Assembly: GCF_001050275.1 (NCBI RefSeq)
Contig: NZ_BBYA01000001.1
Location: forward strand, 62,001 to 126,000
DNA from: Leptolinea tardivitalis
GTDB lineage: Bacteria > Chloroflexota > Anaerolineae > Anaerolineales > Anaerolineaceae
DNA: 64,000 bases
Direction of reading: 5' to 3'
Each line of letters opens with the position of its first letter. Position 1 is the stretch's first letter. Positions 1 to 64,000 of the stretch are shown in pieces. The notes under the pieces were generated by a model. The model was given only the letters and a program-made list of their open reading frames with translations, searched no databases and was not told the DNA's origin. A program made the position numbers and the translations under genes.

Positions 1-236
1 GAACCCGGACCGGTTATCTTGGGACGTGATTCGAGGTCTTTCTTGATATCTGCAATCAGACCGGCTGTGCTGCCGGATATCTTGGTCACCAGAGCTGGTA
101 CTACGCCATCGGATTGTTCGAGCAGGGCTAGCAATAAATGCGCCGGTTCAATAGTCTGGTGATTTAAGTCACTGGCCAGAGTCTGGGCGTGTAAAACAGC
201 TTCCTGTGCTTTTTGGGTGTACTTATCGAGGTTCAT
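1..236 (-). CDS. clpB: ATP-dependent chaperone ClpB, N-terminal fragment (cut by window edge)
   Basis: Only the first 78 or so codons are in the window; the gene runs off the left edge. The translation begins MNLDKYTQKAQEAVLHAQ and continues with the Clp N-terminal repeat pattern (a helix with HAQ, then the IEPAHLLLALLEQ segment), which is typical of the ClpB/Hsp104 substrate-binding N-domain. ClpB is a hexameric AAA+ disaggregase that works with DnaK in the cytoplasm. The ATG at 236 is preceded by a purine-rich GGGAG-type ribosome site. Both ATPase domains lie outside the window, so ClpB rather than ClpA or ClpC is chosen on the N-terminal wording alone. Confidence 0.85.
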   Translation of the reverse strand, partial: MNLDKYTQKAQEAVLHAQTLASDLNHQTIEPAHLLLALLEQSDGVVPALVTKISGSTAGLIADIKKDLESRPKITGPG

Positions 237-383
237 AAGGGAATCTCCCTTCCTGTATTTATTTCACAGAGAGGTTAATCTTTGAGTATTGGATTAATGT
301 CAGAGTTTTATTAGTTTTATATCAAATCCGGTTTTCACGCTCTTATCTTTTGAGAGAGAAGTATCATTTGACAGTGGCGAATG

Positions 384-413
384 TTTACAGGTTTCGCCGG
401 AATTTGCTACAAT
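384..413 (+). promoter_or_regulatory. Probable promoter of the glycerophosphodiesterase gene
   Basis: TTTACA at 384-389 and TACAAT at 408-413 are separated by 18 bases. The -10 is preceded by TGC, giving an extended -10 (TGCTACAAT). The start codon at 445 lies about 30 bases downstream with a GAGG ribosome site between. Confidence 0.4.
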
Positions 414-444
414 ATTAAAAAATACATTAAAAGATGAGGTTGGC

Positions 445-1275
445 ATGTCTACACGGCCTAGAATCCTGAATATTGCACATCGCGGGGCCCGATCACTGGC
501 ACCGGAAAATACCCTGGCGGCAGCACGAAAAGCATTCCACATAGGTGCAGATCTATGGGAATGTGATGTTACTCTGACATCAGACGGCGTTCCGGTAATA
601 CTGCACGATGATAATCTGAAACGAACATCGAACGCCGCATCGGTCTATCCGAATCGGAAACCCTGGAAGGTGCAGTCATTTTCGTTGGAAGAGCTGAAAC
701 GATTGGATTTCGGCTCGTGGTTTATCACCACCGATCCTTTTAAACAAATCAAGCTGGGTAATATCCAACCGGACGAATTGCAGAAATTTGTTGGTGAACC
801 GATACTCACGCTGGAAGAAGCGCTGAGTTTTACCAGAGAAAATGACTGGCAGATCAATGTAGAGATCAAAGATCTGCAGGGGACACCGGGGGATGCCACT
901 GTTGTAGAGAAGGTTCTGGCTTGCGTTCAAAACCTTCAAATGGAGGAGCGGGTTTGGCTGTCTTCTTTCAACCACCTGTACATTTCGAAGATCAAGAAAC
1001 TGGTTCCAGCCATCCGTACCGGTGCCCTGGTGGAATGGTTGGATTTAAATCCTCTGGCACGGTTACACCAGACCGGTGCACAATCGTACAATCCTGGAAT
1101 TCGCCTGGCAAATCCGCGGGTGGTGCGCAGTATTCGTGAACAGGGTTTTGATGTGTTTGTCTGGACGGTCAATAAAGAGGCTTCTATGCGTAAATTGATC
1201 AAAGCCGGAGTCAGTGGGATTTTCACCGATTTTCCGCAGGTATTAAAATCTGTTCTTGATAGTTATTCCCATTGA
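445..1275 (+). CDS. Glycerophosphodiester phosphodiesterase (GDPD family)
   Basis: A 276-residue protein of the usual length for bacterial GDPD enzymes, which hydrolyse glycerophosphodiesters to sn-glycerol 3-phosphate and an alcohol. The family signature is clear: His12-Arg13-Gly in IAHRGA, Pro-Glu-Asn-Thr at 20-23, the acidic pair in WECDV (39-41), and the catalytic His-Asp in ILHDDNLKRT (54-55). A further metal-binding Glu lies in NVEIKD, and the C-terminal VWTVN and GIFTDFP strands are those of the GDPD TIM barrel. No signal peptide is visible, so it is probably cytoplasmic and acts in phospholipid turnover. The ATG at 445 follows GATGAGG. The gene is monocistronic and ends before a bidirectional terminator. 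Confidence 0.9.
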   Translation: MSTRPRILNIAHRGARSLAPENTLAAARKAFHIGADLWECDVTLTSDGVPVILHDDNLKRTSNAASVYPNRKPWKVQSFSLEELKRLDFGSWFITTDPFKQIKLGNIQPDELQKFVGEPILTLEEALSFTRENDWQINVEIKDLQGTPGDATVVEKVLACVQNLQMEERVWLSSFNHLYISKIKKLVPAIRTGALVEWLDLNPLARLHQTGAQSYNPGIRLANPRVVRSIREQGFDVFVWTVNKEASMRKLIKAGVSGIFTDFPQVLKSVLDSYSH

Positions 1276-1342
1276 ATCAGATTTCAATATCGTATTAAAT
1301 ATGCAATTTCTATGTGAGTATTCATATCATAATGTGTAAATC

Positions 1343-1377
1343 AAAAAAACAGGGAAAATAGAAATCCCTGTTTTTTT
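1343..1377. terminator. Bidirectional rho-independent terminator
   Basis: AAAAAAACAGGGA at 1343-1355 pairs with TCCCTGTTTTTTT at 1365-1377. The A and T tracts on both sides serve the GDPD gene from the left and the convergent VOC gene from the right. Confidence 0.8.
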
Positions 1378-1463
1378 CTATCTTATTATGAATCACTCCT
1401 GACTGATACCTTCAGATGAGGTATGCCGTGATGATGTACCTTATCCCCAGCTAATGTGCGTCT

Positions 1464-1973
1464 TTATTCTTCCGGAGGATAAACCTTCTCCGGTTTGACA
1501 CGACCTTTCGGACGCTCAATCAGTTCGAGAGTAATGCCCAGATATTTCTCGGTATCCAGATAGGCGTAATGACCGTCGCCATCTAGACCGAACCCGGAAC
1601 CATCCATAGTCATGGGTAGGCCGGCTTCCTCAGCCTGTTTCAGGGCAGCCTGCATATCATCAACGAGCAAGCCAAAATGATGCACACCATAACCATGCTC
1701 ACGGATGAAATCGGCATATACAGATTCGCCTTCCAGCGGCTCAATCAACTCGATGCGGGTGGGGCCAAAATACGAAAGGGCAATCCTTGAGGCATAGTTC
1801 GCCGGTTTTCCCATATAAGTCATATTTTTCACAAACGGTTTCTTATACGTATAGAACTGCCAAGGGCCGATACCGAACAACTTATAATACATTTCGACCA
1901 CCGGCTCCAGTTTAGGAACCAGAATGCAAACCTGGGAAACGCCATTCTGTAAAAACGGTAAAGGTGTATTCAT
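1464..1973 (-). CDS. VOC (glyoxalase/bleomycin-resistance) superfamily protein
   Basis: A 169-residue protein with two beta-alpha-beta-beta-beta units, as in methylmalonyl-CoA epimerase and glyoxalase-fold proteins. The first unit starts GVSQVCILVPKLE, where the usual metal-binding His is replaced by Gln. The second unit has HHFGLLVDD with a His, and Glu residues in RIELIEP and LELIERP could complete a metal site. The aromatic-rich GPWQFYTYKKP segment resembles uncharacterised VOC proteins found beside lactonase or epimerase genes. The substrate cannot be told, and the neighbours give no help. The ATG at 1973 has a strong GAGGAAG ribosome site. Confidence 0.75.
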   Translation of the reverse strand: MNTPLPFLQNGVSQVCILVPKLEPVVEMYYKLFGIGPWQFYTYKKPFVKNMTYMGKPANYASRIALSYFGPTRIELIEPLEGESVYADFIREHGYGVHHFGLLVDDMQAALKQAEEAGLPMTMDGSGFGLDGDGHYAYLDTEKYLGITLELIERPKGRVKPEKVYPPEE

Positions 1974-2000
1974 TCTTCCTCACAAGTAAATGATGCAAAA

Positions 2001-2009
2001 ATTATAGCA
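2001..2009 (-). promoter_or_regulatory. Extended -10 promoter of the VOC gene
   Basis: Read on the minus strand, positions 2009-2001 spell TGCTATAAT, a consensus extended -10. The start codon at 1973 follows after a leader of about 20 bases that carries the GAGGAAG ribosome site. No convincing -35 was seen, as is usual for extended -10 promoters. Confidence 0.5.
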
Positions 2010-2080
2010 TCTGGCTGAAGCGAATTTTTATTTTTATCCTGCTGGTAAAATATTACCTATCTCCGATAGATGGATGTCCA

Positions 2081-4147
2081 TTGAAAAAATACCTGCTCGC
2101 CCATCGTTTTGAATTGATCGTTGTTGTGCTGGTTCTGGCATCATCCTTCTATGTGGCTTTTGCCCCGGCAAACAACCTGATGAATTGGTACAGTACAGAT
2201 GATGCTTTTTATTATTTTAAAACCGCGCAAAATGTATCAGAAGGATACGGACTAACTTTTGACAGGATCGGGCGTTCCAGCGGCTTCCATCCATTATGGA
2301 TGTTGGTCTGCATACCTGTTTTTGCCCTGGCCCGGTTTGATCTGATGCTTCCCCTGCGGGTACTTGTTCTGGTAGCTGGCGTATTCAATGCCGGAACGGG
2401 GATTCTGCTTTATCGGATGACCAGGCGGGTGATCAGTGAACCGGCCGCCATCGTCACATCCTTCCTCTGGCTTTTAACACCCAGCATACAGGGAGTCACC
2501 TCACGACTGGGGATGGAAAGCACAATCAGTGCGTTTTTCATTGTCTTTCTGTTCCATGAAGTATCTGGATTTCAAGCAAATCAAAATACCTGGCAGGGAA
2601 GGTTGAAAGAAGTTCTACCTGTGGGCCTTGTGGCTGCGTTGACCATTCTCAGCCGCCTGGATAACATTTTTCTGGTGGGGATGGCGGGTATCTGGTTGGT
2701 GTTTCGCCGAAACCGGCTGAACGGGCTTTTACTGGCGGACATGGCTTTCTTCTATATAGCACCGATTGTCTCCGCGTTCTGGCGGTTAAAGCCCGGGGCT
2801 GATTATTACATGTACACCACAGCTGTCTATGTTCTTGTGGGGGTTTCTTTAATTATGAAACCCGTATTGTTTGAGTTGAGCGGGGTCTACCGCGCCCGGT
2901 CACAAAATTCCTGGCTTAGATTGGCTGTTCGCATACTGGTCAGCCTGGTGGTGACTGATGGTCTGGCATTCGGTCTGCTCACTGGCATGACGGCGATTGG
3001 GATCATCCCCGGATTTCCACGCTCAATTCCAATTGCAGACCTGGTCATCTCGGCGGTGATTATGCTGGTGATGCATGGTATTGACTGGTTTACCCATGGG
3101 AAAAAAGAGACCACAAACGATTCTGTGTCGCTGCGAACATGGAATTCATGGCTGCCTGAAGGATTGGGATATGCCTTACCAATTGCCGTTCTGATGGGCT
3201 TTTATTTTTGCTTCAATTATTTCTACTTTGGAACGCCGTCACCGGTTAGCGGCCAGATTAAACAATGGTGGGGTTCACTTCCGAACACGGTTTATGGCCG
3301 CCCTAATGAAGTTTGGGAAGGGCTTTTAGGTTTTCCGGAGAAGGAACGGGGGCCGTGGAATCCTCTGCTGTCATTGATCAATACCCGAATTGAGGATGCC
3401 GCCGAAGCAGCCGGAAAGACGGTTTTTGACGATCCCTTCCAGACACAAATGATTTTCCAGTGGACTCTCTTCTGCCTGGGTGCAGGATTGCTGATATATG
3501 TTTATCGAAGAAAAGTCCTTGCCAGTCTGTCAGCGCTGGTTATTCCGGCTTCCTTTGCCGGAGCGATGTGTCAGATTGTTTCGTATATGGGTACAAGCTA
3601 TGTGAACACTCGTCCCTGGTATTGGGTTCAGGAGATGGTTTTGCTCGTCCTTCTGGGAGGTATACTGTTTGAAGCCGGGTTGACTGTCTTTTCCCGTCTG
3701 CATATGCCGGGGAATATCCAACAAACAATTGTGGTATTCTTTTCGTTGTTCCTGGTTTATATCTATGCCGCAGATTTAATCAGTTTCGTACCATATTATG
3801 TAAAACCGGGAAGGGAAAATTTATACCTGGCCGGTGTTGTGGCGTTGGAAAAAGAAACCCCGAAAGGTGCAAAGATTGGGTCAACGGGCGGTGGTGTGAT
3901 AGCCTATTTTATCAAGGACCGCACCATCATCAATCTGGACGGCTTAATGAATTCGACCTATTACTTCCACCTTTTAAAACAGGGTAAAGCCAATCAATAT
4001 ATGGATGAAATTGGCATGCAATATCTACACGGCAACAAGTATATGATCACCAATTCCGATCCCTATATGGGATTGTTCAAAAACCGGGTGGAATTCATCA
4101 AAGATGTGTGGGGATCCGGTTTATACCGGTACCTTCCGGGCAAGTGA
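2081..4147 (+). CDS. Large polytopic membrane protein, GT-C glycosyltransferase-like
   Basis: A 688-residue membrane protein with roughly a dozen hydrophobic segments and a C-terminal soluble part of about 120 residues. After the first membrane segment comes STDDAFYYFKTAQNVSEGYG, an acidic first loop. This is the layout of GT-C enzymes (PMT, ArnT, ALG families), in which an Asp in the first external loop takes part in transfer from a polyprenyl-phosphate sugar. The acceptor and sugar are unknown. The start is an apparent TTG at 2081 with a weak GGATG upstream; no in-frame ATG lies close. The gene stands alone, about 26 kb from the main polysaccharide locus, between the VOC gene and enolase. 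Confidence 0.7.
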   Translation: MKKYLLAHRFELIVVVLVLASSFYVAFAPANNLMNWYSTDDAFYYFKTAQNVSEGYGLTFDRIGRSSGFHPLWMLVCIPVFALARFDLMLPLRVLVLVAGVFNAGTGILLYRMTRRVISEPAAIVTSFLWLLTPSIQGVTSRLGMESTISAFFIVFLFHEVSGFQANQNTWQGRLKEVLPVGLVAALTILSRLDNIFLVGMAGIWLVFRRNRLNGLLLADMAFFYIAPIVSAFWRLKPGADYYMYTTAVYVLVGVSLIMKPVLFELSGVYRARSQNSWLRLAVRILVSLVVTDGLAFGLLTGMTAIGIIPGFPRSIPIADLVISAVIMLVMHGIDWFTHGKKETTNDSVSLRTWNSWLPEGLGYALPIAVLMGFYFCFNYFYFGTPSPVSGQIKQWWGSLPNTVYGRPNEVWEGLLGFPEKERGPWNPLLSLINTRIEDAAEAAGKTVFDDPFQTQMIFQWTLFCLGAGLLIYVYRRKVLASLSALVIPASFAGAMCQIVSYMGTSYVNTRPWYWVQEMVLLVLLGGILFEAGLTVFSRLHMPGNIQQTIVVFFSLFLVYIYAADLISFVPYYVKPGRENLYLAGVVALEKETPKGAKIGSTGGGVIAYFIKDRTIINLDGLMNSTYYFHLLKQGKANQYMDEIGMQYLHGNKYMITNSDPYMGLFKNRVEFIKDVWGSGLYRYLPGK

Positions 4148-4225
4148 ATTGAATTTGGCTATACTATAAATTGAATTACTGAAAACCCGATAATCTTCCC
4201 AAAAATTGATAAGGATTTGAGGTGA

Positions 4226-5521
<1,296 letters not shown>

Positions 5522-5582
5522 TGCCTGTTTGATCCCAAACTACGATTGTCCAAAAAGACCGTTTCGTTTTCTTCCAGATCTT

Positions 5583-6113
5583 TCACTGGCTGTTTATAAC
5601 TGTCTTTTTAGAATTTATCTCATCCAATACTGCCAGAACGGTTTTGTTTTCCGGTATATCTGACATTGAATTTCCATAATGAATAAACCGGATGATGCCT
5701 TCTAGGTCAATGACGATGACAGCCGGCATACGTCCCAATTTCAGCAGATTGACCTCTTGTTGGTAAATATCTGCGATTTTTGATCCCGGATCGGCCAGTC
5801 CAATCATGGGCATTGCTTCTGATTCCCACAACCTGCGAAATGCGGCTGGTCCATCGGGCCCGATGATGATAATTTCAGCGTTTCTTTTTTGGAATTCTTG
5901 ATAATCAAGGCGCAACTGCGCCAGGTGCCGGCGGCAGAATGGTCAGACAAAACCTCGGTTGAGTACCAGAACAATGTTCTTATGGTCTCGAAAATTCCGC
6001 AATTTAATGGGCGTATTCCGGGTATCGATCAGCTCAAAATCAGGTGCCAGATCACCGATGGCAATTTCTTTATCATGAGTGGAGATTTCGACAGGTTTTA
6101 TTCGAATCGGCAT
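5583..6113 (-). CDS. Peroxiredoxin-like thioredoxin-fold protein, candidate selenoprotein (in-frame UGA at codon 57)
   Basis: From an ATG at 6113 with a very good ribosome site (AGGAGG) the frame encodes 176 residues, interrupted by one TGA at 5945-5943 (codon 57). The frame resumes without shift. Upstream it reads IAIGDLAPDFELIDTRN and NIVLVLNRGFV, and downstream PFCRRHLAQLRLDYQEF. This is the AhpC/TSA-type thioredoxin fold, with a nucleophile expected exactly at the TGA, so the motif would be U-P-F-C in place of C-x-x-C. The C-terminal half (ADPGSKIADIYQQEV, MPAVIVIDLEGIIRFIHYGN) is well preserved, which argues against decay. Two alternative small hairpins follow the UGA (5909-5922, and one formed about 6-27 bases after it), either of which might act as a SECIS. 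The alternatives are a sequencing error or a fresh nonsense mutation. No sel genes lie in the window. The role would be thiol-dependent peroxide or disulfide chemistry. Confidence 0.75.
5909..5922 (-). promoter_or_regulatory. Candidate bacterial SECIS hairpin
   Basis: On the minus strand GGCGC-AGTT-GCGCC forms a five-base-pair perfect stem with a four-base loop that carries GU. The loop G is 27 bases after the UGA, within the spacing range described for bacterial SECIS elements, and lies inside the coding sequence as bacterial SECIS do. The stem is short. A competing hairpin nearer the UGA (CTGC-GCC paired to GGC-GCAG around a GGCACCT loop) is also possible. Confidence 0.45.
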
Positions 6114-6131
6114 ATTTCTATTCCTCCTATG

Positions 6132-6938
6132 TCAATTCTTATTTTCCACGATGGTGAGAAACCTGTCCAATCCCTGTACAATCTGAGCCGTCTGATCTTC
6201 AAGACTGATCTGGGCTGGCCGGTCGCCTTCCTGCTCTCCGTACCAGCCAAATCCGGCATGGTTCCCACCATCAATACGAAGCCACTGAGTTGTGGCGGGG
6301 AAACGGGGCTTCCTGGTTTCCCATTCATCGGACGTAATCAGACCATCTTCAGAGCCAAAAATGGATAAAACCGGTATTGTGCTGTTTACCAGTTCATTGC
6401 CACCGGGGTAGGCAGCCAGAAACGCAATACCCCTGATGTGTGTTGGATTCTTGACCAGGTAACCCGCGGCCATGGATCCGCCCAGCGAATGGCCGGCGAT
6501 CACCCATTGCGGTATTTCTGGATGATCATTGATCACCCAGTCTGCCCGATCTGATCCGAGAACAGCGAGATTTAATGGCATAGGGACGATGGCTGCCGAC
6601 CAGCCTTTTTCAGCCAACTGATGGACCATGGGGGCATACGAACGATAGTCCACCCTGCCGCCGGGGTAGAAGATCAATCCTGTTTTTGCCGTTGAATGCA
6701 TGGGTTGGAAAAACAAGTACCGTCCGCTTGTTACCTGTACCTGATCATCACTTTGCAAATAGGGAAGAGCTGCCGGGAGTGGTCCGACGGGTGACAGGGT
6801 GAACATATAGACTCCGGCCAATACCATGAGCAGCCCCACCGTGTAGGCCAGGAAGACCTGCACGGGATTGACCCTGGGTTTACGCTTCTTTTTACCTAAG
6901 GAAGGTTGGATTGGTGAGATAGGGTCATTCTCTTCCAT
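6132..6938 (-). CDS. Membrane-anchored alpha/beta hydrolase
   Basis: A protein of 268 residues from the preferred ATG at 6938. A basic N-terminus (KKKRKPR, 17-23) leads into one membrane segment (about 26-47), and the rest should face outwards. The hydrolase domain shows the oxyanion-region strand LIFYPGGRVD, the nucleophile elbow GHSLGG with Ser151, a candidate acid in GSEDGLI, and a candidate catalytic His in GGNHAGFGWY. The complete triad supports an active esterase or lipase-like enzyme, but the substrate is not known. An in-frame upstream ATG at 6971 is possible. The one at 6938 has GGAAG at proper spacing and overlaps the end of the UDG gene by 14 bases, which suggests translational coupling. 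Confidence 0.8.
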   Translation of the reverse strand: MEENDPISPIQPSLGKKKRKPRVNPVQVFLAYTVGLLMVLAGVYMFTLSPVGPLPAALPYLQSDDQVQVTSGRYLFFQPMHSTAKTGLIFYPGGRVDYRSYAPMVHQLAEKGWSAAIVPMPLNLAVLGSDRADWVINDHPEIPQWVIAGHSLGGSMAAGYLVKNPTHIRGIAFLAAYPGGNELVNSTIPVLSIFGSEDGLITSDEWETRKPRFPATTQWLRIDGGNHAGFGWYGEQEGDRPAQISLEDQTAQIVQGLDRFLTIVENKN

Positions 6939-7611
6939 TGAGGGCTTCCACGGCTTTCTGCCAGATGGCATCGAACATGGCCGTCGTCAGGCGGCCAGTC
7001 TGGGTGTTTTGGCGGCTGGGATGGTAGGAGGCTAACACCCAGGGAGAACCGTCATCCCAGTGATGGAACACTCCATGCCCGAAGGTGTACTGTGGAGATT
7101 TCTTCCCCAGAAGATTCAATGTTTCCTGAAAGGCGATGGAACCGAGGGCTACAATTCCTTTCAGGTTCGGAAGCAGGTCCATTTCCTGGCGAAGGTACGG
7201 GAGGCAGGCTGCGATTTCTTCTCTGGAGGGTTTGTTATCAGGCGGTGCGCACCGACAAACAGCGGTGATAAATACACCATGCAAAACAAGGGCATCATTT
7301 CGATCAACCGCAGTCGGCTGACTGGCCAACCCGGCGCGGTACAGGGCGGGGTATAAAAAATCACCGGAGGCATCCCCGGTGAACATCCGACCGGTTCGAT
7401 TGGAACCGTGTGCTCCAGGTGCCAGTCCTATGATCATTATTCTGGCTGAGGGGTCGCCAAATCCGGGAACCGGCCTGCCCCAGTATTCCTGGTCACGGTA
7501 GGCACGGCGTTTTACGCGGGACACCTGTTCGCGCCAGGCCACCAGACGCGGACATTGGCGGCATGTTTGAATATTAACCTCCAGTTTTTGAATATCCAGG
7601 GATTCTGACAT
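6925..7611 (-). CDS. Type 5 uracil-DNA glycosylase (UDGb-like, 4Fe-4S)
   Basis: A 228-residue uracil-DNA glycosylase superfamily protein. It removes uracil or other deaminated bases from DNA as the first step of base-excision repair. The first catalytic motif is GLAPGAHGSNRTG (62-74), with Ala where the classical enzymes have a polar residue, as in type 5 (UDGb) enzymes. The second motif is SYHPSRQNTQTGR (195-207). Four cysteines, Cys17, Cys20, Cys121 and Cys136, have the C-x2-C ... C-x14-C spacing of the iron-sulfur cluster ligands. It shares a transcript with the downstream hydrolase. Confidence 0.9.
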   Translation of the reverse strand: MSESLDIQKLEVNIQTCRQCPRLVAWREQVSRVKRRAYRDQEYWGRPVPGFGDPSARIMIIGLAPGAHGSNRTGRMFTGDASGDFLYPALYRAGLASQPTAVDRNDALVLHGVFITAVCRCAPPDNKPSREEIAACLPYLRQEMDLLPNLKGIVALGSIAFQETLNLLGKKSPQYTFGHGVFHHWDDGSPWVLASYHPSRQNTQTGRLTTAMFDAIWQKAVEALNGRE

Positions 7612-7632
7612 GTTTAAATCATACTCTGTCTG

Positions 7633-8478
7633 TTAGATAGTAATCAAACCAACAGCGGCCAGACAGGTAACCACACCCAACCATTGTCTCCGGCTGACGA
7701 CTTCTTTGAGGACAATGGTGGTGATGATCACAGTCACTGCCGGGCCAAGCGATGATAAAACGGCTGCCACATCCAACCGGGTATATTGTCGGGCCAGCAC
7801 ATAAAACAGGTTTCCGCCCACATCCAGAATTCCACAGATAACTGCTGATGGATTGGAGGTCAGGCCGGGCAGTGGTTGTCGGTTGATCCATACCAGAACA
7901 AGACCGGTGATAAAGGCGACTGTACGGGCAATAACCAGCGGGGTAAATACTTTCCCGTGCTCCACATTACCGAGCAGGATCAGCCACCCGGCAAAACCAA
8001 TCCCGGCCAGGACGGAAAGGGAAAATCCATCCTTGCCGGATGGATGAGAGGACTCTCCGCTGGATACCAGCCAGATCCCCAGAATGGCCAGAATAAAACC
8101 GGCCAGTTTTATCTGGGAAGGGATCCCTTCAAGTATGGTGCTGAATAAAACCGGTAAAGCTGTGCCAATGACGGAAGCTGTGGGGGCCACTACGGCAGCA
8201 TTCCCTATTGCCAGTGACCGGTAAAACGCGGCAATCCCCAATGCGCCGCTCAAACCGCCCAGAATGGAAAAGATGATCCCGCGGGTGGAAGGGAACGATT
8301 CCCGGAAGATCAGTGCCGTGATGGCCATAAATACCAGTCCGGAAAAAGCTGAGAGCGCCAGCACCTGATACTGGCTCTGTTTGCGTGAGGCATACCCGCC
8401 GGCAAAGTCACCGCTGCCCCAGACAAGGGCAGAAAGAAGTCCAAAAAGAATGCCGAGGAATGATGATGACATGGTCAT
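7633..8478 (-). CDS. EamA/DMT-family transporter
   Basis: A 281-residue protein with about ten hydrophobic segments arranged as two EamA repeats (roughly 1-140 and 150-281). It has the family's typical ALVWGSGDFAGGYASRK start and a conserved VAPTASVIGTALPVL segment in the first repeat. Drug/metabolite-superfamily exporters of this kind move small metabolites across the inner membrane; the substrate cannot be read from sequence. The start may be 8478 or the second Met at 8472. It is divergent from the restriction-modification island, with 90 bases between. Confidence 0.85.
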   Translation of the reverse strand: MTMSSSFLGILFGLLSALVWGSGDFAGGYASRKQSQYQVLALSAFSGLVFMAITALIFRESFPSTRGIIFSILGGLSGALGIAAFYRSLAIGNAAVVAPTASVIGTALPVLFSTILEGIPSQIKLAGFILAILGIWLVSSGESSHPSGKDGFSLSVLAGIGFAGWLILLGNVEHGKVFTPLVIARTVAFITGLVLVWINRQPLPGLTSNPSAVICGILDVGGNLFYVLARQYTRLDVAAVLSSLGPAVTVIITTIVLKEVVSRRQWLGVVTCLAAVGLITI

Positions 8479-8533
8479 GAATTCTCTATTGAAAAATTTG
8501 TACTAAATGATAACCTACTTCTTCATTGTTTTC

Positions 8534-8561
8534 TTGACAATATAATGCTTTCGAGGATAAT
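8534..8561 (+). promoter_or_regulatory. Strong promoter of the methyltransferase gene
   Basis: TTGACA at 8534-8539 and GATAAT at 8556-8561 are 16 bases apart. The expected transcript start is at about 8568, next to the ATG at 8569, so the message may be leaderless. This also argues against using the upstream ATG at 8545, which lies inside the promoter. Confidence 0.6.
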
Positions 8562-8568
8562 AAAACAT

Positions 8569-9519
8569 ATGTTTGATAATATAAAGATATCTGATCACTT
8601 TTCGGCAACCGAGAAAATTGTAGTTTATCCAGGAAATTGTCTGGATTTACTCACTCAAATTCCGGATGATACATTTCAGCTTGTTGTAACTTCACCACCT
8701 TATAATCTGGGGAAAGAATACGAAACTAAATTACATATTGATGATTACCTTCACCAACAAGCTGAAGTGATAAAAGAATGCGTTCGGTGTCTTTCACCAT
8801 TTGGAAGTATTGCATGGCAGGTTGGTAATTATGTTGATAAAGGGGCTATTATCCCATTAGATTCAATTTTGTACCCAATTTTTTCTGACCTTGGACTAAA
8901 AATGCGCAATAGAATAATTTGGCATTTTGAACATGGGTTGCATTGCAGTAAGAGATTTTCTGGTAGATATGAAACAATCATTTGGTTTACAAAATCAGAT
9001 GATTATATTTTCAACTTGGATCCTGTAAGGGTACCCCAAAAGTATCCTGGGAAGAAATATTTCAAAGGGCCAAAAGCAGGTCAATATTCAAGCAATCCAT
9101 TAGGTAAAAACCCCGGGGATTTATGGATTATTCCCAACGTAAAAAGTAACCATGTTGAAAAAACTGAACATCCCTGTCAATATCCGGTAGAGTTAATTGA
9201 AAGACTTGTTTTATCATTGACCAATGAAGGTGATTGGGTTTTTGATCCATTTCTTGGTGTGGGATCATCCATTATTGCTGCTTTAAGGCACAATAGACGT
9301 GGTATAGGAGCAGAGGTATATCCAAAATATATTGATATAGCCCGGGATAGGATTATGGGTGAACTTAATGGGACATTGAAGACCCGTCCGATGAACAAAC
9401 CGGTTTATGATCCAATTGAGGCTGGGAATAGCCTTACTATAGCACCATGGATTAAAGATAAAAATCAAATGGTACTCTTAGAAAAACCAACAAAAAATCA
9501 ACAATACGGGGAAAAATGA
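8569..9519 (+). CDS. Type II DNA methyltransferase, beta-class (probably N4-cytosine)
   Basis: A protein of 316 residues from the ATG at 8569. It transfers a methyl group from SAM to DNA to protect the host from the adjacent endonuclease. Motif IV is TSPPYNLGKEY (from residue 41), the S-P-P-Y form common in N4-cytosine enzymes. The SAM-binding motif I, DPFLGVGSSIIAA, comes near the C-terminus, so the motif order is that of the beta class. The gene overlaps the endonuclease gene by four bases (ATGA). It is markedly more AT-rich than the queA, eno and pyrG regions around it, which suggests transfer. The target sequence is inferred from the partner (RGATCY or AGATCT). Confidence 0.9.
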   Translation: MFDNIKISDHFSATEKIVVYPGNCLDLLTQIPDDTFQLVVTSPPYNLGKEYETKLHIDDYLHQQAEVIKECVRCLSPFGSIAWQVGNYVDKGAIIPLDSILYPIFSDLGLKMRNRIIWHFEHGLHCSKRFSGRYETIIWFTKSDDYIFNLDPVRVPQKYPGKKYFKGPKAGQYSSNPLGKNPGDLWIIPNVKSNHVEKTEHPCQYPVELIERLVLSLTNEGDWVFDPFLGVGSSIIAALRHNRRGIGAEVYPKYIDIARDRIMGELNGTLKTRPMNKPVYDPIEAGNSLTIAPWIKDKNQMVLLEKPTKNQQYGEK

Positions 9520-10127
9520 AGATTTCGGAAATATATTCGCACTTAAACGGATTAGAGTATCTCCAAGTTCATAAAGTCCAACTTTGGGAAGAAATTAAAG
9601 AAGTAATTGAATTGATTGATGCAGAGAAATGTAAGACAAAAGTCTCAAAAGAGAAAACCATGCTTGGCAAGTTACTTTTTAGCCCAGTAGCATTAAATGC
9701 TGAATTTAAGTCTCTTTTACGAAAAAGGGGATGGGAAGAAAGTCGAGTTGGATATTGGGTAACCAAAAATGAAAAACTTATCAGAAAGACATTGACATTA
9801 AAACCCGATGAACAGAAACGTGTCATCTCAGAATCAGGGAATGAACCCATATTCAGTTATAACCAGACCGATTTTGTAAAAGAACGAATTGCTCTGGAAG
9901 TCCAATTTGGAAAGTACTCATTTGTTGCCTATGATCTTTTTGTAAAACATCTAGCCTTTTATATTGGTGATGAGATTGATGTGGGAATCGAAATTCTTCC
10001 GATGAAATCTTTGCAAATGCAAATGAGTTCAGGTGTCGCTTATTATGAAGGTGAATTTTATAATGTGATTCGTCAGGGGCGAGGCGTACCGGCGGTCCCA
10101 TTGGTGATGGTTGGGATCAGCCAGTAA
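9516..10127 (+). CDS. Type II restriction endonuclease, BglII/BstYI family
   Basis: A 203-residue protein that looks like the BglII-family endonucleases. The PD-(D/E)XK-like active site is visible as Asp119, Glu128 and Gln130 in TDFVKERIALEVQF, with the Glu-Val-Gln arrangement peculiar to BglII and BstYI. From memory, length and residue numbering agree with BstYI (RGATCY). Other family-like stretches are SKEKTMLGKLLFSPVALN (44-61) and the C-terminal GRGVPAVPLVMVGI. It cuts unmethylated DNA as a homodimer. It begins inside the methyltransferase stop codon (ATGA), so the two are translationally coupled. It is convergent with queA, only three bases away. Confidence 0.85.
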   Translation: MKISEIYSHLNGLEYLQVHKVQLWEEIKEVIELIDAEKCKTKVSKEKTMLGKLLFSPVALNAEFKSLLRKRGWEESRVGYWVTKNEKLIRKTLTLKPDEQKRVISESGNEPIFSYNQTDFVKERIALEVQFGKYSFVAYDLFVKHLAFYIGDEIDVGIEILPMKSLQMQMSSGVAYYEGEFYNVIRQGRGVPAVPLVMVGISQ

Positions 10128-10130
10128 TAC

Positions 10131-11153
10131 CTATAGTATGAGCATGGCATCGCCAAAAGAGAAGAACCTGTATTTCATCTCAACAGCCGTTTGATAGGTT
10201 GACAGTATCCGTTCACGTCCGGCAAAGGCGCTCACCAGCATGATAAGTGACGACCTGGGCAGGTGGAAGTTGGTCACCATGGCATCGACAGCTTTGAAGG
10301 TATACCCCGGCAGGATGAATAATCCCGTTGAGCCCTGATACGGCGTCACAACCTCACCAGAATGGGCAGACTGGGCGGCGCTTTCGAGTGTGCGTACGCT
10401 GGTGGTACCCACAGCGATGATCCGTCCGCCTGCGGCTTTGGCGGTATTGATCTGACTGGCCGTCTCTGGAGTGACCTCGCACCACTCGGTATGGATCACG
10501 TGCTCATCGGCGTTTTCTTCTGTCACCGGGGCAAAGGTATCCAGCCCTACATGCAGGGTGACCTCCGCCAGGCCTATTCCCATGCCTTTCAACCGGTCGA
10601 GCAATTCGGGGGTGAAGTGGAGGCCGGCTGTGGGGGCAGCCGCCGAACCGGGTTGATCGGCATAAACAGTCTGATACCGGTTGGGGTCATTCAGGCGTTC
10701 ATGGATATAAGGCGGCAGGGGCATCTCACCGGTTTTTTCCAGATAGGCTTCCACAGGCTCTGAGAAGCGCACCAGACGGCGTGACGCACCCAGGTCGGCC
10801 AGAATATCGACTTTTGTTGTACCGTTTGGAAGATAGAGGGTTTTTCCGGGGATCAACCGTTTTCCTCCAACCAGGGCTTCCCAGGTGGAATCGTCGGTGC
10901 GCTTAAGCAGAAGGATTTCTACTTTGCCGCCGGTCTCTTTTTGCGCATAGATGCGCGCTGGAATGACGCGGGTACGGTTGACCACCAGCAGGTCGCCGGG
11001 ATGCAGGTAATCGGCAATATTCCAGAAGGTGGTATGGGTCAGATCTGGTTTGGAACGATCCAATACCAAAAGTCGCGAAGAATGCCGCGGTTCAAGCGGC
11101 GTCTGGGCGATGCGCTCAGGCGGAAGGTGATAGTCAAAATCGCTGGTTTTCAC
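10131..11153 (-). CDS. queA: S-adenosylmethionine:tRNA ribosyltransferase-isomerase
   Basis: A 340-residue QueA of normal length. It builds epoxyqueuosine by moving the ribosyl part of SAM to 7-aminomethyl-7-deazaguanine at tRNA position 34. Typical segments are the start SDFDYHLPPERIAQTPLEPR, GDLLVVNRTRVIPARI, LPPYI, DQPGSAAAPTAGLHFT, HVGLDTFAPV and the C-terminal TNFHLPRSSLIMLVSAFAG. It lies three bases downstream of ruvB on the same strand, a pairing seen in many bacteria, so the two are probably co-transcribed from the ruvB promoter. Confidence 0.97.
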   Translation of the reverse strand: MKTSDFDYHLPPERIAQTPLEPRHSSRLLVLDRSKPDLTHTTFWNIADYLHPGDLLVVNRTRVIPARIYAQKETGGKVEILLLKRTDDSTWEALVGGKRLIPGKTLYLPNGTTKVDILADLGASRRLVRFSEPVEAYLEKTGEMPLPPYIHERLNDPNRYQTVYADQPGSAAAPTAGLHFTPELLDRLKGMGIGLAEVTLHVGLDTFAPVTEENADEHVIHTEWCEVTPETASQINTAKAAGGRIIAVGTTSVRTLESAAQSAHSGEVVTPYQGSTGLFILPGYTFKAVDAMVTNFHLPRSSLIMLVSAFAGRERILSTYQTAVEMKYRFFSFGDAMLIL

Positions 11154-11156
11154 GGG

Positions 11157-12182
11157 TCAGATCAGCCGGGGTTGGTTGGTTTCTGGGAACAGAATACCGA
11201 AATGTTCATACGCAGCGCGGGTGGCAATGCGTCCCTGAGGGGTGCGGTCAATAAATCCCAATTGAAGCAAATAGGGTTCCACTACATCCATGATGGTATC
11301 CGGCTCTTCGCTGATTGAAGCGGCGATGGTATTCAAACCAACCGGTCCGCCGTTGTATTTTTCAATGATGGTCATCATTACCCGGCGATCGACGTCATCC
11401 AGACCGAGCAGGTCTACATTCATCAGATTAAGGGCTTCACCGGCCACAGAGCGGGTGATATGACCATCTGCCCTGACCTGGGCGAAATCACGGACCCGGC
11501 GCAGCAGACGCAGCGCCACACGGGGAGTACCCCGGGCGCGGCGGGCAACTTCTTCCACACCGTCATCGTCCACAGTGACATTCAGTTTTTTCGCCGCCCG
11601 CAGAATAATCTCACACATGGCGGGCTGGTCATAATAATCAAGCCGATACACGGCGCCGAAGCGAGCCCGCAGCGGCGAGCTGACCAGCGCCAGGCGTGTG
11701 GTGGCACCGATCACAGTGAATCGGGGCAATTTCAAGCGGATGGATCTGGCAGAAGGTCCTTTGCCGATAATAATATCCAGGGCATAATCTTCCATGGCAG
11801 GGTAAAGCACTTCTTCAATGGCACGCCCCAGACGGTGGATTTCGTCGATAAACAGGATATCTCCGGCATGCAGATTGGTCAGAATGGCAGCCAGGTCACC
11901 GGCACGTTCCACCGCAGGGCCGGCGGTGATTTTGATGTTTACGTTCATTTCATTGGCCAGAACGTGTGCCAGTGTGGTTTTTCCCAGGCCCGGAGGCCCG
12001 TAGAACAAAACATGATCCAGTGGTTCTGTCCGGCGGTGGGCGGCGGCGATTAAAATCTGAAGGTTTTCTTTTACCTGTGTCTGGCCGATCAACTCATCCA
12101 ATGAGCGGGGTCGCAGGGCGAGGTCATTGCGGTCATCGGGCCGCTGTTCAGGCTGAATAATTCGTTCCGAGGTTTCTGCCAT
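11157..12182 (-). CDS. ruvB: Holliday junction branch-migration ATPase RuvB
   Basis: A 341-residue RuvB, the hexameric AAA+ motor that drives branch migration with RuvA. It starts with the characteristic [14 protein letters not shown] segment. Walker A is GPPGLGKTT (62-70), Walker B is [10 protein letters not shown], and sensor 1 is in FTVIGATTR. The C-terminal winged helix has RTPQGR. Neither ruvA nor ruvC is adjacent. Its start codon is only seven bases after an extended -10, so its message may lack a leader. Confidence 0.98.
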
Positions 12183-12189
12183 GTAGAAA

Positions 12190-12198
12190 ATTATATCA
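12190..12198 (-). promoter_or_regulatory. Extended -10 promoter of ruvB, possibly leaderless
   Basis: On the minus strand, positions 12198-12190 read TGATATAAT. Only seven bases (12189-12183) separate it from the ATG at 12182, so transcription should begin at or one base before the start codon. No -35 consensus was found at the proper distance. Confidence 0.5.
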
Positions 12199-12201
12199 GG
12201 C

Positions 12202-12207
12202 TATAAT
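12202..12207 (+). promoter_or_regulatory. -10 element of the upp promoter
   Basis: A perfect TATAAT at 12202-12207 precedes the upp ATG at 12227 by 19 bases, with an AAGGA ribosome site between. It is interleaved with the divergent ruvB promoter in a gap of only 44 bases. No clear -35 was found. Confidence 0.45.
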
Positions 12208-12226
12208 AAGCGCGAAAGGAACCGCC

Positions 12227-12853
12227 ATGACGAACATTTACCCTTCTCCCCATCCGTTGGTTGCCCATAAACTATCCATCCTCCGGGATGTAAACACAGA
12301 ACCCAAAAAATTCCGTCAGCTTGTCCGCGAACTGGGCGCTCTTCTGACCTATGAAGCTACAACTGACCTGCAAATGTCCCCCATTGACGTTCAGACGCCT
12401 ATGGGGACAGCAAAGTGCCATGAACTGGCCATGAAGATTGGCCTTATCCCGATTTTGCGTGCCGGATTGGGATTGGTGGAGGGTGTATGGGAATTGATCC
12501 CCACCGCTGAGGTCTGGCATATTGGTCTGTACCGCGATGAAAAGACCCTCCAACCGGTGGAATACTACAATAAATTGCCGGTCGAACCGACTGTATCTGT
12601 CTGCCTGGTGTTGGATCCGATGCTGGCAACCGGCGGGTCGGCGGTTGCCACAGTAGATATTTTGAAACGCTGGGGCGTGAAACGCATCAAATTTGTCGGT
12701 CTGATCGGTGCACCGGAAGGCATTAAAGCGCTGCAAATTGCACATCCCGATGTGGATATTCATCTGGCGGCGGTGGATGATCACCTGAACGAGAAGGGGT
12801 ATATCGTTCCCGGTCTCGGTGATGCCGGTGACCGTCAGTTTGGAACAGCCTGA
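12227..12853 (+). CDS. upp: Uracil phosphoribosyltransferase
   Basis: A 208-residue Upp, which makes UMP from uracil and PRPP in pyrimidine salvage. The family start [13 protein letters not shown] is present. The PRPP-binding loop is [13 protein letters not shown], and the uracil-binding C-terminal segment is [17 protein letters not shown]. The ATG at 12227 has an AAGGA ribosome site. A strong hairpin terminator follows at once, so the gene is monocistronic. Confidence 0.97.
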
Positions 12854-12862
12854 GAATAAAAG

Positions 12863-12899
12863 AAGCGGCAGACCAGATAAAAAAAGTCTGCCGCTTTTG
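12863..12899. terminator. Rho-independent terminator between upp and tpiA
   Basis: AAGCGGCAGAC at 12863-12873 pairs perfectly with GTCTGCCGCTT at 12886-12896, with T-rich sequence on each side. It can end upp on the plus strand and the convergent tpiA on the minus strand. Confidence 0.8.
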
Positions 12900-12916
12900 A
12901 TTCATTTTATAAATCG

Positions 12917-13675
12917 TTATGCCCGTTCGTTGGCCGCGTTGACAATGGCGATGAAATCGGGTTTCAAGCTGGCGCCGCCGACGAGACCGCCGTCGATATC
13001 GGGCATGCCAAACAATTCAGCCGCATTGGCACCGGTGACCGAGCCGCCGTATAGAATGCGGATGGCATCTGCATTGGCTTTGCCAAACAGAGAAACTAAT
13101 TCAGCCCGGATGATGGCACAGACATTCTGGGCATCCTGGGCCGTGGCCGCGCGGCCGGTGCCGATAGCCCAGACAGGTTCGTAGGCGATCACCAGTTTGG
13201 CCGGATCGCTGACAACCACTCCCGCCAGGCCACCTTTCAACTGGCGGGTTACAACTTCTTTGGTCTTGCCGGCTTCATTTTCTGACAATGTTTCGCCTAC
13301 GCAGACGATGGGAAGAAGGCCGGCTGCCTGAGCGGCTTTTACTTTCTTGTTCACAGTTTCATCGGTTTCGCCGAAATACTGGCGGCGTTCCGAGTGGCCG
13401 ATGATTACATAATCGCAAAATTCTTTAACCATGCTGGCGGAAATCTCGCCGGTGAATGCACCAGAGGCTTCCCAGTGTAAATTCTGGGCGCCCAATCCAA
13501 TATTGGTGTCTTTGATCAGGTCATGAACAGAGGAAAGGCAGGTGAAGGTTGGGCAGAGTACCCGTTCCACTTTCACAGCAGCTTTCAAACCGGGGAGCAA
13601 TTCAGTGACCAGTGCTTTGGCCTGATCGGCTGTCTTGTTCATTTTCCAATTGCCTGCAACCATGGGAGTACGCAT
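12917..13675 (-). CDS. tpiA: Triose-phosphate isomerase
   Basis: A 252-residue TIM, which interconverts dihydroxyacetone phosphate and glyceraldehyde 3-phosphate. Catalytic motifs are all present: Asn9 and Lys11 in GNWKMNKT, the electrophilic His in IIGHSERRQYFGET, the catalytic Glu in AYEPVWAIGTGRAAT with its mobile loop, and the phosphate-binding GGSVTGAN and GGLVGGASLKP. The ATG at 13675 follows GAGG. Its leader contains a 14-base perfect palindrome. Confidence 0.98.
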   Translation of the reverse strand: MRTPMVAGNWKMNKTADQAKALVTELLPGLKAAVKVERVLCPTFTCLSSVHDLIKDTNIGLGAQNLHWEASGAFTGEISASMVKEFCDYVIIGHSERRQYFGETDETVNKKVKAAQAAGLLPIVCVGETLSENEAGKTKEVVTRQLKGGLAGVVVSDPAKLVIAYEPVWAIGTGRAATAQDAQNVCAIIRAELVSLFGKANADAIRILYGGSVTGANAAELFGMPDIDGGLVGGASLKPDFIAIVNAANERA

Positions 13676-13701
13676 GTTTTACCTCGTTTAGAAGAAAGAT
13701 A

Positions 13702-13715
13702 CCGCATTAATGCGG
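13702..13715. promoter_or_regulatory. 14-base palindrome in the tpiA leader
   Basis: CCGCATTAATGCGG is a perfect dyad, 27 bases upstream of the tpiA start codon and upstream of the rnpB promoters. It could be an operator or a hairpin in the tpiA leader. The regulator is unknown. Confidence 0.3.
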
Positions 13716-13721
13716 GTTGTT

Positions 13722-13749
13722 TTGACAATATCCCCGGCGGGATTATAGC
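13722..13749 (+). promoter_or_regulatory. Possible upstream (P2) promoter of rnpB
   Basis: TTGACA at 13722-13727 and TATAGC at 13744-13749 are 16 bases apart, pointing towards rnpB. It is weaker at the -10 than the next promoter downstream. Confidence 0.35.
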
Positions 13750-13760
13750 GCAATTGGTGG

Positions 13761-13789
13761 TTGACGGGGAAGACTTGTCCCGGTATGAT
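13761..13789 (+). promoter_or_regulatory. Main promoter of the RNase P RNA gene
   Basis: TTGACG at 13761-13766 and TATGAT at 13784-13789 are separated by exactly 17 bases. The predicted transcript start at about 13796 coincides with the 5' strand of the P1 helix of the RNA. Confidence 0.7.
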
Positions 13790-13795
13790 GAAAGC

Positions 13796-14202
13796 GCCAG
13801 GCTGGCTGGATGATCGCGTCATCACCTTGAGTGGTGCCGAGGAAAGTCCGCGCTGCACAGGGCAGGGTGACGGGTAACCCCCGCCGCGGGTAACCGTGGG
13901 ACAGGGCCACAGAAACATACCGCTTCCGTGAGGGAGTAAGGGTGAAAAGGCGGTGTAAAAGACCACCGGCGACGCCGTGATGCGCCGGCCAGGCAACCCC
14001 CACCAGCAGCAAGGTCAAGCAGGGATGAAGCGCTCTTCGGAGTGCGGGGAGCGGCCCGTTCCCCCGTTTCGGCGATAATCCCGGGTAGACTGCTTGAGCG
14101 GTATGGCAACATACCGTCGAGAGAGATGATCATCCACGAGGAGACCGTCTGTGAAGATACCTCTCCTCCGGACAGAACGCGGCTTACAGGCCAACCAGAC
14201 AC
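13796..14202 (+). ncRNA. rnpB: RNase P RNA (catalytic subunit)
   Basis: The universally conserved core is visible: GAGGAAAGTCC at 13839-13849 near the 5' end and ACAGAACGCGGCTTACAGG near the 3' end (from about 14172). The 5' segment CTGGCTGG pairs with the 3' CCAACCAG to close helix P1. The length of about 407 bases is that of a bacterial type A RNA. Its job is removal of the 5' leader from tRNA precursors, together with the RnpA protein. It has its own promoter and terminator and is convergent with pyrG. The ends are placed from P1 and the promoter and may be off by a few bases. Confidence 0.92.
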
Positions 14203-14236
14203 AAAAAAGCCCTTCGACAGAAAGGCTTTTTTGTTT
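14203..14236 (+). terminator. Terminator of rnpB (and possibly pyrG)
   Basis: AAAAAAGCC is followed by a loop and GGCTTTTTTG, then a further T-rich run. The hairpin ends rnpB, and the A-rich 5' arm lets it work on the opposite strand for pyrG. Confidence 0.75.
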
Positions 14237-14254
14237 TTTCTTAGTGGTTGTACG

Positions 14255-15886
14255 TTACTTCGCTTTTCCATTTGTGGTCACACCAGACCGTTCACTCGCA
14301 GCCTTTACAAAGGCATAGAACAGAGGATGCGGCCGGTTGGGGCGGCTGAGAAATTCGGGGTGGAACTGGGTTCCGACCATAAAAGGATGGTCTATGATTT
14401 CTGATATTTCCACCAATCGACCGTCTGGCGATAAACCGGAGAGCCGCATGCCAGCTTCTTCCAGTTGAGTGCGGTAGGCATTGTTGAATTCGAAGCGGTG
14501 CCGGTGGCGTTCTTCAACCTGATCAACTCCATAGGCTTCCCGGGCGATGGAACCGGCTTTCAAATGGCAGGGATACAGGCCGAGACGCATGGTCCCGCCT
14601 TTATCGGTGATGGATGTCTGCTCGGGCATCAGATCAATGACCGGGTCGGGAGTGGCGCGGTCAAATTCTGTAGAATTGGCTTCTTCCTTATGCAGAACAT
14701 TGCGAGCCATTTCCACCACCATCACCTGCATTCCCAGACACAGGCCCAGGTATGGGATTTTATTGATGCGTGCATAATGGGCGGTCTGAATTTTCCCCTC
14801 AATTCCACGGCTGCCAAAACCGCCGGGAACGACAATTCCATCCACATCTTTCAGGGCATCCCAGTTGCGGCCTTTTTCCAATTCAGCCGAATGCACCCAT
14901 CGTAAATCTACTTCTACACCGAGGTGCAGTCCGGCGTGTTTGATCGCTTCACGGACAGACAGATAGGCATCGTGCAATTCTACGTATTTTCCCACAAGCG
15001 CTATTTTGACTACCGGTTTTTCCTTGTTGACCTGATTGACAAGGTGTTCCCATTCTTTCCAGTCTGGTTTTTCCCGTGCCTCCAACCCCATGCGCTGCAG
15101 GAGATATTCACCGATATTGGCTTTTTCTAACAATAACGGGATTTCATACAACACAGGCGTGGTGACCATCGGGAAAACCGCTTTCTTTTCCACATCGCAG
15201 AACAGGGCAATTTTCTCGCACAAATCGTCTTCCACCGGGTAATCAGAGCGGGCAACAATGATGTCAGGAGAAATTCCCAGTGACCGAAGTTCACGGACTG
15301 AGTGCTGTGTTGGTTTGGTTTTCAGTTCTCCGGTGGCACCGATATACGGCAGCCACGTGACGTGTATGTATAAAGTGTTTTCCCGCCCGAAATCGCTGCG
15401 TAACTGACGGATCGCTTCCAAAAATGGCTGACTTTCGATATCGCCAACCGTGCCGCCAACTTCCACCAGAACAATTTCAGCGCCTGTGGTTTTCGCTACC
15501 AGACCGATACGGCGTTTGATCTCATTGGTAATATGGGGAATCACTTGAATGGTTCCGCCCAGGTAGTCACCGCGGCGTTCGTTGCTGATCACTTCGGCAT
15601 AGACCTGACCCGTGGTAATGTTGCATACCCGATTCAGGCGGATGTCAATGAAGCGTTCATAATGTCCCAGATCCAGGTCGGTTTCGGCTCCGTCATCGAG
15701 AACAAAGACCTCGCCATGCTGGTAAGGGCTCATAGTACCAGGGTCAACGTTGATATATGGATCCAATTTTTGCACAGCAACCTTGAAGCCGCGTTCTTTC
15801 AATAGCCGGCCGACGGCGGCAGCTGTAACCCCTTTGCCTACAGAACTAACAACACCGCCTGTAAAAAAGATATATTTGGTTGCCAT
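14255..15886 (-). CDS. pyrG: CTP synthase
   Basis: A 543-residue CTP synthase, which aminates UTP to CTP with glutamine-derived ammonia. The N-terminal synthetase domain begins [20 protein letters not shown], the P-loop-like motif. It is followed by [23 protein letters not shown] as in the family. The C-terminal class I glutaminase domain has [12 protein letters not shown], the nucleophile Cys in YLGLCLGMQ, and the catalytic His and Glu in GTQFHPEF. The ATG at 15886 follows AGAAAGGA. A single cistron. Confidence 0.98.
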
Positions 15887-15938
15887 AAATGGATCCTTTC
15901 TACAAATGGAAATAAGAAGATGGTTAAATTAAAAGAGA

Positions 15939-15978
15939 AGTGGGGAGGGCCGTTGAATGGGCGCCTCCCCACTTTTGG
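15939..15978. terminator. Strong hairpin terminator behind the S1-domain gene
   Basis: AAGTGGGGAGG at 15939-15949 pairs perfectly with CCTCCCCACTT at 15964-15974. On the minus strand a T-rich stretch follows. It separates the S1-domain gene from pyrG. Confidence 0.7.
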
Positions 15979-16028
15979 ATTGCGTCTGGAAATGAGTAAA
16001 CGATTGGTTTCTTTCGCCCGCCCATGTC

Positions 16029-16847
16029 CTATGATGTCTTGATCTTGTTGGTTAGGGTACGGGAGAAAATTTCATCCCGTTCCTGTGCTTCAGCGCGTTT
16101 GTGTTTTTCCTGGGCAATGGCGCGTTTAGATTTGGCTTTGCCCATGGCATTGCGATAGGCAATTTCCATGGCTGTCAGTTCAGGTTCAGACGGTGTTTCA
16201 GTTTGCAGGTAAGCTGTGTAATCTTCCTCAGCTGATTCACGGCGGCGTCCACCTTTGCGTTCACCGCGGGGAGCACCACTTCCGGCGGGTTTGGCTTTGG
16301 GAGCCTCTTCTGTTTTTTCAGGTTCAGGAAGCAGGGCTTTCATGCTCAGTTTAATCTGCTTCTTCTTGCGGTCTACGTCTAGAATCATGGCTTGAATTTC
16401 ATCGCCTTCTTTGACCACATCTTCAGCTGCTTTGACGAAGCCATGAGCCATTTCACTGATATGAACCAACCCGGGGCGTTCGGCACCAATTTCCACAAAT
16501 ACACCGAATTTTTCAATACGAACGACCTTGCCGGTAACCGTCATATCTTTTTTAAGATCGCGCCAATCGAATTCCATGGGTTTGATCATGGTCAATTCAA
16601 CGCGGCCTTCTTTGATACGTTTTACCCAAACATCAATTTCCTGACCGGGTTTAAGAATTTCTTCCACACCTTTGGGGGTTCCATCTGCAGCAGGTGGGAG
16701 CTGTGAAACATGGAGATAAGCAGGTGACTTTTCTCCAATGTCAACCAGGGCTCCGGCCAGACTGGTTTTTACTACTTTTCCAGTGAAGTGAGTTTTTATT
16801 TTCAATTCGCTGGTTGAGGTTTCCGATTGCGCATCGATCGTTTCCAT
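16029..16847 (-). CDS. S1 RNA-binding domain protein (two S1 domains)
   Basis: A protein of 272 residues from the ATG at 16847. Two S1/OB domains stand out: the first (about 18-85) has HFTGKVVKTSLAGALVDIGEKSPAYLHVSQL, and the second (about 97-168) has KDMTVTGKVVRIEKFGVFVEIG followed by GLVHISEMAHG. A charged, basic linker (GSGAPRGERKGGRRRES) and a Lys/Arg-rich helical tail complete it. Proteins like this bind RNA and resemble short forms of ribosomal protein S1 or general stress protein 13. An upstream in-frame ATG at 16862 exists, but GGAGATAGG inside that stretch serves as ribosome site for 16847. The precise role is unknown. Confidence 0.8.
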   Translation of the reverse strand: METIDAQSETSTSELKIKTHFTGKVVKTSLAGALVDIGEKSPAYLHVSQLPPAADGTPKGVEEILKPGQEIDVWVKRIKEGRVELTMIKPMEFDWRDLKKDMTVTGKVVRIEKFGVFVEIGAERPGLVHISEMAHGFVKAAEDVVKEGDEIQAMILDVDRKKKQIKLSMKALLPEPEKTEEAPKAKPAGSGAPRGERKGGRRRESAEEDYTAYLQTETPSEPELTAMEIAYRNAMGKAKSKRAIAQEKHKRAEAQERDEIFSRTLTNKIKTS

Positions 16848-17152
16848 CGCGCCTATCTCCATATAATTACAAAAGTTAATGACGCCAGATTATACCCCCT
16901 TCAAGGCTAAACCGTCAAACCGAAGTTAACTATTTGGAGAAATTGCCTGCTTTAATCTGATTTCATTCTTCATCTTCGTCATCAGGAAAGATATCTTGCA
17001 GAAAATTTCACAGCTCCTAAAAGAAATATCTGATTAACCGGTCAGATTTATTGATTTGGTGAAAAAGTTGGTTTTGTTTTAACAGGTTTTCCTGATACCG
17101 TCATAAAAAAATCCGCCCGATGAACGGACGGATTTTTGCCAAAGGTCAATAT
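16848..17152. other. Intergenic region of 305 bases
   Basis: It holds the leader of the S1-domain gene at one end and the terminator of the processing protease at the other. The middle is AT-rich with no convincing ORF. A short minus-strand stretch at about 16965-17000 would encode an acidic tail (FPDDEDEE followed by a stop), but it has no start codon, so it may be the last trace of a lost gene. Confidence 0.5.
17105..17137 (-). terminator. Terminator behind the S41 protease gene
   Basis: AAAAATCCG and CGGATTTTT flank a GC-rich stem with one mismatch and a small loop, with T-runs on the minus strand. It lies 16 bases after the protease stop codon. Confidence 0.7.
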
Positions 17153-18385
17153 CTATTTTGTTGTCAGTAACTCAATCGCCTTTTTCAATTGCGCATCATT
17201 TCGAGCTTTGATATCTTCATCGGTCAATTTGATGGAAATATCTGGTTCCAATCCTTTTTTATTGATCTGCCGCTCTTTCGGCGTCAGCCAGCGGGCTACT
17301 GTAATGCGCACTGCTCCTTCTTCATTATCCAACGGAATCCAGTTTTGAACGGATCCTTTGCCATATGATTTTTCACCAACCAGTTTCGCCCGACCGGTAT
17401 CTTGAAGAGCCCCCGCCACAATTTCAGAGGCGCTGGCTGAACCGCCGTTGATTAAAACAACCATGGGGATATCTCTGGCAATGCCACCGGGAATTGTATT
17501 AAATGTCTTTTTCTCGCCATTGCCATACTGTTCATACATAACTACATCGCTGTTCATAAACTGCGAAGCCACTTCAATGGCTGTGTTCAAGAATCCGCCG
17601 CCATTGTTGCGTAAATCCAGTATTAATCCTTTGGGATTTTCCTTTTGCAGTGTCTTGATGGCTGTCTTCATCTCATCGGTTGTTTTTTCACCGAAGGTCA
17701 ACAGATCAATATAGGCAATACCGCCATCCAGCATTTTGCTTTCCACGCTGTTCATCTGGATTTTTGCCCGCTTGACGGTGACGACGATGGGTTCATCCTG
17801 ATCTTTTCGTTTCAGTTTCAATGTGACTTCCGTATTGGCCGGACCGCGAATCTGTTTGAGAACGAGATTGCCATCGATACCGGTCATATCTTTTCCGTTA
17901 ACTTCCAATACCATATCACCGGGTTTCAATCCGGCCTGTTCTGCTGGAGAATTGGGGAAGAAACTGATGAAAGTGACATAGTCGCCGGTGACATCAACAA
18001 CAGCACCGATACCTTCATACTCACCTTCCAACGGATCAGACATCTGCTGGTACTCAGTTGGGTCCATATAGGATGAATGCGGGTCATTCAGCGATTGCAT
18101 CATCCCCCGAATGGCTCCCTGCATCATTTTTTCATCATTCACAGGCTGTTCCACAAATTCCTGATGAACCAGGTCCCAGGCCTGCCAGAAGGGCTTAAAA
18201 AGTTCTTCACGGCTTATGGTCTTTTCTTTATCTGTTGAGCTGGAAAGAGTATTAAGACCCGGCAAACTCAATGTGGATACAATCCGGTCGGGGATATATA
18301 GTCCAACAACAACGCCACCTGTGAACAAACCCAACACCAGGAGTGTGGCCAGCATGGCATACATAATGATGCGAATTGGTTTCAT
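17153..18385 (-). CDS. C-terminal processing peptidase (S41 family, CtpA-like)
   Basis: A 410-residue serine protease with an N-terminal signal anchor (about 8-32), so the catalytic part is outside the membrane. A PDZ domain follows (about 110-190: EGIGAVVDV, FPNSPAEQAGLKPGDMVLEVNG). The S41 catalytic core has GLILDLRNNGGGFL, the nucleophile Ser in NGGSASASEIVAGAL, and the general-base Lys in GEKSYGKGSVQ, the Ser-Lys dyad of the family. Such enzymes trim C-termini of envelope proteins or peptidoglycan hydrolases. It is the last gene of a possible three-gene minus-strand unit with the small membrane protein and the HAD phosphatase. Confidence 0.92.
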   Translation of the reverse strand: MKPIRIIMYAMLATLLVLGLFTGGVVVGLYIPDRIVSTLSLPGLNTLSSSTDKEKTISREELFKPFWQAWDLVHQEFVEQPVNDEKMMQGAIRGMMQSLNDPHSSYMDPTEYQQMSDPLEGEYEGIGAVVDVTGDYVTFISFFPNSPAEQAGLKPGDMVLEVNGKDMTGIDGNLVLKQIRGPANTEVTLKLKRKDQDEPIVVTVKRAKIQMNSVESKMLDGGIAYIDLLTFGEKTTDEMKTAIKTLQKENPKGLILDLRNNGGGFLNTAIEVASQFMNSDVVMYEQYGNGEKKTFNTIPGGIARDIPMVVLINGGSASASEIVAGALQDTGRAKLVGEKSYGKGSVQNWIPLDNEEGAVRITVARWLTPKERQINKKGLEPDISIKLTDEDIKARNDAQLKKAIELLTTK

Positions 18386-18414
18386 CTGTTCATACCTGCA
18401 ATTCTTAAATGGAT

Positions 18415-18672
18415 TTAGTCCATCCCACTTTCATCAGAATTATCCTCCAAAAGAGGGTGATTTGGTTTTTCTTGTAGATGCTTCACTCTTTCAGAAAGCT
18501 CCTGAAGGCTGCGGTCTTCTTTTTCCCAGGGTTTCTGCAATGTTGATCCAGCTTTACGCCAGAGGTCCATATGCTGCCGGGTGCCTTTACCCTTGAACAT
18601 GGACCATAAGGCAATATTAATAAAGATGATTAATCCCACCAACAGGTATGGGGCGATATCCATGAGACTCAT
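18415..18672 (-). CDS. Small single-span membrane protein of unknown function
   Basis: An 85-residue protein, not recognised. One hydrophobic segment (about 6-26) is followed by a charged helical region (LQELSERVKHLQEKPN) that could form a short coiled coil. It starts five bases after the HAD gene stop codon and precedes the protease gene by 29 bases, so all three may share a transcript. It may be a small partner of the protease or a membrane anchor; that is only inference from position. Confidence 0.6.
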   Translation of the reverse strand: MSLMDIAPYLLVGLIIFINIALWSMFKGKGTRQHMDLWRKAGSTLQKPWEKEDRSLQELSERVKHLQEKPNHPLLEDNSDESGMD

Positions 18673-18677
18673 GTTTT

Positions 18678-19337
18678 TCAGCCTCCATTATGTCCGTTCG
18701 ATGAAAACACGTCAGGAAGGTCTTGAATGCGCGGGATGCACTCATCATAGTCCCACGAAAGCTGGGTTGATCCTACCCGAATGGTTCCCATTCCCAAAGA
18801 ACGGGCGGTTGCCAGGTTGGATTGCGAATCGTCCAGCATGATACAACGTGCAGGATCAGATTCGGCCAGGGATACAGCTTTGCTGAACGCTTCAGGCATG
18901 GGTTTGCAATGAGGATCTATATCATGGATGTCAATGATCTTTTCAAATAACGGAAGAATTTCCAGAGCCTTCAAAACGCGGTAGGCATGATTCCGGTCGG
19001 CATTGGTGAAAATTACTTTTTTCTGCGGGTAAGTGGAGAGCATCTTCCCCAGTTGCGGGTCGGGTTTGAGGTAATCCTGCATGGGAATATCGTGAACAAA
19101 ATCAAGATAATCCTGCGGGTCCACATCATAAAGGGCGATCAGACCCCGCAGGGTTGTGCCGTATGTATTGAACAGGTTGGCGCGTAATGTTGGGATGGTT
19201 TCCCAGTCCAGACCGAGGCGGATATGCATATACAGGCCAATACGTTCGCGAATTGCCTGCCAGATTCCGGTGGAAGATTCATACAGCGTATCATCCAGAT
19301 CGAAAAGAAGGGTGGTGTAATTTTCTGAATGTAGCAA
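18678..19337 (-). CDS. HAD-superfamily hydrolase, pyrimidine 5'-nucleotidase-like
   Basis: A 219-residue HAD phosphatase. Motif I is LLFDLDDTLYES with the nucleophile and acid aspartates, followed by a helical cap. Motif II is VIFTNADRNHA, motif III Lys in CKPMPEAFSKAV, and motif IV CIMLDDSQSNLATARSLGM. The DDTLYE and TNADRNHA wording is that of the Sdt1/Phm8-like pyrimidine 5'-nucleotidase branch, which removes phosphate from UMP or CMP. The start is taken as TTG at 19337, with AGGA at good spacing. It is divergent from mutL. Confidence 0.85.
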   Translation of the reverse strand: MLHSENYTTLLFDLDDTLYESSTGIWQAIRERIGLYMHIRLGLDWETIPTLRANLFNTYGTTLRGLIALYDVDPQDYLDFVHDIPMQDYLKPDPQLGKMLSTYPQKKVIFTNADRNHAYRVLKALEILPLFEKIIDIHDIDPHCKPMPEAFSKAVSLAESDPARCIMLDDSQSNLATARSLGMGTIRVGSTQLSWDYDECIPRIQDLPDVFSSNGHNGG

Positions 19338-19347
19338 TCGGTTTCCT

Positions 19348-19366
19348 TTCGGCTGCCGCAGCCGAA
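19348..19366. repeat. Inverted repeat between the HAD gene and mutL
   Basis: TTCGGCTG, a three-base loop, and CAGCCGAA form a perfect eight-base-pair hairpin in the 78-base divergent gap, just upstream of the HAD ribosome site. It could be an operator or a leader hairpin. No further copy was noticed. Confidence 0.4.
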
Positions 19367-19415
19367 ATTCGCTTTAGGCAGACAGGTTGATTATAATCAT
19401 GCCGGGCAGGCTTGC

Positions 19416-21158
19416 GTGACCATACAAATATTACCCGATGAAGTGGCTTCACAGATTGCCGCCGGAGAGGTTGTGGAACGACCCGCTTCGGTGGTGAAGG
19501 AACTGGTCGAGAATGCACTCGATGCCGGTGCAACGTCGATTCACATAAAAGTGGATGCCGCCGGCAAACGTTTGATTGAAGTTAGTGATGACGGCTGCGG
19601 AATTTCGATGGAAGAAATGCGTATCGCCATGGCACGGCATGCCACCAGCAAATTACGCCGTGCAGAGGACCTTTTCCATATCACTTCACTGGGTTTTCGC
19701 GGGGAAGCACTGGCTTCCATCGCGTCTGTGTCTCGCATGACCCTTGAATCAAAAACCAGGACTGAAAAAACAGGTGCCCGGTTAATTGTAGAAGGGGGAA
19801 AGGAGAGCCAGTTCGAACCGGCCGGTCTCCCCGGTGGAACCACTGTACGGGTGGAAGATCTGTTCCTCACGGTTCCCGCCCGTTTGAAATTCCTGAAAAC
19901 CGATGCCACAGAACGGTCGCAAATAGATAGTCTTGTGGCTCGCTATGCTCTGGCTTATCCGGATGTCCGTTTTCAACTGGTGCAGGATGGGCATTCCAGC
20001 CTGTCAACACCCGGTAATGGGAATCGACGGGAAGTTCTGGCAGGGCTTTATGGGGTTGACCTGGCCAGACAGATGATCGAAGTCCTGCTACAGGAAGAGA
20101 ATTTGAATCTCACCGGTTTTATCAGCCCGGTATCGGTCACCCGTGCCACCCGCCGTGATATTACCTTCTTTGTCAACGGCCGCTGGGTTCAGGATCCGGC
20201 GCTGAGCAGTGCATTGGTGCAGGCATATCACACAATGCTTATGGTTGGCCGGTATCCGGCGGCTGCCCTGTTTTTAAAGCTCGAACCGGAAGAAGTGGAT
20301 GTGAATGTGCACCCGGCCAAGGCAGAAGTGCGTTTTCGAAGCCAGGATAAGGTTTTCAGTGTGGTACAGAGAGGTGTCCGCCGGGCTCTACTGGCTTCTT
20401 CACCGGTTCCCTATATCCAGCCGTCTCGCTGGGAAATGTCTTCTCCACAACCACCGCTGGTTTCTCCTGATTGGCAGATGGCCGTGGAAGCCAAGCCACC
20501 GGCGGATGCCCACGAAGAGCCGGGTTTACAGCCGCCATCCACTATGCCGCAGCCGCCTGTTTTCTCTGCAGGAATTTTGCCGCTGCTAAGGTTGGTCGGG
20601 CAAATCGGAGCCACCTACCTGGTGGCGGAAGCTCCTGATGGGCTGTATTTAATTGATCAACATGCTGCCCATGAACGGATTTTATTCGAACGGATGATGC
20701 ACAGCACCCGGGGAACATTGCCTTCTCAGACTCTCCTGCAACCAGAGGTGGTTGAACTCCCCCCGCAATCATCCCGATTTATTTCAGAACAGATTTCTGT
20801 ACTAAATCAATATGGATTTGATATTGAACCATTTGGTCCACATGCTTTTAGAGTCAGAGCCATACCAGCATTGTTGACCAACCTGCATCCATCCGCTGCA
20901 CTGTCTACTCTGGTGGAAGATTTTGAAGAAGACGAAGCTCCCTTGCAGAATCAACGGGAAGCCCGGCTGGTGGCGCGTATATGCAAACGGGCTGCGGTAA
21001 AAGCCGGACAACTTCTTTCAGAAGAAGAGCAAAAAGCATTATTGTTGGACCTGGAAGCCTGTCAGTCTCCGCGCACCTGCCCCCACGGCCGGCCGACCAT
21101 GATTCATCTATCCATTGATCTATTGGAACGGCAATTTGGCCGCCGGGGAGCCCGCTAG
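19416..21158 (+). CDS. mutL: DNA mismatch repair protein MutL (endonuclease type)
   Basis: A 580-residue MutL from a GTG start. The N-terminal GHKL ATPase has the expected motifs: IAAGEVVERPASVVKELVENALDAGAT, DDGCGI, RHATSK and FRGEALASI. A Pro-rich linker (about 330-385) leads to the C-terminal dimerisation domain. That domain carries DQHAAHERILFE, the metal-binding DQHAx2Ex4E motif of MutL proteins with nicking activity, and CPHGRPT near the end. It should therefore nick DNA in methyl-independent mismatch repair, with MutS encoded elsewhere. It is convergent with the sirtuin gene with a four-base overlap. Confidence 0.96.
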   Translation: MTIQILPDEVASQIAAGEVVERPASVVKELVENALDAGATSIHIKVDAAGKRLIEVSDDGCGISMEEMRIAMARHATSKLRRAEDLFHITSLGFRGEALASIASVSRMTLESKTRTEKTGARLIVEGGKESQFEPAGLPGGTTVRVEDLFLTVPARLKFLKTDATERSQIDSLVARYALAYPDVRFQLVQDGHSSLSTPGNGNRREVLAGLYGVDLARQMIEVLLQEENLNLTGFISPVSVTRATRRDITFFVNGRWVQDPALSSALVQAYHTMLMVGRYPAAALFLKLEPEEVDVNVHPAKAEVRFRSQDKVFSVVQRGVRRALLASSPVPYIQPSRWEMSSPQPPLVSPDWQMAVEAKPPADAHEEPGLQPPSTMPQPPVFSAGILPLLRLVGQIGATYLVAEAPDGLYLIDQHAAHERILFERMMHSTRGTLPSQTLLQPEVVELPPQSSRFISEQISVLNQYGFDIEPFGPHAFRVRAIPALLTNLHPSAALSTLVEDFEEDEAPLQNQREARLVARICKRAAVKAGQLLSEEEQKALLLDLEACQSPRTCPHGRPTMIHLSIDLLERQFGRRGAR

Positions 21159-21925
21159 GCGAGTATCTGTCGGCAGAGTTCGGGCATTCCTTTTGCCACA
21201 TCCACAGGCAGAACAACCTCCGCAACCGAATCCAGGAAGGTGGGGGTGAGATTCATGATGACAATCTGCGCCCCTTTTTGAAATCCTTCCAATGGCAGCG
21301 ATGAGGCAGGCATCACTTCAAGCGAGGTACCAGCCACCAGAATCACATCAGCCTGCTGGCAGGAAAACTCTGCCTGTTCCCAGGCGTCTACGGGAAGCAT
21401 CTCTTCATACAGGATGATATCGGGTTTCAGGAATGCTCCGCAGCGCGGGCAGACGGGCAGAATGTGCTCCTTAAGCCATCGGTCCAGGTAATCATCGACT
21501 TTTTCGATCTTTTGGCATGTCAGACAAACCAGGTGATTCATATTGCCATGCAGTTCGATCACATCAGAAGCTCCGGCTTTCTGATGCAAACCATCAATAT
21601 TCTGCGTAATTATGGTTTCAAGCCGGTTGGAAGATTGAAGTTGAGCCAGGGCGTAGTGAGCGGGGTTGGGTGAGGCTTGGAAAATTTGGCCGGTTAAAGG
21701 TTCAAGCCAGTCAAAAAAAGCCTGTGGCCGTTCCCTGAAAGCTGTCAGAGAAGCGACTTCCATGGGATCAAACGTATTCCACAATCCGCTGGACGCAGAC
21801 CGAAAATCAGGAATTCCCGATGGCACAGAGATTCCTGCTCCGGTGAATGCCACAACTCTTCTCCCCGGACGGAAGAGACGGGCGGCTGTGTGATACCTCT
21901 CTTCTAAATCATCAGGGAAGATCAC
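21155..21925 (-). CDS. NAD-dependent protein deacylase (Sir2 family)
   Basis: A 256-residue sirtuin, which removes acyl groups from lysines using NAD. Motifs are complete: GAGISVPSGIPDFRS for NAD binding, TQNIDGLHQKAG, the catalytic His in IELHGN, the zinc cysteines in CLTC and CPRC, and GTSLEVMPA. The class III/U feature YXXR is not evident, so preference among acetyl, succinyl or other acyl groups is not predicted. Its start overlaps the stop of the upstream receiver-ATPase gene (ATGA), so the two are probably co-translated. Confidence 0.93.
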   Translation of the reverse strand: MIFPDDLEERYHTAARLFRPGRRVVAFTGAGISVPSGIPDFRSASSGLWNTFDPMEVASLTAFRERPQAFFDWLEPLTGQIFQASPNPAHYALAQLQSSNRLETIITQNIDGLHQKAGASDVIELHGNMNHLVCLTCQKIEKVDDYLDRWLKEHILPVCPRCGAFLKPDIILYEEMLPVDAWEQAEFSCQQADVILVAGTSLEVMPASSLPLEGFQKGAQIVIMNLTPTFLDSVAEVVLPVDVAKGMPELCRQILA

Positions 21926-23061
21926 TTTTTAGCCAGAATTGTCTCCGCAAGGCGAACAAACTGCTGGGAAAGCAGGCTTTCTGGTTGCAGTACAGAGAGC
22001 GGGACAGACCGCGTGGCCGCCTGGTAAGCCAGTTCAGGAGCTGGAGGCATTAATAAAGCGATGGGTACTCCCAGAGCTTCTTGCATCTGGGGTAAAGTCA
22101 ATTGAATATCTGAGCGGGCCCGGTTAACTGCCACAACAGTGACTTTGCGAGATTTGCCAAACCCGAGCGAATCCATCTCCTGCATCATGGCTTTTGTGCG
22201 CCGCATGGTGGTGGGATCGGGATCAACAACCAGAACGGCTTCATTGCAGATGCCCAGAATTCGCCGCCAGTTTGGATTGCAGGGTGAACCAATATCCAGA
22301 AGGAGATACTCACTCATGTCCGTCAATTCACGGAGCAGGGCATCCAACTGGGCGACATTGGCCGATGTTTCCTGATCTTTCAATTTTGGCGATGCCATTA
22401 ATAAATGAATGCCGTATGTCGTCAGGATCAATTCATTCTTGACCAGATTGCGGTTGATGTTTTCAGGTGTGGTCGTAATGATTTTATTCAAACCTTCCGA
22501 ATCGGAATGCCCGAGTTCCCAGGCCCATGATCCATAACCGGGAATAGTCTCGACTGCGGCCGTAAACTTCTGTGTCTTGTTGTATATGGAGATAGCCAGA
22601 TTGAGAACCAGGGTAGATACGCCCAACCCGCCGCGCGATGCCATGAATCCCATAACCGTACAATCCGATTGTACGGTCTTTGCTTTGCTGGCTGCCCGAC
22701 TTAATACGGCTTTTACATGTGCCACCAGTTCAGCCGGGTGAATGGGTTTGGTAAGGTAATCATCAACACCGGTTTCATAACCGGTAATTTTATCTTCAAT
22801 ACCCGCCTTGGCTGTAAACATTAAAACCGGGATTGTGCTGATGGCGGTATCCTGGCGAATATTCTTCATCACCTGATACCCATCCATATCGGGCATCATT
22901 ATATCCAGAATAATCAGGTTAGGCCGTTCGCTGTGTGCAAGGGTTAACGCCTGCTGGCCGTTACTGGCCGCAACGATTTGGAATCCTCCCCGTTCAAGGA
23001 TCAAACCAACCAGTCGAAGGGTCTCTAAATCATCATCGACGATAAGAATTTTCTCCGCCAT
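21922..23061 (-). CDS. Receiver domain fused to ParA/MinD-like ATPase (CpaE/TadZ type)
   Basis: A 379-residue fusion. Residues 1-120 are a response-regulator receiver: VDDD at the start, the phospho-acceptor Asp in LIILDIMMPDMDGYQ, Thr in MFTAKA, and Lys in LTKPIHP. Residues about 138-379 are a MinD/ParA-like domain whose P-loop reads ASRGGLGVST. Here the usual signature KGGxGKT lysines are absent, as in CpaE/TadZ proteins that position pilus or other polar machines. The Walker-B-like strand is YLLLDIGSPCN. No tad pilus genes are nearby, so its partner is unknown. It is preceded by a GGTGAGGG ribosome site and followed, with overlap, by the sirtuin gene. Confidence 0.8.
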   Translation of the reverse strand: MAEKILIVDDDLETLRLVGLILERGGFQIVAASNGQQALTLAHSERPNLIILDIMMPDMDGYQVMKNIRQDTAISTIPVLMFTAKAGIEDKITGYETGVDDYLTKPIHPAELVAHVKAVLSRAASKAKTVQSDCTVMGFMASRGGLGVSTLVLNLAISIYNKTQKFTAAVETIPGYGSWAWELGHSDSEGLNKIITTTPENINRNLVKNELILTTYGIHLLMASPKLKDQETSANVAQLDALLRELTDMSEYLLLDIGSPCNPNWRRILGICNEAVLVVDPDPTTMRRTKAMMQEMDSLGFGKSRKVTVVAVNRARSDIQLTLPQMQEALGVPIALLMPPAPELAYQAATRSVPLSVLQPESLLSQQFVRLAETILAKK

Positions 23062-23214
23062 ATACCCTCACCTTTATGCGAAATCCCAAGTCAGTCTAGC
23101 ATAATCCCAAAGTATCGACAAGCGTTAAGTATCTGAAAGGATTTTAATTTATTTTAATGAATATAGTGAAAAAAGGGAAATTTTATTTTTTATCGATTGA
23201 AATTCAGTGAGCAT

Positions 23215-23223
23215 TGCTATAAT
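23215..23223 (+). promoter_or_regulatory. Extended -10 promoter of tilS, possibly leaderless
   Basis: TGCTATAAT at 23215-23223 is a consensus extended -10. Six bases then lead to a GTG at 23230, which would be exactly the transcript start. A partial -35 (TTGAAA, 23197-23202) is 15 bases upstream. Confidence 0.5.
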
Positions 23224-23229
23224 GACCGT

Positions 23230-24663
23230 GTGAATCTCCCTGATTTCCAAAAGAATTGTTCGGATTACTGTCATCTTTCATTGGATAAACCCATTCTTGT
23301 CGGTTTTTCCGGTGGAGCCGATAGTCTCAGTTTACTGATTTTGCTGCAAAGGGCCGGTTTTGAGGTTTTTGCCGCGCATTTTAATCATCACTTACGCGAT
23401 GAAGCCGATCGTGATGAGCAGGCAGCCGGAAAGATGGCTGCGTCACTGGGCATTCCTTTCTTTTCTGGCAGTGGAGATGTCAATGCGCTGGTGAAGGAAA
23501 AGAAGCTTTCTGTCGAAGAAGCTGCCCGGCAGTCACGGTATCAGTGGCTTCTTGACCAGGCTGAGATGCTGGGTGTTCAAGCCGTGGCTGTTGCCCATAC
23601 GGCGGATGACCAGGTAGAGACAGTGTTGATGCACTTGTTAAGAGGAACAGGATTGGATGGATTGACCGGAATGCCTTTTCGTCAAATCTTTCCCCTGTGG
23701 AATCCCCGGCTGCCGGTTGTCAGACCCTTACTGAGCATCTGGCGCAAAGACACCGAAGCCATCTGCAAGGATAGTGGATTGGTCCCTGTGCAGGATGAGA
23801 GTAACCAATCCACCCGGTATTTCCGCAATCGGATTCGATTGGAATTGATTCCATACTTGCAGGAATACAACCCGCAGATAAAAAACCACCTTTTACAAAC
23901 TGCCTGTATCCTGGCAGATGAACAGTCTATCATTGAAATGACCAAAGAAGATGCCTGGGCGAAGAGCTTGCATCAAAAGGGGGATCGATGGGTTTCGATG
24001 AACAGGCAACCTCTGGAAACATTCTCTGAGGGACTTCGCCGGTCAACATTACGGCGTGCACTCGTGGAATTGAAACCAGATATCCGGGATATTGATTTTC
24101 AAATTACCGAGCGATTATCTGAATTCGTTCTGCATGGAACACGATCAGGTGAAATGCATGTTTTTTCTGACATCTGGGCAGAAGCCTCCACTGGAGGAAT
24201 AACCCTTTGGCGGGGAAGGCCAGGCTTGAGCCAGATGTATCCACAACTTGAAGCAGGGAAAGAACTCCAATTGACCATCCCCGGAATTTGGACATTTCCA
24301 GGTTGGCGCATTGAATTGTGTAACGATGAATTATTCTCTGCCCTTGAAGCCATACATCAAGGTGGATCAACCGACCATGTATGGTTGGATGCAGACCGTT
24401 TATCTCTCCCATTATTACTTAGAAGAGCATATGCAGGAGAACGAATTGCACCTCTGGGAATGGGCGGTAAGACTCAAAAATTATCTGATTATTGGGTTAA
24501 TCATAAAATTCCCCGACTGGCAAGACAAAACTGGCCGCTAGTCGTCAGCGGTAGTGACATCATCTGGGTGGCCGGGGTAGGTATCAGCGAAAAAGCGGCG
24601 GTCACCCCGGAGACTAGGCAGGTTGTGCGGCTTTCTCTTCAGATTCACCAGCCAGGCGGCTGA
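23230..24663 (+). CDS. tilS: tRNA(Ile)-lysidine synthase
   Basis: A protein of 477 residues from GTG at 23230. It joins lysine to cytidine 34 of tRNA-Ile(CAU) so that AUA is read as isoleucine; it is essential in most bacteria. The PP-loop is FSGGADSLS (from residue 26), followed by HFNHHLR and AVAHTADDQVETVLMHLLRGTGLDGLTGM as in the family. The C-terminal TilS domain shows LLLRRAYAGERIAPLGMGG and DYWVNHKIPRLARQNWPLV. A TTG at 23197 would lengthen the frame but lies at the promoter's -35, so 23230 is preferred. It overlaps the convergent recombinase gene by 50 bases. Confidence 0.94.
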   Translation: MNLPDFQKNCSDYCHLSLDKPILVGFSGGADSLSLLILLQRAGFEVFAAHFNHHLRDEADRDEQAAGKMAASLGIPFFSGSGDVNALVKEKKLSVEEAARQSRYQWLLDQAEMLGVQAVAVAHTADDQVETVLMHLLRGTGLDGLTGMPFRQIFPLWNPRLPVVRPLLSIWRKDTEAICKDSGLVPVQDESNQSTRYFRNRIRLELIPYLQEYNPQIKNHLLQTACILADEQSIIEMTKEDAWAKSLHQKGDRWVSMNRQPLETFSEGLRRSTLRRALVELKPDIRDIDFQITERLSEFVLHGTRSGEMHVFSDIWAEASTGGITLWRGRPGLSQMYPQLEAGKELQLTIPGIWTFPGWRIELCNDELFSALEAIHQGGSTDHVWLDADRLSLPLLLRRAYAGERIAPLGMGGKTQKLSDYWVNHKIPRLARQNWPLVVSGSDIIWVAGVGISEKAAVTPETRQVVRLSLQIHQPGG

Positions 24664-25543
24664 GTTTATAACTGATTTCCCGCCATTGTATTTTTGAAAT
24701 CCCCAATTTCTGGCGGACTTTATCTTTATCCATTCCTGACTGCCAGTCATTAAGGGCACAGGTCCAACGGCACATATCAAATGAGATATGCTTGGTTATG
24801 CCGGCAGATTTGCCGATATCTTCCAACAAGTATTCGAGTCGGCGCGGTGACCAGGGGAATATTTCATCTGTTGGTTTGTATTGTGCGAGGTATTCTTTGT
24901 AGGCTTCCACCCAATCAGACGTGACCGGAATTTTGCGTTCCTTATAGCGGCTGCCAGGATTGGCATAGCGGATGAAAAGCTGCGGTCCGCCGGGTGCTTC
25001 AAGATCAACATGATTGATTTTGAGAGCCAGGCATTCTCCCTTCTTGATTCCAGTTGTCAAAAGAAGGGAAAGTAAGGCATATGGACGGGCATCCGGTTTA
25101 CCTGACGTATGCCAGGCAGCGGCTGTATCAATTGCCAGCGCAGTCTCTTCGGGGGTCAATACTTCAGGGAAGCGGCTGACTGCGCTCTGTTGAAGAACTC
25201 TTTCTGCGGGATCCGATATTACTACTCCTCCGTGGTTTAACCAGCGGAAAAAGGACTTGATCGAGGTGATGCGGCGTGAAAGACTCTTGGGGCTGCATGG
25301 TACTCCACGGTCATGTTGAAGCCAATGAAGAAAATCATTAATCTCTTTTGTGGTGACTGAATTCACCTTTCGGTCGTCAGAAAAATGGTTGATGAATAAT
25401 TGAAGATCACCGGCAAACGCCTTGATGGTGTGTTCCGATCGTCCCTTGTCGCGAAGGTACATTTTCCATCCTTCCAGGGCGTCGTTCAATGATGTGTCAG
25501 GTGTGATGTGAAAACTGGATGAAATCGCAGGTTGACCGGACAT
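24614..25543 (-). CDS. Degenerate tyrosine recombinase-like protein (XerC/D fold)
   Basis: A 309-residue protein with an N-terminal SAM-like core-binding domain (DKGRSEHTIKAFAGDLQLFINHF) and a C-terminal integrase-fold domain. Several catalytic positions are altered. The first Arg motif reads TTGIKKGECLAL, with Lys where the Arg is expected. The HxLRH box reads DMCRWTCA, so both His residues are lost though Arg remains. The LGH motif is LGI. A Tyr lies near the expected nucleophile position (REISYKL). It may bind DNA without recombining it, or be a specialised enzyme. No attachment repeats or other mobile genes are adjacent. Its extended -10 (TGCTATAGT, 25585-25577) is clear. Confidence 0.7.
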   Translation of the reverse strand: MSGQPAISSSFHITPDTSLNDALEGWKMYLRDKGRSEHTIKAFAGDLQLFINHFSDDRKVNSVTTKEINDFLHWLQHDRGVPCSPKSLSRRITSIKSFFRWLNHGGVVISDPAERVLQQSAVSRFPEVLTPEETALAIDTAAAWHTSGKPDARPYALLSLLLTTGIKKGECLALKINHVDLEAPGGPQLFIRYANPGSRYKERKIPVTSDWVEAYKEYLAQYKPTDEIFPWSPRRLEYLLEDIGKSAGITKHISFDMCRWTCALNDWQSGMDKDKVRQKLGISKIQWREISYKLSRLAGESEEKAAQPA

Positions 25544-25576
25544 ATTCCCTCCGCTTATTTGCGTATAGTCTTGATC

Positions 25577-25585
25577 ACTATAGCA
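25577..25585 (-). promoter_or_regulatory. Extended -10 promoter of the recombinase-like gene
   Basis: Minus-strand positions 25585-25577 read TGCTATAGT. The start codon at 25543 lies about 33 bases on, with a GGAGGG ribosome site. Confidence 0.45.
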
Positions 25586-25627
25586 GGAAAAAACCGTGAT
25601 GTCAAATTGAAAATGTCAAAAAATATT

Positions 25628-26731
25628 TTATGGCTGGAAAATGGCTGTTTGTATCAGATTCCAGGCTGAATTTTGATCCAAAAGAAGTACCTGTTCACCT
25701 CCGGGCATTGTGAAAGGCACGGCTTCTTTGGTAGATAACGCAAACCGGTTGATCCGCTGCCCGGCATATATTGCTGTAGATGATGGTGCCAGAGAGAAAA
25801 GGTCGTCCATAGAGAGGTCCGTTTCTACATGAGGCAGGTAAGCGTTATACAATTCCCCGATTCGTTCATTTGCCCGAATTTCCATGAGGCGGTTGAATAC
25901 GGCCACAAGTACTTCTTGAGTTCGCCGCATCCGATCCGGTTCACCGCCAGCCGTATCGCGCACATACCAGAGTGCGGTCTGGCTGTCCATCTGATTGACA
26001 CCCGGTTCCGCGTCACACCATCCATCAACAGCCTGCGGTAAACTGCAGCGGCTGATCAATTGACTGGCTACCTGAACTTTTATATTCCCGATGGAATCGA
26101 GAATTTCTGCAAAGTTACGGGCATCCACCAGAAGGTATTTATTCGCCCGGAACCCCAGGTTATATTCCAATGTATCCATTACCTTCCCGGCGCCACCGAA
26201 GGATATTGCATTATTCAACCGTTCCATGCCCACATCAGGAATATTCACATACAGAGTAGATGGGATGGATAGCAGGCTGGCTGTTGATTGTCGGGTATTT
26301 ACAGACAAAACTGTAATTGAATCGGCATGCAGAATACTGTCATTAAGATCCACTCCCAGTAGCAAAATACGTAATTGCCCCTCTGGATATGGGTTTTGCC
26401 ACGGCACCCGGACAGGTGTTTCGGGGAAGCGCACACCCGGTAGGGACTGGATGGGAGTGATGGTTGAGGTGGGTACAGGGGTGGGTGGTAAGGTTGGAGT
26501 GAATGACGGTGTAATTGAAGGAAGTTCAATTGTGGGTGTTATTGTTGGAGGAGAAATGGTTTGTGTTGATGAAATGATTGGTTGTTTATTTTCCGGCGTC
26601 TCGGTTACCGGGTGTATTTCAATGGCTGTGCCAAAAATCACACAACCGTAGAGGAAAAATACGACAGAAAGAAGGCAGGCTGTCAGTCGTTTGTGAACGG
26701 TTTTTATTGGATGCAGCTTGTTCTTAATCAT
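25628..26731 (-). CDS. LytR-CpsA-Psr (LCP) family protein with Pro/Thr-rich linker
   Basis: A 367-residue exported protein. A hydrophobic N-terminus (about 15-37) ends in LYGC, which may be a lipoprotein signal or a membrane anchor. A Pro/Thr/Ser-rich linker (about 45-95) follows, then an LCP domain (LRILLLGVD, ADSITVLSVN, YLLVDARNFAEILDSIGNI, DRMRRTQEVL). LCP enzymes attach undecaprenyl-linked glycopolymers to peptidoglycan or proteins. The usual SIPRD motif is SIPST here, losing one conserved Arg, so activity is uncertain. It starts within the stop of the LysM gene (ATGA overlap) and is the last gene of a three-gene envelope unit. Confidence 0.8.
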   Translation of the reverse strand: MIKNKLHPIKTVHKRLTACLLSVVFFLYGCVIFGTAIEIHPVTETPENKQPIISSTQTISPPTITPTIELPSITPSFTPTLPPTPVPTSTITPIQSLPGVRFPETPVRVPWQNPYPEGQLRILLLGVDLNDSILHADSITVLSVNTRQSTASLLSIPSTLYVNIPDVGMERLNNAISFGGAGKVMDTLEYNLGFRANKYLLVDARNFAEILDSIGNIKVQVASQLISRCSLPQAVDGWCDAEPGVNQMDSQTALWYVRDTAGGEPDRMRRTQEVLVAVFNRLMEIRANERIGELYNAYLPHVETDLSMDDLFSLAPSSTAIYAGQRINRFALSTKEAVPFTMPGGEQVLLLDQNSAWNLIQTAIFQP

Positions 26732-27381
26732 TTCACGGGAGAGGCTGTTGACCTGGATAGTGATGGAACCATCAAAATATCACCGGCATGCAGGGCTGTC
26801 CCGAAAGACAGGCAATTGCCGGTGATCAGATCAACTTCAGTGACTTTGAATAACACACCCAATTTGAAAAGTGTGTCACCTGGTTTTAATGTATATCGCA
26901 CCCAACCTGCCGGATAATCACAAGGCCGCAAGGTGATTGTGGGGGTTAGTGTAATTGTCGGAGTATATGTGATGGTTGGGGTCAGTGTGGGCGGTGGAGG
27001 AGGGAGGTAAATAATCGTTCCGGGCAAGGCGCCAGGTCTGCTCAGACAATTGGCTGCCATTACATCTGCCAGTTGAGCCATTCGCTCCCCTGCCAGTAAT
27101 TCCAATGAATCACCTGTTTTCATCTCATAAGGCAACCAACCTTCAGGTTGTGGGCATACTGTGGGTGAAGAAGTTTCTTCAGGTACTTCTGTTTCTTCTA
27201 CCAAAGGCTGTAATTCTGTTGGTGCCTCGGTTGATTCTGGCACCTGTGATGGAGGCAAAGGCGAAGGTTGTTGACCAAACGTAAATTTCTCATAACCAGC
27301 CAGTATGACTGCACCAGTCACCAGCAATGCGGCAATCAGAGCAATCAACAGGCCTTCAAGAAGAGAGGGATTTCGTTTCAA
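26728..27381 (-). CDS. Membrane-anchored protein with two LysM domains
   Basis: A 217-residue protein with an N-terminal membrane segment (about 8-29), an acidic Pro/Thr-rich stretch (35-78), and two LysM-like modules. The first is around 84-127 (YEMKTGDSLELLAGERMA, ending TIIYLP) and the second around 160-205 (YTLKPGDTLFKLGVLFKV, ending DILMVPS). A Thr-Pro repeat linker separates them. LysM modules bind N-acetylglucosamine in peptidoglycan or related polymers, so it probably holds the cell-wall side of the membrane. It lies between the kinase-like gene and the LCP gene. Confidence 0.82.
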   Translation of the reverse strand: MKRNPSLLEGLLIALIAALLVTGAVILAGYEKFTFGQQPSPLPPSQVPESTEAPTELQPLVEETEVPEETSSPTVCPQPEGWLPYEMKTGDSLELLAGERMAQLADVMAANCLSRPGALPGTIIYLPPPPPTLTPTITYTPTITLTPTITLRPCDYPAGWVRYTLKPGDTLFKLGVLFKVTEVDLITGNCLSFGTALHAGDILMVPSLSRSTASPVK

Positions 27382-27389
27382 AAGTTCCT

Positions 27390-29720
27390 CTAATTTTTAT
27401 TCTGATTCTCTGAATGAACAGGAAGCAAAACAGAGAATGTGGTTGATATTCCTGGTTCACTGTCTACCCAGATCCGTCCACCATGCGCTTCAATCAGGGT
27501 TTTTGAAGCTGCCAATCCACCGTTCACCTCACCTAATCCCGGCACAATCCGTCCATGCAAATTTTCATCCAGAGAGAATACTTTGGGCATATCTGATGGC
27601 GATATTCCGCCGCCATGATCAGTAACTTCGATCATCAGGTAAGGTTCAGCACTCTCTTCATGGACTTCCACACACAATTCAACTGATCCATTCCGTGGGG
27701 TGACCTTACCCGCGTTTTGAAGAAGGTACACAATCACCTTTTTCAAGGCTTCATGGTAGGTCTGTAGATACGGCAGAACTGGAGGAAGTTCCAACTTTAA
27801 TGATATTTCTTTTTCCATAAATCCGGCAGAGACAGTGGCCACCGCCTGGTCAATGGCATTACCCAGATCCATTTTTTCGGGTTCCAGGTCGATGACGCCG
27901 CTGTTAAGTACACTCAGATCCGCAAGATCATCCATGATTAAACGCAGTTTTTCCAATGCCGACCGCATATTTGCCATGGAAGTTTGGCTGGCTTCGCGAG
28001 TCTCCTGTATGTTCTCTCCCGAGATCATGAGATCGACATATCCGGTAATGGCCGCCAATGGATTGCGGATTTCTGTAATGAGGTTGTTGAATTTGCGCAG
28101 ACCTTCGACAGAAGCATTGGAAATAGACGACCGTTTTTGCATTTCTTTTAAGCGGTGTCGAGAATCTTGCAACAAGGTTTGCAACCGGGCAATTTCTGCT
28201 CGGGCTAGAGATAATTCCTCCACCATTCTGGTTTCATCGGCTTGAGGTTGGATCTGTTTTTCCCTTGACTCTTCGGCAATCGCCTCAAGTAAAAGACGGT
28301 TCTCATTGCGCAGCCGGTCAATCTCTGATTCAGAAGCCTGCTGCAATGTCAACATTTGCAGGGTACTTCGTTCGGGCATGACCTGGACGGCAGAAAGTCG
28401 AAGCGAATCCAAATTTGCCTGTAACATTTGATTCGCTGATTGCAATGCATCAATTTCCTGTGACAGGCGAATCAATTCCTGCCGCTCACGAATGGCCGTT
28501 TCGTTATTATGGAAAATATGAGACAGTGCGGCAGCTGTTGGTGTGAATTGCTGAAGCGATTCCATTAGGAAGGAAGGTGACGGTGTCGTACGCAGAAGCA
28601 CAGCCGAACCCCAGGGGGCAACGGAATTTTTCAATGGCATAATGGCTACAGAATTGATTTCAGGCATTTTCAACCGATCGGAATACCGGGACAATTCCAG
28701 GGCATTTTCATTTGAGGTACGGATGATGGAAAGCTCGGCGGCCGTTAAGCTGCTCATTGTGCGGGGGAAATCTTCTGCAGCGAATTCTCGTGGTTCCAGC
28801 CAAGACTGCGTGGAAAGATTATAGCCGGCTGTCATGCGGATCACACCTGGCTTTTCGGTTAATTGAAAGAAGGCGCACCCCTGTGAATCTAAAGACTGGC
28901 AAAGCATCCGCGCAATGGCTTCCTGCTGTCGGACGATATCCAGATTGGCTACTGCGGCCAGCCAGGCATTAATTTCATCAGGTACAGCATGCCGGGTTGT
29001 TTTTTCCATGATTTGATCAAACGGTCCAGCTGTCTGCAAAGCAGGTTCTTGCAGGTCATAACGGCGGGCCAACAGCGGAAGCAGCGGAAAAGCGCATAAA
29101 ACTCCCAGCCGGGCAGCCCCACTAATATCACCCTTTGGTGTGACGGTCGCCAGGCTGAGCGTGAAACCAATCAACATCAAGGCCATCATCCCGATGCCAT
29201 ATGTCCAGATGGATGGCTTGCACCTTAAAATCAAGAAAGTAAAAAAGACCAGAACAAGGATCAACAGGAAATGCCAGCAAAGGTCAGCCAGACCGGCATT
29301 AAAACCCGAAGCGCTTGCCGGAAAGAAAAATTCAACAGAAGCGGTGATTACCGGAATAAGAATGGAGAAGGTAATGGCACCAATGGTACTGGTTTTGTTC
29401 GGATTTGGAATCAACCAGAGCCAGGCTGACCAGATTACCAGCAACGAGACAGAAGTCCGTTCGATCAGTGCATACGTTTCAGATGGTAAAAACGCACCAA
29501 TACTGGGAATAACAATATAGACGAGCGGCAGAAGGCTGGCAGCCATCAAGATGGTCAGTCCAACCAGTGTTTTCCCGGGAATGGGAAGGTCATTGACCCG
29601 AAAAGCCGTCCAAACCGACAATAAGCATGCAGAAATGGAATAGACGAGTATCAAATAATAAAGTAGATTACCCGGGAAGGAACTGAGTATATCGAAAACT
29701 GTCTGTGGGGTGATGTCCAT
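27390..29720 (-). CDS. Membrane histidine-kinase-like protein lacking the phospho-acceptor His
   Basis: A 776-residue protein. About seven or eight membrane segments occupy residues 15-240, followed by a GAF-like region (about 260-400), a long coiled coil (about 410-540), a HisKA-like helix pair and a C-terminal HATPase domain. The H-box reads FNNLITEIRNPLAAITGY, with Thr where the phosphorylated His should be. The ATP-binding motifs are kept: the N box in LLQNAGKVTP, DHGGGIS, and GLAASKTLIEAHGG. It may therefore be a sensor that acts without autophosphorylation, or a partner for another kinase. It heads the unit with the LysM and LCP genes, so an envelope-sensing role is likely but inferred. 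Confidence 0.78.
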   Translation of the reverse strand: MDITPQTVFDILSSFPGNLLYYLILVYSISACLLSVWTAFRVNDLPIPGKTLVGLTILMAASLLPLVYIVIPSIGAFLPSETYALIERTSVSLLVIWSAWLWLIPNPNKTSTIGAITFSILIPVITASVEFFFPASASGFNAGLADLCWHFLLILVLVFFTFLILRCKPSIWTYGIGMMALMLIGFTLSLATVTPKGDISGAARLGVLCAFPLLPLLARRYDLQEPALQTAGPFDQIMEKTTRHAVPDEINAWLAAVANLDIVRQQEAIARMLCQSLDSQGCAFFQLTEKPGVIRMTAGYNLSTQSWLEPREFAAEDFPRTMSSLTAAELSIIRTSNENALELSRYSDRLKMPEINSVAIMPLKNSVAPWGSAVLLRTTPSPSFLMESLQQFTPTAAALSHIFHNNETAIRERQELIRLSQEIDALQSANQMLQANLDSLRLSAVQVMPERSTLQMLTLQQASESEIDRLRNENRLLLEAIAEESREKQIQPQADETRMVEELSLARAEIARLQTLLQDSRHRLKEMQKRSSISNASVEGLRKFNNLITEIRNPLAAITGYVDLMISGENIQETREASQTSMANMRSALEKLRLIMDDLADLSVLNSGVIDLEPEKMDLGNAIDQAVATVSAGFMEKEISLKLELPPVLPYLQTYHEALKKVIVYLLQNAGKVTPRNGSVELCVEVHEESAEPYLMIEVTDHGGGISPSDMPKVFSLDENLHGRIVPGLGEVNGGLAASKTLIEAHGGRIWVDSEPGISTTFSVLLPVHSENQNKN

Positions 29721-29738
29721 TGATGCTCAGCCTGAAAA

Positions 29739-29747
29739 ATTATAGCA
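29739..29747 (-). promoter_or_regulatory. Extended -10 promoter of the kinase-like gene
   Basis: Minus-strand positions 29747-29739 read TGCTATAAT. The start codon at 29720 is 18 bases downstream, leaving a short leader of about 12 bases that contains AGGCTGAG. Confidence 0.5.
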
Positions 29748-30078
29748 TGGGGCTGTCTTGAAACCTGAATGCCAGATACGTCAGGATGCTTTGGCAGTGA
29801 CTATGCATATTCAATCCTTTCACCAACCAGCAACACCTGTTGAATCGAAAAATGGCATGCATGAATCGTTCCAGGCAGAGGTATTACCGGCATGGTGTAT
29901 ACGAATATTGAGCCTGGTACCGAGGAAACAAGGCTGTACCTGATACTTGAATGGTGATTAAAAATTCGTAAGGTATAATACAAACCTTGGATTAAATACG
30001 AACATTGGTAAAAATGTTTTTATACAGTTCTAAATTAGAATTCTGTTCAGCAAGATTCCTTTTTTGAATACACCTTCT
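29748..30078. other. Divergent intergenic region of about 330 bases
   Basis: It separates the envelope unit (minus) from the polysaccharide locus (plus). It holds no convincing ORF. A TATAAT at 29973-29978 could be the -10 of a promoter for the polysaccharide genes, with a leader of about 95 bases, but no good -35 was seen. Confidence 0.5.
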
Positions 30079-31200
30079 ATGCGTATTGCTTATGTCTCTT
30101 TGCACTGGCCTCGCACGAAAAACAGCGGTGTCGGTCGGAAAATCATTGACCAGATGGCAGCCTGGAGACAACATGGTCATACTGTTCAATTTTTCTCACA
30201 TCACAATGATGTGAATGATATTGAAGCGCTCGTTGATGGCACAAATATCATCTACCAGGCTCCAAAGGGAATAGTAGGACGGCCAATTCTTGAAATCAAT
30301 CGATGTCTGGCGGCATCCAGATTGGTCAATGCTCTGCGGGAGTATTCGCCTGACCTGATTTACCTGCGATGGAGCATGTATGTTTTCCCCTCCCATCGTA
30401 TGTTTCAGATCGCTCCGGTTGTGGTTGAAATCAATACAAACGATGTGACCCAGCATAAGATGCTTGGGCCGGTCCTTTCTACATATAACCGGTTAACCCG
30501 AGGAATTTATTATTCAAAGGCTTCCGGCCTGGTTTTTGTTTCAGGTGAATTAATTAAATCGAACGAATTTACTTCATTTTCATCTCCCAAGAAAGTCATA
30601 CCCAATGCTATAAATCTGTCAGAAAATCTTCCTCTGGAAGCACCTAAGAATGAACGCCCTCGACTTGGATTCATTGGCACACCGGATATTCCCTGGCAGG
30701 GTGTCGATAAACTGGTCCGGTTGGCTGAACTATGCCCGGAGTTGGATGTTGATGTAATTGGTTTTGATTCTCTGGAAGGTTGGACGAAATTACCACCCAA
30801 TCTGTATCTGCACGGCTATTTAAGTAAGAAAGAAGCCCGAGAAATTTTGGCCGGGGTCGATGTTGGTATGGGAACCCTGGCTCTTCATCGAAAAGCGATG
30901 AATGAGGCATCAGCCTTGAAAATTCGTGAATACCTGGCCTATGGGATTCCGATCATCTTACCGTATGAAGAGACTTCTCTAGTCGGTGTCAATCTTGATA
31001 CAATTCTGAGAATTCCAAATACAGAAGACAACATTGAAACGAGTTGGGAAAGTATTCGTGATTTTGCATTCTCAATGCGAGGAAAACGGGTAAAGCCCGA
31101 ACAGATCGCTCCTTTTGTTGGATCTGAATTCATTGAATCAGAACGGTTGAACTTCTTTATCAAATGTATTGATGGTTACAATAAAAGTAATGAAAAATAA
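30079..31200 (+). CDS. Glycosyltransferase (GT4-like, GT-B fold)
   Basis: A protein of 373 residues from the ATG at 30079. The N-terminal Rossmann half starts MRIAYVSLHWPRTKNSGVGRK, with the Gly-rich acceptor-side loop. The C-terminal half has PRLGFIGTPDIPWQGVDKLV, LHGYLSKKEAREILAGVDVGMG and the sugar-nucleotide site EASALKIREYLAYGIPIILP, with the acidic residue followed by the GIP loop as in GT4 enzymes. It should act at the cytoplasmic face on a lipid-linked glycan. It is the first gene of the large plus-strand run. A TTG 15 bases upstream is an alternative start; neither has a good ribosome site. Confidence 0.8.
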   Translation: MRIAYVSLHWPRTKNSGVGRKIIDQMAAWRQHGHTVQFFSHHNDVNDIEALVDGTNIIYQAPKGIVGRPILEINRCLAASRLVNALREYSPDLIYLRWSMYVFPSHRMFQIAPVVVEINTNDVTQHKMLGPVLSTYNRLTRGIYYSKASGLVFVSGELIKSNEFTSFSSPKKVIPNAINLSENLPLEAPKNERPRLGFIGTPDIPWQGVDKLVRLAELCPELDVDVIGFDSLEGWTKLPPNLYLHGYLSKKEAREILAGVDVGMGTLALHRKAMNEASALKIREYLAYGIPIILPYEETSLVGVNLDTILRIPNTEDNIETSWESIRDFAFSMRGKRVKPEQIAPFVGSEFIESERLNFFIKCIDGYNKSNEK

Positions 31201-33223
31201 CCAGATGAATTCCAAAGATGCAGGCTGTTTTTCTCTACAAAACGTAAATCTCGTTGTTTATATTTTTATTTCAATTTTCTTTTTCCTAGCGGCCTATGAT
31301 TTTTATCAGGGTTTTATTTTGATTGGAAATCCTCCATCACTGGCTTCAAAGAGGTTTGTGGTCTTTTGTATCGTTTCATTAATACCTCTAGCAGCCTGGG
31401 TTTATGGTTTAACACTGGCTTATCATGGCAATCTGGGGAGGAAACTGGAAAAGGTTGAAAAACAGGCCATTTCGCGAATTCCGTTTTATGGACGGGTCAT
31501 TCTGGCTATCCTTTCTCTTTTATTCCCAACAATCCTTTTCCTTTATTCACCATTTGGTAATTTTTCTTTCATTTACTGGCTGCGCCTTTTCACTTTACTT
31601 GGTTTTAGTGTCCTTGCTGCACTATTTCTTTTTAATGAGGATATAACCATCCAATGGCTACTCAAAGCGTCTGGAATGGTTCTTTTCTCCACGGTTATAT
31701 TTATTATCGGAGATTGGTTGACGGGTGTCTCGGATTACCCGTTTTCATTAGCCTGGTCTGAAGGAAATCGGTTCTGGGACTATTCCATTATGTTTGGAAT
31801 GTCTCGATATATCAATCCAAGTGGAAAGACGATTGTTCCATTTCTAGAAGCTGGCCGACAGTTGCTCTGGGCAATCCCGTTTATTTTCCCATCTATAGGG
31901 ATTTGGGGAATGCGGTTATGGAATGTAATAGTATGGGTGATTCCTCCCCTGGTGTTGGGCTTTATTACTGTATTCCAAAAATCGACATTCAAAAAAGAAT
32001 GGGTTTGGCAGATTGGATTTGCCCTCTGGCTTTTTGTATTCTTAAGCCAGGGTCCGATATATCCGCCTTTGATTATCTGTGCTATTCTTGTGGTCATTGG
32101 ACTAAAAAATAGAGGTATTCTGGTTCCTGCCTTGTTTATTGCCGTGGCATCTTATTATGCACGGATTTCCCGCTGGACATGGATGTATGCTCCGGGATTA
32201 TGGGCAGGATTGCAGGCTCTTCTCGAAATCCAAAATCCTTCCTTTATTAAAAATCGTTGGAGAGAGCTGATCCGGCCTGTTGTGCTGGGTCTCTCAGGTT
32301 TGGTAGGCGCCGAATTAGTAGCCCGAATGATTTCCATGTTCTCCAAAGGGCAGATAGCCACAGAAGGATCGGTAACTTCCGTTGTGGTTAGTTCATTCGA
32401 TTTTGCACAGCCAATGCTCTGGGACCGCCTGTTCCCAAACCCGACATATGCACCAGGAATTCTGCTTGGATACGTCTGGGTGGGCGGACCATTGTTGCTG
32501 TTTATGGCTTATATGATTATTAAGAGAATCTGGAAAACAAATTGGATGCAAAATGCATCATTGTTGATCGTTCTCGGAGCTTTTTCACTTATTGGAATTA
32601 TCATCAGCGTTAAGATAGGTGGAGGAAGTAATCTTCATAACCTGGATTTGCTATGGGTGACTCTCACTCTGATTGTGGGTTGGTTTTTTCGTAACTGGTT
32701 GGATGCTGGATTGCCGGGTTTGCGTGAGTCAAAAATCGTATTGGCTGTTACCTGTTTTGCTATTGTCATGCCAATGACTACGATGATCCAGTATGGAGAG
32801 CCTTTTTCGAAACCGGCAGATTACTTTGTTACAAGTTCCCTGGCAAAACTGCAGGCTGAAGTTGCTGCTGCTAAAACTAAAGGTGAGGTCTTGTTTATGG
32901 ACCAACGCCAGTTATTAACTTTTGGTTATGTCAAAGATGTTCCCCTGGTGGCAGAATATGAGAAGAAACTGGTAATGGATCAGGCCATGAGTGGCAATGC
33001 GGCTTATTTTGCGGAGTTCTACAAGGATCTACAAAATCACCGATTCTCCTTGATAGTCAGTGAACCCTTGCGTAAATCCATGGCCGATGAAGATATTCGG
33101 AATTTTGCCGAGGAAAATAACTCCTGGGTTTATTGGGTTTCCCGTCCTTTGCTAAAATACTATAAACCAAAAGTAACATATGATGAAGTTGGTGTTCAAT
33201 TGCTAATTCCGCGTGAGAATTGA
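31190..33223 (+). CDS. Polytopic membrane protein, GT-C-like, of the polysaccharide locus
   Basis: A protein of about 677 residues with many hydrophobic segments (about 13) and a soluble C-terminal part of about 130 residues with AEVAAAKTKGEVLFMDQRQ. The first external loop has SDYPFSLAWSEGNRFWDYSIMFG, with acidic residues placed as in GT-C transferases. The sequence family is not known by name; function as a lipid-sugar-dependent glycosyltransferase is inferred from layout. The start overlaps the end of the previous gene. ATG at 31190 and 31205 are both possible. Confidence 0.6.
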   Translation: MKNNQMNSKDAGCFSLQNVNLVVYIFISIFFFLAAYDFYQGFILIGNPPSLASKRFVVFCIVSLIPLAAWVYGLTLAYHGNLGRKLEKVEKQAISRIPFYGRVILAILSLLFPTILFLYSPFGNFSFIYWLRLFTLLGFSVLAALFLFNEDITIQWLLKASGMVLFSTVIFIIGDWLTGVSDYPFSLAWSEGNRFWDYSIMFGMSRYINPSGKTIVPFLEAGRQLLWAIPFIFPSIGIWGMRLWNVIVWVIPPLVLGFITVFQKSTFKKEWVWQIGFALWLFVFLSQGPIYPPLIICAILVVIGLKNRGILVPALFIAVASYYARISRWTWMYAPGLWAGLQALLEIQNPSFIKNRWRELIRPVVLGLSGLVGAELVARMISMFSKGQIATEGSVTSVVVSSFDFAQPMLWDRLFPNPTYAPGILLGYVWVGGPLLLFMAYMIIKRIWKTNWMQNASLLIVLGAFSLIGIIISVKIGGGSNLHNLDLLWVTLTLIVGWFFRNWLDAGLPGLRESKIVLAVTCFAIVMPMTTMIQYGEPFSKPADYFVTSSLAKLQAEVAAAKTKGEVLFMDQRQLLTFGYVKDVPLVAEYEKKLVMDQAMSGNAAYFAEFYKDLQNHRFSLIVSEPLRKSMADEDIRNFAEENNSWVYWVSRPLLKYYKPKVTYDEVGVQLLIPREN

Positions 33224-33224
33224 T

Positions 33225-35768
33225 ATGACACATTTGGAGCCTGACCAACATCGCGGATGGACTCATCTGCGATGGGTTTTGTTTTTCCTTTTTCTTTCTA
33301 TTCAATCTATTCCAACTCTGATGTGGATAGCGGCACTTCCTGCAGATCCAAAAAATAGTATTTTGTTTGGATTCAGCCTGGCCCGACTGGGGCTTTTACT
33401 GGCGACAGGATTAGCCGGACTATTTTTCCTCATTGCTGCCATTCTTACCGGGAAAAAAGAATCGCGATTGCAATCTGTGTTTCAAGACCGATGGAGTGAG
33501 GGAAGAACTTTTTACTGGCTTGAAGGGATTGCCATACTTATTGCATTGACCGCCTGGATTTTTCTTGTGGTTTTGCATTCCGGACCGGATGGAGGAAATA
33601 ATGCTTTATTCATCCGATTTCAACCATTTCTGGTATGGATGATTGCCCTGGGATTTCAATGTTCCATCTGGTTTTGGGTGCAATGTTACGGTTGGCATCC
33701 TGAAAGAATTACCCGTTTCCATCCGGTATTCATTTCCACTGGTGTTGTTTCTGCTGTATTTCTTGTATTGACAGCTCTAATCGGATTCTCCGGTTGGGGA
33801 ATTACTCCGGATATTTTCTACTGGGGGAATCCGGGTGTGCCTCTTTTGTCATGGCAGGTATGGGGCTCAATGGCGGCGGGATTAATCTTATTAACAATAC
33901 TGGTTAGTTTTCCTGTTATCCGTGAGTACCAGAAGCGATTAGATTGGATCATTGGTGGTGGATTGTATGTTATCGCGTTGATTTTATGGCTTTCTCAGCC
34001 AATTCCGCATAGTTATTTCTTCCCGACACCACGTGCTCCGAATTTTCAGCTTTACCCATATTCAGATGCCGGTTTTTATGATTACACCTCTCAATCTTTG
34101 TTGATTGGTGAAGGTTTTCTTAATGGACAGATCGTAACACGCCCACTATATATTCTGTTCCTGGCAATTCTCCATGGAATCCAGGGGCAAAATTTCAACG
34201 AAATCATTATTCTTCAAACATTTGTATTGGCCATTTTCCCTGCTTCACTCTACTGGCTGGGCCGCTCAATGCGTTCACGTGAAGCTGGTCTCGCTGCTGG
34301 ATTATTGGCCATTTTTCGTGAGATGAACGCCATTGCGGCAACACCATTGACTGAAGTCAGCCATTCGAAAATGCTGATGACCGATTCTCTGACAGGTCTT
34401 GGTATATGCCTTTTTTGTCTTGCGGTTTTCCGTTGGTCAAGAAAAACCGGTATTCGCCCGGTACGTTCAACTCTTATTGGTGGATTTCTTGGTCTACTTC
34501 TCTTGTTGAGATCGCAGGCAATTTTCTTGATTCCAGTTGTGCTTCTTCTTTTGATTTTACAAAAAAAGGGCGGATGGAGGGGAGTCTTCCTGGAAGCCGG
34601 ATTGTTCCTGGCCGGTGCCATTCTGGCCGTTTCACCCTGGATAATCCGAAATGGATTAAATACGGGTGATTATGCTTTTGACCAACCATCACAGGCTGTC
34701 TATATTGCACAACGCTTTGCCGGTAGCGTTTCAGAATCCGAGAATATTCACCTGGCAGCCAAAAGCAGTGAAGTGAATGGTCACATCTTAAATTATGTTA
34801 TTAACCATCCTGTGGACGTTGTGAAGTTTATCGGGGCACATTTTATTAATAATGAATTGGATACACTCGTTGTTCTTCCCCTTAAGGTTTCTTTATTTGA
34901 TTTTCACGATAACCTCCAAATATCTACGCTTTTCTGGTTGGATGGCATCAAGGGAATTTCTGGATGGCAATGGTTGTTCCTGGCAATAAACCTCATCTTT
35001 ATTGCCATCGGAATTGGGTCATCCTGGAGCAAGTGGAAATGGGCTGGATTGTTGCCGTTGGCTTTCCAAATTGCTTATTCATTGAGTAGTGCAGTAGCAC
35101 GGATTTCAGGCTGGCGATTTATCCAACCAGTGGACTGGATAGGTTATTTCTATTTTTGTCTGGGATTTTCCGAGTTGATTGTGATAATTTTCGCCGGCTC
35201 AAATTTATCTTTACGTCCTCGAGAGAAAGATACCCGCGAAGTTCCATCCGGGATGATGACAAAACGGTCAGTTTATATTTCACTGGCAGTCACTTTATTT
35301 GCCGGTATGCAACTACCAATAGCGGAATGGATTATTCCACAGCGGTACACTTCGTTCACTCTGGAGTCAGCCATTCAAGTTGCCCATGAAGCACCAAAAT
35401 TTGAACAGGTGATCGGGTCAGATGAAGAATTCCTGAAACAATCAGGAGCCGTGCGATTAATTGGACGAGCGCTTTACCCCCGTTGGTATAAATCAGGTGG
35501 GGGTGAACCTGGCAGCGGTTGGGCTGCTTATAAGGCACGTGATGATGCCCACCTTGGATTTATGACGGTTGGGCCGGATGGTGATCACCAGATGATGCTT
35601 AGCCAGACGAAATCTCCTACACTGTTTCCTCATGCCTCTGATGTAATCGTATATGGCTGCAAGAAAAATGGTTTCATAGATGTCAAGCTTGTGGTAGGAT
35701 ACACCCAGCCTGATATATTTGCCTATACATCTGATCATCCTTCAAACCATTGTGATCAACAGCCATGA
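33225..35768 (+). CDS. Very large GT-C-like membrane glycosyltransferase
   Basis: A protein of about 847 residues with some 15 or more hydrophobic segments. The acidic loop YPYSDAGFYDYTSQSLLIGEG is followed by VTRPLYILFLAILHGIQGQ, the pattern seen in ArnT/PMT-like GT-C enzymes (an Asp in the loop, then R-P-L). Its N-terminal segment (IAALPADPKNSILFGFSLAR) is closely matched in the gene at 60,598 (AIPADSKNSILLGFSLFR), so the two are paralogues. It probably transfers a sugar from a polyprenyl-phosphate donor on the outer face of the membrane. An in-frame GTG at 33213 is an alternative start. Its stop overlaps the next gene. Confidence 0.7.
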   Translation: MTHLEPDQHRGWTHLRWVLFFLFLSIQSIPTLMWIAALPADPKNSILFGFSLARLGLLLATGLAGLFFLIAAILTGKKESRLQSVFQDRWSEGRTFYWLEGIAILIALTAWIFLVVLHSGPDGGNNALFIRFQPFLVWMIALGFQCSIWFWVQCYGWHPERITRFHPVFISTGVVSAVFLVLTALIGFSGWGITPDIFYWGNPGVPLLSWQVWGSMAAGLILLTILVSFPVIREYQKRLDWIIGGGLYVIALILWLSQPIPHSYFFPTPRAPNFQLYPYSDAGFYDYTSQSLLIGEGFLNGQIVTRPLYILFLAILHGIQGQNFNEIIILQTFVLAIFPASLYWLGRSMRSREAGLAAGLLAIFREMNAIAATPLTEVSHSKMLMTDSLTGLGICLFCLAVFRWSRKTGIRPVRSTLIGGFLGLLLLLRSQAIFLIPVVLLLLILQKKGGWRGVFLEAGLFLAGAILAVSPWIIRNGLNTGDYAFDQPSQAVYIAQRFAGSVSESENIHLAAKSSEVNGHILNYVINHPVDVVKFIGAHFINNELDTLVVLPLKVSLFDFHDNLQISTLFWLDGIKGISGWQWLFLAINLIFIAIGIGSSWSKWKWAGLLPLAFQIAYSLSSAVARISGWRFIQPVDWIGYFYFCLGFSELIVIIFAGSNLSLRPREKDTREVPSGMMTKRSVYISLAVTLFAGMQLPIAEWIIPQRYTSFTLESAIQVAHEAPKFEQVIGSDEEFLKQSGAVRLIGRALYPRWYKSGGGEPGSGWAAYKARDDAHLGFMTVGPDGDHQMMLSQTKSPTLFPHASDVIVYGCKKNGFIDVKLVVGYTQPDIFAYTSDHPSNHCDQQP

Positions 35769-36784
35769 ACATTGATAGTCTCCTGCACTCCAACGAAGAG
35801 AAAATTTGCGTCGTAATCCCGGCTTATCGGGTAGCCAACCATATCGAAGCTGTGATCCAGGGACTTCCTGAATGGATATGGAAGATCATTGTTGTGGATG
35901 ATAAAAGTCCAGATGATCTGGCTCAACGGGTGGAGGGATTGCATAATGACCGGGTGGAATTACTGCGTCATGAAGTCAATCAGGGTGTTGGCGGCGCAGT
36001 CGTAACTGGTTTCAATCGGGCATTGGATCTGGGTGCTACTCTCCTGGTCAAAATGGATGGAGATGGACAGATGGATCCAGCATTCTTACCGGCTTTACTT
36101 GAACCAATTCTGGTTGGACGGGCGGATTTTGTGAAAGGCAACCGTTTTGGCCGTTTGGAATCTATTGCCAGAATGCCTTTTCATCGCCGGATGGGGAACC
36201 TGTTCTGGTCTTTTATGGCGAAAGTTGGCAGTGGTTATTGGAATGTTTTTGATCCAAACAATGGGTATCTGGCGGTGGATGCTGATGTCTACCAGAGACT
36301 CGATAAAAAGTACCTGCACCCACGGTATTTCTTTGAGACAAGTCTACTTGTGGAACTTAATCTGGTAAGGGCTGTCGCGGAAGAAGTTCCTATGCCAGCC
36401 ATTTATGCAGGCGAACCAAGTTCTTTGTCTGTTTTTCAGGTGATCGTCACTTTCCCCTGGCTGTTGCTGTCCCGTTTCTTCCGCCGAATCTGGCTGCAGT
36501 ATTTTGTTCTGAACTTTTCTGTGGGATCTATTTTCTTAACGCTGGGAAGTATCATGTCATTATTTGGGATTATCTGGGGAGCTGTCTGGTGGGCCAGATC
36601 CCTGGTGACCGGGATATCAGCAACAGCCGGGACCGTAATGGTGGCTTCGCTTCCCCTTATCCTGGGATTTCAAATGTTGATTCAAGCCTTAACGCTTGAT
36701 GTTCAATCTGTTCCCAGAACTACCCTGTCTGTTTATTCCTCCCGGAGACAATCTGCTGCACAGGCATTGCAGGTTAACCGATGA
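35765..36784 (+). CDS. GT2 family glycosyltransferase (polyprenyl-phosphate sugar synthase-like)
   Basis: A 339-residue GT-A enzyme. VCVVIPAYRVANHIEAVIQ-like start, IIVVDDKSPDD with the nucleotide-binding Asp, GVGGAVVTGFNRAL, and the metal-binding LLVKMDGDGQMDP are typical of the DPM1-like branch that makes polyprenyl-phosphate sugars. Two membrane segments close the C-terminus (about 250-315). It probably charges the lipid donor used by the neighbouring GT-C proteins. It overlaps both neighbours by four bases (ATGA type), so it is tightly coupled to them. Confidence 0.88.
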   Translation: MNIDSLLHSNEEKICVVIPAYRVANHIEAVIQGLPEWIWKIIVVDDKSPDDLAQRVEGLHNDRVELLRHEVNQGVGGAVVTGFNRALDLGATLLVKMDGDGQMDPAFLPALLEPILVGRADFVKGNRFGRLESIARMPFHRRMGNLFWSFMAKVGSGYWNVFDPNNGYLAVDADVYQRLDKKYLHPRYFFETSLLVELNLVRAVAEEVPMPAIYAGEPSSLSVFQVIVTFPWLLLSRFFRRIWLQYFVLNFSVGSIFLTLGSIMSLFGIIWGAVWWARSLVTGISATAGTVMVASLPLILGFQMLIQALTLDVQSVPRTTLSVYSSRRQSAAQALQVNR

Positions 36785-37602
36785 AACCCGGATACATACT
36801 TCCTCGAGTAATTCGTCATTTTCTCCCGGAAAAGGTCACACGAGCGCTTTTATTGCGAGGGGTGATAATTCGGCCTGGTTTAGAGACTCGGGCACCTGAG
36901 GAAGCGGCTGCCCGCTACCAACGAGAACTTCTGGCCATAGGGACGGATATTTCGGGAAAACATGTCTTAATCTTTGGATACGGCGGCAGGTTTGCACTGG
37001 CATGCCACCTCTTGAAAATGGGCGCAAGCCATATTACTCTGTGCGAGTATGCCGCTCGGCCGGATGAAAAAGCCAACGCATTATTGTTGCCAGAATTTGA
37101 AAAATACCTTTCCACACATTTTGGTAAAACCATACCGAGGACTGAATGGATAACCCTGTTACAGGGGGACATCCGGGAATTGGCGATTGATCCTCGTCTA
37201 CAAAAGGCGGATATTGTTTGTAGTACTTCCGTATTTGAACATCTATCTGATCCTTCTGGAATTCTGGATGCTTTAACAGGTATCACTAACGAAAAAGGCA
37301 TACATATCCATTTTATTGACTTACGCGATCATTTCTTTAAATATCCCTTTGAAATGCTTACGTATGACAGGGAAACCTGGACACGCTGGTTAAATCCAAC
37401 TAGCAACTTGAATCGTTGGCGTTTGCCAGCGTATGAAAACCTGTTTAAAGACAGATTTGACCAGGTTGATATTCAAATATTGGAACGAAATTTAACAACC
37501 TGGAACGTAATTTCCGACAATGTTTTACCAGAATTCAAGACAGGCGATGCTCAAATCGATTCTGTAACACAGATTCGGGTGATGGCCAGACAGAAGAAAT
37601 GA
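36781..37602 (+). CDS. SAM-dependent methyltransferase-like protein
   Basis: A 273-residue protein with a class I methyltransferase core. The Gly-rich SAM loop is VLIFGYGGRFALACHLLKMGA, followed by an acidic Glu in ITLCEYAA, GDIRELAID, and the VFEHLSDPSGILDAL helix common to sugar and lipid methyltransferases. The final part has HFIDLRDHFFKYPFEMLTYDRETW. It is linked to the upstream GT2 gene by an ATGA overlap, so it may methylate a sugar or the lipid-linked product. The substrate is not known. Confidence 0.72.
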   Translation: MKPGYILPRVIRHFLPEKVTRALLLRGVIIRPGLETRAPEEAAARYQRELLAIGTDISGKHVLIFGYGGRFALACHLLKMGASHITLCEYAARPDEKANALLLPEFEKYLSTHFGKTIPRTEWITLLQGDIRELAIDPRLQKADIVCSTSVFEHLSDPSGILDALTGITNEKGIHIHFIDLRDHFFKYPFEMLTYDRETWTRWLNPTSNLNRWRLPAYENLFKDRFDQVDIQILERNLTTWNVISDNVLPEFKTGDAQIDSVTQIRVMARQKK

Positions 37603-37612
37603 GGTTTGCATC

Positions 37613-39598
37613 GTGAATTTTCTTCTTCGCAACTTTCAAGATTTCTTCATTCTGGGTATCTGGTGCGTCATGTGGATGGTTGGAGGTTATGGACTGGCAC
37701 GATACGCTTTTCGAATACCGAATCGCGAACAGGTGATGACCGGCATTGCCCTTGGCTTGATTATTGACACCTGGCTGGCTAATATCCTTACTCTTTTTAT
37801 ACCGGCAGTTCCCGCTTTCTGGCTATCTGCCGGGTTGACCCTGTTGATCGGATTCATATTTTCTCTGGGAACCCGAATAAATGATTGGTTCAAAAGCACT
37901 ATTCCCTGGGGACAATTGGTTTGTTTTGCCATCATTACTTATATTTTCACAGCCATGTCCCGTGGACTGGCAATTTACGATGACTATGCTCATTTACCGA
38001 CCCTTTCCATGATGGCAGCCGGAGATCTTCCTCCGCATTTCCCTCTTGACCCAACTGTGCCCTATGGTTATCACTATTTTTTGATGCTTTTTGCCGCACA
38101 ATGGATGCGACTGGGAGGACTCTATCCCTGGAATGCATTGGACCTGGTCCGCGGTATCTCCTTTGGCTTGATGATTATCCTTTCGTACCTGTGGGTCAGC
38201 CGATTAACATTCAGTAAGGTTGGTGGTCTGGTTGGCGCCATGATGGCTGCATTTGGCATGGGCACCCGCTGGATATTACTCCTTCTGCCTGAAAGTGTAA
38301 TCAATTGGCTGGGGCAGGGGATGGAACTGATTGGCAGTGGACGTTTGACCGGCGACACACTCTATACAGCCATTAATAATAATTGGGGTATAGAAGGTGC
38401 CGGACCGATTGGATATCCTTTTGCCTTTGCTAATGGTATTCTTGCCCCCGGAGTAATGAACCATGGTCCGAACGGATCCATTGGGGTGGTGTTGATATTG
38501 CTTTTGTTATTGCTCTTTAATCGCTGGCGCGGTTGGCGGGGAGCCGTTGTCACGGTTGCATTACTTGCAGCCAATCTCCTTATTGGTGAGACCGGTAGTA
38601 TTCTTATGCTCGGCGGAATGGGATTGGTGATTCTTATAAGAATTATCCAGACAAAATCTCTGAAATTACCAAAACCGATGTGGATCTGGTTACTGGTTCT
38701 GGCAACTGGCAGTTTGATCGGATTTCTACAGGGCGGCGCTTTGAAGGATATTGCAGCTAGTATGTTGGATCCAGAAGCGGCATCCTATCAAACCGTGGGT
38801 TTCAGAATCATCTGGCCTCCAGAAATCGTGTCATCCCATCTGGGTGTTTTGTCATTGATTAAACCAGGCCAGCTCATTGTGGCTTTGATTGAACTGGGTC
38901 CAGCTTTGTTGGTTTTTCCATTGCTTATGATCTATGGATGGAAAGCTTACAAAGCCTCGCGCTGGTTTGAAGCTGCTTTCATTGGATCAGGACTGATAAG
39001 CCTGTTAATGATTGTAGTGGAGTTTTCCGGATCGACCGGTGTACGAAATACTTCGCGCTTGTATCAATTCGTTGGTTTGTCTTTGTTCTATTTTGTACCA
39101 CTTGCCTGGATGTATGTTTCCCGGCGAAAAGATACCATAAAAATCCTGGCAGCTGGTACAGCCATGATTATTATGCTGGGCGGCTTTGTTTTAACGGGAA
39201 TCCAACTTCCTGCCATTCAACAGCCTGTCTATTCCTATTTCCTTTCTGATCTTGATGTACAAATGGAAAGAGATTACTGGAACAAATTGGAACCAGGTGC
39301 ACTCGTGTTTGATCCAATTGTTTCACGAGCGGCGACGATATTTGCCCGGGGATCAAATGCCAACTATACCTGGTATAAATCCAAACCAGAATGGGAAAAG
39401 ATTACAGCGTCACCTGACCCATATTCATTGAGGGCTGGCGGCTATCAATACGCCTACTTTGACCAAAAAGCTTGGGATGAAATTCCCCAGGACGCATTAA
39501 AAAAGTTCAATGATCCATGTGTGAAGACAATCAAAGAAGTAGAAGATTGGCGTCACGATTTTCGTAAATTGATTGATGTGAGTGCCTGTGTATATTAA
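37613..39598 (+). CDS. Polytopic membrane protein, GT-C-like
   Basis: A 661-residue protein from GTG at 37613, with about 14 hydrophobic segments. The acidic loop LAIYDDYAHLPTLSMMAAGD and the following VPYGYHYFLMLFAAQWMRLGG resemble the first external loop of GT-C transferases and of YfhO- or DUF2298-like membrane enzymes. The C-terminal soluble part carries EPGALVFDPIVSRAATIF. Glycosyl transfer is the likely role, by context. It is followed by about 310 bases without a gene. Confidence 0.6.
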   Translation: MNFLLRNFQDFFILGIWCVMWMVGGYGLARYAFRIPNREQVMTGIALGLIIDTWLANILTLFIPAVPAFWLSAGLTLLIGFIFSLGTRINDWFKSTIPWGQLVCFAIITYIFTAMSRGLAIYDDYAHLPTLSMMAAGDLPPHFPLDPTVPYGYHYFLMLFAAQWMRLGGLYPWNALDLVRGISFGLMIILSYLWVSRLTFSKVGGLVGAMMAAFGMGTRWILLLLPESVINWLGQGMELIGSGRLTGDTLYTAINNNWGIEGAGPIGYPFAFANGILAPGVMNHGPNGSIGVVLILLLLLLFNRWRGWRGAVVTVALLAANLLIGETGSILMLGGMGLVILIRIIQTKSLKLPKPMWIWLLVLATGSLIGFLQGGALKDIAASMLDPEAASYQTVGFRIIWPPEIVSSHLGVLSLIKPGQLIVALIELGPALLVFPLLMIYGWKAYKASRWFEAAFIGSGLISLLMIVVEFSGSTGVRNTSRLYQFVGLSLFYFVPLAWMYVSRRKDTIKILAAGTAMIIMLGGFVLTGIQLPAIQQPVYSYFLSDLDVQMERDYWNKLEPGALVFDPIVSRAATIFARGSNANYTWYKSKPEWEKITASPDPYSLRAGGYQYAYFDQKAWDEIPQDALKKFNDPCVKTIKEVEDWRHDFRKLIDVSACVY

Positions 39599-39911
39599 AA
39601 ATCAGAATTTGCTTCTTTTTCTCTGTAAATGGAGGGAACCTAATTAAAAACTGGGGACCATTTCCGGGTTATTTATTAAGAAATGATTGATCCAGGGATT
39701 ATTTCCAATGTATTTATATACTGGCTAATTTCAAGTCAAAACAGCCATTAAAATCAAATTGCAATTTCTCGTTATTATTCGTTCCTGGAGAAATTAGTTG
39801 AACAAGGTTGACGATTTATCGAAAAAGAAAGACTGATTTTCGATGTAGATATATCGCGAACATCTATTTCAATCCATCTGATAATTGAACTGTATAATAT
39901 CTTCCTTCATC
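39599..39911. other. AT-rich intergenic region of 313 bases
   Basis: No ORF, strong hairpin or RNA gene was recognised. It contains the promoter of the following tandem gene pair near its right end, so the polysaccharide locus is at least two transcription units on this strand. Confidence 0.5.
39893..39898 (+). promoter_or_regulatory. -10 of the promoter of the duplicated membrane gene pair
   Basis: TATAAT at 39893-39898, preceded directly by TG, stands 13 bases before the ATG at 39912. The predicted leader is only about 6-7 bases. The upstream in-frame TTG at 39885 overlaps the promoter and is unlikely to be the start. Confidence 0.45.
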
Positions 39912-41966
39912 ATGAAATTACAAATTTTTATTCAAAAAAAAGGTTGGATGGTACCTCTAGTTTTTCTCGGTGTGGTACTGGTTACCTATGGCTATCAATT
40001 AACCCGAATGGGTTTATATTGGGATGATTGGGAAATCATCTATCTGGACCACTTTAATAATCCCAAAGCATACTGGGATTATTTTCTGTATGCCCGGCCG
40101 CTGACAAGCTGGTTGTATCTTTTACTCGGTCCAATTGTGGGAATGAGGCCAATTGCCTGGCAGATAACGAACATCCTTCTCAGGTGGTTGGGGATGGTCG
40201 GATTTTGGTGGGCGTTTCGTATGGTTTGGCCCAAACGGTCTTTTGAAATCGGATGGATTTGCCTGCTCCTGGCAATCTATCCTGCGTTTACCCAGCATTC
40301 CGTAGCGCTAACATATTCCCGCCATTTTGCCTGTATTGCATTATTCTCCGTCTCACTGGGTTTGAACCTGCTGGCAATTCATAATCCCAAACGATGGTGG
40401 GTTTTTACAGGCCTGGCAGTTTTTGCCTCTCTCCTCCAATTAATTACACTTGAATATTTCTTCGGTTGGGAATTGATACGGCCGATCCTTATCTGGATTT
40501 ACCTGCAAAAGCGCAATCAGGATTGGAAATCCAATCTAAAAACGCTGATGGTTCAATGGTTCCCCTATGTCATCGTTCTGCTAATTTTTGGTGGTTATCG
40601 TTTTATCTGGTATCCATTGGTTTCTCCAAATCCTGAAGCCAACGCACCTGTTTTATTCGAGCGACTTTCATCCAATCCGATCGGTGAAACGATAAAGTTT
40701 GCGAACCTCATTCTTCAAGATCTTATCCATCTGAATATTGATAACTGGCTGGCTCCCATTGACCCTGATGCTTTTGAGTTGAAAGCAAAAGCCAATTGGC
40801 TTTCCTGGGGTTCTGCTGCATTGATCACTGTCATATGCGCCTGGCTTCTTATACGAACAACGGAGAATAATGATGAAAACCAGAATGAAAAGGATGGGTT
40901 TTGCCAATCAGCCATATTGATAGGCTTAATTGCTGTCTTAGCAGGGGGTGTACCAGTTTGGATCACCGGACGGCAATCCATTGGCGGCCCTTGGGCAGAC
41001 AGATTTGCATTAGGACCTATGCTGGGGGCAGTTATTTTACTTACCGGTTGTATCTATTGGTTTGCACGCCGTCGTTTTCAACAAACCCTATTATTGGGTT
41101 TGATATTTGGTTTTGCCCTCTCTGCTCAAATGCAGACTGTGAATAAATACCGATTAAGTTGGGATAATCAGAGGGATTTTTACTGGCAACTAGCCTGGCG
41201 CGCTCCCGCCATAAAACCGGGAACGGCTGTCATTGCACCCTCCATGTCTTTTGCGCTGGTAAATGATTTACATATTGGTTTTGCACTTAATACAATATAT
41301 GACCAGGGGGGAAAATCTTTTGAAGCACCTTTGTGGTTCTTTAGAGAAGGTGGCCTGGTTGGTGATTTAATCCCGGCATTGAAACCTGGTGTTCCCATTG
41401 ATTACAAATATCTGACTGCGCATTTCCAGGGAACTACAGACCAAATTCTCGCTATTGATTATTCATATGGCACAACCTGTCTGCATGTCGCCACAGAAGA
41501 AGATTTATATCGGAAAGACCTTTCCAGCGATGCCCGAAAACTGGTAAAACTTGGAAAACCCGAATTTATTGAAACAAAACCACAGAGAGCATCCATTCCG
41601 CCTGTTACCATTTTTGGGCCTGAACCAGTGCATGGATGGTGCTATCTTTACCAAAAAATGGAAATAGCCCGTCAGGAAAATGACTGGAATGAGACCGCCC
41701 GATTGGCTGATGAAGCCAGCGCGAAGGGAATGACCCCCAAGTCGTACGTTGAATACACTCCATCCATTCTGGCATACCTTCATACCGGACAGTATGAAAA
41801 AGCTCTGGATGCTTCCAGGGCTGCACAGTCCATGAACAGTGATCAATCTATGTATATTTGTTCATTATGGAAGAATAATAAAGCCATGGTTTCTGATGAA
41901 TCAGTATTCACAAGTTCATGGAAAACCATGCAATGTGATGTACCGGCTGAAACGGAGGCGCAATAA
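39912..41966 (+). CDS. GT-C-like membrane protein, first copy of a tandem pair
   Basis: A protein of 684 residues with about 12 hydrophobic segments. The first external loop has MGLYWDDWEIIYLDHF, whose double Asp is a plausible catalytic site. A soluble C-terminal part includes FGPEPVHGWCYLYQKMEIARQENDWNETARLADEASAKG, a helical stretch like a TPR repeat. The next gene has the same architecture and shared motifs throughout, so the pair arose by tandem duplication. It is probably a glycosyltransferase or a related envelope membrane protein; the family is not named. Confidence 0.65.
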   Translation: MKLQIFIQKKGWMVPLVFLGVVLVTYGYQLTRMGLYWDDWEIIYLDHFNNPKAYWDYFLYARPLTSWLYLLLGPIVGMRPIAWQITNILLRWLGMVGFWWAFRMVWPKRSFEIGWICLLLAIYPAFTQHSVALTYSRHFACIALFSVSLGLNLLAIHNPKRWWVFTGLAVFASLLQLITLEYFFGWELIRPILIWIYLQKRNQDWKSNLKTLMVQWFPYVIVLLIFGGYRFIWYPLVSPNPEANAPVLFERLSSNPIGETIKFANLILQDLIHLNIDNWLAPIDPDAFELKAKANWLSWGSAALITVICAWLLIRTTENNDENQNEKDGFCQSAILIGLIAVLAGGVPVWITGRQSIGGPWADRFALGPMLGAVILLTGCIYWFARRRFQQTLLLGLIFGFALSAQMQTVNKYRLSWDNQRDFYWQLAWRAPAIKPGTAVIAPSMSFALVNDLHIGFALNTIYDQGGKSFEAPLWFFREGGLVGDLIPALKPGVPIDYKYLTAHFQGTTDQILAIDYSYGTTCLHVATEEDLYRKDLSSDARKLVKLGKPEFIETKPQRASIPPVTIFGPEPVHGWCYLYQKMEIARQENDWNETARLADEASAKGMTPKSYVEYTPSILAYLHTGQYEKALDASRAAQSMNSDQSMYICSLWKNNKAMVSDESVFTSSWKTMQCDVPAETEAQ

Positions 41967-44051
41967 ATGGAAAAGTCTGCGTCTCCCTTGAGTATTAAAA
42001 ACTTATACCGAAAATCCTGGGTTCTTCCGCTGCTTCTGGCAATCACCTTGTTTGTTGCATATGGCTTTCAGGTTTTTCATCTGGGGTTTTATTGGGATGA
42101 TTGGGAAGATGTATTTCTTTACAAATTACACTCCTCGGCGGAATTTTTTCATTATTTCGCATATGATCGCCCCACAACGATCTGGGTTTATCTTCTCTTT
42201 TTCCCATTATTTGGATTATCACCGGCAAAATGGCAAATTTTTAATCTGATACTTCGATATTTGTCCATTCTTGGATTATGGTGGACGTTCTGCCAGGTTT
42301 GGCCTCGCAGAAAATATGAAATTGGCTGGCTGGCATTATTACTGGCAATTTTTCCGGGTTTCTTTCAACAGACAATTTCTGTTACTTACAGCAGGCATTT
42401 TGCCGCCCTGGCATTGTTTGGCTTTTCGTTGGTTTTCTCCATTCTGGCATGGCGTTATCGCCGCTGGTATCTTCCATTTACATTGGTTGCGGTAATAGCT
42501 TCTTTTGCCCAAATGATGACAATCGAGTACTTTGTGGGGCTTGAAGTAATTCGGCCATTTCTTTTCTGGGTCTTATTCCGCCACGAAATTCCGAATCGTC
42601 GAAAACGAATTTTCCTTGTTATTAAGTTATGGCTTCCGTATGTTATTCCCCTTCTAGGTTTTTTTGCCTGGAGATTTTTCCTTTTCAAACCAGCTCCTGG
42701 TACAGATGATCCGAATGGAACCATCAGTCTGTCTCAATTACGCGCTGATCCATTTGGTTTGATTCTGCATTTGATTCAAAACATCCTCCAGGATTTTATT
42801 TATCTACTGGTGTTTATCTGGTCTCAGACAATCGATTCCAATGAGATTGATCTGGCATCAAAAGCCCTATGGTTAAGCTGGATTGCAGGGGGTGTGGTTG
42901 CCCTTGTTGCCGCATGGCTGCTGGGTAAGGAGGAAAACCCCTCTGAAAATCCTGAATCTGATCATCATTTGTTTGTTAAGGACTGGTTGATATTGGGGGG
43001 AGTATCAATTCTGGCCGGAGGTTTGCCAGTATGGCTCACAGACCGTCAAATTATTGTTGGACAATGGTCTGATCGATTCTCTTTAGGTCCAATGCTCGGA
43101 ATTTGCCTGCTTGTTATTGTTTTGATCATACTGCTGGGTTACAAACGGATACAAAAATCTGTCTTGCTTGGTATTCTTCTGGCATTATCCCTATCAACAC
43201 AAATTCGCACCGTAAACCGATATCGTTTGAATTGGGATATCCAGAAAGATTATTACTGGCAGTTCTTCTGGCGGGTACCTTCGATGAAGCCGGGCACAGC
43301 GCTTTTTGGTACAAAGATGCCTTTTGGTCTTATTGCCGATTATTCTGTCAGTTATGCCATGAATGCCATTTATTCCCCTGATATGAACGTATCCCATATT
43401 CCCTACTGGTTCTTTAGTTCCATGCGGGCTTATGGGAATGATATCCCTGATTTTGTTCCTGATTTGCCTGTGAATTATTCTATGCGGAATCTTCGCTTTA
43501 CAGGGTCAACATCCAATGGCATTGTTCCACACTATAAAGCCGGAAGTGCGTGTGTTCGAATCCTTAAACCAGAAGATAAATATTCACCATTTTTAACTCC
43601 GGAAGAGGTCAAGCTAGCGCAAATTTCAAATTTGGACCAGATTTTACGAGAAAACTCTGATACACGTGTTTCACCGGAAGAAATATTCGGACCGGAACCA
43701 GAGCATGACTGGTGTTATTTCTATCAGAAGGCTGAGCTGGCTCGTCAATATGGAGATTGGGAAACAATTGTTGAACTCGGAGATCAAGTGGAGAAAAACG
43801 GATTTACCCCGGCAGTGGGCATGGAGTATGAACCTTTTATAGAAGGCTACGCCCACCAGGGAAAATGGGAAACCGCTTATCTGCTAACTAAAAAAGCAAA
43901 CGACCTGACGAATAATATGGGAAAAACCCTCTGTTATGACTGGAACCGTCTCGAGCCGGTTATCCATGAAAATGACGCTGCTTCCCACGAATGGGTTGAT
44001 CGAGTTCAATCTGACCTGAATTGTCAACAGTTTGGTAATTTGTCAGATTAG
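41967..44051 (+). CDS. GT-C-like membrane protein, second copy of a tandem pair
   Basis: A 694-residue protein, paralogous to the gene just before it, with no gap between them. The shared marks are LGFYWDDWEDVFLYKL in the first loop, WQIFNLILRYL, YEIGWLALLLAIFPGF, VTYSRHFAALALF, TIEYFVGLEVIRPF, and the C-terminal FGPEPEHDWCYFYQKAELARQYGDWETIVELG. Conservation of the double Asp in both copies suggests both are functional. It overlaps the convergent glycosyltransferase gene by nine bases. Confidence 0.65.
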   Translation: MEKSASPLSIKNLYRKSWVLPLLLAITLFVAYGFQVFHLGFYWDDWEDVFLYKLHSSAEFFHYFAYDRPTTIWVYLLFFPLFGLSPAKWQIFNLILRYLSILGLWWTFCQVWPRRKYEIGWLALLLAIFPGFFQQTISVTYSRHFAALALFGFSLVFSILAWRYRRWYLPFTLVAVIASFAQMMTIEYFVGLEVIRPFLFWVLFRHEIPNRRKRIFLVIKLWLPYVIPLLGFFAWRFFLFKPAPGTDDPNGTISLSQLRADPFGLILHLIQNILQDFIYLLVFIWSQTIDSNEIDLASKALWLSWIAGGVVALVAAWLLGKEENPSENPESDHHLFVKDWLILGGVSILAGGLPVWLTDRQIIVGQWSDRFSLGPMLGICLLVIVLIILLGYKRIQKSVLLGILLALSLSTQIRTVNRYRLNWDIQKDYYWQFFWRVPSMKPGTALFGTKMPFGLIADYSVSYAMNAIYSPDMNVSHIPYWFFSSMRAYGNDIPDFVPDLPVNYSMRNLRFTGSTSNGIVPHYKAGSACVRILKPEDKYSPFLTPEEVKLAQISNLDQILRENSDTRVSPEEIFGPEPEHDWCYFYQKAELARQYGDWETIVELGDQVEKNGFTPAVGMEYEPFIEGYAHQGKWETAYLLTKKANDLTNNMGKTLCYDWNRLEPVIHENDAASHEWVDRVQSDLNCQQFGNLSD

Positions 44052-45278
44052 TGAAGTCAGCAGTTGATTTAATGATTCTGCGGCATGGTTGATATGATAC
44101 CGGGCGGCGGTCTGTGCAAATTTGTCAGGCAGGGACAACCGACCAGATAAATGGTCATCAATCAGCCGGGCTAATTGTCCGGCTATCCCAGAGACATCAT
44201 CGGGCCTGACTGTCTGACAGCCTAACTGTTCGATTAAATCGGCTGATCCACCGGATGCGGGGGTAAGCCCCAGGATTGGTTTATTGAAAGCAAGGTAGTC
44301 AACCAGTTTACTTGGCAGAAATACGCTGGTAGATTCCGAAGGGGCATCTATAACCAGAAGGACATCTGCTTTCCGGCAAAAGTCCTGACTGGCAGAGAAG
44401 GAAACCGGCCCCTCAAACAATACAGTATCTGACAATCCCATGTGCTGTACTTTTTGGCGGTACTCTTCTGAAATTGGACCGACAAAACGGATTTTGAATG
44501 TACCTTTGTAGGCAGGTTCGGCGGCCAGCTTTTGGGCAGCTTCCAGCAGCGAATCAGGTTTGCGGTGACCGTAGAAGTTTCCTGTGTAGACAAATTCAAG
44601 TGGGGAAGATACATTTTTTTCTGAATTGGAGGATACATCAGGTTCAAATCCGTGCGGGATGACATGCACTTTTTTCTGCCATTCCTGTGGATATTTCTTC
44701 ATTACCAGATCGGACGTTTGTTGCGTGACAAAAATGACTGCATCTGCTCTGCCTATGACGGCTTCTTCCATATCCAGACAGGTGTTTTTTACAAACCTGG
44801 AGTTAAGTAGAAAAGGACTATCTGCCCAGGGATCGCTGAAATGAGCTACCCAGGGTAGATGGTTGTTTTCAGCGAACTGCAAACCGGCCAAATGATCTGT
44901 CCAGGGTTGGGCAAAACTGATAAACGCATCATATTTCGTTGAGGCGGCCAAAAGATCACACTTACGAAAAGCGGCATTCTTCCAGACATACCGGGTATCC
45001 GGAAGGTAGGCAATGGCTGGGAAAATCCGGATCAGACCGCGCACCAGTATCCAATCTTCCAGTGAGGGAACCGGAAATTTCTTTACTCGGCCGTTGGCTG
45101 GCCGATTAAAAGAATCATCCAGTATGATCCGTTCTGGCCGCAGAGAGGTATGGTCTACACAGACTACATCAACCTGCCAATCGAAATCAGTCAAGGATGC
45201 CAACAGCCGGGATACCTGAATGGAACGGGGCATAACAATGGGCGGCATGCACCAGGAAAGTGCAAGAAGTCTTTTCAT
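44043..45278 (-). CDS. Glycosyltransferase (GT4-like)
   Basis: A 411-residue GT-B enzyme. The N-terminus MKRLLALSWCMPPIVMPRSIQ and IFVTQQTSDLVMKKYP, then VIPHGFEPDV, LEFVYTGNFYGHRKPDSLLEA and VLFEGPVSF follow the GT4 scheme. The donor-binding end is SVFLPSKLVDYLAFNKPILGLTPA, with a Ser-Lys-Leu instead of the more usual E-x-F-G, as in WbuB/FucT-like members. It starts at the last base of the upstream deacetylase stop codon and is the last gene of a seven-gene minus-strand run (51,229 to 44,043). Confidence 0.82.
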   Translation of the reverse strand: MKRLLALSWCMPPIVMPRSIQVSRLLASLTDFDWQVDVVCVDHTSLRPERIILDDSFNRPANGRVKKFPVPSLEDWILVRGLIRIFPAIAYLPDTRYVWKNAAFRKCDLLAASTKYDAFISFAQPWTDHLAGLQFAENNHLPWVAHFSDPWADSPFLLNSRFVKNTCLDMEEAVIGRADAVIFVTQQTSDLVMKKYPQEWQKKVHVIPHGFEPDVSSNSEKNVSSPLEFVYTGNFYGHRKPDSLLEAAQKLAAEPAYKGTFKIRFVGPISEEYRQKVQHMGLSDTVLFEGPVSFSASQDFCRKADVLLVIDAPSESTSVFLPSKLVDYLAFNKPILGLTPASGGSADLIEQLGCQTVRPDDVSGIAGQLARLIDDHLSGRLSLPDKFAQTAARYHINHAAESLNQLLTSLI

Positions 45279-46162
45279 TAAAATTTCCCCTGATTTCTCA
45301 TTTCTAACGCCTGCGAATAAGTCAGGGAAGGGATGCCCCGATCGTGAACAATCTGCAAGGTTTCAAAAAATCCGGGATCATCCACAACATGGGATGGATC
45401 AACATAAAAATTGAGAAGGCCGCATATTTTCCATGTCAGCAAATCTTCGATAGTTGAGCGAAAGACAGCGGCAAATTGAGGCGTGACCTTCCGTTCAGAA
45501 GGATTATTGATATAGGAATAAGAATCCAGAACAGAGAACGGCGCACGGGAGCTGCCAATCACGGGAAATTCCACCCAATCGTTATCCACCCAAATTGGAC
45601 CTTTCTCAAAAGAAACAAACGGAGTGGTCTGGGTTGAGAAACGTTCTCCAAGTGTTTTTAATACTGGTCGAATCAAATTTCTTTGCATGGATAAAGGGAC
45701 ACGTCCAAAATGCGGTGCACGGAAACCGCCCGGGTCTCGACCAATAATTTTGGTAACAGCACCATGACCCTTGTTTACATCTTCGGCAATTTGATGCGGT
45801 TCCATTCGATGATAGAACGTGGTGGAACTATACACACCGTTCTCGACCACTGTATGGGGCAGGTATCCATGATTCAGGAACTCGGAACCTTTAGCTCCTA
45901 TCGATTTATAAATTGTGCTGTTCGTTTCAAGTATGCTTCCAGGAACAGCGTAGGTACGTTGGATTTTTCTTTTCTCCAACCAATCATCGATTAAAAGGGC
46001 TGCCCTGGCATCTTTATCGGTGTCGCAGTCAAATGATAATAATAAATATAAGCGGGTAAATCCCTGCCGTTGGGCTAATGTAGTGTATCGGTTCCAGAAT
46101 ACTCTTGGGAACATTCTCCCCAAGCGGTCTATCAACCAGATATTCCATGAAATATTGCTCAA
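45278..46162 (-). CDS. Polysaccharide deacetylase-like protein (NodB homology)
   Basis: A 294-residue CE4-type protein. Motif 1 is LLLSFDCDTDKDA, with the catalytic-base and metal Asp, motif 2 is NHGYLPHT with the metal His pair, and motif 3 is GGFRAPHFGR. This fits enzymes that remove N-acetyl groups from GlcNAc-type polymers or sugars, although members of the family in such clusters can also act on lipid-linked glycans. No signal peptide is evident, so a cytoplasmic substrate is likely. It overlaps the upstream methyltransferase by four bases. Confidence 0.8.
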   Translation of the reverse strand: MSNISWNIWLIDRLGRMFPRVFWNRYTTLAQRQGFTRLYLLLSFDCDTDKDARAALLIDDWLEKRKIQRTYAVPGSILETNSTIYKSIGAKGSEFLNHGYLPHTVVENGVYSSTTFYHRMEPHQIAEDVNKGHGAVTKIIGRDPGGFRAPHFGRVPLSMQRNLIRPVLKTLGERFSTQTTPFVSFEKGPIWVDNDWVEFPVIGSSRAPFSVLDSYSYINNPSERKVTPQFAAVFRSTIEDLLTWKICGLLNFYVDPSHVVDDPGFFETLQIVHDRGIPSLTYSQALEMRNQGKF

Positions 46163-47004
46163 ACCGGTTTCCTCGCGACAATATAGATGACAGATTTGAA
46201 TGGATTCCAGAAGGATAACCAGTAATACCCTTTCAAAATCCAGAGAAGATGGAATTTTCGAAGGGTTAATATCTTTTCCTTCAACCTGGAAGAATGAATG
46301 AGATCGGGGTTATCCAGTTTGATTATCTCAGGTATTTCTGATTGGAATCCGGCATTACGCAATGCTTTTTGAATACCCCATCCAGTTACATAATGAATAT
46401 CTTCATCGAAGAATTTCGGGTCTAACCCATGATGGAGAATGTAATTATGGGCAAGTTTTCTGGGAAATAACGGCAGCCACGGAAGGTGATAGTGGGCTTC
46501 CTGCCGGAATGCCAGATAGTTTGGGGCAATAGTGATAAATGTTCCACCCGGTTTAAGTAGTCTGAAAGCTTCTTTAATCAAGAGTTTGAAATCCGGGACA
46601 TGTTCGAGAATATTCCAGGCGGTTACAACATCAAAGCTGTTTTGAGGCAAACCGGTATTCTGACCATCAGCCAGGAGAAAGATTTTTTCAGGGATATCCT
46701 TCGGACGTTCCAGAGGGAGGCGTTTTCTGGCAAAATTAATATCATACTCGGCGATATCCAGCCCCAATGCCTCCAGCCCTGAATTCCGGCAAACAATGAC
46801 AAATGAACCGTACCCACAGCCGATATCGAGAATTTTTTGGCCTTCCGATATTCCTGTTACATCCTGCACCTGCCGTAATTGTGTTTTGGCCAGTTCAAAA
46901 CCGACATAATCCTGAAAATGCCTTTCCATATGTTCAGGAGTGAAGATGCCGGTGTATTTTTCTTTAATGTGTTGTCTTATGTCATCTTCGAGATAATTAA
47001 TCAT
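46159..47004 (-). CDS. Class I SAM-dependent methyltransferase
   Basis: A 281-residue methyltransferase. SAM loop ILDIGCGYGSFVIVCRNSG, acidic Asp in ALGLDIAEYD, DGQNTGLPQNSFDVVTAWNILEHVPD and the LKPGGTFITIAPNYLAFR strand are typical of UbiE/UbiG-like enzymes. A hydrophobic, Trp-rich tail may hold it near the membrane (LLWILKGYYWLSFWNPF). It probably modifies a sugar or lipid carrier of the locus. Confidence 0.85.
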   Translation of the reverse strand: MINYLEDDIRQHIKEKYTGIFTPEHMERHFQDYVGFELAKTQLRQVQDVTGISEGQKILDIGCGYGSFVIVCRNSGLEALGLDIAEYDINFARKRLPLERPKDIPEKIFLLADGQNTGLPQNSFDVVTAWNILEHVPDFKLLIKEAFRLLKPGGTFITIAPNYLAFRQEAHYHLPWLPLFPRKLAHNYILHHGLDPKFFDEDIHYVTGWGIQKALRNAGFQSEIPEIIKLDNPDLIHSSRLKEKILTLRKFHLLWILKGYYWLSFWNPFKSVIYIVARKPV

Positions 47005-47030
47005 AAAAATCCTTGTTTCGAAGGTTTTTT

Positions 47031-48509
47031 TTATTTAAGTATTGGGTTTGTAAGTTCTGTAAATTTGAATTTATTCATTGCCAAAAGAACGACAAAATAT
47101 ACTATGGCAGAACATCCAACCATCATAAGCAAGGTAAACAGGTTAAAAGGAATCACTTGAAGAGCGATACCCAAGAATATTGCCATAATTGTTCCAGATA
47201 CTAAATATTTTGAAATATTAATGTAATCGTACAAATCCTTTTCTTTTATACCGGTGGATGGCACTAATCGAATTAATAGTAAATCCATTAAAGCATACGT
47301 AAAAGTGGTGTTTAGTGCAGCGGCAAATATACCAAGATATGGGATCAATAAAATATTTAATCCTGAGTTGACCAATGCACAGATGGTAGTAATTAGGAAA
47401 ATTGTCTTTGGAGTTTGATAAATATATGCCAGATATAATACTGGTGCGCAAAATTGAGAAATAAATATACCAAGAAGGATAAAGAGAGAAATATGGAGTG
47501 GAAGCGCAAAAACATTTTTTCCAAAATATCCCAATGTGGGAGATCCGATTAATAATAGTCCAAAAAAAATGGGTATGCCAAGTATACAAAAAGCATTGGA
47601 GTATTTTCGACTTACTTTTGACAAACCAGCAGGATCACCTGAATTCTTGAATGTTGCCATCAATGGATATAACATTGACCAGAATGGAGCACCAACTGCA
47701 AGAATAATATTGGCTAGTTGATATGAAGCGCCATAAACTCCAACGGAGGTCGAGTTGGTTAATGCACCCAAAATGGCCCTGTCTCCAGTGCTTATAAATG
47801 TAACACTCAATGTTGAGGCGACAATCGGCAGCCCCCATCGTGCGATATTCAACTGTTCTTGAAGAGTATTGAATTCTCCCCAGAACTCAATTTCACCAAT
47901 TATTAATAAATAAATTTCCATTCCCAGGCAAGATAAGACACGCAAGAAAACTGTCAATTGAATAAGTTGCAGGAGATTTCCGCCAGAGGTCAAAATGGCA
48001 TAAACCCCAAAGATGTAAATTATGGCTTGAACAATTTGGGAAATTGAATAGGCCACCATACGGAGCCTGGCTCTCAGAAAATCACGGATAACCTGCTCCA
48101 GGGCAGAAAAAATAACCAACCCAGCCCCCCATTGAATAATGCTATTGGCCCAATCGACTTTAAAAAAGAATTGATTGATCTGGTTGGTAAAAATCAAAAA
48201 AAATGATCCTAAAATTGTTGAGGAAATACCTACGAGTAAAATGGAAGACCGGTATCGCCTGCTAAGAACTTTAATTTCAATCTTCCCGGAATACTCTCTA
48301 ATTACATAAAAACCCAAACCCAAACCTGCAAGGGTTAAAAGATAGGAGGATAATGTCTGTATTTGGGTATTTACCCCATATGCTTCCGCTGATAGATATT
48401 TGATCATTAATGGGAATACAATAAATGAACTCACCCGATTAATGAATTCGGAGGCAAATCGAGAGATGAGATTAGTGCTGTGTTTTATATTAGGAATTCG
48501 AAAATTCAT
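47031..48509 (-). CDS. Wzx-type polysaccharide flippase (MATE/MOP superfamily)
   Basis: A 492-residue protein with about 12-14 membrane segments. It begins KHSTNLISRFASEFINRVSSFIVFPLMIKYLSAEAYGV, the usual start of oligosaccharide flippases, and has GAGLVIFSALEQVIRDFLRARLRM and the STGDRAILGALTNSTSVGVYGASYQLA segment, as in the Polysacc_synt family. It would move the lipid-linked repeat across the membrane. The gene is AT-rich compared with the first half of the window, as are its upstream neighbours. Confidence 0.88.
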   Translation of the reverse strand: MNFRIPNIKHSTNLISRFASEFINRVSSFIVFPLMIKYLSAEAYGVNTQIQTLSSYLLTLAGLGLGFYVIREYSGKIEIKVLSRRYRSSILLVGISSTILGSFFLIFTNQINQFFFKVDWANSIIQWGAGLVIFSALEQVIRDFLRARLRMVAYSISQIVQAIIYIFGVYAILTSGGNLLQLIQLTVFLRVLSCLGMEIYLLIIGEIEFWGEFNTLQEQLNIARWGLPIVASTLSVTFISTGDRAILGALTNSTSVGVYGASYQLANIILAVGAPFWSMLYPLMATFKNSGDPAGLSKVSRKYSNAFCILGIPIFFGLLLIGSPTLGYFGKNVFALPLHISLFILLGIFISQFCAPVLYLAYIYQTPKTIFLITTICALVNSGLNILLIPYLGIFAAALNTTFTYALMDLLLIRLVPSTGIKEKDLYDYINISKYLVSGTIMAIFLGIALQVIPFNLFTLLMMVGCSAIVYFVVLLAMNKFKFTELTNPILK

Positions 48510-48514
48510 ATAGC

Positions 48515-49537
48515 CTAATCATATAGTATAGATATCCCCATTTTTTTATATTGCTCTTCATAGTATTTATAGGCAAAGCGATCCAGGATTGTTCCTCCGC
48601 AGCCAGTGTAAAACATTCTATAAATACCTTCGTTTGTTTTAAAAACAAAAGGATGTGCAACTTCATGTCTTTCTTTTAAATTGTAAGGATTTGGTGAAAT
48701 TACGGGTTCGATTATATTCCATTCAAGAGAATCATCCGAAACAGCTCGAAATATTTTATCCTTTATTGGCATATTATTTGACCCCCGAAAAAACATATTC
48801 CAAAGACCATTAATCTTTATGACAGACGGATTGTTAACAATTAACCTGCAACCTTCGCTTCCGAAATTTAGTCGAATACCAGGTTCTATTCTCCAGTGTA
48901 AACCATCAATGGATGTGGCACTACAAATATTTTGTTTAAAAATAGATCCACGGTAGACTGAAAAGTACATTCGATATGAACCATCAGGTAAGTCGATGAT
49001 TGATGTATCTGATACCCCAACAATCTCATTGGAGGTAGTTTCTTCCATACACATAGATGACGAGATTCGCATGCCAGGTTCTATTTCCCATTTTTCCCGA
49101 GAAGTTGATATCGCTGAATAAATACCTGGAATACCGTCAGTAGATTTCGCTGTAAAGTAAAGTCGCCAGAACCCATTAACTTTTTTCAAGAAAGGTGCTC
49201 GTATTTGCGTCAAACCGTTGTTAAGTTGATCACTTGAGAGAATGAAATTTTTATGTGAATTCCAATTTTTAAGATCTAATGATGTGCATTGGATAATATG
49301 CGAAACCCAACGATCTTGTTTTTGTACCGATGCATGGTAAAACAATTCATATAGACCATGTAAATCATCTGGTTGATGGATAAAACAGTAGAACGAACCA
49401 TCAAATGGATTGAATTTATTCTTTTCAAGACGAACACCTTTGTCTCTTTTCCAATCAATACCATTCGATGAATAAGCACTAAAAACTCGATCATGAGGAA
49501 CATAAAACTGCTCAACCCACTCAGGGAATTTATTCAT
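48515..49537 (-). CDS. Five-bladed beta-propeller protein, glycosidase-like (GH32/43/130 fold)
   Basis: A 340-residue protein, apparently cytoplasmic (no signal peptide). A motif of the type S-x-D/N-G-x-x-W-x-x-x-x-G-x-R recurs: YSSNGIDWKRDKGVRL, STSREKWEIEPGMRI, TSIDGLHWRIEPGIRL and SDDSLEWNIIEP. The repeats alternate with strands such as GFWRLYFTAKS, GSYRMYFSVYRG, GLWNMFFRG and GIYRMFYTGCGG. This is the propeller pattern of the GH43/GH32/GH130 clan. Acidic residues could form a catalytic site, but the family cannot be fixed. Its stop lies five bases before the flippase start, and it overlaps the methyltransferase upstream by four bases. Confidence 0.65.
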   Translation of the reverse strand: MNKFPEWVEQFYVPHDRVFSAYSSNGIDWKRDKGVRLEKNKFNPFDGSFYCFIHQPDDLHGLYELFYHASVQKQDRWVSHIIQCTSLDLKNWNSHKNFILSSDQLNNGLTQIRAPFLKKVNGFWRLYFTAKSTDGIPGIYSAISTSREKWEIEPGMRISSSMCMEETTSNEIVGVSDTSIIDLPDGSYRMYFSVYRGSIFKQNICSATSIDGLHWRIEPGIRLNFGSEGCRLIVNNPSVIKINGLWNMFFRGSNNMPIKDKIFRAVSDDSLEWNIIEPVISPNPYNLKERHEVAHPFVFKTNEGIYRMFYTGCGGTILDRFAYKYYEEQYKKMGISILYD

Positions 49538-50139
49538 ATTGGTTTTTCTGCTTCATAGATTCTCCATATGCTATATTTTGATTGCAAGAATTGATAAATA
49601 TGGAGAGCATCCATTATTTTTCTTTTAAAACCTTTAGATTGGATTGTATCAAGTTCCGCTGTAATTTCTTTGGCGGTAAAACCTTGAGTATTTAACCAAT
49701 TAAATAGTTGATGTTTCGAAAAAACATGATGATGAATTTCCCAATTGCGTTTGCGTTCCTTGCAATTGTGATCAATCATTTCTAAAACATCCTTGCGATA
49801 CGTAAAAATAGCAAGAACACCCCCGGGTTTAAGTACTCGAAACGATTCTGAAATAACAATCGCAGGATTTGGCATGTAGTCGAAAGCGCCTTGATTAAAA
49901 ATGAGATCAAATGTGTTGTTTTTGAATGGTAATCCATCTGCGCTGCAATATGTATCGATATCAGAACCAGTTTGATATAGAAGATTCGGAACGTCACAAC
50001 CCGTGTAATGGCCTCCCAACTGGTCAATATGATTTCTATATAAGGCGCCACCACAACCAGTCTCCAGGACTAAATCATCAGGTTTAATCTTATCGGTGAG
50101 ATATTGAATAACAAATGGGTAACAGGTACCTTTTCCCAT
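49534..50139 (-). CDS. Class I SAM-dependent methyltransferase
   Basis: A 201-residue methyltransferase. The SAM loop is LVLETGCGGALYRNHIDQLG, followed by CDVPN, a CSADGLPFKNNTFDLIFNQGAFDYMPNP segment, and SFRVLKPGGVLAIFTYRKD. The C-terminal half has HHHVFSKHQLFNWLNTQGF. Probably it methylates a sugar intermediate. It is linked by ATGA overlap with the propeller gene and lies seven bases behind the acyltransferase gene. Confidence 0.82.
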   Translation of the reverse strand: MGKGTCYPFVIQYLTDKIKPDDLVLETGCGGALYRNHIDQLGGHYTGCDVPNLLYQTGSDIDTYCSADGLPFKNNTFDLIFNQGAFDYMPNPAIVISESFRVLKPGGVLAIFTYRKDVLEMIDHNCKERKRNWEIHHHVFSKHQLFNWLNTQGFTAKEITAELDTIQSKGFKRKIMDALHIYQFLQSKYSIWRIYEAEKPI

Positions 50140-50146
50140 AATGTCA

Positions 50147-51229
50147 TTATTTCCTTAAACTTTGACCCAGCTTGCGAAGGTAGTAAAGAAAAGGCTTTTG
50201 CAGGATCCTACCTCGGTATATTGGATATAAAACCCCACCGAAACTTTTCTTAAAATCAGTCAGACCTTTACGTTTTCCCGATGTCTCACCGGGAAATCCT
50301 TCTCCACTTTCATACAGAATCAAATTATTCTCCAATGCCCATTGTATAGCATGCCAATGGAGCAAGTTGTTAACACCAGAAGTTGATTTTCCTTCTCCAG
50401 CGGCTGTCCATCCAGACATGGCTTCCTTAAATACTGCTTCATTGTCTGCTGCTACTACAACATCATCTTTTTCTGCAAAAAAACAAACAGCTCTGCCAGT
50501 TGTAATAAATTTTTTCCATATCAGCTCAAAATACGCAAAAGGGTGTGGTTGGACGTTTGTACGAGTGTATGTGCGACAATGAAGGTCGTAATAAATATTT
50601 AAATCTTCTTCACCCATGGCCCGCCTGACAGTGAATCCGGTTTTTTCTGCTTTTCGTATGTGGGTACGACAATATCCCTCGAAATTATTCCATATCTCAT
50701 CTTTCGATTTTTGTAGATCAATTATGTATGTTTGAGATGGCGTGTTTTCAAACCCCCACTCAATTAATGGATTTACATGAATTTGAGAACCTGGCCTAAG
50801 AAAGGGAGTTAATGGAGAGAGGAAAAAGCGAATTTCTTCAGCGTTTTGTTCTTTCGCTAATTCCCTGATTTTTTCCAAAGCAATTTGTGAAACGCGTTCT
50901 TTTTGTTTTTTTGATAAATCTGAGGAAAAGGCAATTCCACCCATAGATTCGAGAGAACAATTAGGTAAAATTCGAGCAAATGGACGATTGATCCGATGTA
51001 AAGGAATAATGGCTAATATTTCACCGCTGTCATTTTCATCAACCAAGGCAAAACTTAAATCGGATTTTCCCGGCCATGTGGCAATAGCATCTTGCATGTC
51101 ATACGTATGGTAAAGCCAGCCTGTTGGAGATAAGTCAATGAATTTATCCCATTTTTCCTGGTTAATTTCTTCTCTCGAGCGATACGTTAATTGTTCGACG
51201 GAAAAATGATAAGAAGAAGTATTGTCCAT
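50147..51229 (-). CDS. FemAB/GNAT-fold acyl- or aminoacyltransferase
   Basis: A 360-residue protein with two GNAT-like halves. ILAIIPLHRI and CSLESMGGIAFS mark the first. The second has FEGYCRTHIRKAEKTGFTVRRA (the KxxRxxIRKAEK-type motif of the FemAB and BioF2-like acetyltransferase family), YDLHCRTYTR, and GVNNLLHWHAIQWALENNLILYESGEGFPGE. Proteins like this N-acylate sugars in capsule loci or add amino acids to wall precursors. It is the first gene of the minus-strand run and is divergent from the GT4 gene at 51,299. Confidence 0.8.
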   Translation of the reverse strand: MDNTSSYHFSVEQLTYRSREEINQEKWDKFIDLSPTGWLYHTYDMQDAIATWPGKSDLSFALVDENDSGEILAIIPLHRINRPFARILPNCSLESMGGIAFSSDLSKKQKERVSQIALEKIRELAKEQNAEEIRFFLSPLTPFLRPGSQIHVNPLIEWGFENTPSQTYIIDLQKSKDEIWNNFEGYCRTHIRKAEKTGFTVRRAMGEEDLNIYYDLHCRTYTRTNVQPHPFAYFELIWKKFITTGRAVCFFAEKDDVVVAADNEAVFKEAMSGWTAAGEGKSTSGVNNLLHWHAIQWALENNLILYESGEGFPGETSGKRKGLTDFKKSFGGVLYPIYRGRILQKPFLYYLRKLGQSLRK

Positions 51230-51248
51230 CGATGGTATTATAACTGAA

Positions 51249-51275
51249 TTGAAATTTTCGCCTTCTGGCGATAAT
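51249..51275 (+). promoter_or_regulatory. Probable promoter of the glycosyltransferase gene at 51,299
   Basis: TTGAAA at 51249-51254 and GATAAT at 51270-51275 are 15 bases apart; the spacer contains a small CGCC-TTCT-GGCG hairpin. It would start transcription near 51282, ahead of the TTG at 51299 but behind the ATG at 51278. Confidence 0.35.
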
Positions 51276-51298
51276 AAATGAATTTTTTGAGGATTACT

Positions 51299-52435
51299 TT
51301 GACCAAACGGCTTTTAGTTATACTTAATTATCCGATCTCTGATATCTTAAAAAAAGGCGAATATCCAGCCGGTTATTACAACCCTGGTGATGTTTTTGAT
51401 GAAATCCATATCCTATTGACAGTGCGCGATACTGTTGATGAGGAAAAAATGCAATTTACCGGTGGGCGTGCCAGGGTTTTTGTTCACTCCATACCGGCTC
51501 CATCAATGAAACGATCTCTGGGTTGGCAGCCTTTCCTGTTGCGGAAATGGGTTGCTGATTGCATAGAATTCACAAGAGATCTTTCACCTAACTTAATCCG
51601 AGTACATAACAGTTTTATCCAGGGTTACCTTGCCAGTGAGATTAAACGTGTTCTGGGAATTCCCTATGTATTATCACTGCATGGAACATTCGATAGGGAT
51701 GAGCTCAGCACCCCTATGCAGAAATTAATCCACCTCTTTCGGATGAAACTGGAGCGTATATCCATTCGCAATTCAGATGCCGTGATCGCTGTATATCAAC
51801 CTATCATCCGTTACGCACGTGAATACGGCGCAACGAATATTCATCTTATATATAATCCAGTGGCTGTTTCGAATACGAATACAAAGACCACCTACAAATT
51901 ATCCAATCCGCCCAAAATAATAACGATCAACCGACAAATAAAAGAAAAAAATCCAGAAAATATCATCCGTGCCATCAAGAACATTGACTGTCAATACTTC
52001 ATTGTTGGAGATGGAATGATTCATGAACAACTTGAAAATGTTGCCAGAGAGACAGGTGTTGAAAAGAAAGTAAGCTTTATCAAAGCTGTTCCCAATGCTG
52101 AGCTGTTGAAAATGCTCTCTGATTGCGATTTACTGGTTTCGCATTGTGATGGATGGGGAATCTCGAAATCGATGATTGAAGGTGCATTGATTGGTATGCC
52201 GATCATTATGAATCATCATCCGGTGAAACCCGTTCCTGATTTTCAAGGCGGTTGGGTGGAATTATGCGACAATACTCCTGATGGGTATGAGGTTGCCATA
52301 CGAAACCTGTTAGAAAGTGAAGAAAGGCGAATTGCCCTGGGAAACAAGGCGCAAAAATTTGCCCATGAGAACTTTGACCCGGATGAGATCATATCAAGAA
52401 TTTCAACCATCTATCGTTCTCTGATGTTGCCCTGA
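51299..52435 (+). CDS. Glycosyltransferase (GT4-like)
   Basis: A protein of 378 residues from TTG at 51299, which has GAGG at good spacing; an in-frame ATG at 51278 lies within the probable promoter. GT-B features are GIPYVLSLHGTFDRDE, RNSDAVIAVYQPI, HLIYNPVAVS, IITINRQIKEKNPENIIRAI, and the donor-binding GISKSMIEGALIGMPIIMNHHP (a Glu followed by GMP loop). It opens the second plus-strand run, which goes on into the sugar-nucleotide genes. Confidence 0.8.
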   Translation: MTKRLLVILNYPISDILKKGEYPAGYYNPGDVFDEIHILLTVRDTVDEEKMQFTGGRARVFVHSIPAPSMKRSLGWQPFLLRKWVADCIEFTRDLSPNLIRVHNSFIQGYLASEIKRVLGIPYVLSLHGTFDRDELSTPMQKLIHLFRMKLERISIRNSDAVIAVYQPIIRYAREYGATNIHLIYNPVAVSNTNTKTTYKLSNPPKIITINRQIKEKNPENIIRAIKNIDCQYFIVGDGMIHEQLENVARETGVEKKVSFIKAVPNAELLKMLSDCDLLVSHCDGWGISKSMIEGALIGMPIIMNHHPVKPVPDFQGGWVELCDNTPDGYEVAIRNLLESEERRIALGNKAQKFAHENFDPDEIISRISTIYRSLMLP

Positions 52436-52485
52436 TATGTGATGTGAATCAAGGTGTAAATAAAAACGAGGAAAAGCAGACAGAT

Positions 52486-53589
52486 ATGAATGTTATGACA
52501 ATCGTCGGAGCCAGACCACAATTTATCAAGGCTGCTCCTTTATGTGCTGAGTTGACAAGCCGAGGTCATAAAAACGTATTCGTACATACGGGACAACATT
52601 ATGATTACAGTCTGTCAAAAGTATTTTTTGATGAATTACAGATTCCTGAACCTGATTACAATCTGGAAATTGGGCCGCTTTCACCTGTTAAACAAATATC
52701 CGGGATGATGAATTCACTTGAGACTATTTTAATAACAGAAAAACCAACCTGTGCTCTGGTATTTGGAGATACGAACTCAACCCTGGCAGCTTCTTTGGCA
52801 GCGATGAAATGCGAAATTCCGATTATCCACATTGAAGGTGGTGAACGGAATTTCACACGCGACATGAAAATTGTCCCGGCTACCACAATACCTGAAGAAA
52901 GCAACCGGGTCTTAGTTGATCATATCAGCTCAGTAATTTTTTGTGCTTCGAAACGAGCTGTGGAAAACCTTGCCAGAGAGGCAATTACGGATAATGTCCT
53001 CTGGGCAGGGGATATTTCGTTGGATACTTATTCATTAATTAGTCAGATTCCTTCGAATAAGTCAGATATCCTGGAGAGATTGAATATTAGGTCAGGAGAA
53101 TTTGCCCTTGCCACAGTACATCGGGCAATAAATACAGATATTCCCGAAAGATTAGTTGAAATTCTGAAGGGTTTATCAAAATCTGAAATTCCAGTCATTT
53201 TTCCAATTCACCCAAGAACTCGAAAAGTGATGGTTGAATCAAATCTGTTCAGTCGATTTACTCAGAGCTCGAACCTGCGGATTGTTGATCCAGTTGGTTA
53301 TTTTGATATGTTGGCTCTGGAAAAGAATGCCAGAATAATCATAACTGATTCTGGTGGGGTAATTCGTGAGGCATTTTTCTCCAAAGTCCCCAGTGTCATT
53401 GTTGACGAAACAACCGAATGGATTGACCTGGTTCAGACTGGATGGAGTCGTCTGGTCGGCGCGGATTCTCAAAAAATTTGTGAGTATATCCACTTGTTAA
53501 AAAAACCTGAAAATTGGGAGCCAGTTCTTGGTGATGGAACTGCCCGAAAGAAGATAGTGTCATATCTGGAAAATTGGAGCCATAAATGA
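52486..53589 (+). CDS. UDP-N-acetylglucosamine 2-epimerase-like enzyme (WecB/WbpI type)
   Basis: A protein of 367 residues from ATG at 52486, matching the usual M-x-V-x-TIVGARPQFIKAAP start. HTGQHYDYSLSKVFFDELQI, LVFGDTNSTLAASLAA and the C-terminal ITDSGGVIREAFFSKVPSVIV are those of non-hydrolysing 2-epimerases. One family block is altered: instead of GLRSFNR-MPEE, it reads GGERNFTRDM, then a short insertion before IPEESNRVLVDH. Such enzymes give UDP-ManNAc or, as WbpI, the manno form of diacetamido sugars. The overlap with the PIG-L gene (ATGA) suggests that both act on one intermediate. A GTG at 52444 is an alternative start. Confidence 0.85.
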   Translation: MNVMTIVGARPQFIKAAPLCAELTSRGHKNVFVHTGQHYDYSLSKVFFDELQIPEPDYNLEIGPLSPVKQISGMMNSLETILITEKPTCALVFGDTNSTLAASLAAMKCEIPIIHIEGGERNFTRDMKIVPATTIPEESNRVLVDHISSVIFCASKRAVENLAREAITDNVLWAGDISLDTYSLISQIPSNKSDILERLNIRSGEFALATVHRAINTDIPERLVEILKGLSKSEIPVIFPIHPRTRKVMVESNLFSRFTQSSNLRIVDPVGYFDMLALEKNARIIITDSGGVIREAFFSKVPSVIVDETTEWIDLVQTGWSRLVGADSQKICEYIHLLKKPENWEPVLGDGTARKKIVSYLENWSHK

Positions 53590-54221
53590 TCGCAGCTGAA
53601 AGAATTTTAATTTTGGGTGCACATCCTGATGATGGCGAATTTGGGTGTGGTGGGACTATTGCGCGGTTTTGCCATGAAGGGAAAAAGGTGTATTACGCCG
53701 TTTTTTCTCTTTGTGAAAAATCAATTCCTGAAGGATTTCCGAAAGATATCTTATTATCAGAGTTTAAAACATCTACTTCAATCCTTGGTATCCCAGCAGA
53801 GAATCTGTTTATCCATAACTATGAAGTACGCTTTTTCCCAACTGTCCGCCAGGAAATTCTTGAAGATCTGGTAAACATACGAAAAAAGATTAATCCAGAT
53901 CTGGTTCTCCTTCCGTCGACCAGTGATTTGCATCAGGACCACAAGACTTTATCCGAAGAAGGTATTCGAGCGTTTAAAGGAACAAGTATTCTTGGGTATG
54001 AAATGGCATGGAATAATCGGGTATTCAGCACCGAAGCGTTCATTCATCTATCAAAAAACCATATCGACAAAAAAGTGGAAGCATTGCAGGCCTACAAATC
54101 TCAAACTTTCCGTAGTTATTCGAAAGATTCATTCATTCGCAGCCTGGCTGAAGTAAGAGGAACACAGATTTCATCAGAATTTGCTGAAGCATTTGAAGTT
54201 ATCTATTGCATTCTCAAGTAG
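53586..54221 (+). CDS. PIG-L family N-acetyl-sugar deacetylase
   Basis: A 211-residue protein with the zinc-binding AHPDDGEFGCGGTIARF (His-Pro-Asp-Asp, from about residue 12) and the second His in STSDLHQDHKTLSEEG, both hallmarks of PIG-L/LmbE deacetylases. These remove N-acetyl from GlcNAc-type sugars. It begins within the stop codon of the epimerase, so deacetylation of the epimerised or precursor sugar is likely. The following GNAT could put on another acyl group. Confidence 0.9.
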   Translation: MIAAERILILGAHPDDGEFGCGGTIARFCHEGKKVYYAVFSLCEKSIPEGFPKDILLSEFKTSTSILGIPAENLFIHNYEVRFFPTVRQEILEDLVNIRKKINPDLVLLPSTSDLHQDHKTLSEEGIRAFKGTSILGYEMAWNNRVFSTEAFIHLSKNHIDKKVEALQAYKSQTFRSYSKDSFIRSLAEVRGTQISSEFAEAFEVIYCILK

Positions 54222-54231
54222 GGGATGTGAA

Positions 54232-54771
54232 ATGCTAATTGGAAAAATAACCCGCTTACGCGCACTTGAAAAACAGGATATGCCCCTGTTACAAAAATGG
54301 ATGAATGATCCGAACCTGACAAAATGGCTGGGACCTCGATTCCCCATTTCCTTGGAAGAACAAAACCGCTGGTATGACAAATTGGTTACTGATCCAACAA
54401 AACGCAAGCTGCTCATTGAAGACCTACAGGGACGGGCGATAGGGCTCGTCAGTTTGATGGATATCAATTTTAAAGACAGAAGTGCTGAATTTGGAATTTA
54501 TCTGGGTGAAAGACCGGCCATTGGAAAAGGTCAGGGTAAAGATGCGTCCATAACCATGATGAAATTTGCATTTTCAGAATTGGGTTTGCATCGGTTATTT
54601 TTATATGTATTTGAAGAGAACACACGCGCCATTGCGAGTTTTGAGGAATGCGGCTTTCGAACAGAAGCGGTTTTGAGGGAAAACGTTTTTTATGAAGGGA
54701 AATTCCATAATCAATTAATCATGGGTTTACTTTCTGAGGACTTCAAATCCATTATTAGTCTGGCAGAATAA
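54232..54771 (+). CDS. GNAT-family N-acetyltransferase (RimJ/RimL-like)
   Basis: A protein of 179 residues from ATG at 54232, with GGGGATG as ribosome site; the longer upstream frame overlaps the PIG-L gene and is not favoured. LRALEKQDMPLLQKWMNDPNL, GLVSLMDINFKDRSAEFGIYLG, and the acetyl-CoA loop GKGQGKDASITMMKFAF (R/Q-x-x-G-K/A pattern) are present, followed by LYVFEENTRAIASFEECGF. GNATs like this acetylate amino sugars (for example PseH-like) in nonulosonate and diacetamido-sugar pathways. Confidence 0.85.
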   Translation: MLIGKITRLRALEKQDMPLLQKWMNDPNLTKWLGPRFPISLEEQNRWYDKLVTDPTKRKLLIEDLQGRAIGLVSLMDINFKDRSAEFGIYLGERPAIGKGQGKDASITMMKFAFSELGLHRLFLYVFEENTRAIASFEECGFRTEAVLRENVFYEGKFHNQLIMGLLSEDFKSIISLAE

Positions 54772-54773
54772 TA

Positions 54774-55451
54774 ATGAAGGTCGGTATACATCAACCCAAT
54801 TATGTTCCCTGGTGCGGGTACTTTACCAAAATTGCTTATTGTGATTTGTTTATTTTTCTTGATGATGCTGAAATATCACCAGGACAAAGCTATGTTTACC
54901 GATCGATGCTAAGGGATCAGAATAAGACCTTCTGGCTTTCAGAACCAAGCACTCGGCATCAGAATCAGAAGATTATGGATGTTACTTTCTCCAATCCACA
55001 CTGGGCACAGTCACATCTGGCTCGCCTATCACAAACGTATTGTAAAGCCCCCTTTTTTAAACAAATAATGAATCTGATTTCACCAATCTATTCAGATACG
55101 GGAAAGCTGCTGGCGCCGTTCAATATTCGGCTTACCAGAACAATTTGTGAGTATCTTGATATCAAGACAAAAACAGTATTGTCCAGTGAATTACTACCTG
55201 AGGGAACAAGTGATGAGAGGTTGATTTCATTGGTATCTCGTGTGAATGGCACCACCTATGTTTCAGGCAAAGGTGGTCAAAATTACCAGGACCCGGAAAA
55301 ATTTGAAAAAGCAAGATTGGGACTGGAAATAAAAACTTATCAGCCAATTCCATACACACAAATTCATGGTGAATTCATTGGCGGATTAAGTATCCTGGAT
55401 TGTTTGTTTAACTTGGGGAGAGATGCCCGTTCAATTCTGCAGTATCAATGA
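54774..55451 (+). CDS. WbqC-like family protein
   Basis: A 225-residue protein of the WbqC family, recognised by MKVGIHQPNYVPWCGYFTKIAYCDLFIFLDD-type start and the PIPYTQIHGEFIGGLSILDCLFNLG end. Members occur widely in O-antigen and amino-sugar clusters; no reaction has been firmly assigned that I know of. It starts two bases after the GNAT stop, so it is part of the same operon. Confidence 0.88.
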   Translation: MKVGIHQPNYVPWCGYFTKIAYCDLFIFLDDAEISPGQSYVYRSMLRDQNKTFWLSEPSTRHQNQKIMDVTFSNPHWAQSHLARLSQTYCKAPFFKQIMNLISPIYSDTGKLLAPFNIRLTRTICEYLDIKTKTVLSSELLPEGTSDERLISLVSRVNGTTYVSGKGGQNYQDPEKFEKARLGLEIKTYQPIPYTQIHGEFIGGLSILDCLFNLGRDARSILQYQ

Positions 55452-55657
55452 AAAACTTCCAAGGTAATGAAATGAAGCTCATGATCAATATGGAGATTTC
55501 ATATTTCATTAATAATTTGTAGATGAGGCTCTATTTGCTCTTTTTTGAACGATCTATAATTATTAATGACCTATGTCTTTGAACGGTAAATTTCTCTCCT
55601 TTTGTAAAGGTTATCTTAGCCTCATAACAGTTCTGAGGAAAAATATTGGAGAAAACT

Positions 55658-56668
55658 ATGATCAAAATCGGTGTCATCGGTTATGGGTACTGGGGACCAA
55701 ATCTTGTCAGAAATTTTGCTGAGACCAATGATTCATCTGTAACCTATGTGAGCGATAAAAGAACAGACCGTTTGAAACTTGTCCAATCGCGATACCCCAA
55801 TACAACTGTGGTGGAAGATCCAGATGATCTGATTTCTACTCCAGATGTTGATGCTGTTGTAATTTCGACTCCTGTCTCAACCCATTTTGATTTGGCCGTT
55901 AAAGCCCTTCGAGCCGGAAAACATGTGCTTGTGGAAAAGCCCATGACATGCACTGTCGAGGAAGGTGAAAAGCTGTTGGAAGAAGCCGCCAGGGCGCAAA
56001 AAACGTTGATGGTTGACCATACCTTTATTTACACACCGGCTGTTGTAAAAATCAAAGAACTGGTATCCAATGGAGATTTGGGCCGGCTTCTCTATTATGA
56101 TTCCGTAAGGGTTAACCTTGGTCTATTCCAGCACGATGTTAATGTGCTCTGGGACCTGGCTGTGCATGATCTGTCTATTATGGATTTTATTCTGGGAGAA
56201 CAACCCACTGCTGTTTCGGCAACAGGCGTGGCCCATCTGAATAATCAACCGGAAGATGTTGCCTATATCACCTGCTATCTGCGGAATAATCTGATTGCTC
56301 ATTTCCACGTGAATTGGATGGCGCCAGTTAAAGTCCGCCGGACATTAATTGGCGGTGACAGGCAAATGATTGTTTATGATGACCTTGAACCCAGTGAAAA
56401 AGTCAAAGTATATGATAAGGGTGTAAGCCTGAATGAAGGACCTGAAGGTGTCTACCAGATGTTGGTGAGCTACCGGAGCGGCGATATGTGGGCACCACAT
56501 CTGGCTACCACTGAAGCGTTAAAAAACGAAGCATCCCACTTCATCGATTGCATTACAAATGGAAAGAAACCCCAGACAGATGGTGAAATGGGTTTACGGA
56601 TTGTAAAAATACTGGAAGCGGCCGATAAATCTCTGGATAACCGCGGACAACCTGTACAAATAAACTAA
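55658..56668 (+). CDS. Gfo/Idh/MocA family oxidoreductase (WbpB/WlbA-like)
   Basis: A protein of 336 residues from ATG at 55658, preceded by GGAG at good spacing (an in-frame TTG at 55646 is less likely). NAD-binding [18 protein letters not shown], then [28 protein letters not shown], with the catalytic Lys in EKP, and [23 protein letters not shown] with the His-Asp pair. The WGPN wording is common in 3-dehydrogenases of UDP-GlcNAc(A). It would oxidise C3 of the sugar nucleotide so that the next gene product can add an amino group. Confidence 0.88.
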
Positions 56669-56685
56669 CTTTATGGGAGAACCTG

Positions 56686-57789
56686 ATGACCATTCCTTTT
56701 GTTGATCTTAAAGCCCAATACCATAGCATAAAACCGGAAATTGATGCGGCGGTTTTTCGCGTTTTAGAATCTTCCCAATTTATCCTGGGCGCAGAAGTGG
56801 CTGCTTTCGAAAAAGAATTCGCGGCATTTTGCGGCGTTGAGAATGCCATCGGTGTTAATAGCGGAACTTCTGCTTTGCATCTGGCTTTATTGGCTGCCGG
56901 AATTGGCCCGGGAGATGAAGTTATTACGGTCTCATTTACCTTCGTTGCCACGGTGGCTGCCATCTGCTATACGGGAGCCAGACCGGTCTTCGTTGATATT
57001 AACCCGCATTCATTTACAATGGATCCGGAGAAAATTGAAGCTGCCATAACCAAAAAGACAAAAGCCATTCTTCCCGTCCATTTGTATGGTCAATGCGCAG
57101 ATATGGATCCCATTTTGGCTATAGCGAAAAAACATAATCTTGTGGTGATAGAAGATTCTGCCCAGGCGCATGGAGCGGAATACAAAGGCAGGAAAGCCGG
57201 CTCTATGGGTGATCTGGGTTGCTTCAGCTTCTACCCTGGGAAAAATCTTGGAGCTTATGGTGAAGGTGGAATGATCACGACAAACAATCCAGACTATACC
57301 CGAACCATACGCATGCTGCGTGACTGGGGAGCTGAAAAGAAATACCAGCATGTACTTAAAGGGTATAACTACCGTCTGGAAGGGATTCAGGGTGCCATTC
57401 TGAATGTCAAATTAAAATACCTCGACCAATGGTCTGAAGCCAGAAGGAATCATGCCGCCCTCTATTCAAAATTACTCGCAGGCAGCAAGGTCGTAACCCC
57501 AGAGACAATGCCTTATGGGAAACCCGTCTTTCATGTCTATGCCGTCAGAACAACTGCACGTGAAGAATTGATGGCTCATTTGACCAAAGATGGTATTCAA
57601 CATGGCATTCACTATCCATTCCCAGTGCACATGCTTCCTGCGCATGCAGACCTGGGGTATAAGGCTGGTGACTTCCCCGAATCAGAAAAAGCTGCCAGCC
57701 AGGTTCTTTCTTTGCCAATGTTTGCTGAATTGACAGATGATCAGATCCAGACTGTAGCAGACTCCATCCAAAAATGGAGTAGGGGATAA
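56686..57789 (+). CDS. DegT/DnrJ/EryC1/StrS family PLP aminotransferase (WbpE-like)
   Basis: A 367-residue sugar aminotransferase. The start [20 protein letters not shown] is characteristic, followed by [41 protein letters not shown], and the PLP-binding Lys in [19 protein letters not shown]. It transfers an amino group, typically from glutamate, to a keto sugar nucleotide, here probably the 3-keto product of the neighbouring dehydrogenase. Ribosome site GGGAG. A strong terminator follows. Confidence 0.93.
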
Positions 57790-57815
57790 GCAGAACGAAT
57801 AACCAAAAAATCTGG

Positions 57816-57853
57816 GGTTGCAGTGTAGGAATAAATCACTGCAACCTCTTTTT
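57816..57853 (+). terminator. Rho-independent terminator behind the aminotransferase gene
   Basis: GGTTGCAGTG at 57816-57825 pairs perfectly with CACTGCAACC at 57837-57846, followed by TCTTTTT. It closes the sugar-nucleotide operon. Confidence 0.85.
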
Positions 57854-58015
57854 CAATGAAGGATCAATTCGTCAAATTTGAAATGATAGAATAAAAAAAA
57901 CTGGTCAATACAATATCATTCAAGTATTTTCTCTGAAAATTGAAAATCTACCTTCCGGTGGAATAATTCTCAATTTTCGATAAAGAACCGTTGTGAGGCG
58001 AATCAATAGCGATAA

Positions 58016-59140
58016 ATGGAAAAAATTCTTTTTCTGACACGTTCTTTAAATATCGGCGGCGCAGAGCGTCAATTACTAACGTTAACTAAATCGTTAGATC
58101 AGACACGGTTTAATCCTGTGGTTGTTACTTTTTACTCCGGGGGAACTTTATTAAGTGAATTTCAAGCAAAAGGAATACGCGTTCGTTCCGCATCAAAAGG
58201 GGGCCGATGGGATGTGACTGGTTTTATTCACACTCTGCTTAATATCATTCATGAAGAAAAACCTGATATCATCATGTCTTTTTTAGTGGCAGCGAATATT
58301 CTGTCTATTTTTATAAAACCATTCGTAAAGGATGTAAGAGTCATAATTTCGATTCGTCATTCGTATCTTCGAAAAGAAGATTACGACTTTCTTTCCACCC
58401 TGCTTTATTGGTTGGAAGATCATTTTGCCAGATTTAGTGATCGCATAATCATCAATTCATATATAGGGGCAAAACTCGCTATCGAAAGGGGAATCCCTGG
58501 TAAAAAGATTGTAGTTATCCCCAACGGCATTGACACAGATACCTTTATTTCCGATCAGACTATCCGTGAAAAAAAGAGAAATGAATTGAAATTCCGCCCC
58601 GATGAGATTGTAATCGGTATTATTGGCAGACTTGACCCCGTTAAGGATCACCGTTCGTTTATCAAAGCCGCTTCAATACTTCATGGAAAAAACACAAACC
58701 TGCGTTTCCTCATTGTCGGGGACGGAAATCCTCAATATTATGACCTGCTGAAACAAGACATAAGAAGTTCTAATCTTGAGACAGTGGTGCAAATAATCCC
58801 GGCTGAAACAAATCCGGTTCCGATTTATAATGCTCTGGATATTTGTGTCTCCTCATCAGTAGGTGAAGGGTTCTCAAATGTAATTGCCGAAGCCATGTCA
58901 TGCCAGGTTCCCTGTGTGGTGACTGAAGTCGGTGATTCTCCCCATATTGTCGGTGAAACCGGGTATACAACCCCTGCCGGGAATCCGAATTCTCTGGCAG
59001 ATGCCATCTTAAGAATGGCAGAATTGCCCCGAGATGATCGGAAAAATCTGGGGAAAATGGCAAGACTTCGTATTGAAAAGGAATTCAGTGTGGCAAAAAT
59101 GGTATCTGCCACTTCTGCCGAGTTTGATTCACCAGGATAA
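58016..59140 (+). CDS. Glycosyltransferase (GT4-like)
   Basis: A 374-residue GT-B enzyme. NIGGAERQLLTLTKSL carries the acceptor-side Gly-Gly-Ala-Glu motif. IVVIPNGIDTDTF, IGIIGRLDPVKDHRSF and the donor site SSSVGEGFSNVIAEAMSCQVP complete the GT4 pattern (E-x7-E in GEGFSNVIAE). It begins a new unit after the terminator; the gap of 226 bases carries a possible TTGAAA/AATAAT promoter near 57,940-57,967. A related enzyme is encoded at the right edge. Confidence 0.9.
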   Translation: MEKILFLTRSLNIGGAERQLLTLTKSLDQTRFNPVVVTFYSGGTLLSEFQAKGIRVRSASKGGRWDVTGFIHTLLNIIHEEKPDIIMSFLVAANILSIFIKPFVKDVRVIISIRHSYLRKEDYDFLSTLLYWLEDHFARFSDRIIINSYIGAKLAIERGIPGKKIVVIPNGIDTDTFISDQTIREKKRNELKFRPDEIVIGIIGRLDPVKDHRSFIKAASILHGKNTNLRFLIVGDGNPQYYDLLKQDIRSSNLETVVQIIPAETNPVPIYNALDICVSSSVGEGFSNVIAEAMSCQVPCVVTEVGDSPHIVGETGYTTPAGNPNSLADAILRMAELPRDDRKNLGKMARLRIEKEFSVAKMVSATSAEFDSPG

Positions 59141-59146
59141 TTTGAA

Positions 59147-60601
59147 TTGAAACCCATTAATGAGCAAAACATGGAGCAAAGTGCTGAAATAAACTATCGG
59201 GGAGCTCGTCAGGCACATTATGACCAAATGGCCAAAGGGCTTGATGGTTGGACAGGTCTGGGAGGGTACTACCATCGCCGGATTCTGGAAATCTATCGGT
59301 TTTTGGTTTCCCCAAAATTACGCGTGTTGGAAATTGGCTGTGGGCAGGGTGATCTGCTCGCCGGATTGCAACCATCTTCGGGGGTTGGCATTGATTTTTC
59401 TGGAGAAATGGTCAAACGCGCGTCAGCCCGCCATCAGGAACTGCTTTTCTTTCAGGCTGACGCCATGCATATAGGTTTGAAAGAGCCTTTTGATGTAATT
59501 ATCCTTTCCGATCTCCTGAACGATCTCTGGGATGTACAAACTGTTTTCAAGGAAGTACGCCGCCTCTCTCATCCTCGGACACGGATAATCATTAATATTT
59601 ACAGTCGGTTGTGGGAGCTTCCATTGGGGTTGGCTCAATTTTTGCATATGGCTAAACCCTCTCTGTATCAAAACTGGTTGACAGTTGAGGATATCGCCAA
59701 CCTGTTGAATCTCGAGAATCTGGAAGTGATTCGCTCATGGCATGAGATACTCTGGCCGGTAACAACCCCTGTTATTGACTTGTTCTTTAATAAATTCCTG
59801 GTGAAAATTTGGCCTTTCAATTTTCTTGCACTCACCAACATGATGATCGCCCGCCCGGAACCGGATACTCAATCAATCCAGAAACCAATTGTTTCGGTCA
59901 TTGTTCCTGCGCGGAATGAATCGGGGAATATTCCGCAAATCATGAAACGGGTTCCGGAAATGGGTGGGGGAACCGAAATTGTATTCGTGGAAGGCAATTC
60001 CACAGATGACACATTTTCTGCCATCCAGAGGGAAGTAGCGGCTCACCCGGAACGCCGTTGCCAGATCTGGCAGCAAACAGGAAAAGGCAAGGGTGATGCT
60101 GTACGTTTAGGTTACAGTAAGGCAAAGGGTGATATTTTCATGATTCTAGATGCAGATCTTACAGTGCCACCAGAAGATCTGCCACGGTTTTATGACGCCC
60201 TTGTAGAAGGCAAGGGAGATTTTATTAATGGGGTGCGGCTTGTGTATCCCATGGAAAAACAGGCAATGCGGTTCTTTAACCTGCTCGGAAATAAATTCTT
60301 TTCTATGGCTTTTTCCTGGCTTTTAGGACAATCAGTGAAAGATACGCTTTGTGGAACGAAAGTTTTACGCAGGGATGACTATGAGTTGATTGCCCGTAAC
60401 CGTAACTATTTCGGAAATTTTGATCCTTTTGGCGATTTTGACCTCTTATTTGGAGCTGCTAAACAGACATTAAAAATAATTGATCTTCCTATCCGTTACC
60501 GCGAACGAACGTACGGCACCACAAATATTCAACGATGGAGTCACGGTTGGCTGCTCTTAAAAATGGTATCTTTTGCCGCCAGCCGGATTAAGTTCATATG
60601 A
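59147..60601 (+). CDS. Fusion of a SAM methyltransferase and a GT2 glycosyltransferase
   Basis: A 484-residue two-domain protein. Residues about 40-230 are a class I methyltransferase: VLEIGCGQGDLLAGL, then GIDFSGEMVKRA and FDVIILSDLLNDLWD. Residues about 245-484 are a GT-A glycosyltransferase of the DPM1/GtrB kind: VSVIVPARNESGNIPQIM, VFVEGNSTDDT, GKGKGDAVRLGYSKAKGD, the metal-binding MILDADLTVPPEDL, and NRNYFGNFDPFGDFDLLFGA. Joining the two suggests methylation and transfer act on the same lipid or sugar. TTG at 59147 or ATG at 59171 could be the start. It overlaps the next gene by four bases. Confidence 0.85.
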   Translation: MKPINEQNMEQSAEINYRGARQAHYDQMAKGLDGWTGLGGYYHRRILEIYRFLVSPKLRVLEIGCGQGDLLAGLQPSSGVGIDFSGEMVKRASARHQELLFFQADAMHIGLKEPFDVIILSDLLNDLWDVQTVFKEVRRLSHPRTRIIINIYSRLWELPLGLAQFLHMAKPSLYQNWLTVEDIANLLNLENLEVIRSWHEILWPVTTPVIDLFFNKFLVKIWPFNFLALTNMMIARPEPDTQSIQKPIVSVIVPARNESGNIPQIMKRVPEMGGGTEIVFVEGNSTDDTFSAIQREVAAHPERRCQIWQQTGKGKGDAVRLGYSKAKGDIFMILDADLTVPPEDLPRFYDALVEGKGDFINGVRLVYPMEKQAMRFFNLLGNKFFSMAFSWLLGQSVKDTLCGTKVLRRDDYELIARNRNYFGNFDPFGDFDLLFGAAKQTLKIIDLPIRYRERTYGTTNIQRWSHGWLLLKMVSFAASRIKFI

Positions 60602-62949
60602 TTGGTTTCTTGAAAATCCGAACCCATAGACAGGTGATTTTTCTTATTCCCTGGCTGGTTGGTGCACTTGCCGGATTATGTTCACTAATCTATTTATTGG
60701 CTATTCCGGCAGATTCCAAAAACTCAATTTTGCTTGGATTCTCCTTATTCCGGTTATTGGAAGCTCTGATCATATTTGTTGGAACGATTGGTTTTTCCGT
60801 TATTTGTACACATATTGCCCGTGATTTTGAGTTCACATCACAAGTTTTACACATTTCTGGATGGGAATCAGATCGACCATGGAGCATACTGACTGCCTGG
60901 TGTGGAATCCTGGCTTCGCTCATTGTCATATTCTTCGGGAACCAGATATTTCCGGGATCTGTCCAGGTTCTTCAACGGATATCTCCAATCATTTACTGGT
61001 TGGCAGTCTTTTTTTTGTCCTTCTTATTGATATATTTCTTCTGGATAGAAAAATCACAATTAGTTGAAAACCTGAGAAACCTGTATGCAATTAGTCTGTT
61101 TTTTCTGTTGGCAATTTTGTGCATTGGTTTGATTTTCTTTCCTTCGAATATTGGATTAATACTTCGAAAGGGAAGTCTGCTTATTCCCTTTTTGTTTATC
61201 TGGCTTTTTCATTTTGCATATCGACAGAAAACAAAATGGCAAAACCTTATTGTATTCTTGCTATTGGTAATTCTCTTTGGTGGCTCCCTGATCGGGGTTT
61301 GGGCCAGTGGTATTACTGACTTAAATATAATCGGAGGATTGCTTCCCTATAACGATGCCAATGGATACTATCATGGCGCCAGATTGCTTTCTGTAGGGCT
61401 GCCTTTTCATGATTTTTCAGCGAGACGGCCATTGTTTCCGGCAGTCCTCGGAATTTTTTATGCATTAGGCAATGAAAACCTCCAATTTGCCATTGCATGC
61501 ACAATACTTCTGATCATACTGGCTGTTTATTTTTCTGCTAAAGAAATCAAACAAAGCAGCGGCCCATTACTGGCGGGTATTTTTATCGTTGGCGTTTTCC
61601 TGTTCATACGCCGATTCATTGGTTCCACAATGAGCGAGATTCTGGGATTACCCCTCGGAATAATAGGTTTTGGGCTTCTGTGGCGCAGCGCCTCTCGAAA
61701 AAAGGTGGGCGATGCTTTTTGGGGGACATTACTTCTATGCCTCGGCTTGATTGCCAGAGCAGGGCCTTTTTTTATTCTTCCAATGCTGGTCATCTGGAGC
61801 GGTTGGTTTTTCCGAAAAGACTCACGATTTAATATCAAATCGGCCGTAATAATAGCCTTAGCTGTAATTATTGGTTTTTGCATTCACCTGACCATTTTTA
61901 ATTTTTTGGCTGGCGAAAATTCCTCATCTATGGGAAATTTTTCATATACCCTTTATGGTCTGGTGGCGGGTGGAAAAGGGTGGAAACAATATGGTATTGA
62001 TCATCCTGAATTATTGAATATGGTTGAACCCGAACTTTCCAGAACGTTGTACCGGTATTCATTAGAATCCTTTAGAAACAATCCTTTAGGATTAATCCAG
62101 GGTGCAATTGTTTACTGGAAGGCTTTTTTCAGTATGGAATGGTATGGGATGTTTGGTTTCATAGAAGGGATTTCACTGACAGAAACCATGATCGGTAGAA
62201 TTCTTATGGCTTTGGTCTCGTTCATTGGAGTAAGCCTGGGAATGTGGCATTTAAAGAAGCCTGCCAATTCCATGGTTATGGCGGGTTTTGTCGGGATAAT
62301 TCTCTCTGTCCCATTTGTACCTCCGCTTGATGCTGAGATTAGAACATATGCCGCCGGGATTCCGTGGTTCATTGGTCTGGCTTTGATCGGGTTGACTGAA
62401 TTATCTGACCTGTTGTCTATTAAAAAGCATCATCTATTATCGAATGATCTTGAAAATGATCATTCTTATGGAATCAGGGTTTTTGCTGCCATACTGGTTT
62501 GCTTTTTGATTATTGGCCCGTTATTCGTGCATTTCACAAGGCATGCTCCAATTCTTGATAAAACTAATGGGTGTAACGATGGGGAAGAGCGCGTGGTCAC
62601 TATACTTTCCAGGGGATCTCTTTTGAATATTGAAGGAGATGATAATTTACCAAAGACTTTTGTCCCCAACCTGCGAAAATCCGATCTAGTGGTGAGCATG
62701 CATGATTCACCCATGTATGATCTGGGAATGCGTTTATTATCAATACCCGAAGGTGCTTCATTCCTTCAATCCTACGATTGGGAAGCCGGGAAATTTGTGT
62801 ATATATGGGGAGAAACCAGGTTGTTTACGGAAAACCAGGGGTGGGTGGAATTATGCGGCAGGCGAGATAAGGGTTCTGAAGAATACCCACTTTTCCATGC
62901 CGAATCTGCTCGATTACTCACTGACCAGGTGAGCAATGAGTTACGATAA
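60598..62949 (+). CDS. Very large GT-C-like membrane glycosyltransferase
   Basis: A 783-residue membrane protein with about 15 hydrophobic segments. The loop LLPYNDANGYYHGARLLSVG followed by FSARRPLFPAVLGIFYALG is the Asp loop plus R-P-L motif also found in the gene at 33,225, and the N-terminal AIPADSKNSILLGFSLFRL confirms that the two are paralogues. It may transfer the sugar made ready by the fused GT2 partner, whose gene it overlaps (ATGA). Confidence 0.7.
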   Translation: MIGFLKIRTHRQVIFLIPWLVGALAGLCSLIYLLAIPADSKNSILLGFSLFRLLEALIIFVGTIGFSVICTHIARDFEFTSQVLHISGWESDRPWSILTAWCGILASLIVIFFGNQIFPGSVQVLQRISPIIYWLAVFFLSFLLIYFFWIEKSQLVENLRNLYAISLFFLLAILCIGLIFFPSNIGLILRKGSLLIPFLFIWLFHFAYRQKTKWQNLIVFLLLVILFGGSLIGVWASGITDLNIIGGLLPYNDANGYYHGARLLSVGLPFHDFSARRPLFPAVLGIFYALGNENLQFAIACTILLIILAVYFSAKEIKQSSGPLLAGIFIVGVFLFIRRFIGSTMSEILGLPLGIIGFGLLWRSASRKKVGDAFWGTLLLCLGLIARAGPFFILPMLVIWSGWFFRKDSRFNIKSAVIIALAVIIGFCIHLTIFNFLAGENSSSMGNFSYTLYGLVAGGKGWKQYGIDHPELLNMVEPELSRTLYRYSLESFRNNPLGLIQGAIVYWKAFFSMEWYGMFGFIEGISLTETMIGRILMALVSFIGVSLGMWHLKKPANSMVMAGFVGIILSVPFVPPLDAEIRTYAAGIPWFIGLALIGLTELSDLLSIKKHHLLSNDLENDHSYGIRVFAAILVCFLIIGPLFVHFTRHAPILDKTNGCNDGEERVVTILSRGSLLNIEGDDNLPKTFVPNLRKSDLVVSMHDSPMYDLGMRLLSIPEGASFLQSYDWEAGKFVYIWGETRLFTENQGWVELCGRRDKGSEEYPLFHAESARLLTDQVSNELR

Positions 62950-64000
62950 CCGTTTCCCGGTTACTCATGTGATAACAGGTCTCGGTGTCGGTGGAGCCGA
63001 GATGATGTTGTATAAACTGCTGTCCGTCATTGACCGCAAGAAGTACCCGCCGCATGTCATTTCATTAACAGATGTAGGAGAAATTGGAAAACGGATCAGT
63101 TCATTGGGAATATCCGTGAAATCGCTTGGCATGAAACCCGGGCGTTTTGGTTTTTCTGATGTTGAAAGACTTGTCAACCTGGTTCGCGATCAAAAACCGG
63201 CCGTTGTACAAACATGGATGTATCATGCAGACCTGATGGGTGGATGGGCCGCCAAAAAAGCCGGGAGTCACAATATTGCCTGGAATATTCGCAATAGCAC
63301 CCTCGATCGGAAAACAAGCAAGGCATCCACTATGTTGATTGTGCGACTCTGCGCCCTGCTTTCTCATTCCATCCCTGAGCGGATCATTGTATGTTCGCAG
63401 GCTGCTGCGGACATTCATCAGAAAATTGGATACAATCCGCGAAAAATGCAGGTTATCCCCAATGGATTTGATCTTTCAACATTCAAACCCGATCAGACCA
63501 TTGGTCAAATATTGCGAAAGCAACTTGGACTAAACCCTTCTGTTCCGGTTGTTGGTCTGGCGGCCCGGTACGATGAACAAAAAGACCATCCCACGTTTAT
63601 TTCTTCCGCAGGAATCATTTTACAGTCCATTCCAGAAACCCATTTCCTGCTATGCGGTGATGGCATAACTTCGGAAAACTCACAAATTGTGCAGCAAATA
63701 AAAAATACCGGGCATGAAGGACACTTCCACTTGCTGGGACGTCAAACAAAAATGCAGGAATTTCATCTGGCCTGTAATATCGCTGTGTCTTCATCGGCCT
63801 ATGGCGAATCCTTTTCCAATGTTCTGGGTGAAGCAATGGCCTGTGGAATTCCCTGTGTTTCGACCAGGGTCGGAGGAGTTGAAGAGGTGCTGGGAAATAC
63901 CGGTCGAATTGTGCCACCTCACGATCCTGAAAGCCTTGCCAACGCTGTCATAGAGATCCTTCAATTGCCAGAACAGGTGCGGAATGAGATGGGATTAGCT
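62936..64000 (+). CDS. Glycosyltransferase (GT4-like), cut by the right window edge
   Basis: The first 355 codons are present from ATG at 62936, with AGGTGA as ribosome site; the gene overlaps the end of the previous gene by 14 bases. HVITGLGVGGAEMMLYKLL, NIAWNIRNSTLDR, VIPNGFDLSTF, GLAARYDEQKDHPTF and the donor site SSAYGESFSNVLGEAMACGIP give the complete GT4 pattern. It resembles the enzyme at 58,016. Only the last part of the C-terminal helix region seems missing. Confidence 0.9.
   Translation, partial: MSYDNRFPVTHVITGLGVGGAEMMLYKLLSVIDRKKYPPHVISLTDVGEIGKRISSLGISVKSLGMKPGRFGFSDVERLVNLVRDQKPAVVQTWMYHADLMGGWAAKKAGSHNIAWNIRNSTLDRKTSKASTMLIVRLCALLSHSIPERIIVCSQAAADIHQKIGYNPRKMQVIPNGFDLSTFKPDQTIGQILRKQLGLNPSVPVVGLAARYDEQKDHPTFISSAGIILQSIPETHFLLCGDGITSENSQIVQQIKNTGHEGHFHLLGRQTKMQEFHLACNIAVSSSAYGESFSNVLGEAMACGIPCVSTRVGGVEEVLGNTGRIVPPHDPESLANAVIEILQLPEQVRNEMGLA

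Follow-up and report, generated by a model that had tools for sequence, protein, structure and literature searches.

A predicted UxxC peroxiredoxin-like selenoprotein gene of Leptolinea tardivitalis and its SECIS-type hairpin

The locus at 5583-6113

The window, that is the whole stretch of 64,000 nucleotides that was analysed, corresponds to G000:C1:62001-126000, where G000 is the L. tardivitalis genome (3.69 Mb in 15 contigs, 99.33% complete, 3.34% contaminated). Its minus strand carries, at 5583..6113, a predicted UxxC peroxiredoxin-like selenoprotein gene encoding 176 amino acids with selenocysteine (Sec) at residue 57. Direct reading of the minus strand gave 176 codons from the start ATG (6113-6111) to the terminal TGA (5585-5583), an AGGAGG ribosome-binding site 9 nt 5' of the ATG (6123..6128, minus strand), the in-frame UGA as codon 57 (5943..5945, minus strand) and the TGC of Cys60, the second residue of the UPFC motif (5934..5936, minus strand). 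The initial annotation had described exactly this, a single 176-codon frame with its sole internal TGA at codon 57 behind ATG 6113 and an AGGAGG site, and the motif that it gave, RGFV-U-PFC-RRH, was read letter for letter. It had also foreseen a truncated product of 110 residues in the case of no recoding, and the ORF list indeed contains a 110-amino-acid ORF from TTG 5915; reading UGA57 as Sec would thus correct a gene otherwise cut to 110 residues by plain stop-codon reading. The recoded protein matched the Pfam families PF00578 (AhpC-TSA; E 1.3e-20, residues 19-143, 74 bits against a cut-off of 26) and PF08534 (Redoxin; E 1.8e-16).

The neighbouring genes, assigned from the ORF list and Pfam, were: an alpha/beta hydrolase (PF12695; 6132..6971, minus strand), whose stop lies 18 nt before the ATG; a uracil-DNA glycosylase superfamily protein upstream (PF03167; 6925..7611, minus strand), overlapping the hydrolase; and a convergent enolase (4229..5521, plus strand). 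The order uracil-DNA glycosylase family protein, hydrolase, selenoprotein gene is common to the homologous loci L002 and L008, as judged by the similarity of the translations; the enolase adjoins the selenoprotein gene in L002 too, and lies two ORFs further on in L008. No tRNA was found in the window by ARAGORN. When the window was scanned for further frames that read through a TGA and lie outside long ORFs, three items came up, none of them convincing by eye, one being the read-through of the selenoprotein gene's own terminator.

The UGA codon among homologues and the Sec machinery

The search of 101 genomes (L. tardivitalis and 100 relatives) gave matches in 97. The loci compared comprise all 68 listed matches with E <=3.6e-15 plus 15 named loci spanning Chloroflexota, Deltaproteobacteria/Syntrophus and one Fusobacteria MAG, 83 in total and 80 distinct; weaker matches (E above 3.6e-15), some of them with TGA, stand outside this 80-locus count. 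L011, from the same-family genome G033, and L081, from Thermanaerothrix daxensis, were identical over the compared codons. Column 57 was TGA in 73 of the 80 distinct loci and TGC or TGT in the other seven, a ratio obtained from loci picked by their similarity to a Sec protein in related genomes, which is not a census. This comparison at the UGA column had been proposed by the initial annotation, and all 80 loci carried TGA or a cysteine codon. The UGA form was found in 50 of the 101 genomes searched, which represent Anaerolineaceae-like bacteria. At column 60, Cys was present in 78 of the 80 loci, the exceptions being Ala in L044 and Thr in L095; these two loci read C57-x-x-A60 and U57-x-x-T60, with the first redox residue kept and the second not.

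Two further subfamilies were distinguishable, mostly with Sec: L065-L073, with U-P-H-C after FNIGF, and L075-L080, with U-[ML]-Q-C after FVREY/FVREF and with the Cys form L076, and L074, beside them. Some members are second copies within one genome.

If the UGA were a true early stop, or the mark of a pseudogene, translation would end there and restart at TTG 5915, where the 110-amino-acid ORF does begin. This reading is very improbable, given that the same TGA occurs in 73 of the 80 loci with both sides conserved, as the initial annotation had noted for the single sequence, that the remaining in-frame stops fall towards the termini of the aligned stretches (at columns 168-173 in several rows and at column 13 in L016), and that the hairpin described below is conserved at synonymous sites. 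L030 has an extra stop within a stretch unaligned to the query, and the named loci L082 and L089 have one further stop each. A sequencing or assembly error that turned TGC or TGT into TGA is extremely improbable because the same codon recurs in many other assemblies: besides this gene, 72 distinct loci have it, and these come from 49 genomes other than G000 and from 11 additional named records (another three named records, duplicates or of identical sequence, are kept out of the 72).

The Sec machinery, which the initial annotation had suggested looking for in the same genome, was present in full: the profile search of G000 gave selA at 506 bits, selB at 348.5 bits and selD at 357.8 bits, and Rfam RF01852 gave a tRNA-Sec at 62.9 bits against a gathering score of 47, whose anticodon loop, aligned to RF01852, is CUUCAAA (anticodon UCA). 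This tRNA-Sec lies in L041, where ARAGORN found no tRNA. A genome-wide reassignment of UGA, for example to Trp, has a negligible probability in view of this UCA tRNA-Sec, of the terminal TGA shared by the selenoprotein gene and the upstream gene, and of the non-TGA state of column 57, which is Cys and not Trp in 7 of 7 loci. The selD gene has an in-frame TGA of its own (SSCAGUASKLN; L042:256-1626 (-), G000:C8:54148-55083), and the selenophosphate synthetase of G000 is itself a selenoprotein candidate with a CAGU motif.

Counted by hand over the 50 genomes with the UGA form, selA was above the cut-off in 46 (missing in G002, G012, G030 and G061, the last three with partial or split matches), selB in 46 (missing in G002, G008, G012 and G078) and selD in 49 (missing in G016), and a tRNA-Sec above 60 bits was found in 43 (missing in G008, G025, G027, G054, G061, G067, with 53.0 bits, and G073). 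The 60-bit line is our own, since the gathering score fails to separate: some genomes with a strong match have a second one of 47-50 bits, and matches in this range also turn up where selA is lacking. Among the loci taken, G075 and G088 are the only genomes represented solely by a Cys form; in both, selA had no match, selB and selD stayed below the cut-off, and tRNA-Sec matches did not exceed 48 bits. In G061, selA matches in two overlapping pieces (30365-30925 and 30904-31518, at G061:C6:30365-31518), due to a frameshift, an assembly error or decay. A reading of G061 as a genome of the Cys form whose Sec machinery has decayed was rejected, since its paralogue L078 has TGA.

The hairpin downstream of the UGA

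A putative bacterial SECIS hairpin, GGCGC-AGUU-GCGCC, lies at 5909..5922 (minus strand; loop 5917-5914) and was evaluated by synonymous constraint, pairing and a recoding control. The bSECIS model (PMC13188914, section 5) describes a loop of 3-9 nt with a G in its first two positions, a stem of 4-16 bp, a spacing of 16-37 nt between the UGA and the loop and an energy <= -7.5 kcal/mol; the hairpin has a 4-nt AGUU loop (G, then U), a 5-bp stem, a spacing of 25 nt and -8.4 kcal/mol. The hairpin of the initial annotation, GGCGC-AGTT-GCGCC, was therefore retained (5922-5909, conserved and fitting the bSECIS model), and its distance of "27 bases after the UGA" was corrected: the stem begins after 20 nt and the loop after 25 nt, 27 referring only to the G of the loop. 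Folding the stretch after the UGA, which had been recommended as a check, did not bear the hairpin out; the minimum-energy fold of 61 nt was a competing pairing and lacked significance (z -0.80). As this single-sequence fold did not single the hairpin out, the support for it comes from comparison. The same hairpin search after the terminal UGA of the gene and after the UGA of the upstream gene found nothing.

Synonymous fixation was high in the hairpin: CAG66 (64/64), TTG67 (65/69) and GCG65 (62/68) ranked 1, 2 and 4 among 119 columns, rank 3 being the codon of Cys60 (TGC in 67/72). When only the 65 columns whose residue has at least four codons were considered, the TTG of Leu67 and the GCG of Ala65 were the two most synonymously fixed. 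The median fixation was 0.52 over all 119 columns and 0.40 over these 65, and outside the hairpin stretch TTG makes up 20% of the Leu codons, GCG 25% of the Ala codons and CAG 59% of the Gln codons. TTG67 was present in 65 of the 73 Sec rows against none of the seven Cys rows (Fisher p 2e-6, a nominal value, the rows being related).

Pairing was scored on 60 chosen rows of the 72 distinct 45-nt Sec rows (the 12 left out being six rows with an upstream hairpin, five of the L075-L080 group, and L095). The stem paired in 98.3% of the cells, with double-sided changes in two pairs, against 17.5-65.8% in the slid controls. All five pairs were present in the same register in 58 of the 72 distinct Sec rows and in 0 of 7 Cys rows. 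In a register-free search without bulges (73 Sec rows, all different from one another over 54 nt), at least the threshold stability of -7.5 kcal/mol was reached by 55 of the 73 Sec rows, by 167 of 3,650 synonymous recodings and by one of the seven Cys rows (L044, at -12.2), 18 Sec rows falling short of it; the per-row recoding p was <=0.05 in 44 of 73. The loop was AGUU, AGUUG or AGUUA in 70 of the 73 Sec rows, and GGCU in L013 and GGUCA in L095; L017 showed no convincing hairpin in the no-bulge search. A SECIS covariance model gave 62.8 bits to this gene and nothing else above 16.3 bits in the genome (150 of 1,716 first-look candidates scored), and for that reason it leads to no other selenoproteins.

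Taken with the TGA/Cys alternation at column 57 and the Sec machinery, this conserved SECIS-type hairpin supports the selenoprotein reading of the initial annotation, and we consider it highly probable that UGA57 codes for selenocysteine. SelB charged with Sec-tRNA(UCA) would bind the AGUU-loop hairpin 25 nt downstream so that UGA57 is read as Sec, and the terminal UGA, which is followed by no such hairpin, would terminate translation.

The tree of the 80 rows, built with column 57 removed, contains three changes of Sec/Cys state. One concerns L008 (1468-1971), a syntenic orthologue from the same genus with TGC for TGA, nested among the sequences of the genus (99/92, with 98/76 for the fork that places it beside L002 and L003) and with no comparable hairpin in the register-free search (best, -2.3). 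As it sits inside the genus clade, has the same gene order and has no comparable hairpin, L008 probably represents a recent change from Sec to Cys. Its genome retains a Sec paralogue, L043.

In six of the 73 Sec rows the hairpin is shifted upstream by 9 nt, nearer the UGA, with a spacing of 16 instead of 25 nt and the AGUU loop kept. Five of them (L055, L057, L063, L091 and L093) have GCGCGC-AGUU(G/A)-GCGCGC, whose loop is 16 nt from the UGA, and group together in a single clade with support of 99/89; L027 has another stem at the same upstream place, GUGAGC-AGUUG-GCUCAC, and is drawn elsewhere in the tree. Forcing the six rows together lowered the log-likelihood by 4.30 (p-AU 0.449), so a single origin is not rejected. 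The sequences indicate that the hairpin moved at least once; the tree draws two moves, and the data are compatible with a single move, with two or with a reversal. On balance, the SECIS appears to be a movable module in this family, whose move would free the old codons and fix new ones (CRRHLAQLR versus CRAQLAR and CREQLAH); part of the active-site helix would then be set by the RNA signal and not by the enzyme. This shift is a fresher side result than the family membership of the gene. The set amounts to a natural experiment: in one species TGC replaces TGA, the hairpin is lacking and the syntenic gene is kept, and in others the hairpin lies elsewhere with its loop intact. What an RNA signal costs when it lies within the coding region of an active site can thereby be tested directly.

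Active site and relation to known families

The AlphaFold model (13 sequences, Cys standing for Sec) had a mean pLDDT of 89.8 and a pTM of 0.84, and places residue 57 after strand 46-51 and directly before helix 58-69. The product is predicted to be an oxidoreductase of the AhpC/TSA fold whose active site, UPFC (UxxC), lies where this helix begins; UPFC resembles the CPYC motif of glutaredoxins. We favour with fair confidence Sec57 as the nucleophile and Cys60 as the resolving residue, because none of the 80 loci has anything but Sec or Cys at position 57 and position 60 departs twice. Sec57 would be the attacking selenolate, Cys60 would resolve it as an intramolecular selenenylsulfide, and a thioredoxin-type reductant would reopen the latter, in the reduction of disulfides or peroxides.

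The same selenoprotein might instead follow peroxiredoxin chemistry, with Cys60 peroxidatic and Sec57 as its resolving partner, an alternative that we regard as unlikely. The closest folds in the PDB are the peroxiredoxins Bcp1, AhpC2 and AhpE (top TM to the query 0.80), and in the phmmer alignment to Mycobacterium tuberculosis AhpE Cys60 falls on the Cys of 'AFTGIC', which we take to be the catalytic residue, and Sec57 on its Thr. Against this stand the Ala and the Thr found at position 60 in L044 and L095, with position 57 invariably Sec or Cys; the Pro of the AhpE motif, which aligns with Arg53 (Arg in 71 of 80 loci); and Pro130, just before strand 131-135, kept in 73 of 80 loci at the place where thioredoxin folds carry their cis-Pro. 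Sec57 as nucleophile remains the preferred assignment.

Among the NCBIfam models, the best match was the SelL-related redox protein NF040769 (E 1.2e-17, residues 23-113), with 64.1 bits against a cut-off of 120 and only positions 3-94 of the 173 of the model covered. The matches to Prx-SUH (NF045827; E 5e-5, 22.8 bits against a cut-off of 298) and to PrxU (NF040737; E 0.0023, 17.6 bits against 270) were weak. Among the papers listed for Chloroflexi, Anaerolineae and Chloroflexota, none treated this gene at the level of titles and abstract openings, or of passages in the case of PMC1794560.

The classical peroxiredoxins AhpE and Bcp (TxxC; TxxU in the Sec form) have the fold and PF00578 in common with the predicted protein, but their PxxxTxxC/U motif is absent from it; UPFC is found here, with Arg53 at the position of the Pro and Sec57 at that of the Thr. 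The closest known system is the bacterial Prx-like thiol:disulfide oxidoreductase family ('Prx-like 1' in the GOS study; representative WP_010940744.1), which has the same PF00578 domain, UxxC and Cys homologues. Table 1 of PMC13188914 lists 'Prx-like thiol:disulfide oxidoreductase' with PF00578 and UxxC/UxxU as predicted with high confidence, and earlier surveys give 22 Prx-like proteins with UXXC replacing TXXU (PMC1088965), eight Prx-like selenoproteins (PMC1794560, Table 1) and 225 of 'Prx-like 1' (PMC2398784). The same UxxC in place of TxxU is present here (UPFC, with Cys60 in 78 of 80 loci), and the assignment of the gene as a new member of this known family, and not a new type, is well supported by the PF00578 domain and the UxxC motif on which the placement is based. 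Compared with the published family, the Sec form accounts for 73 of the 80 loci of the present set, which was picked by similarity to a Sec protein.
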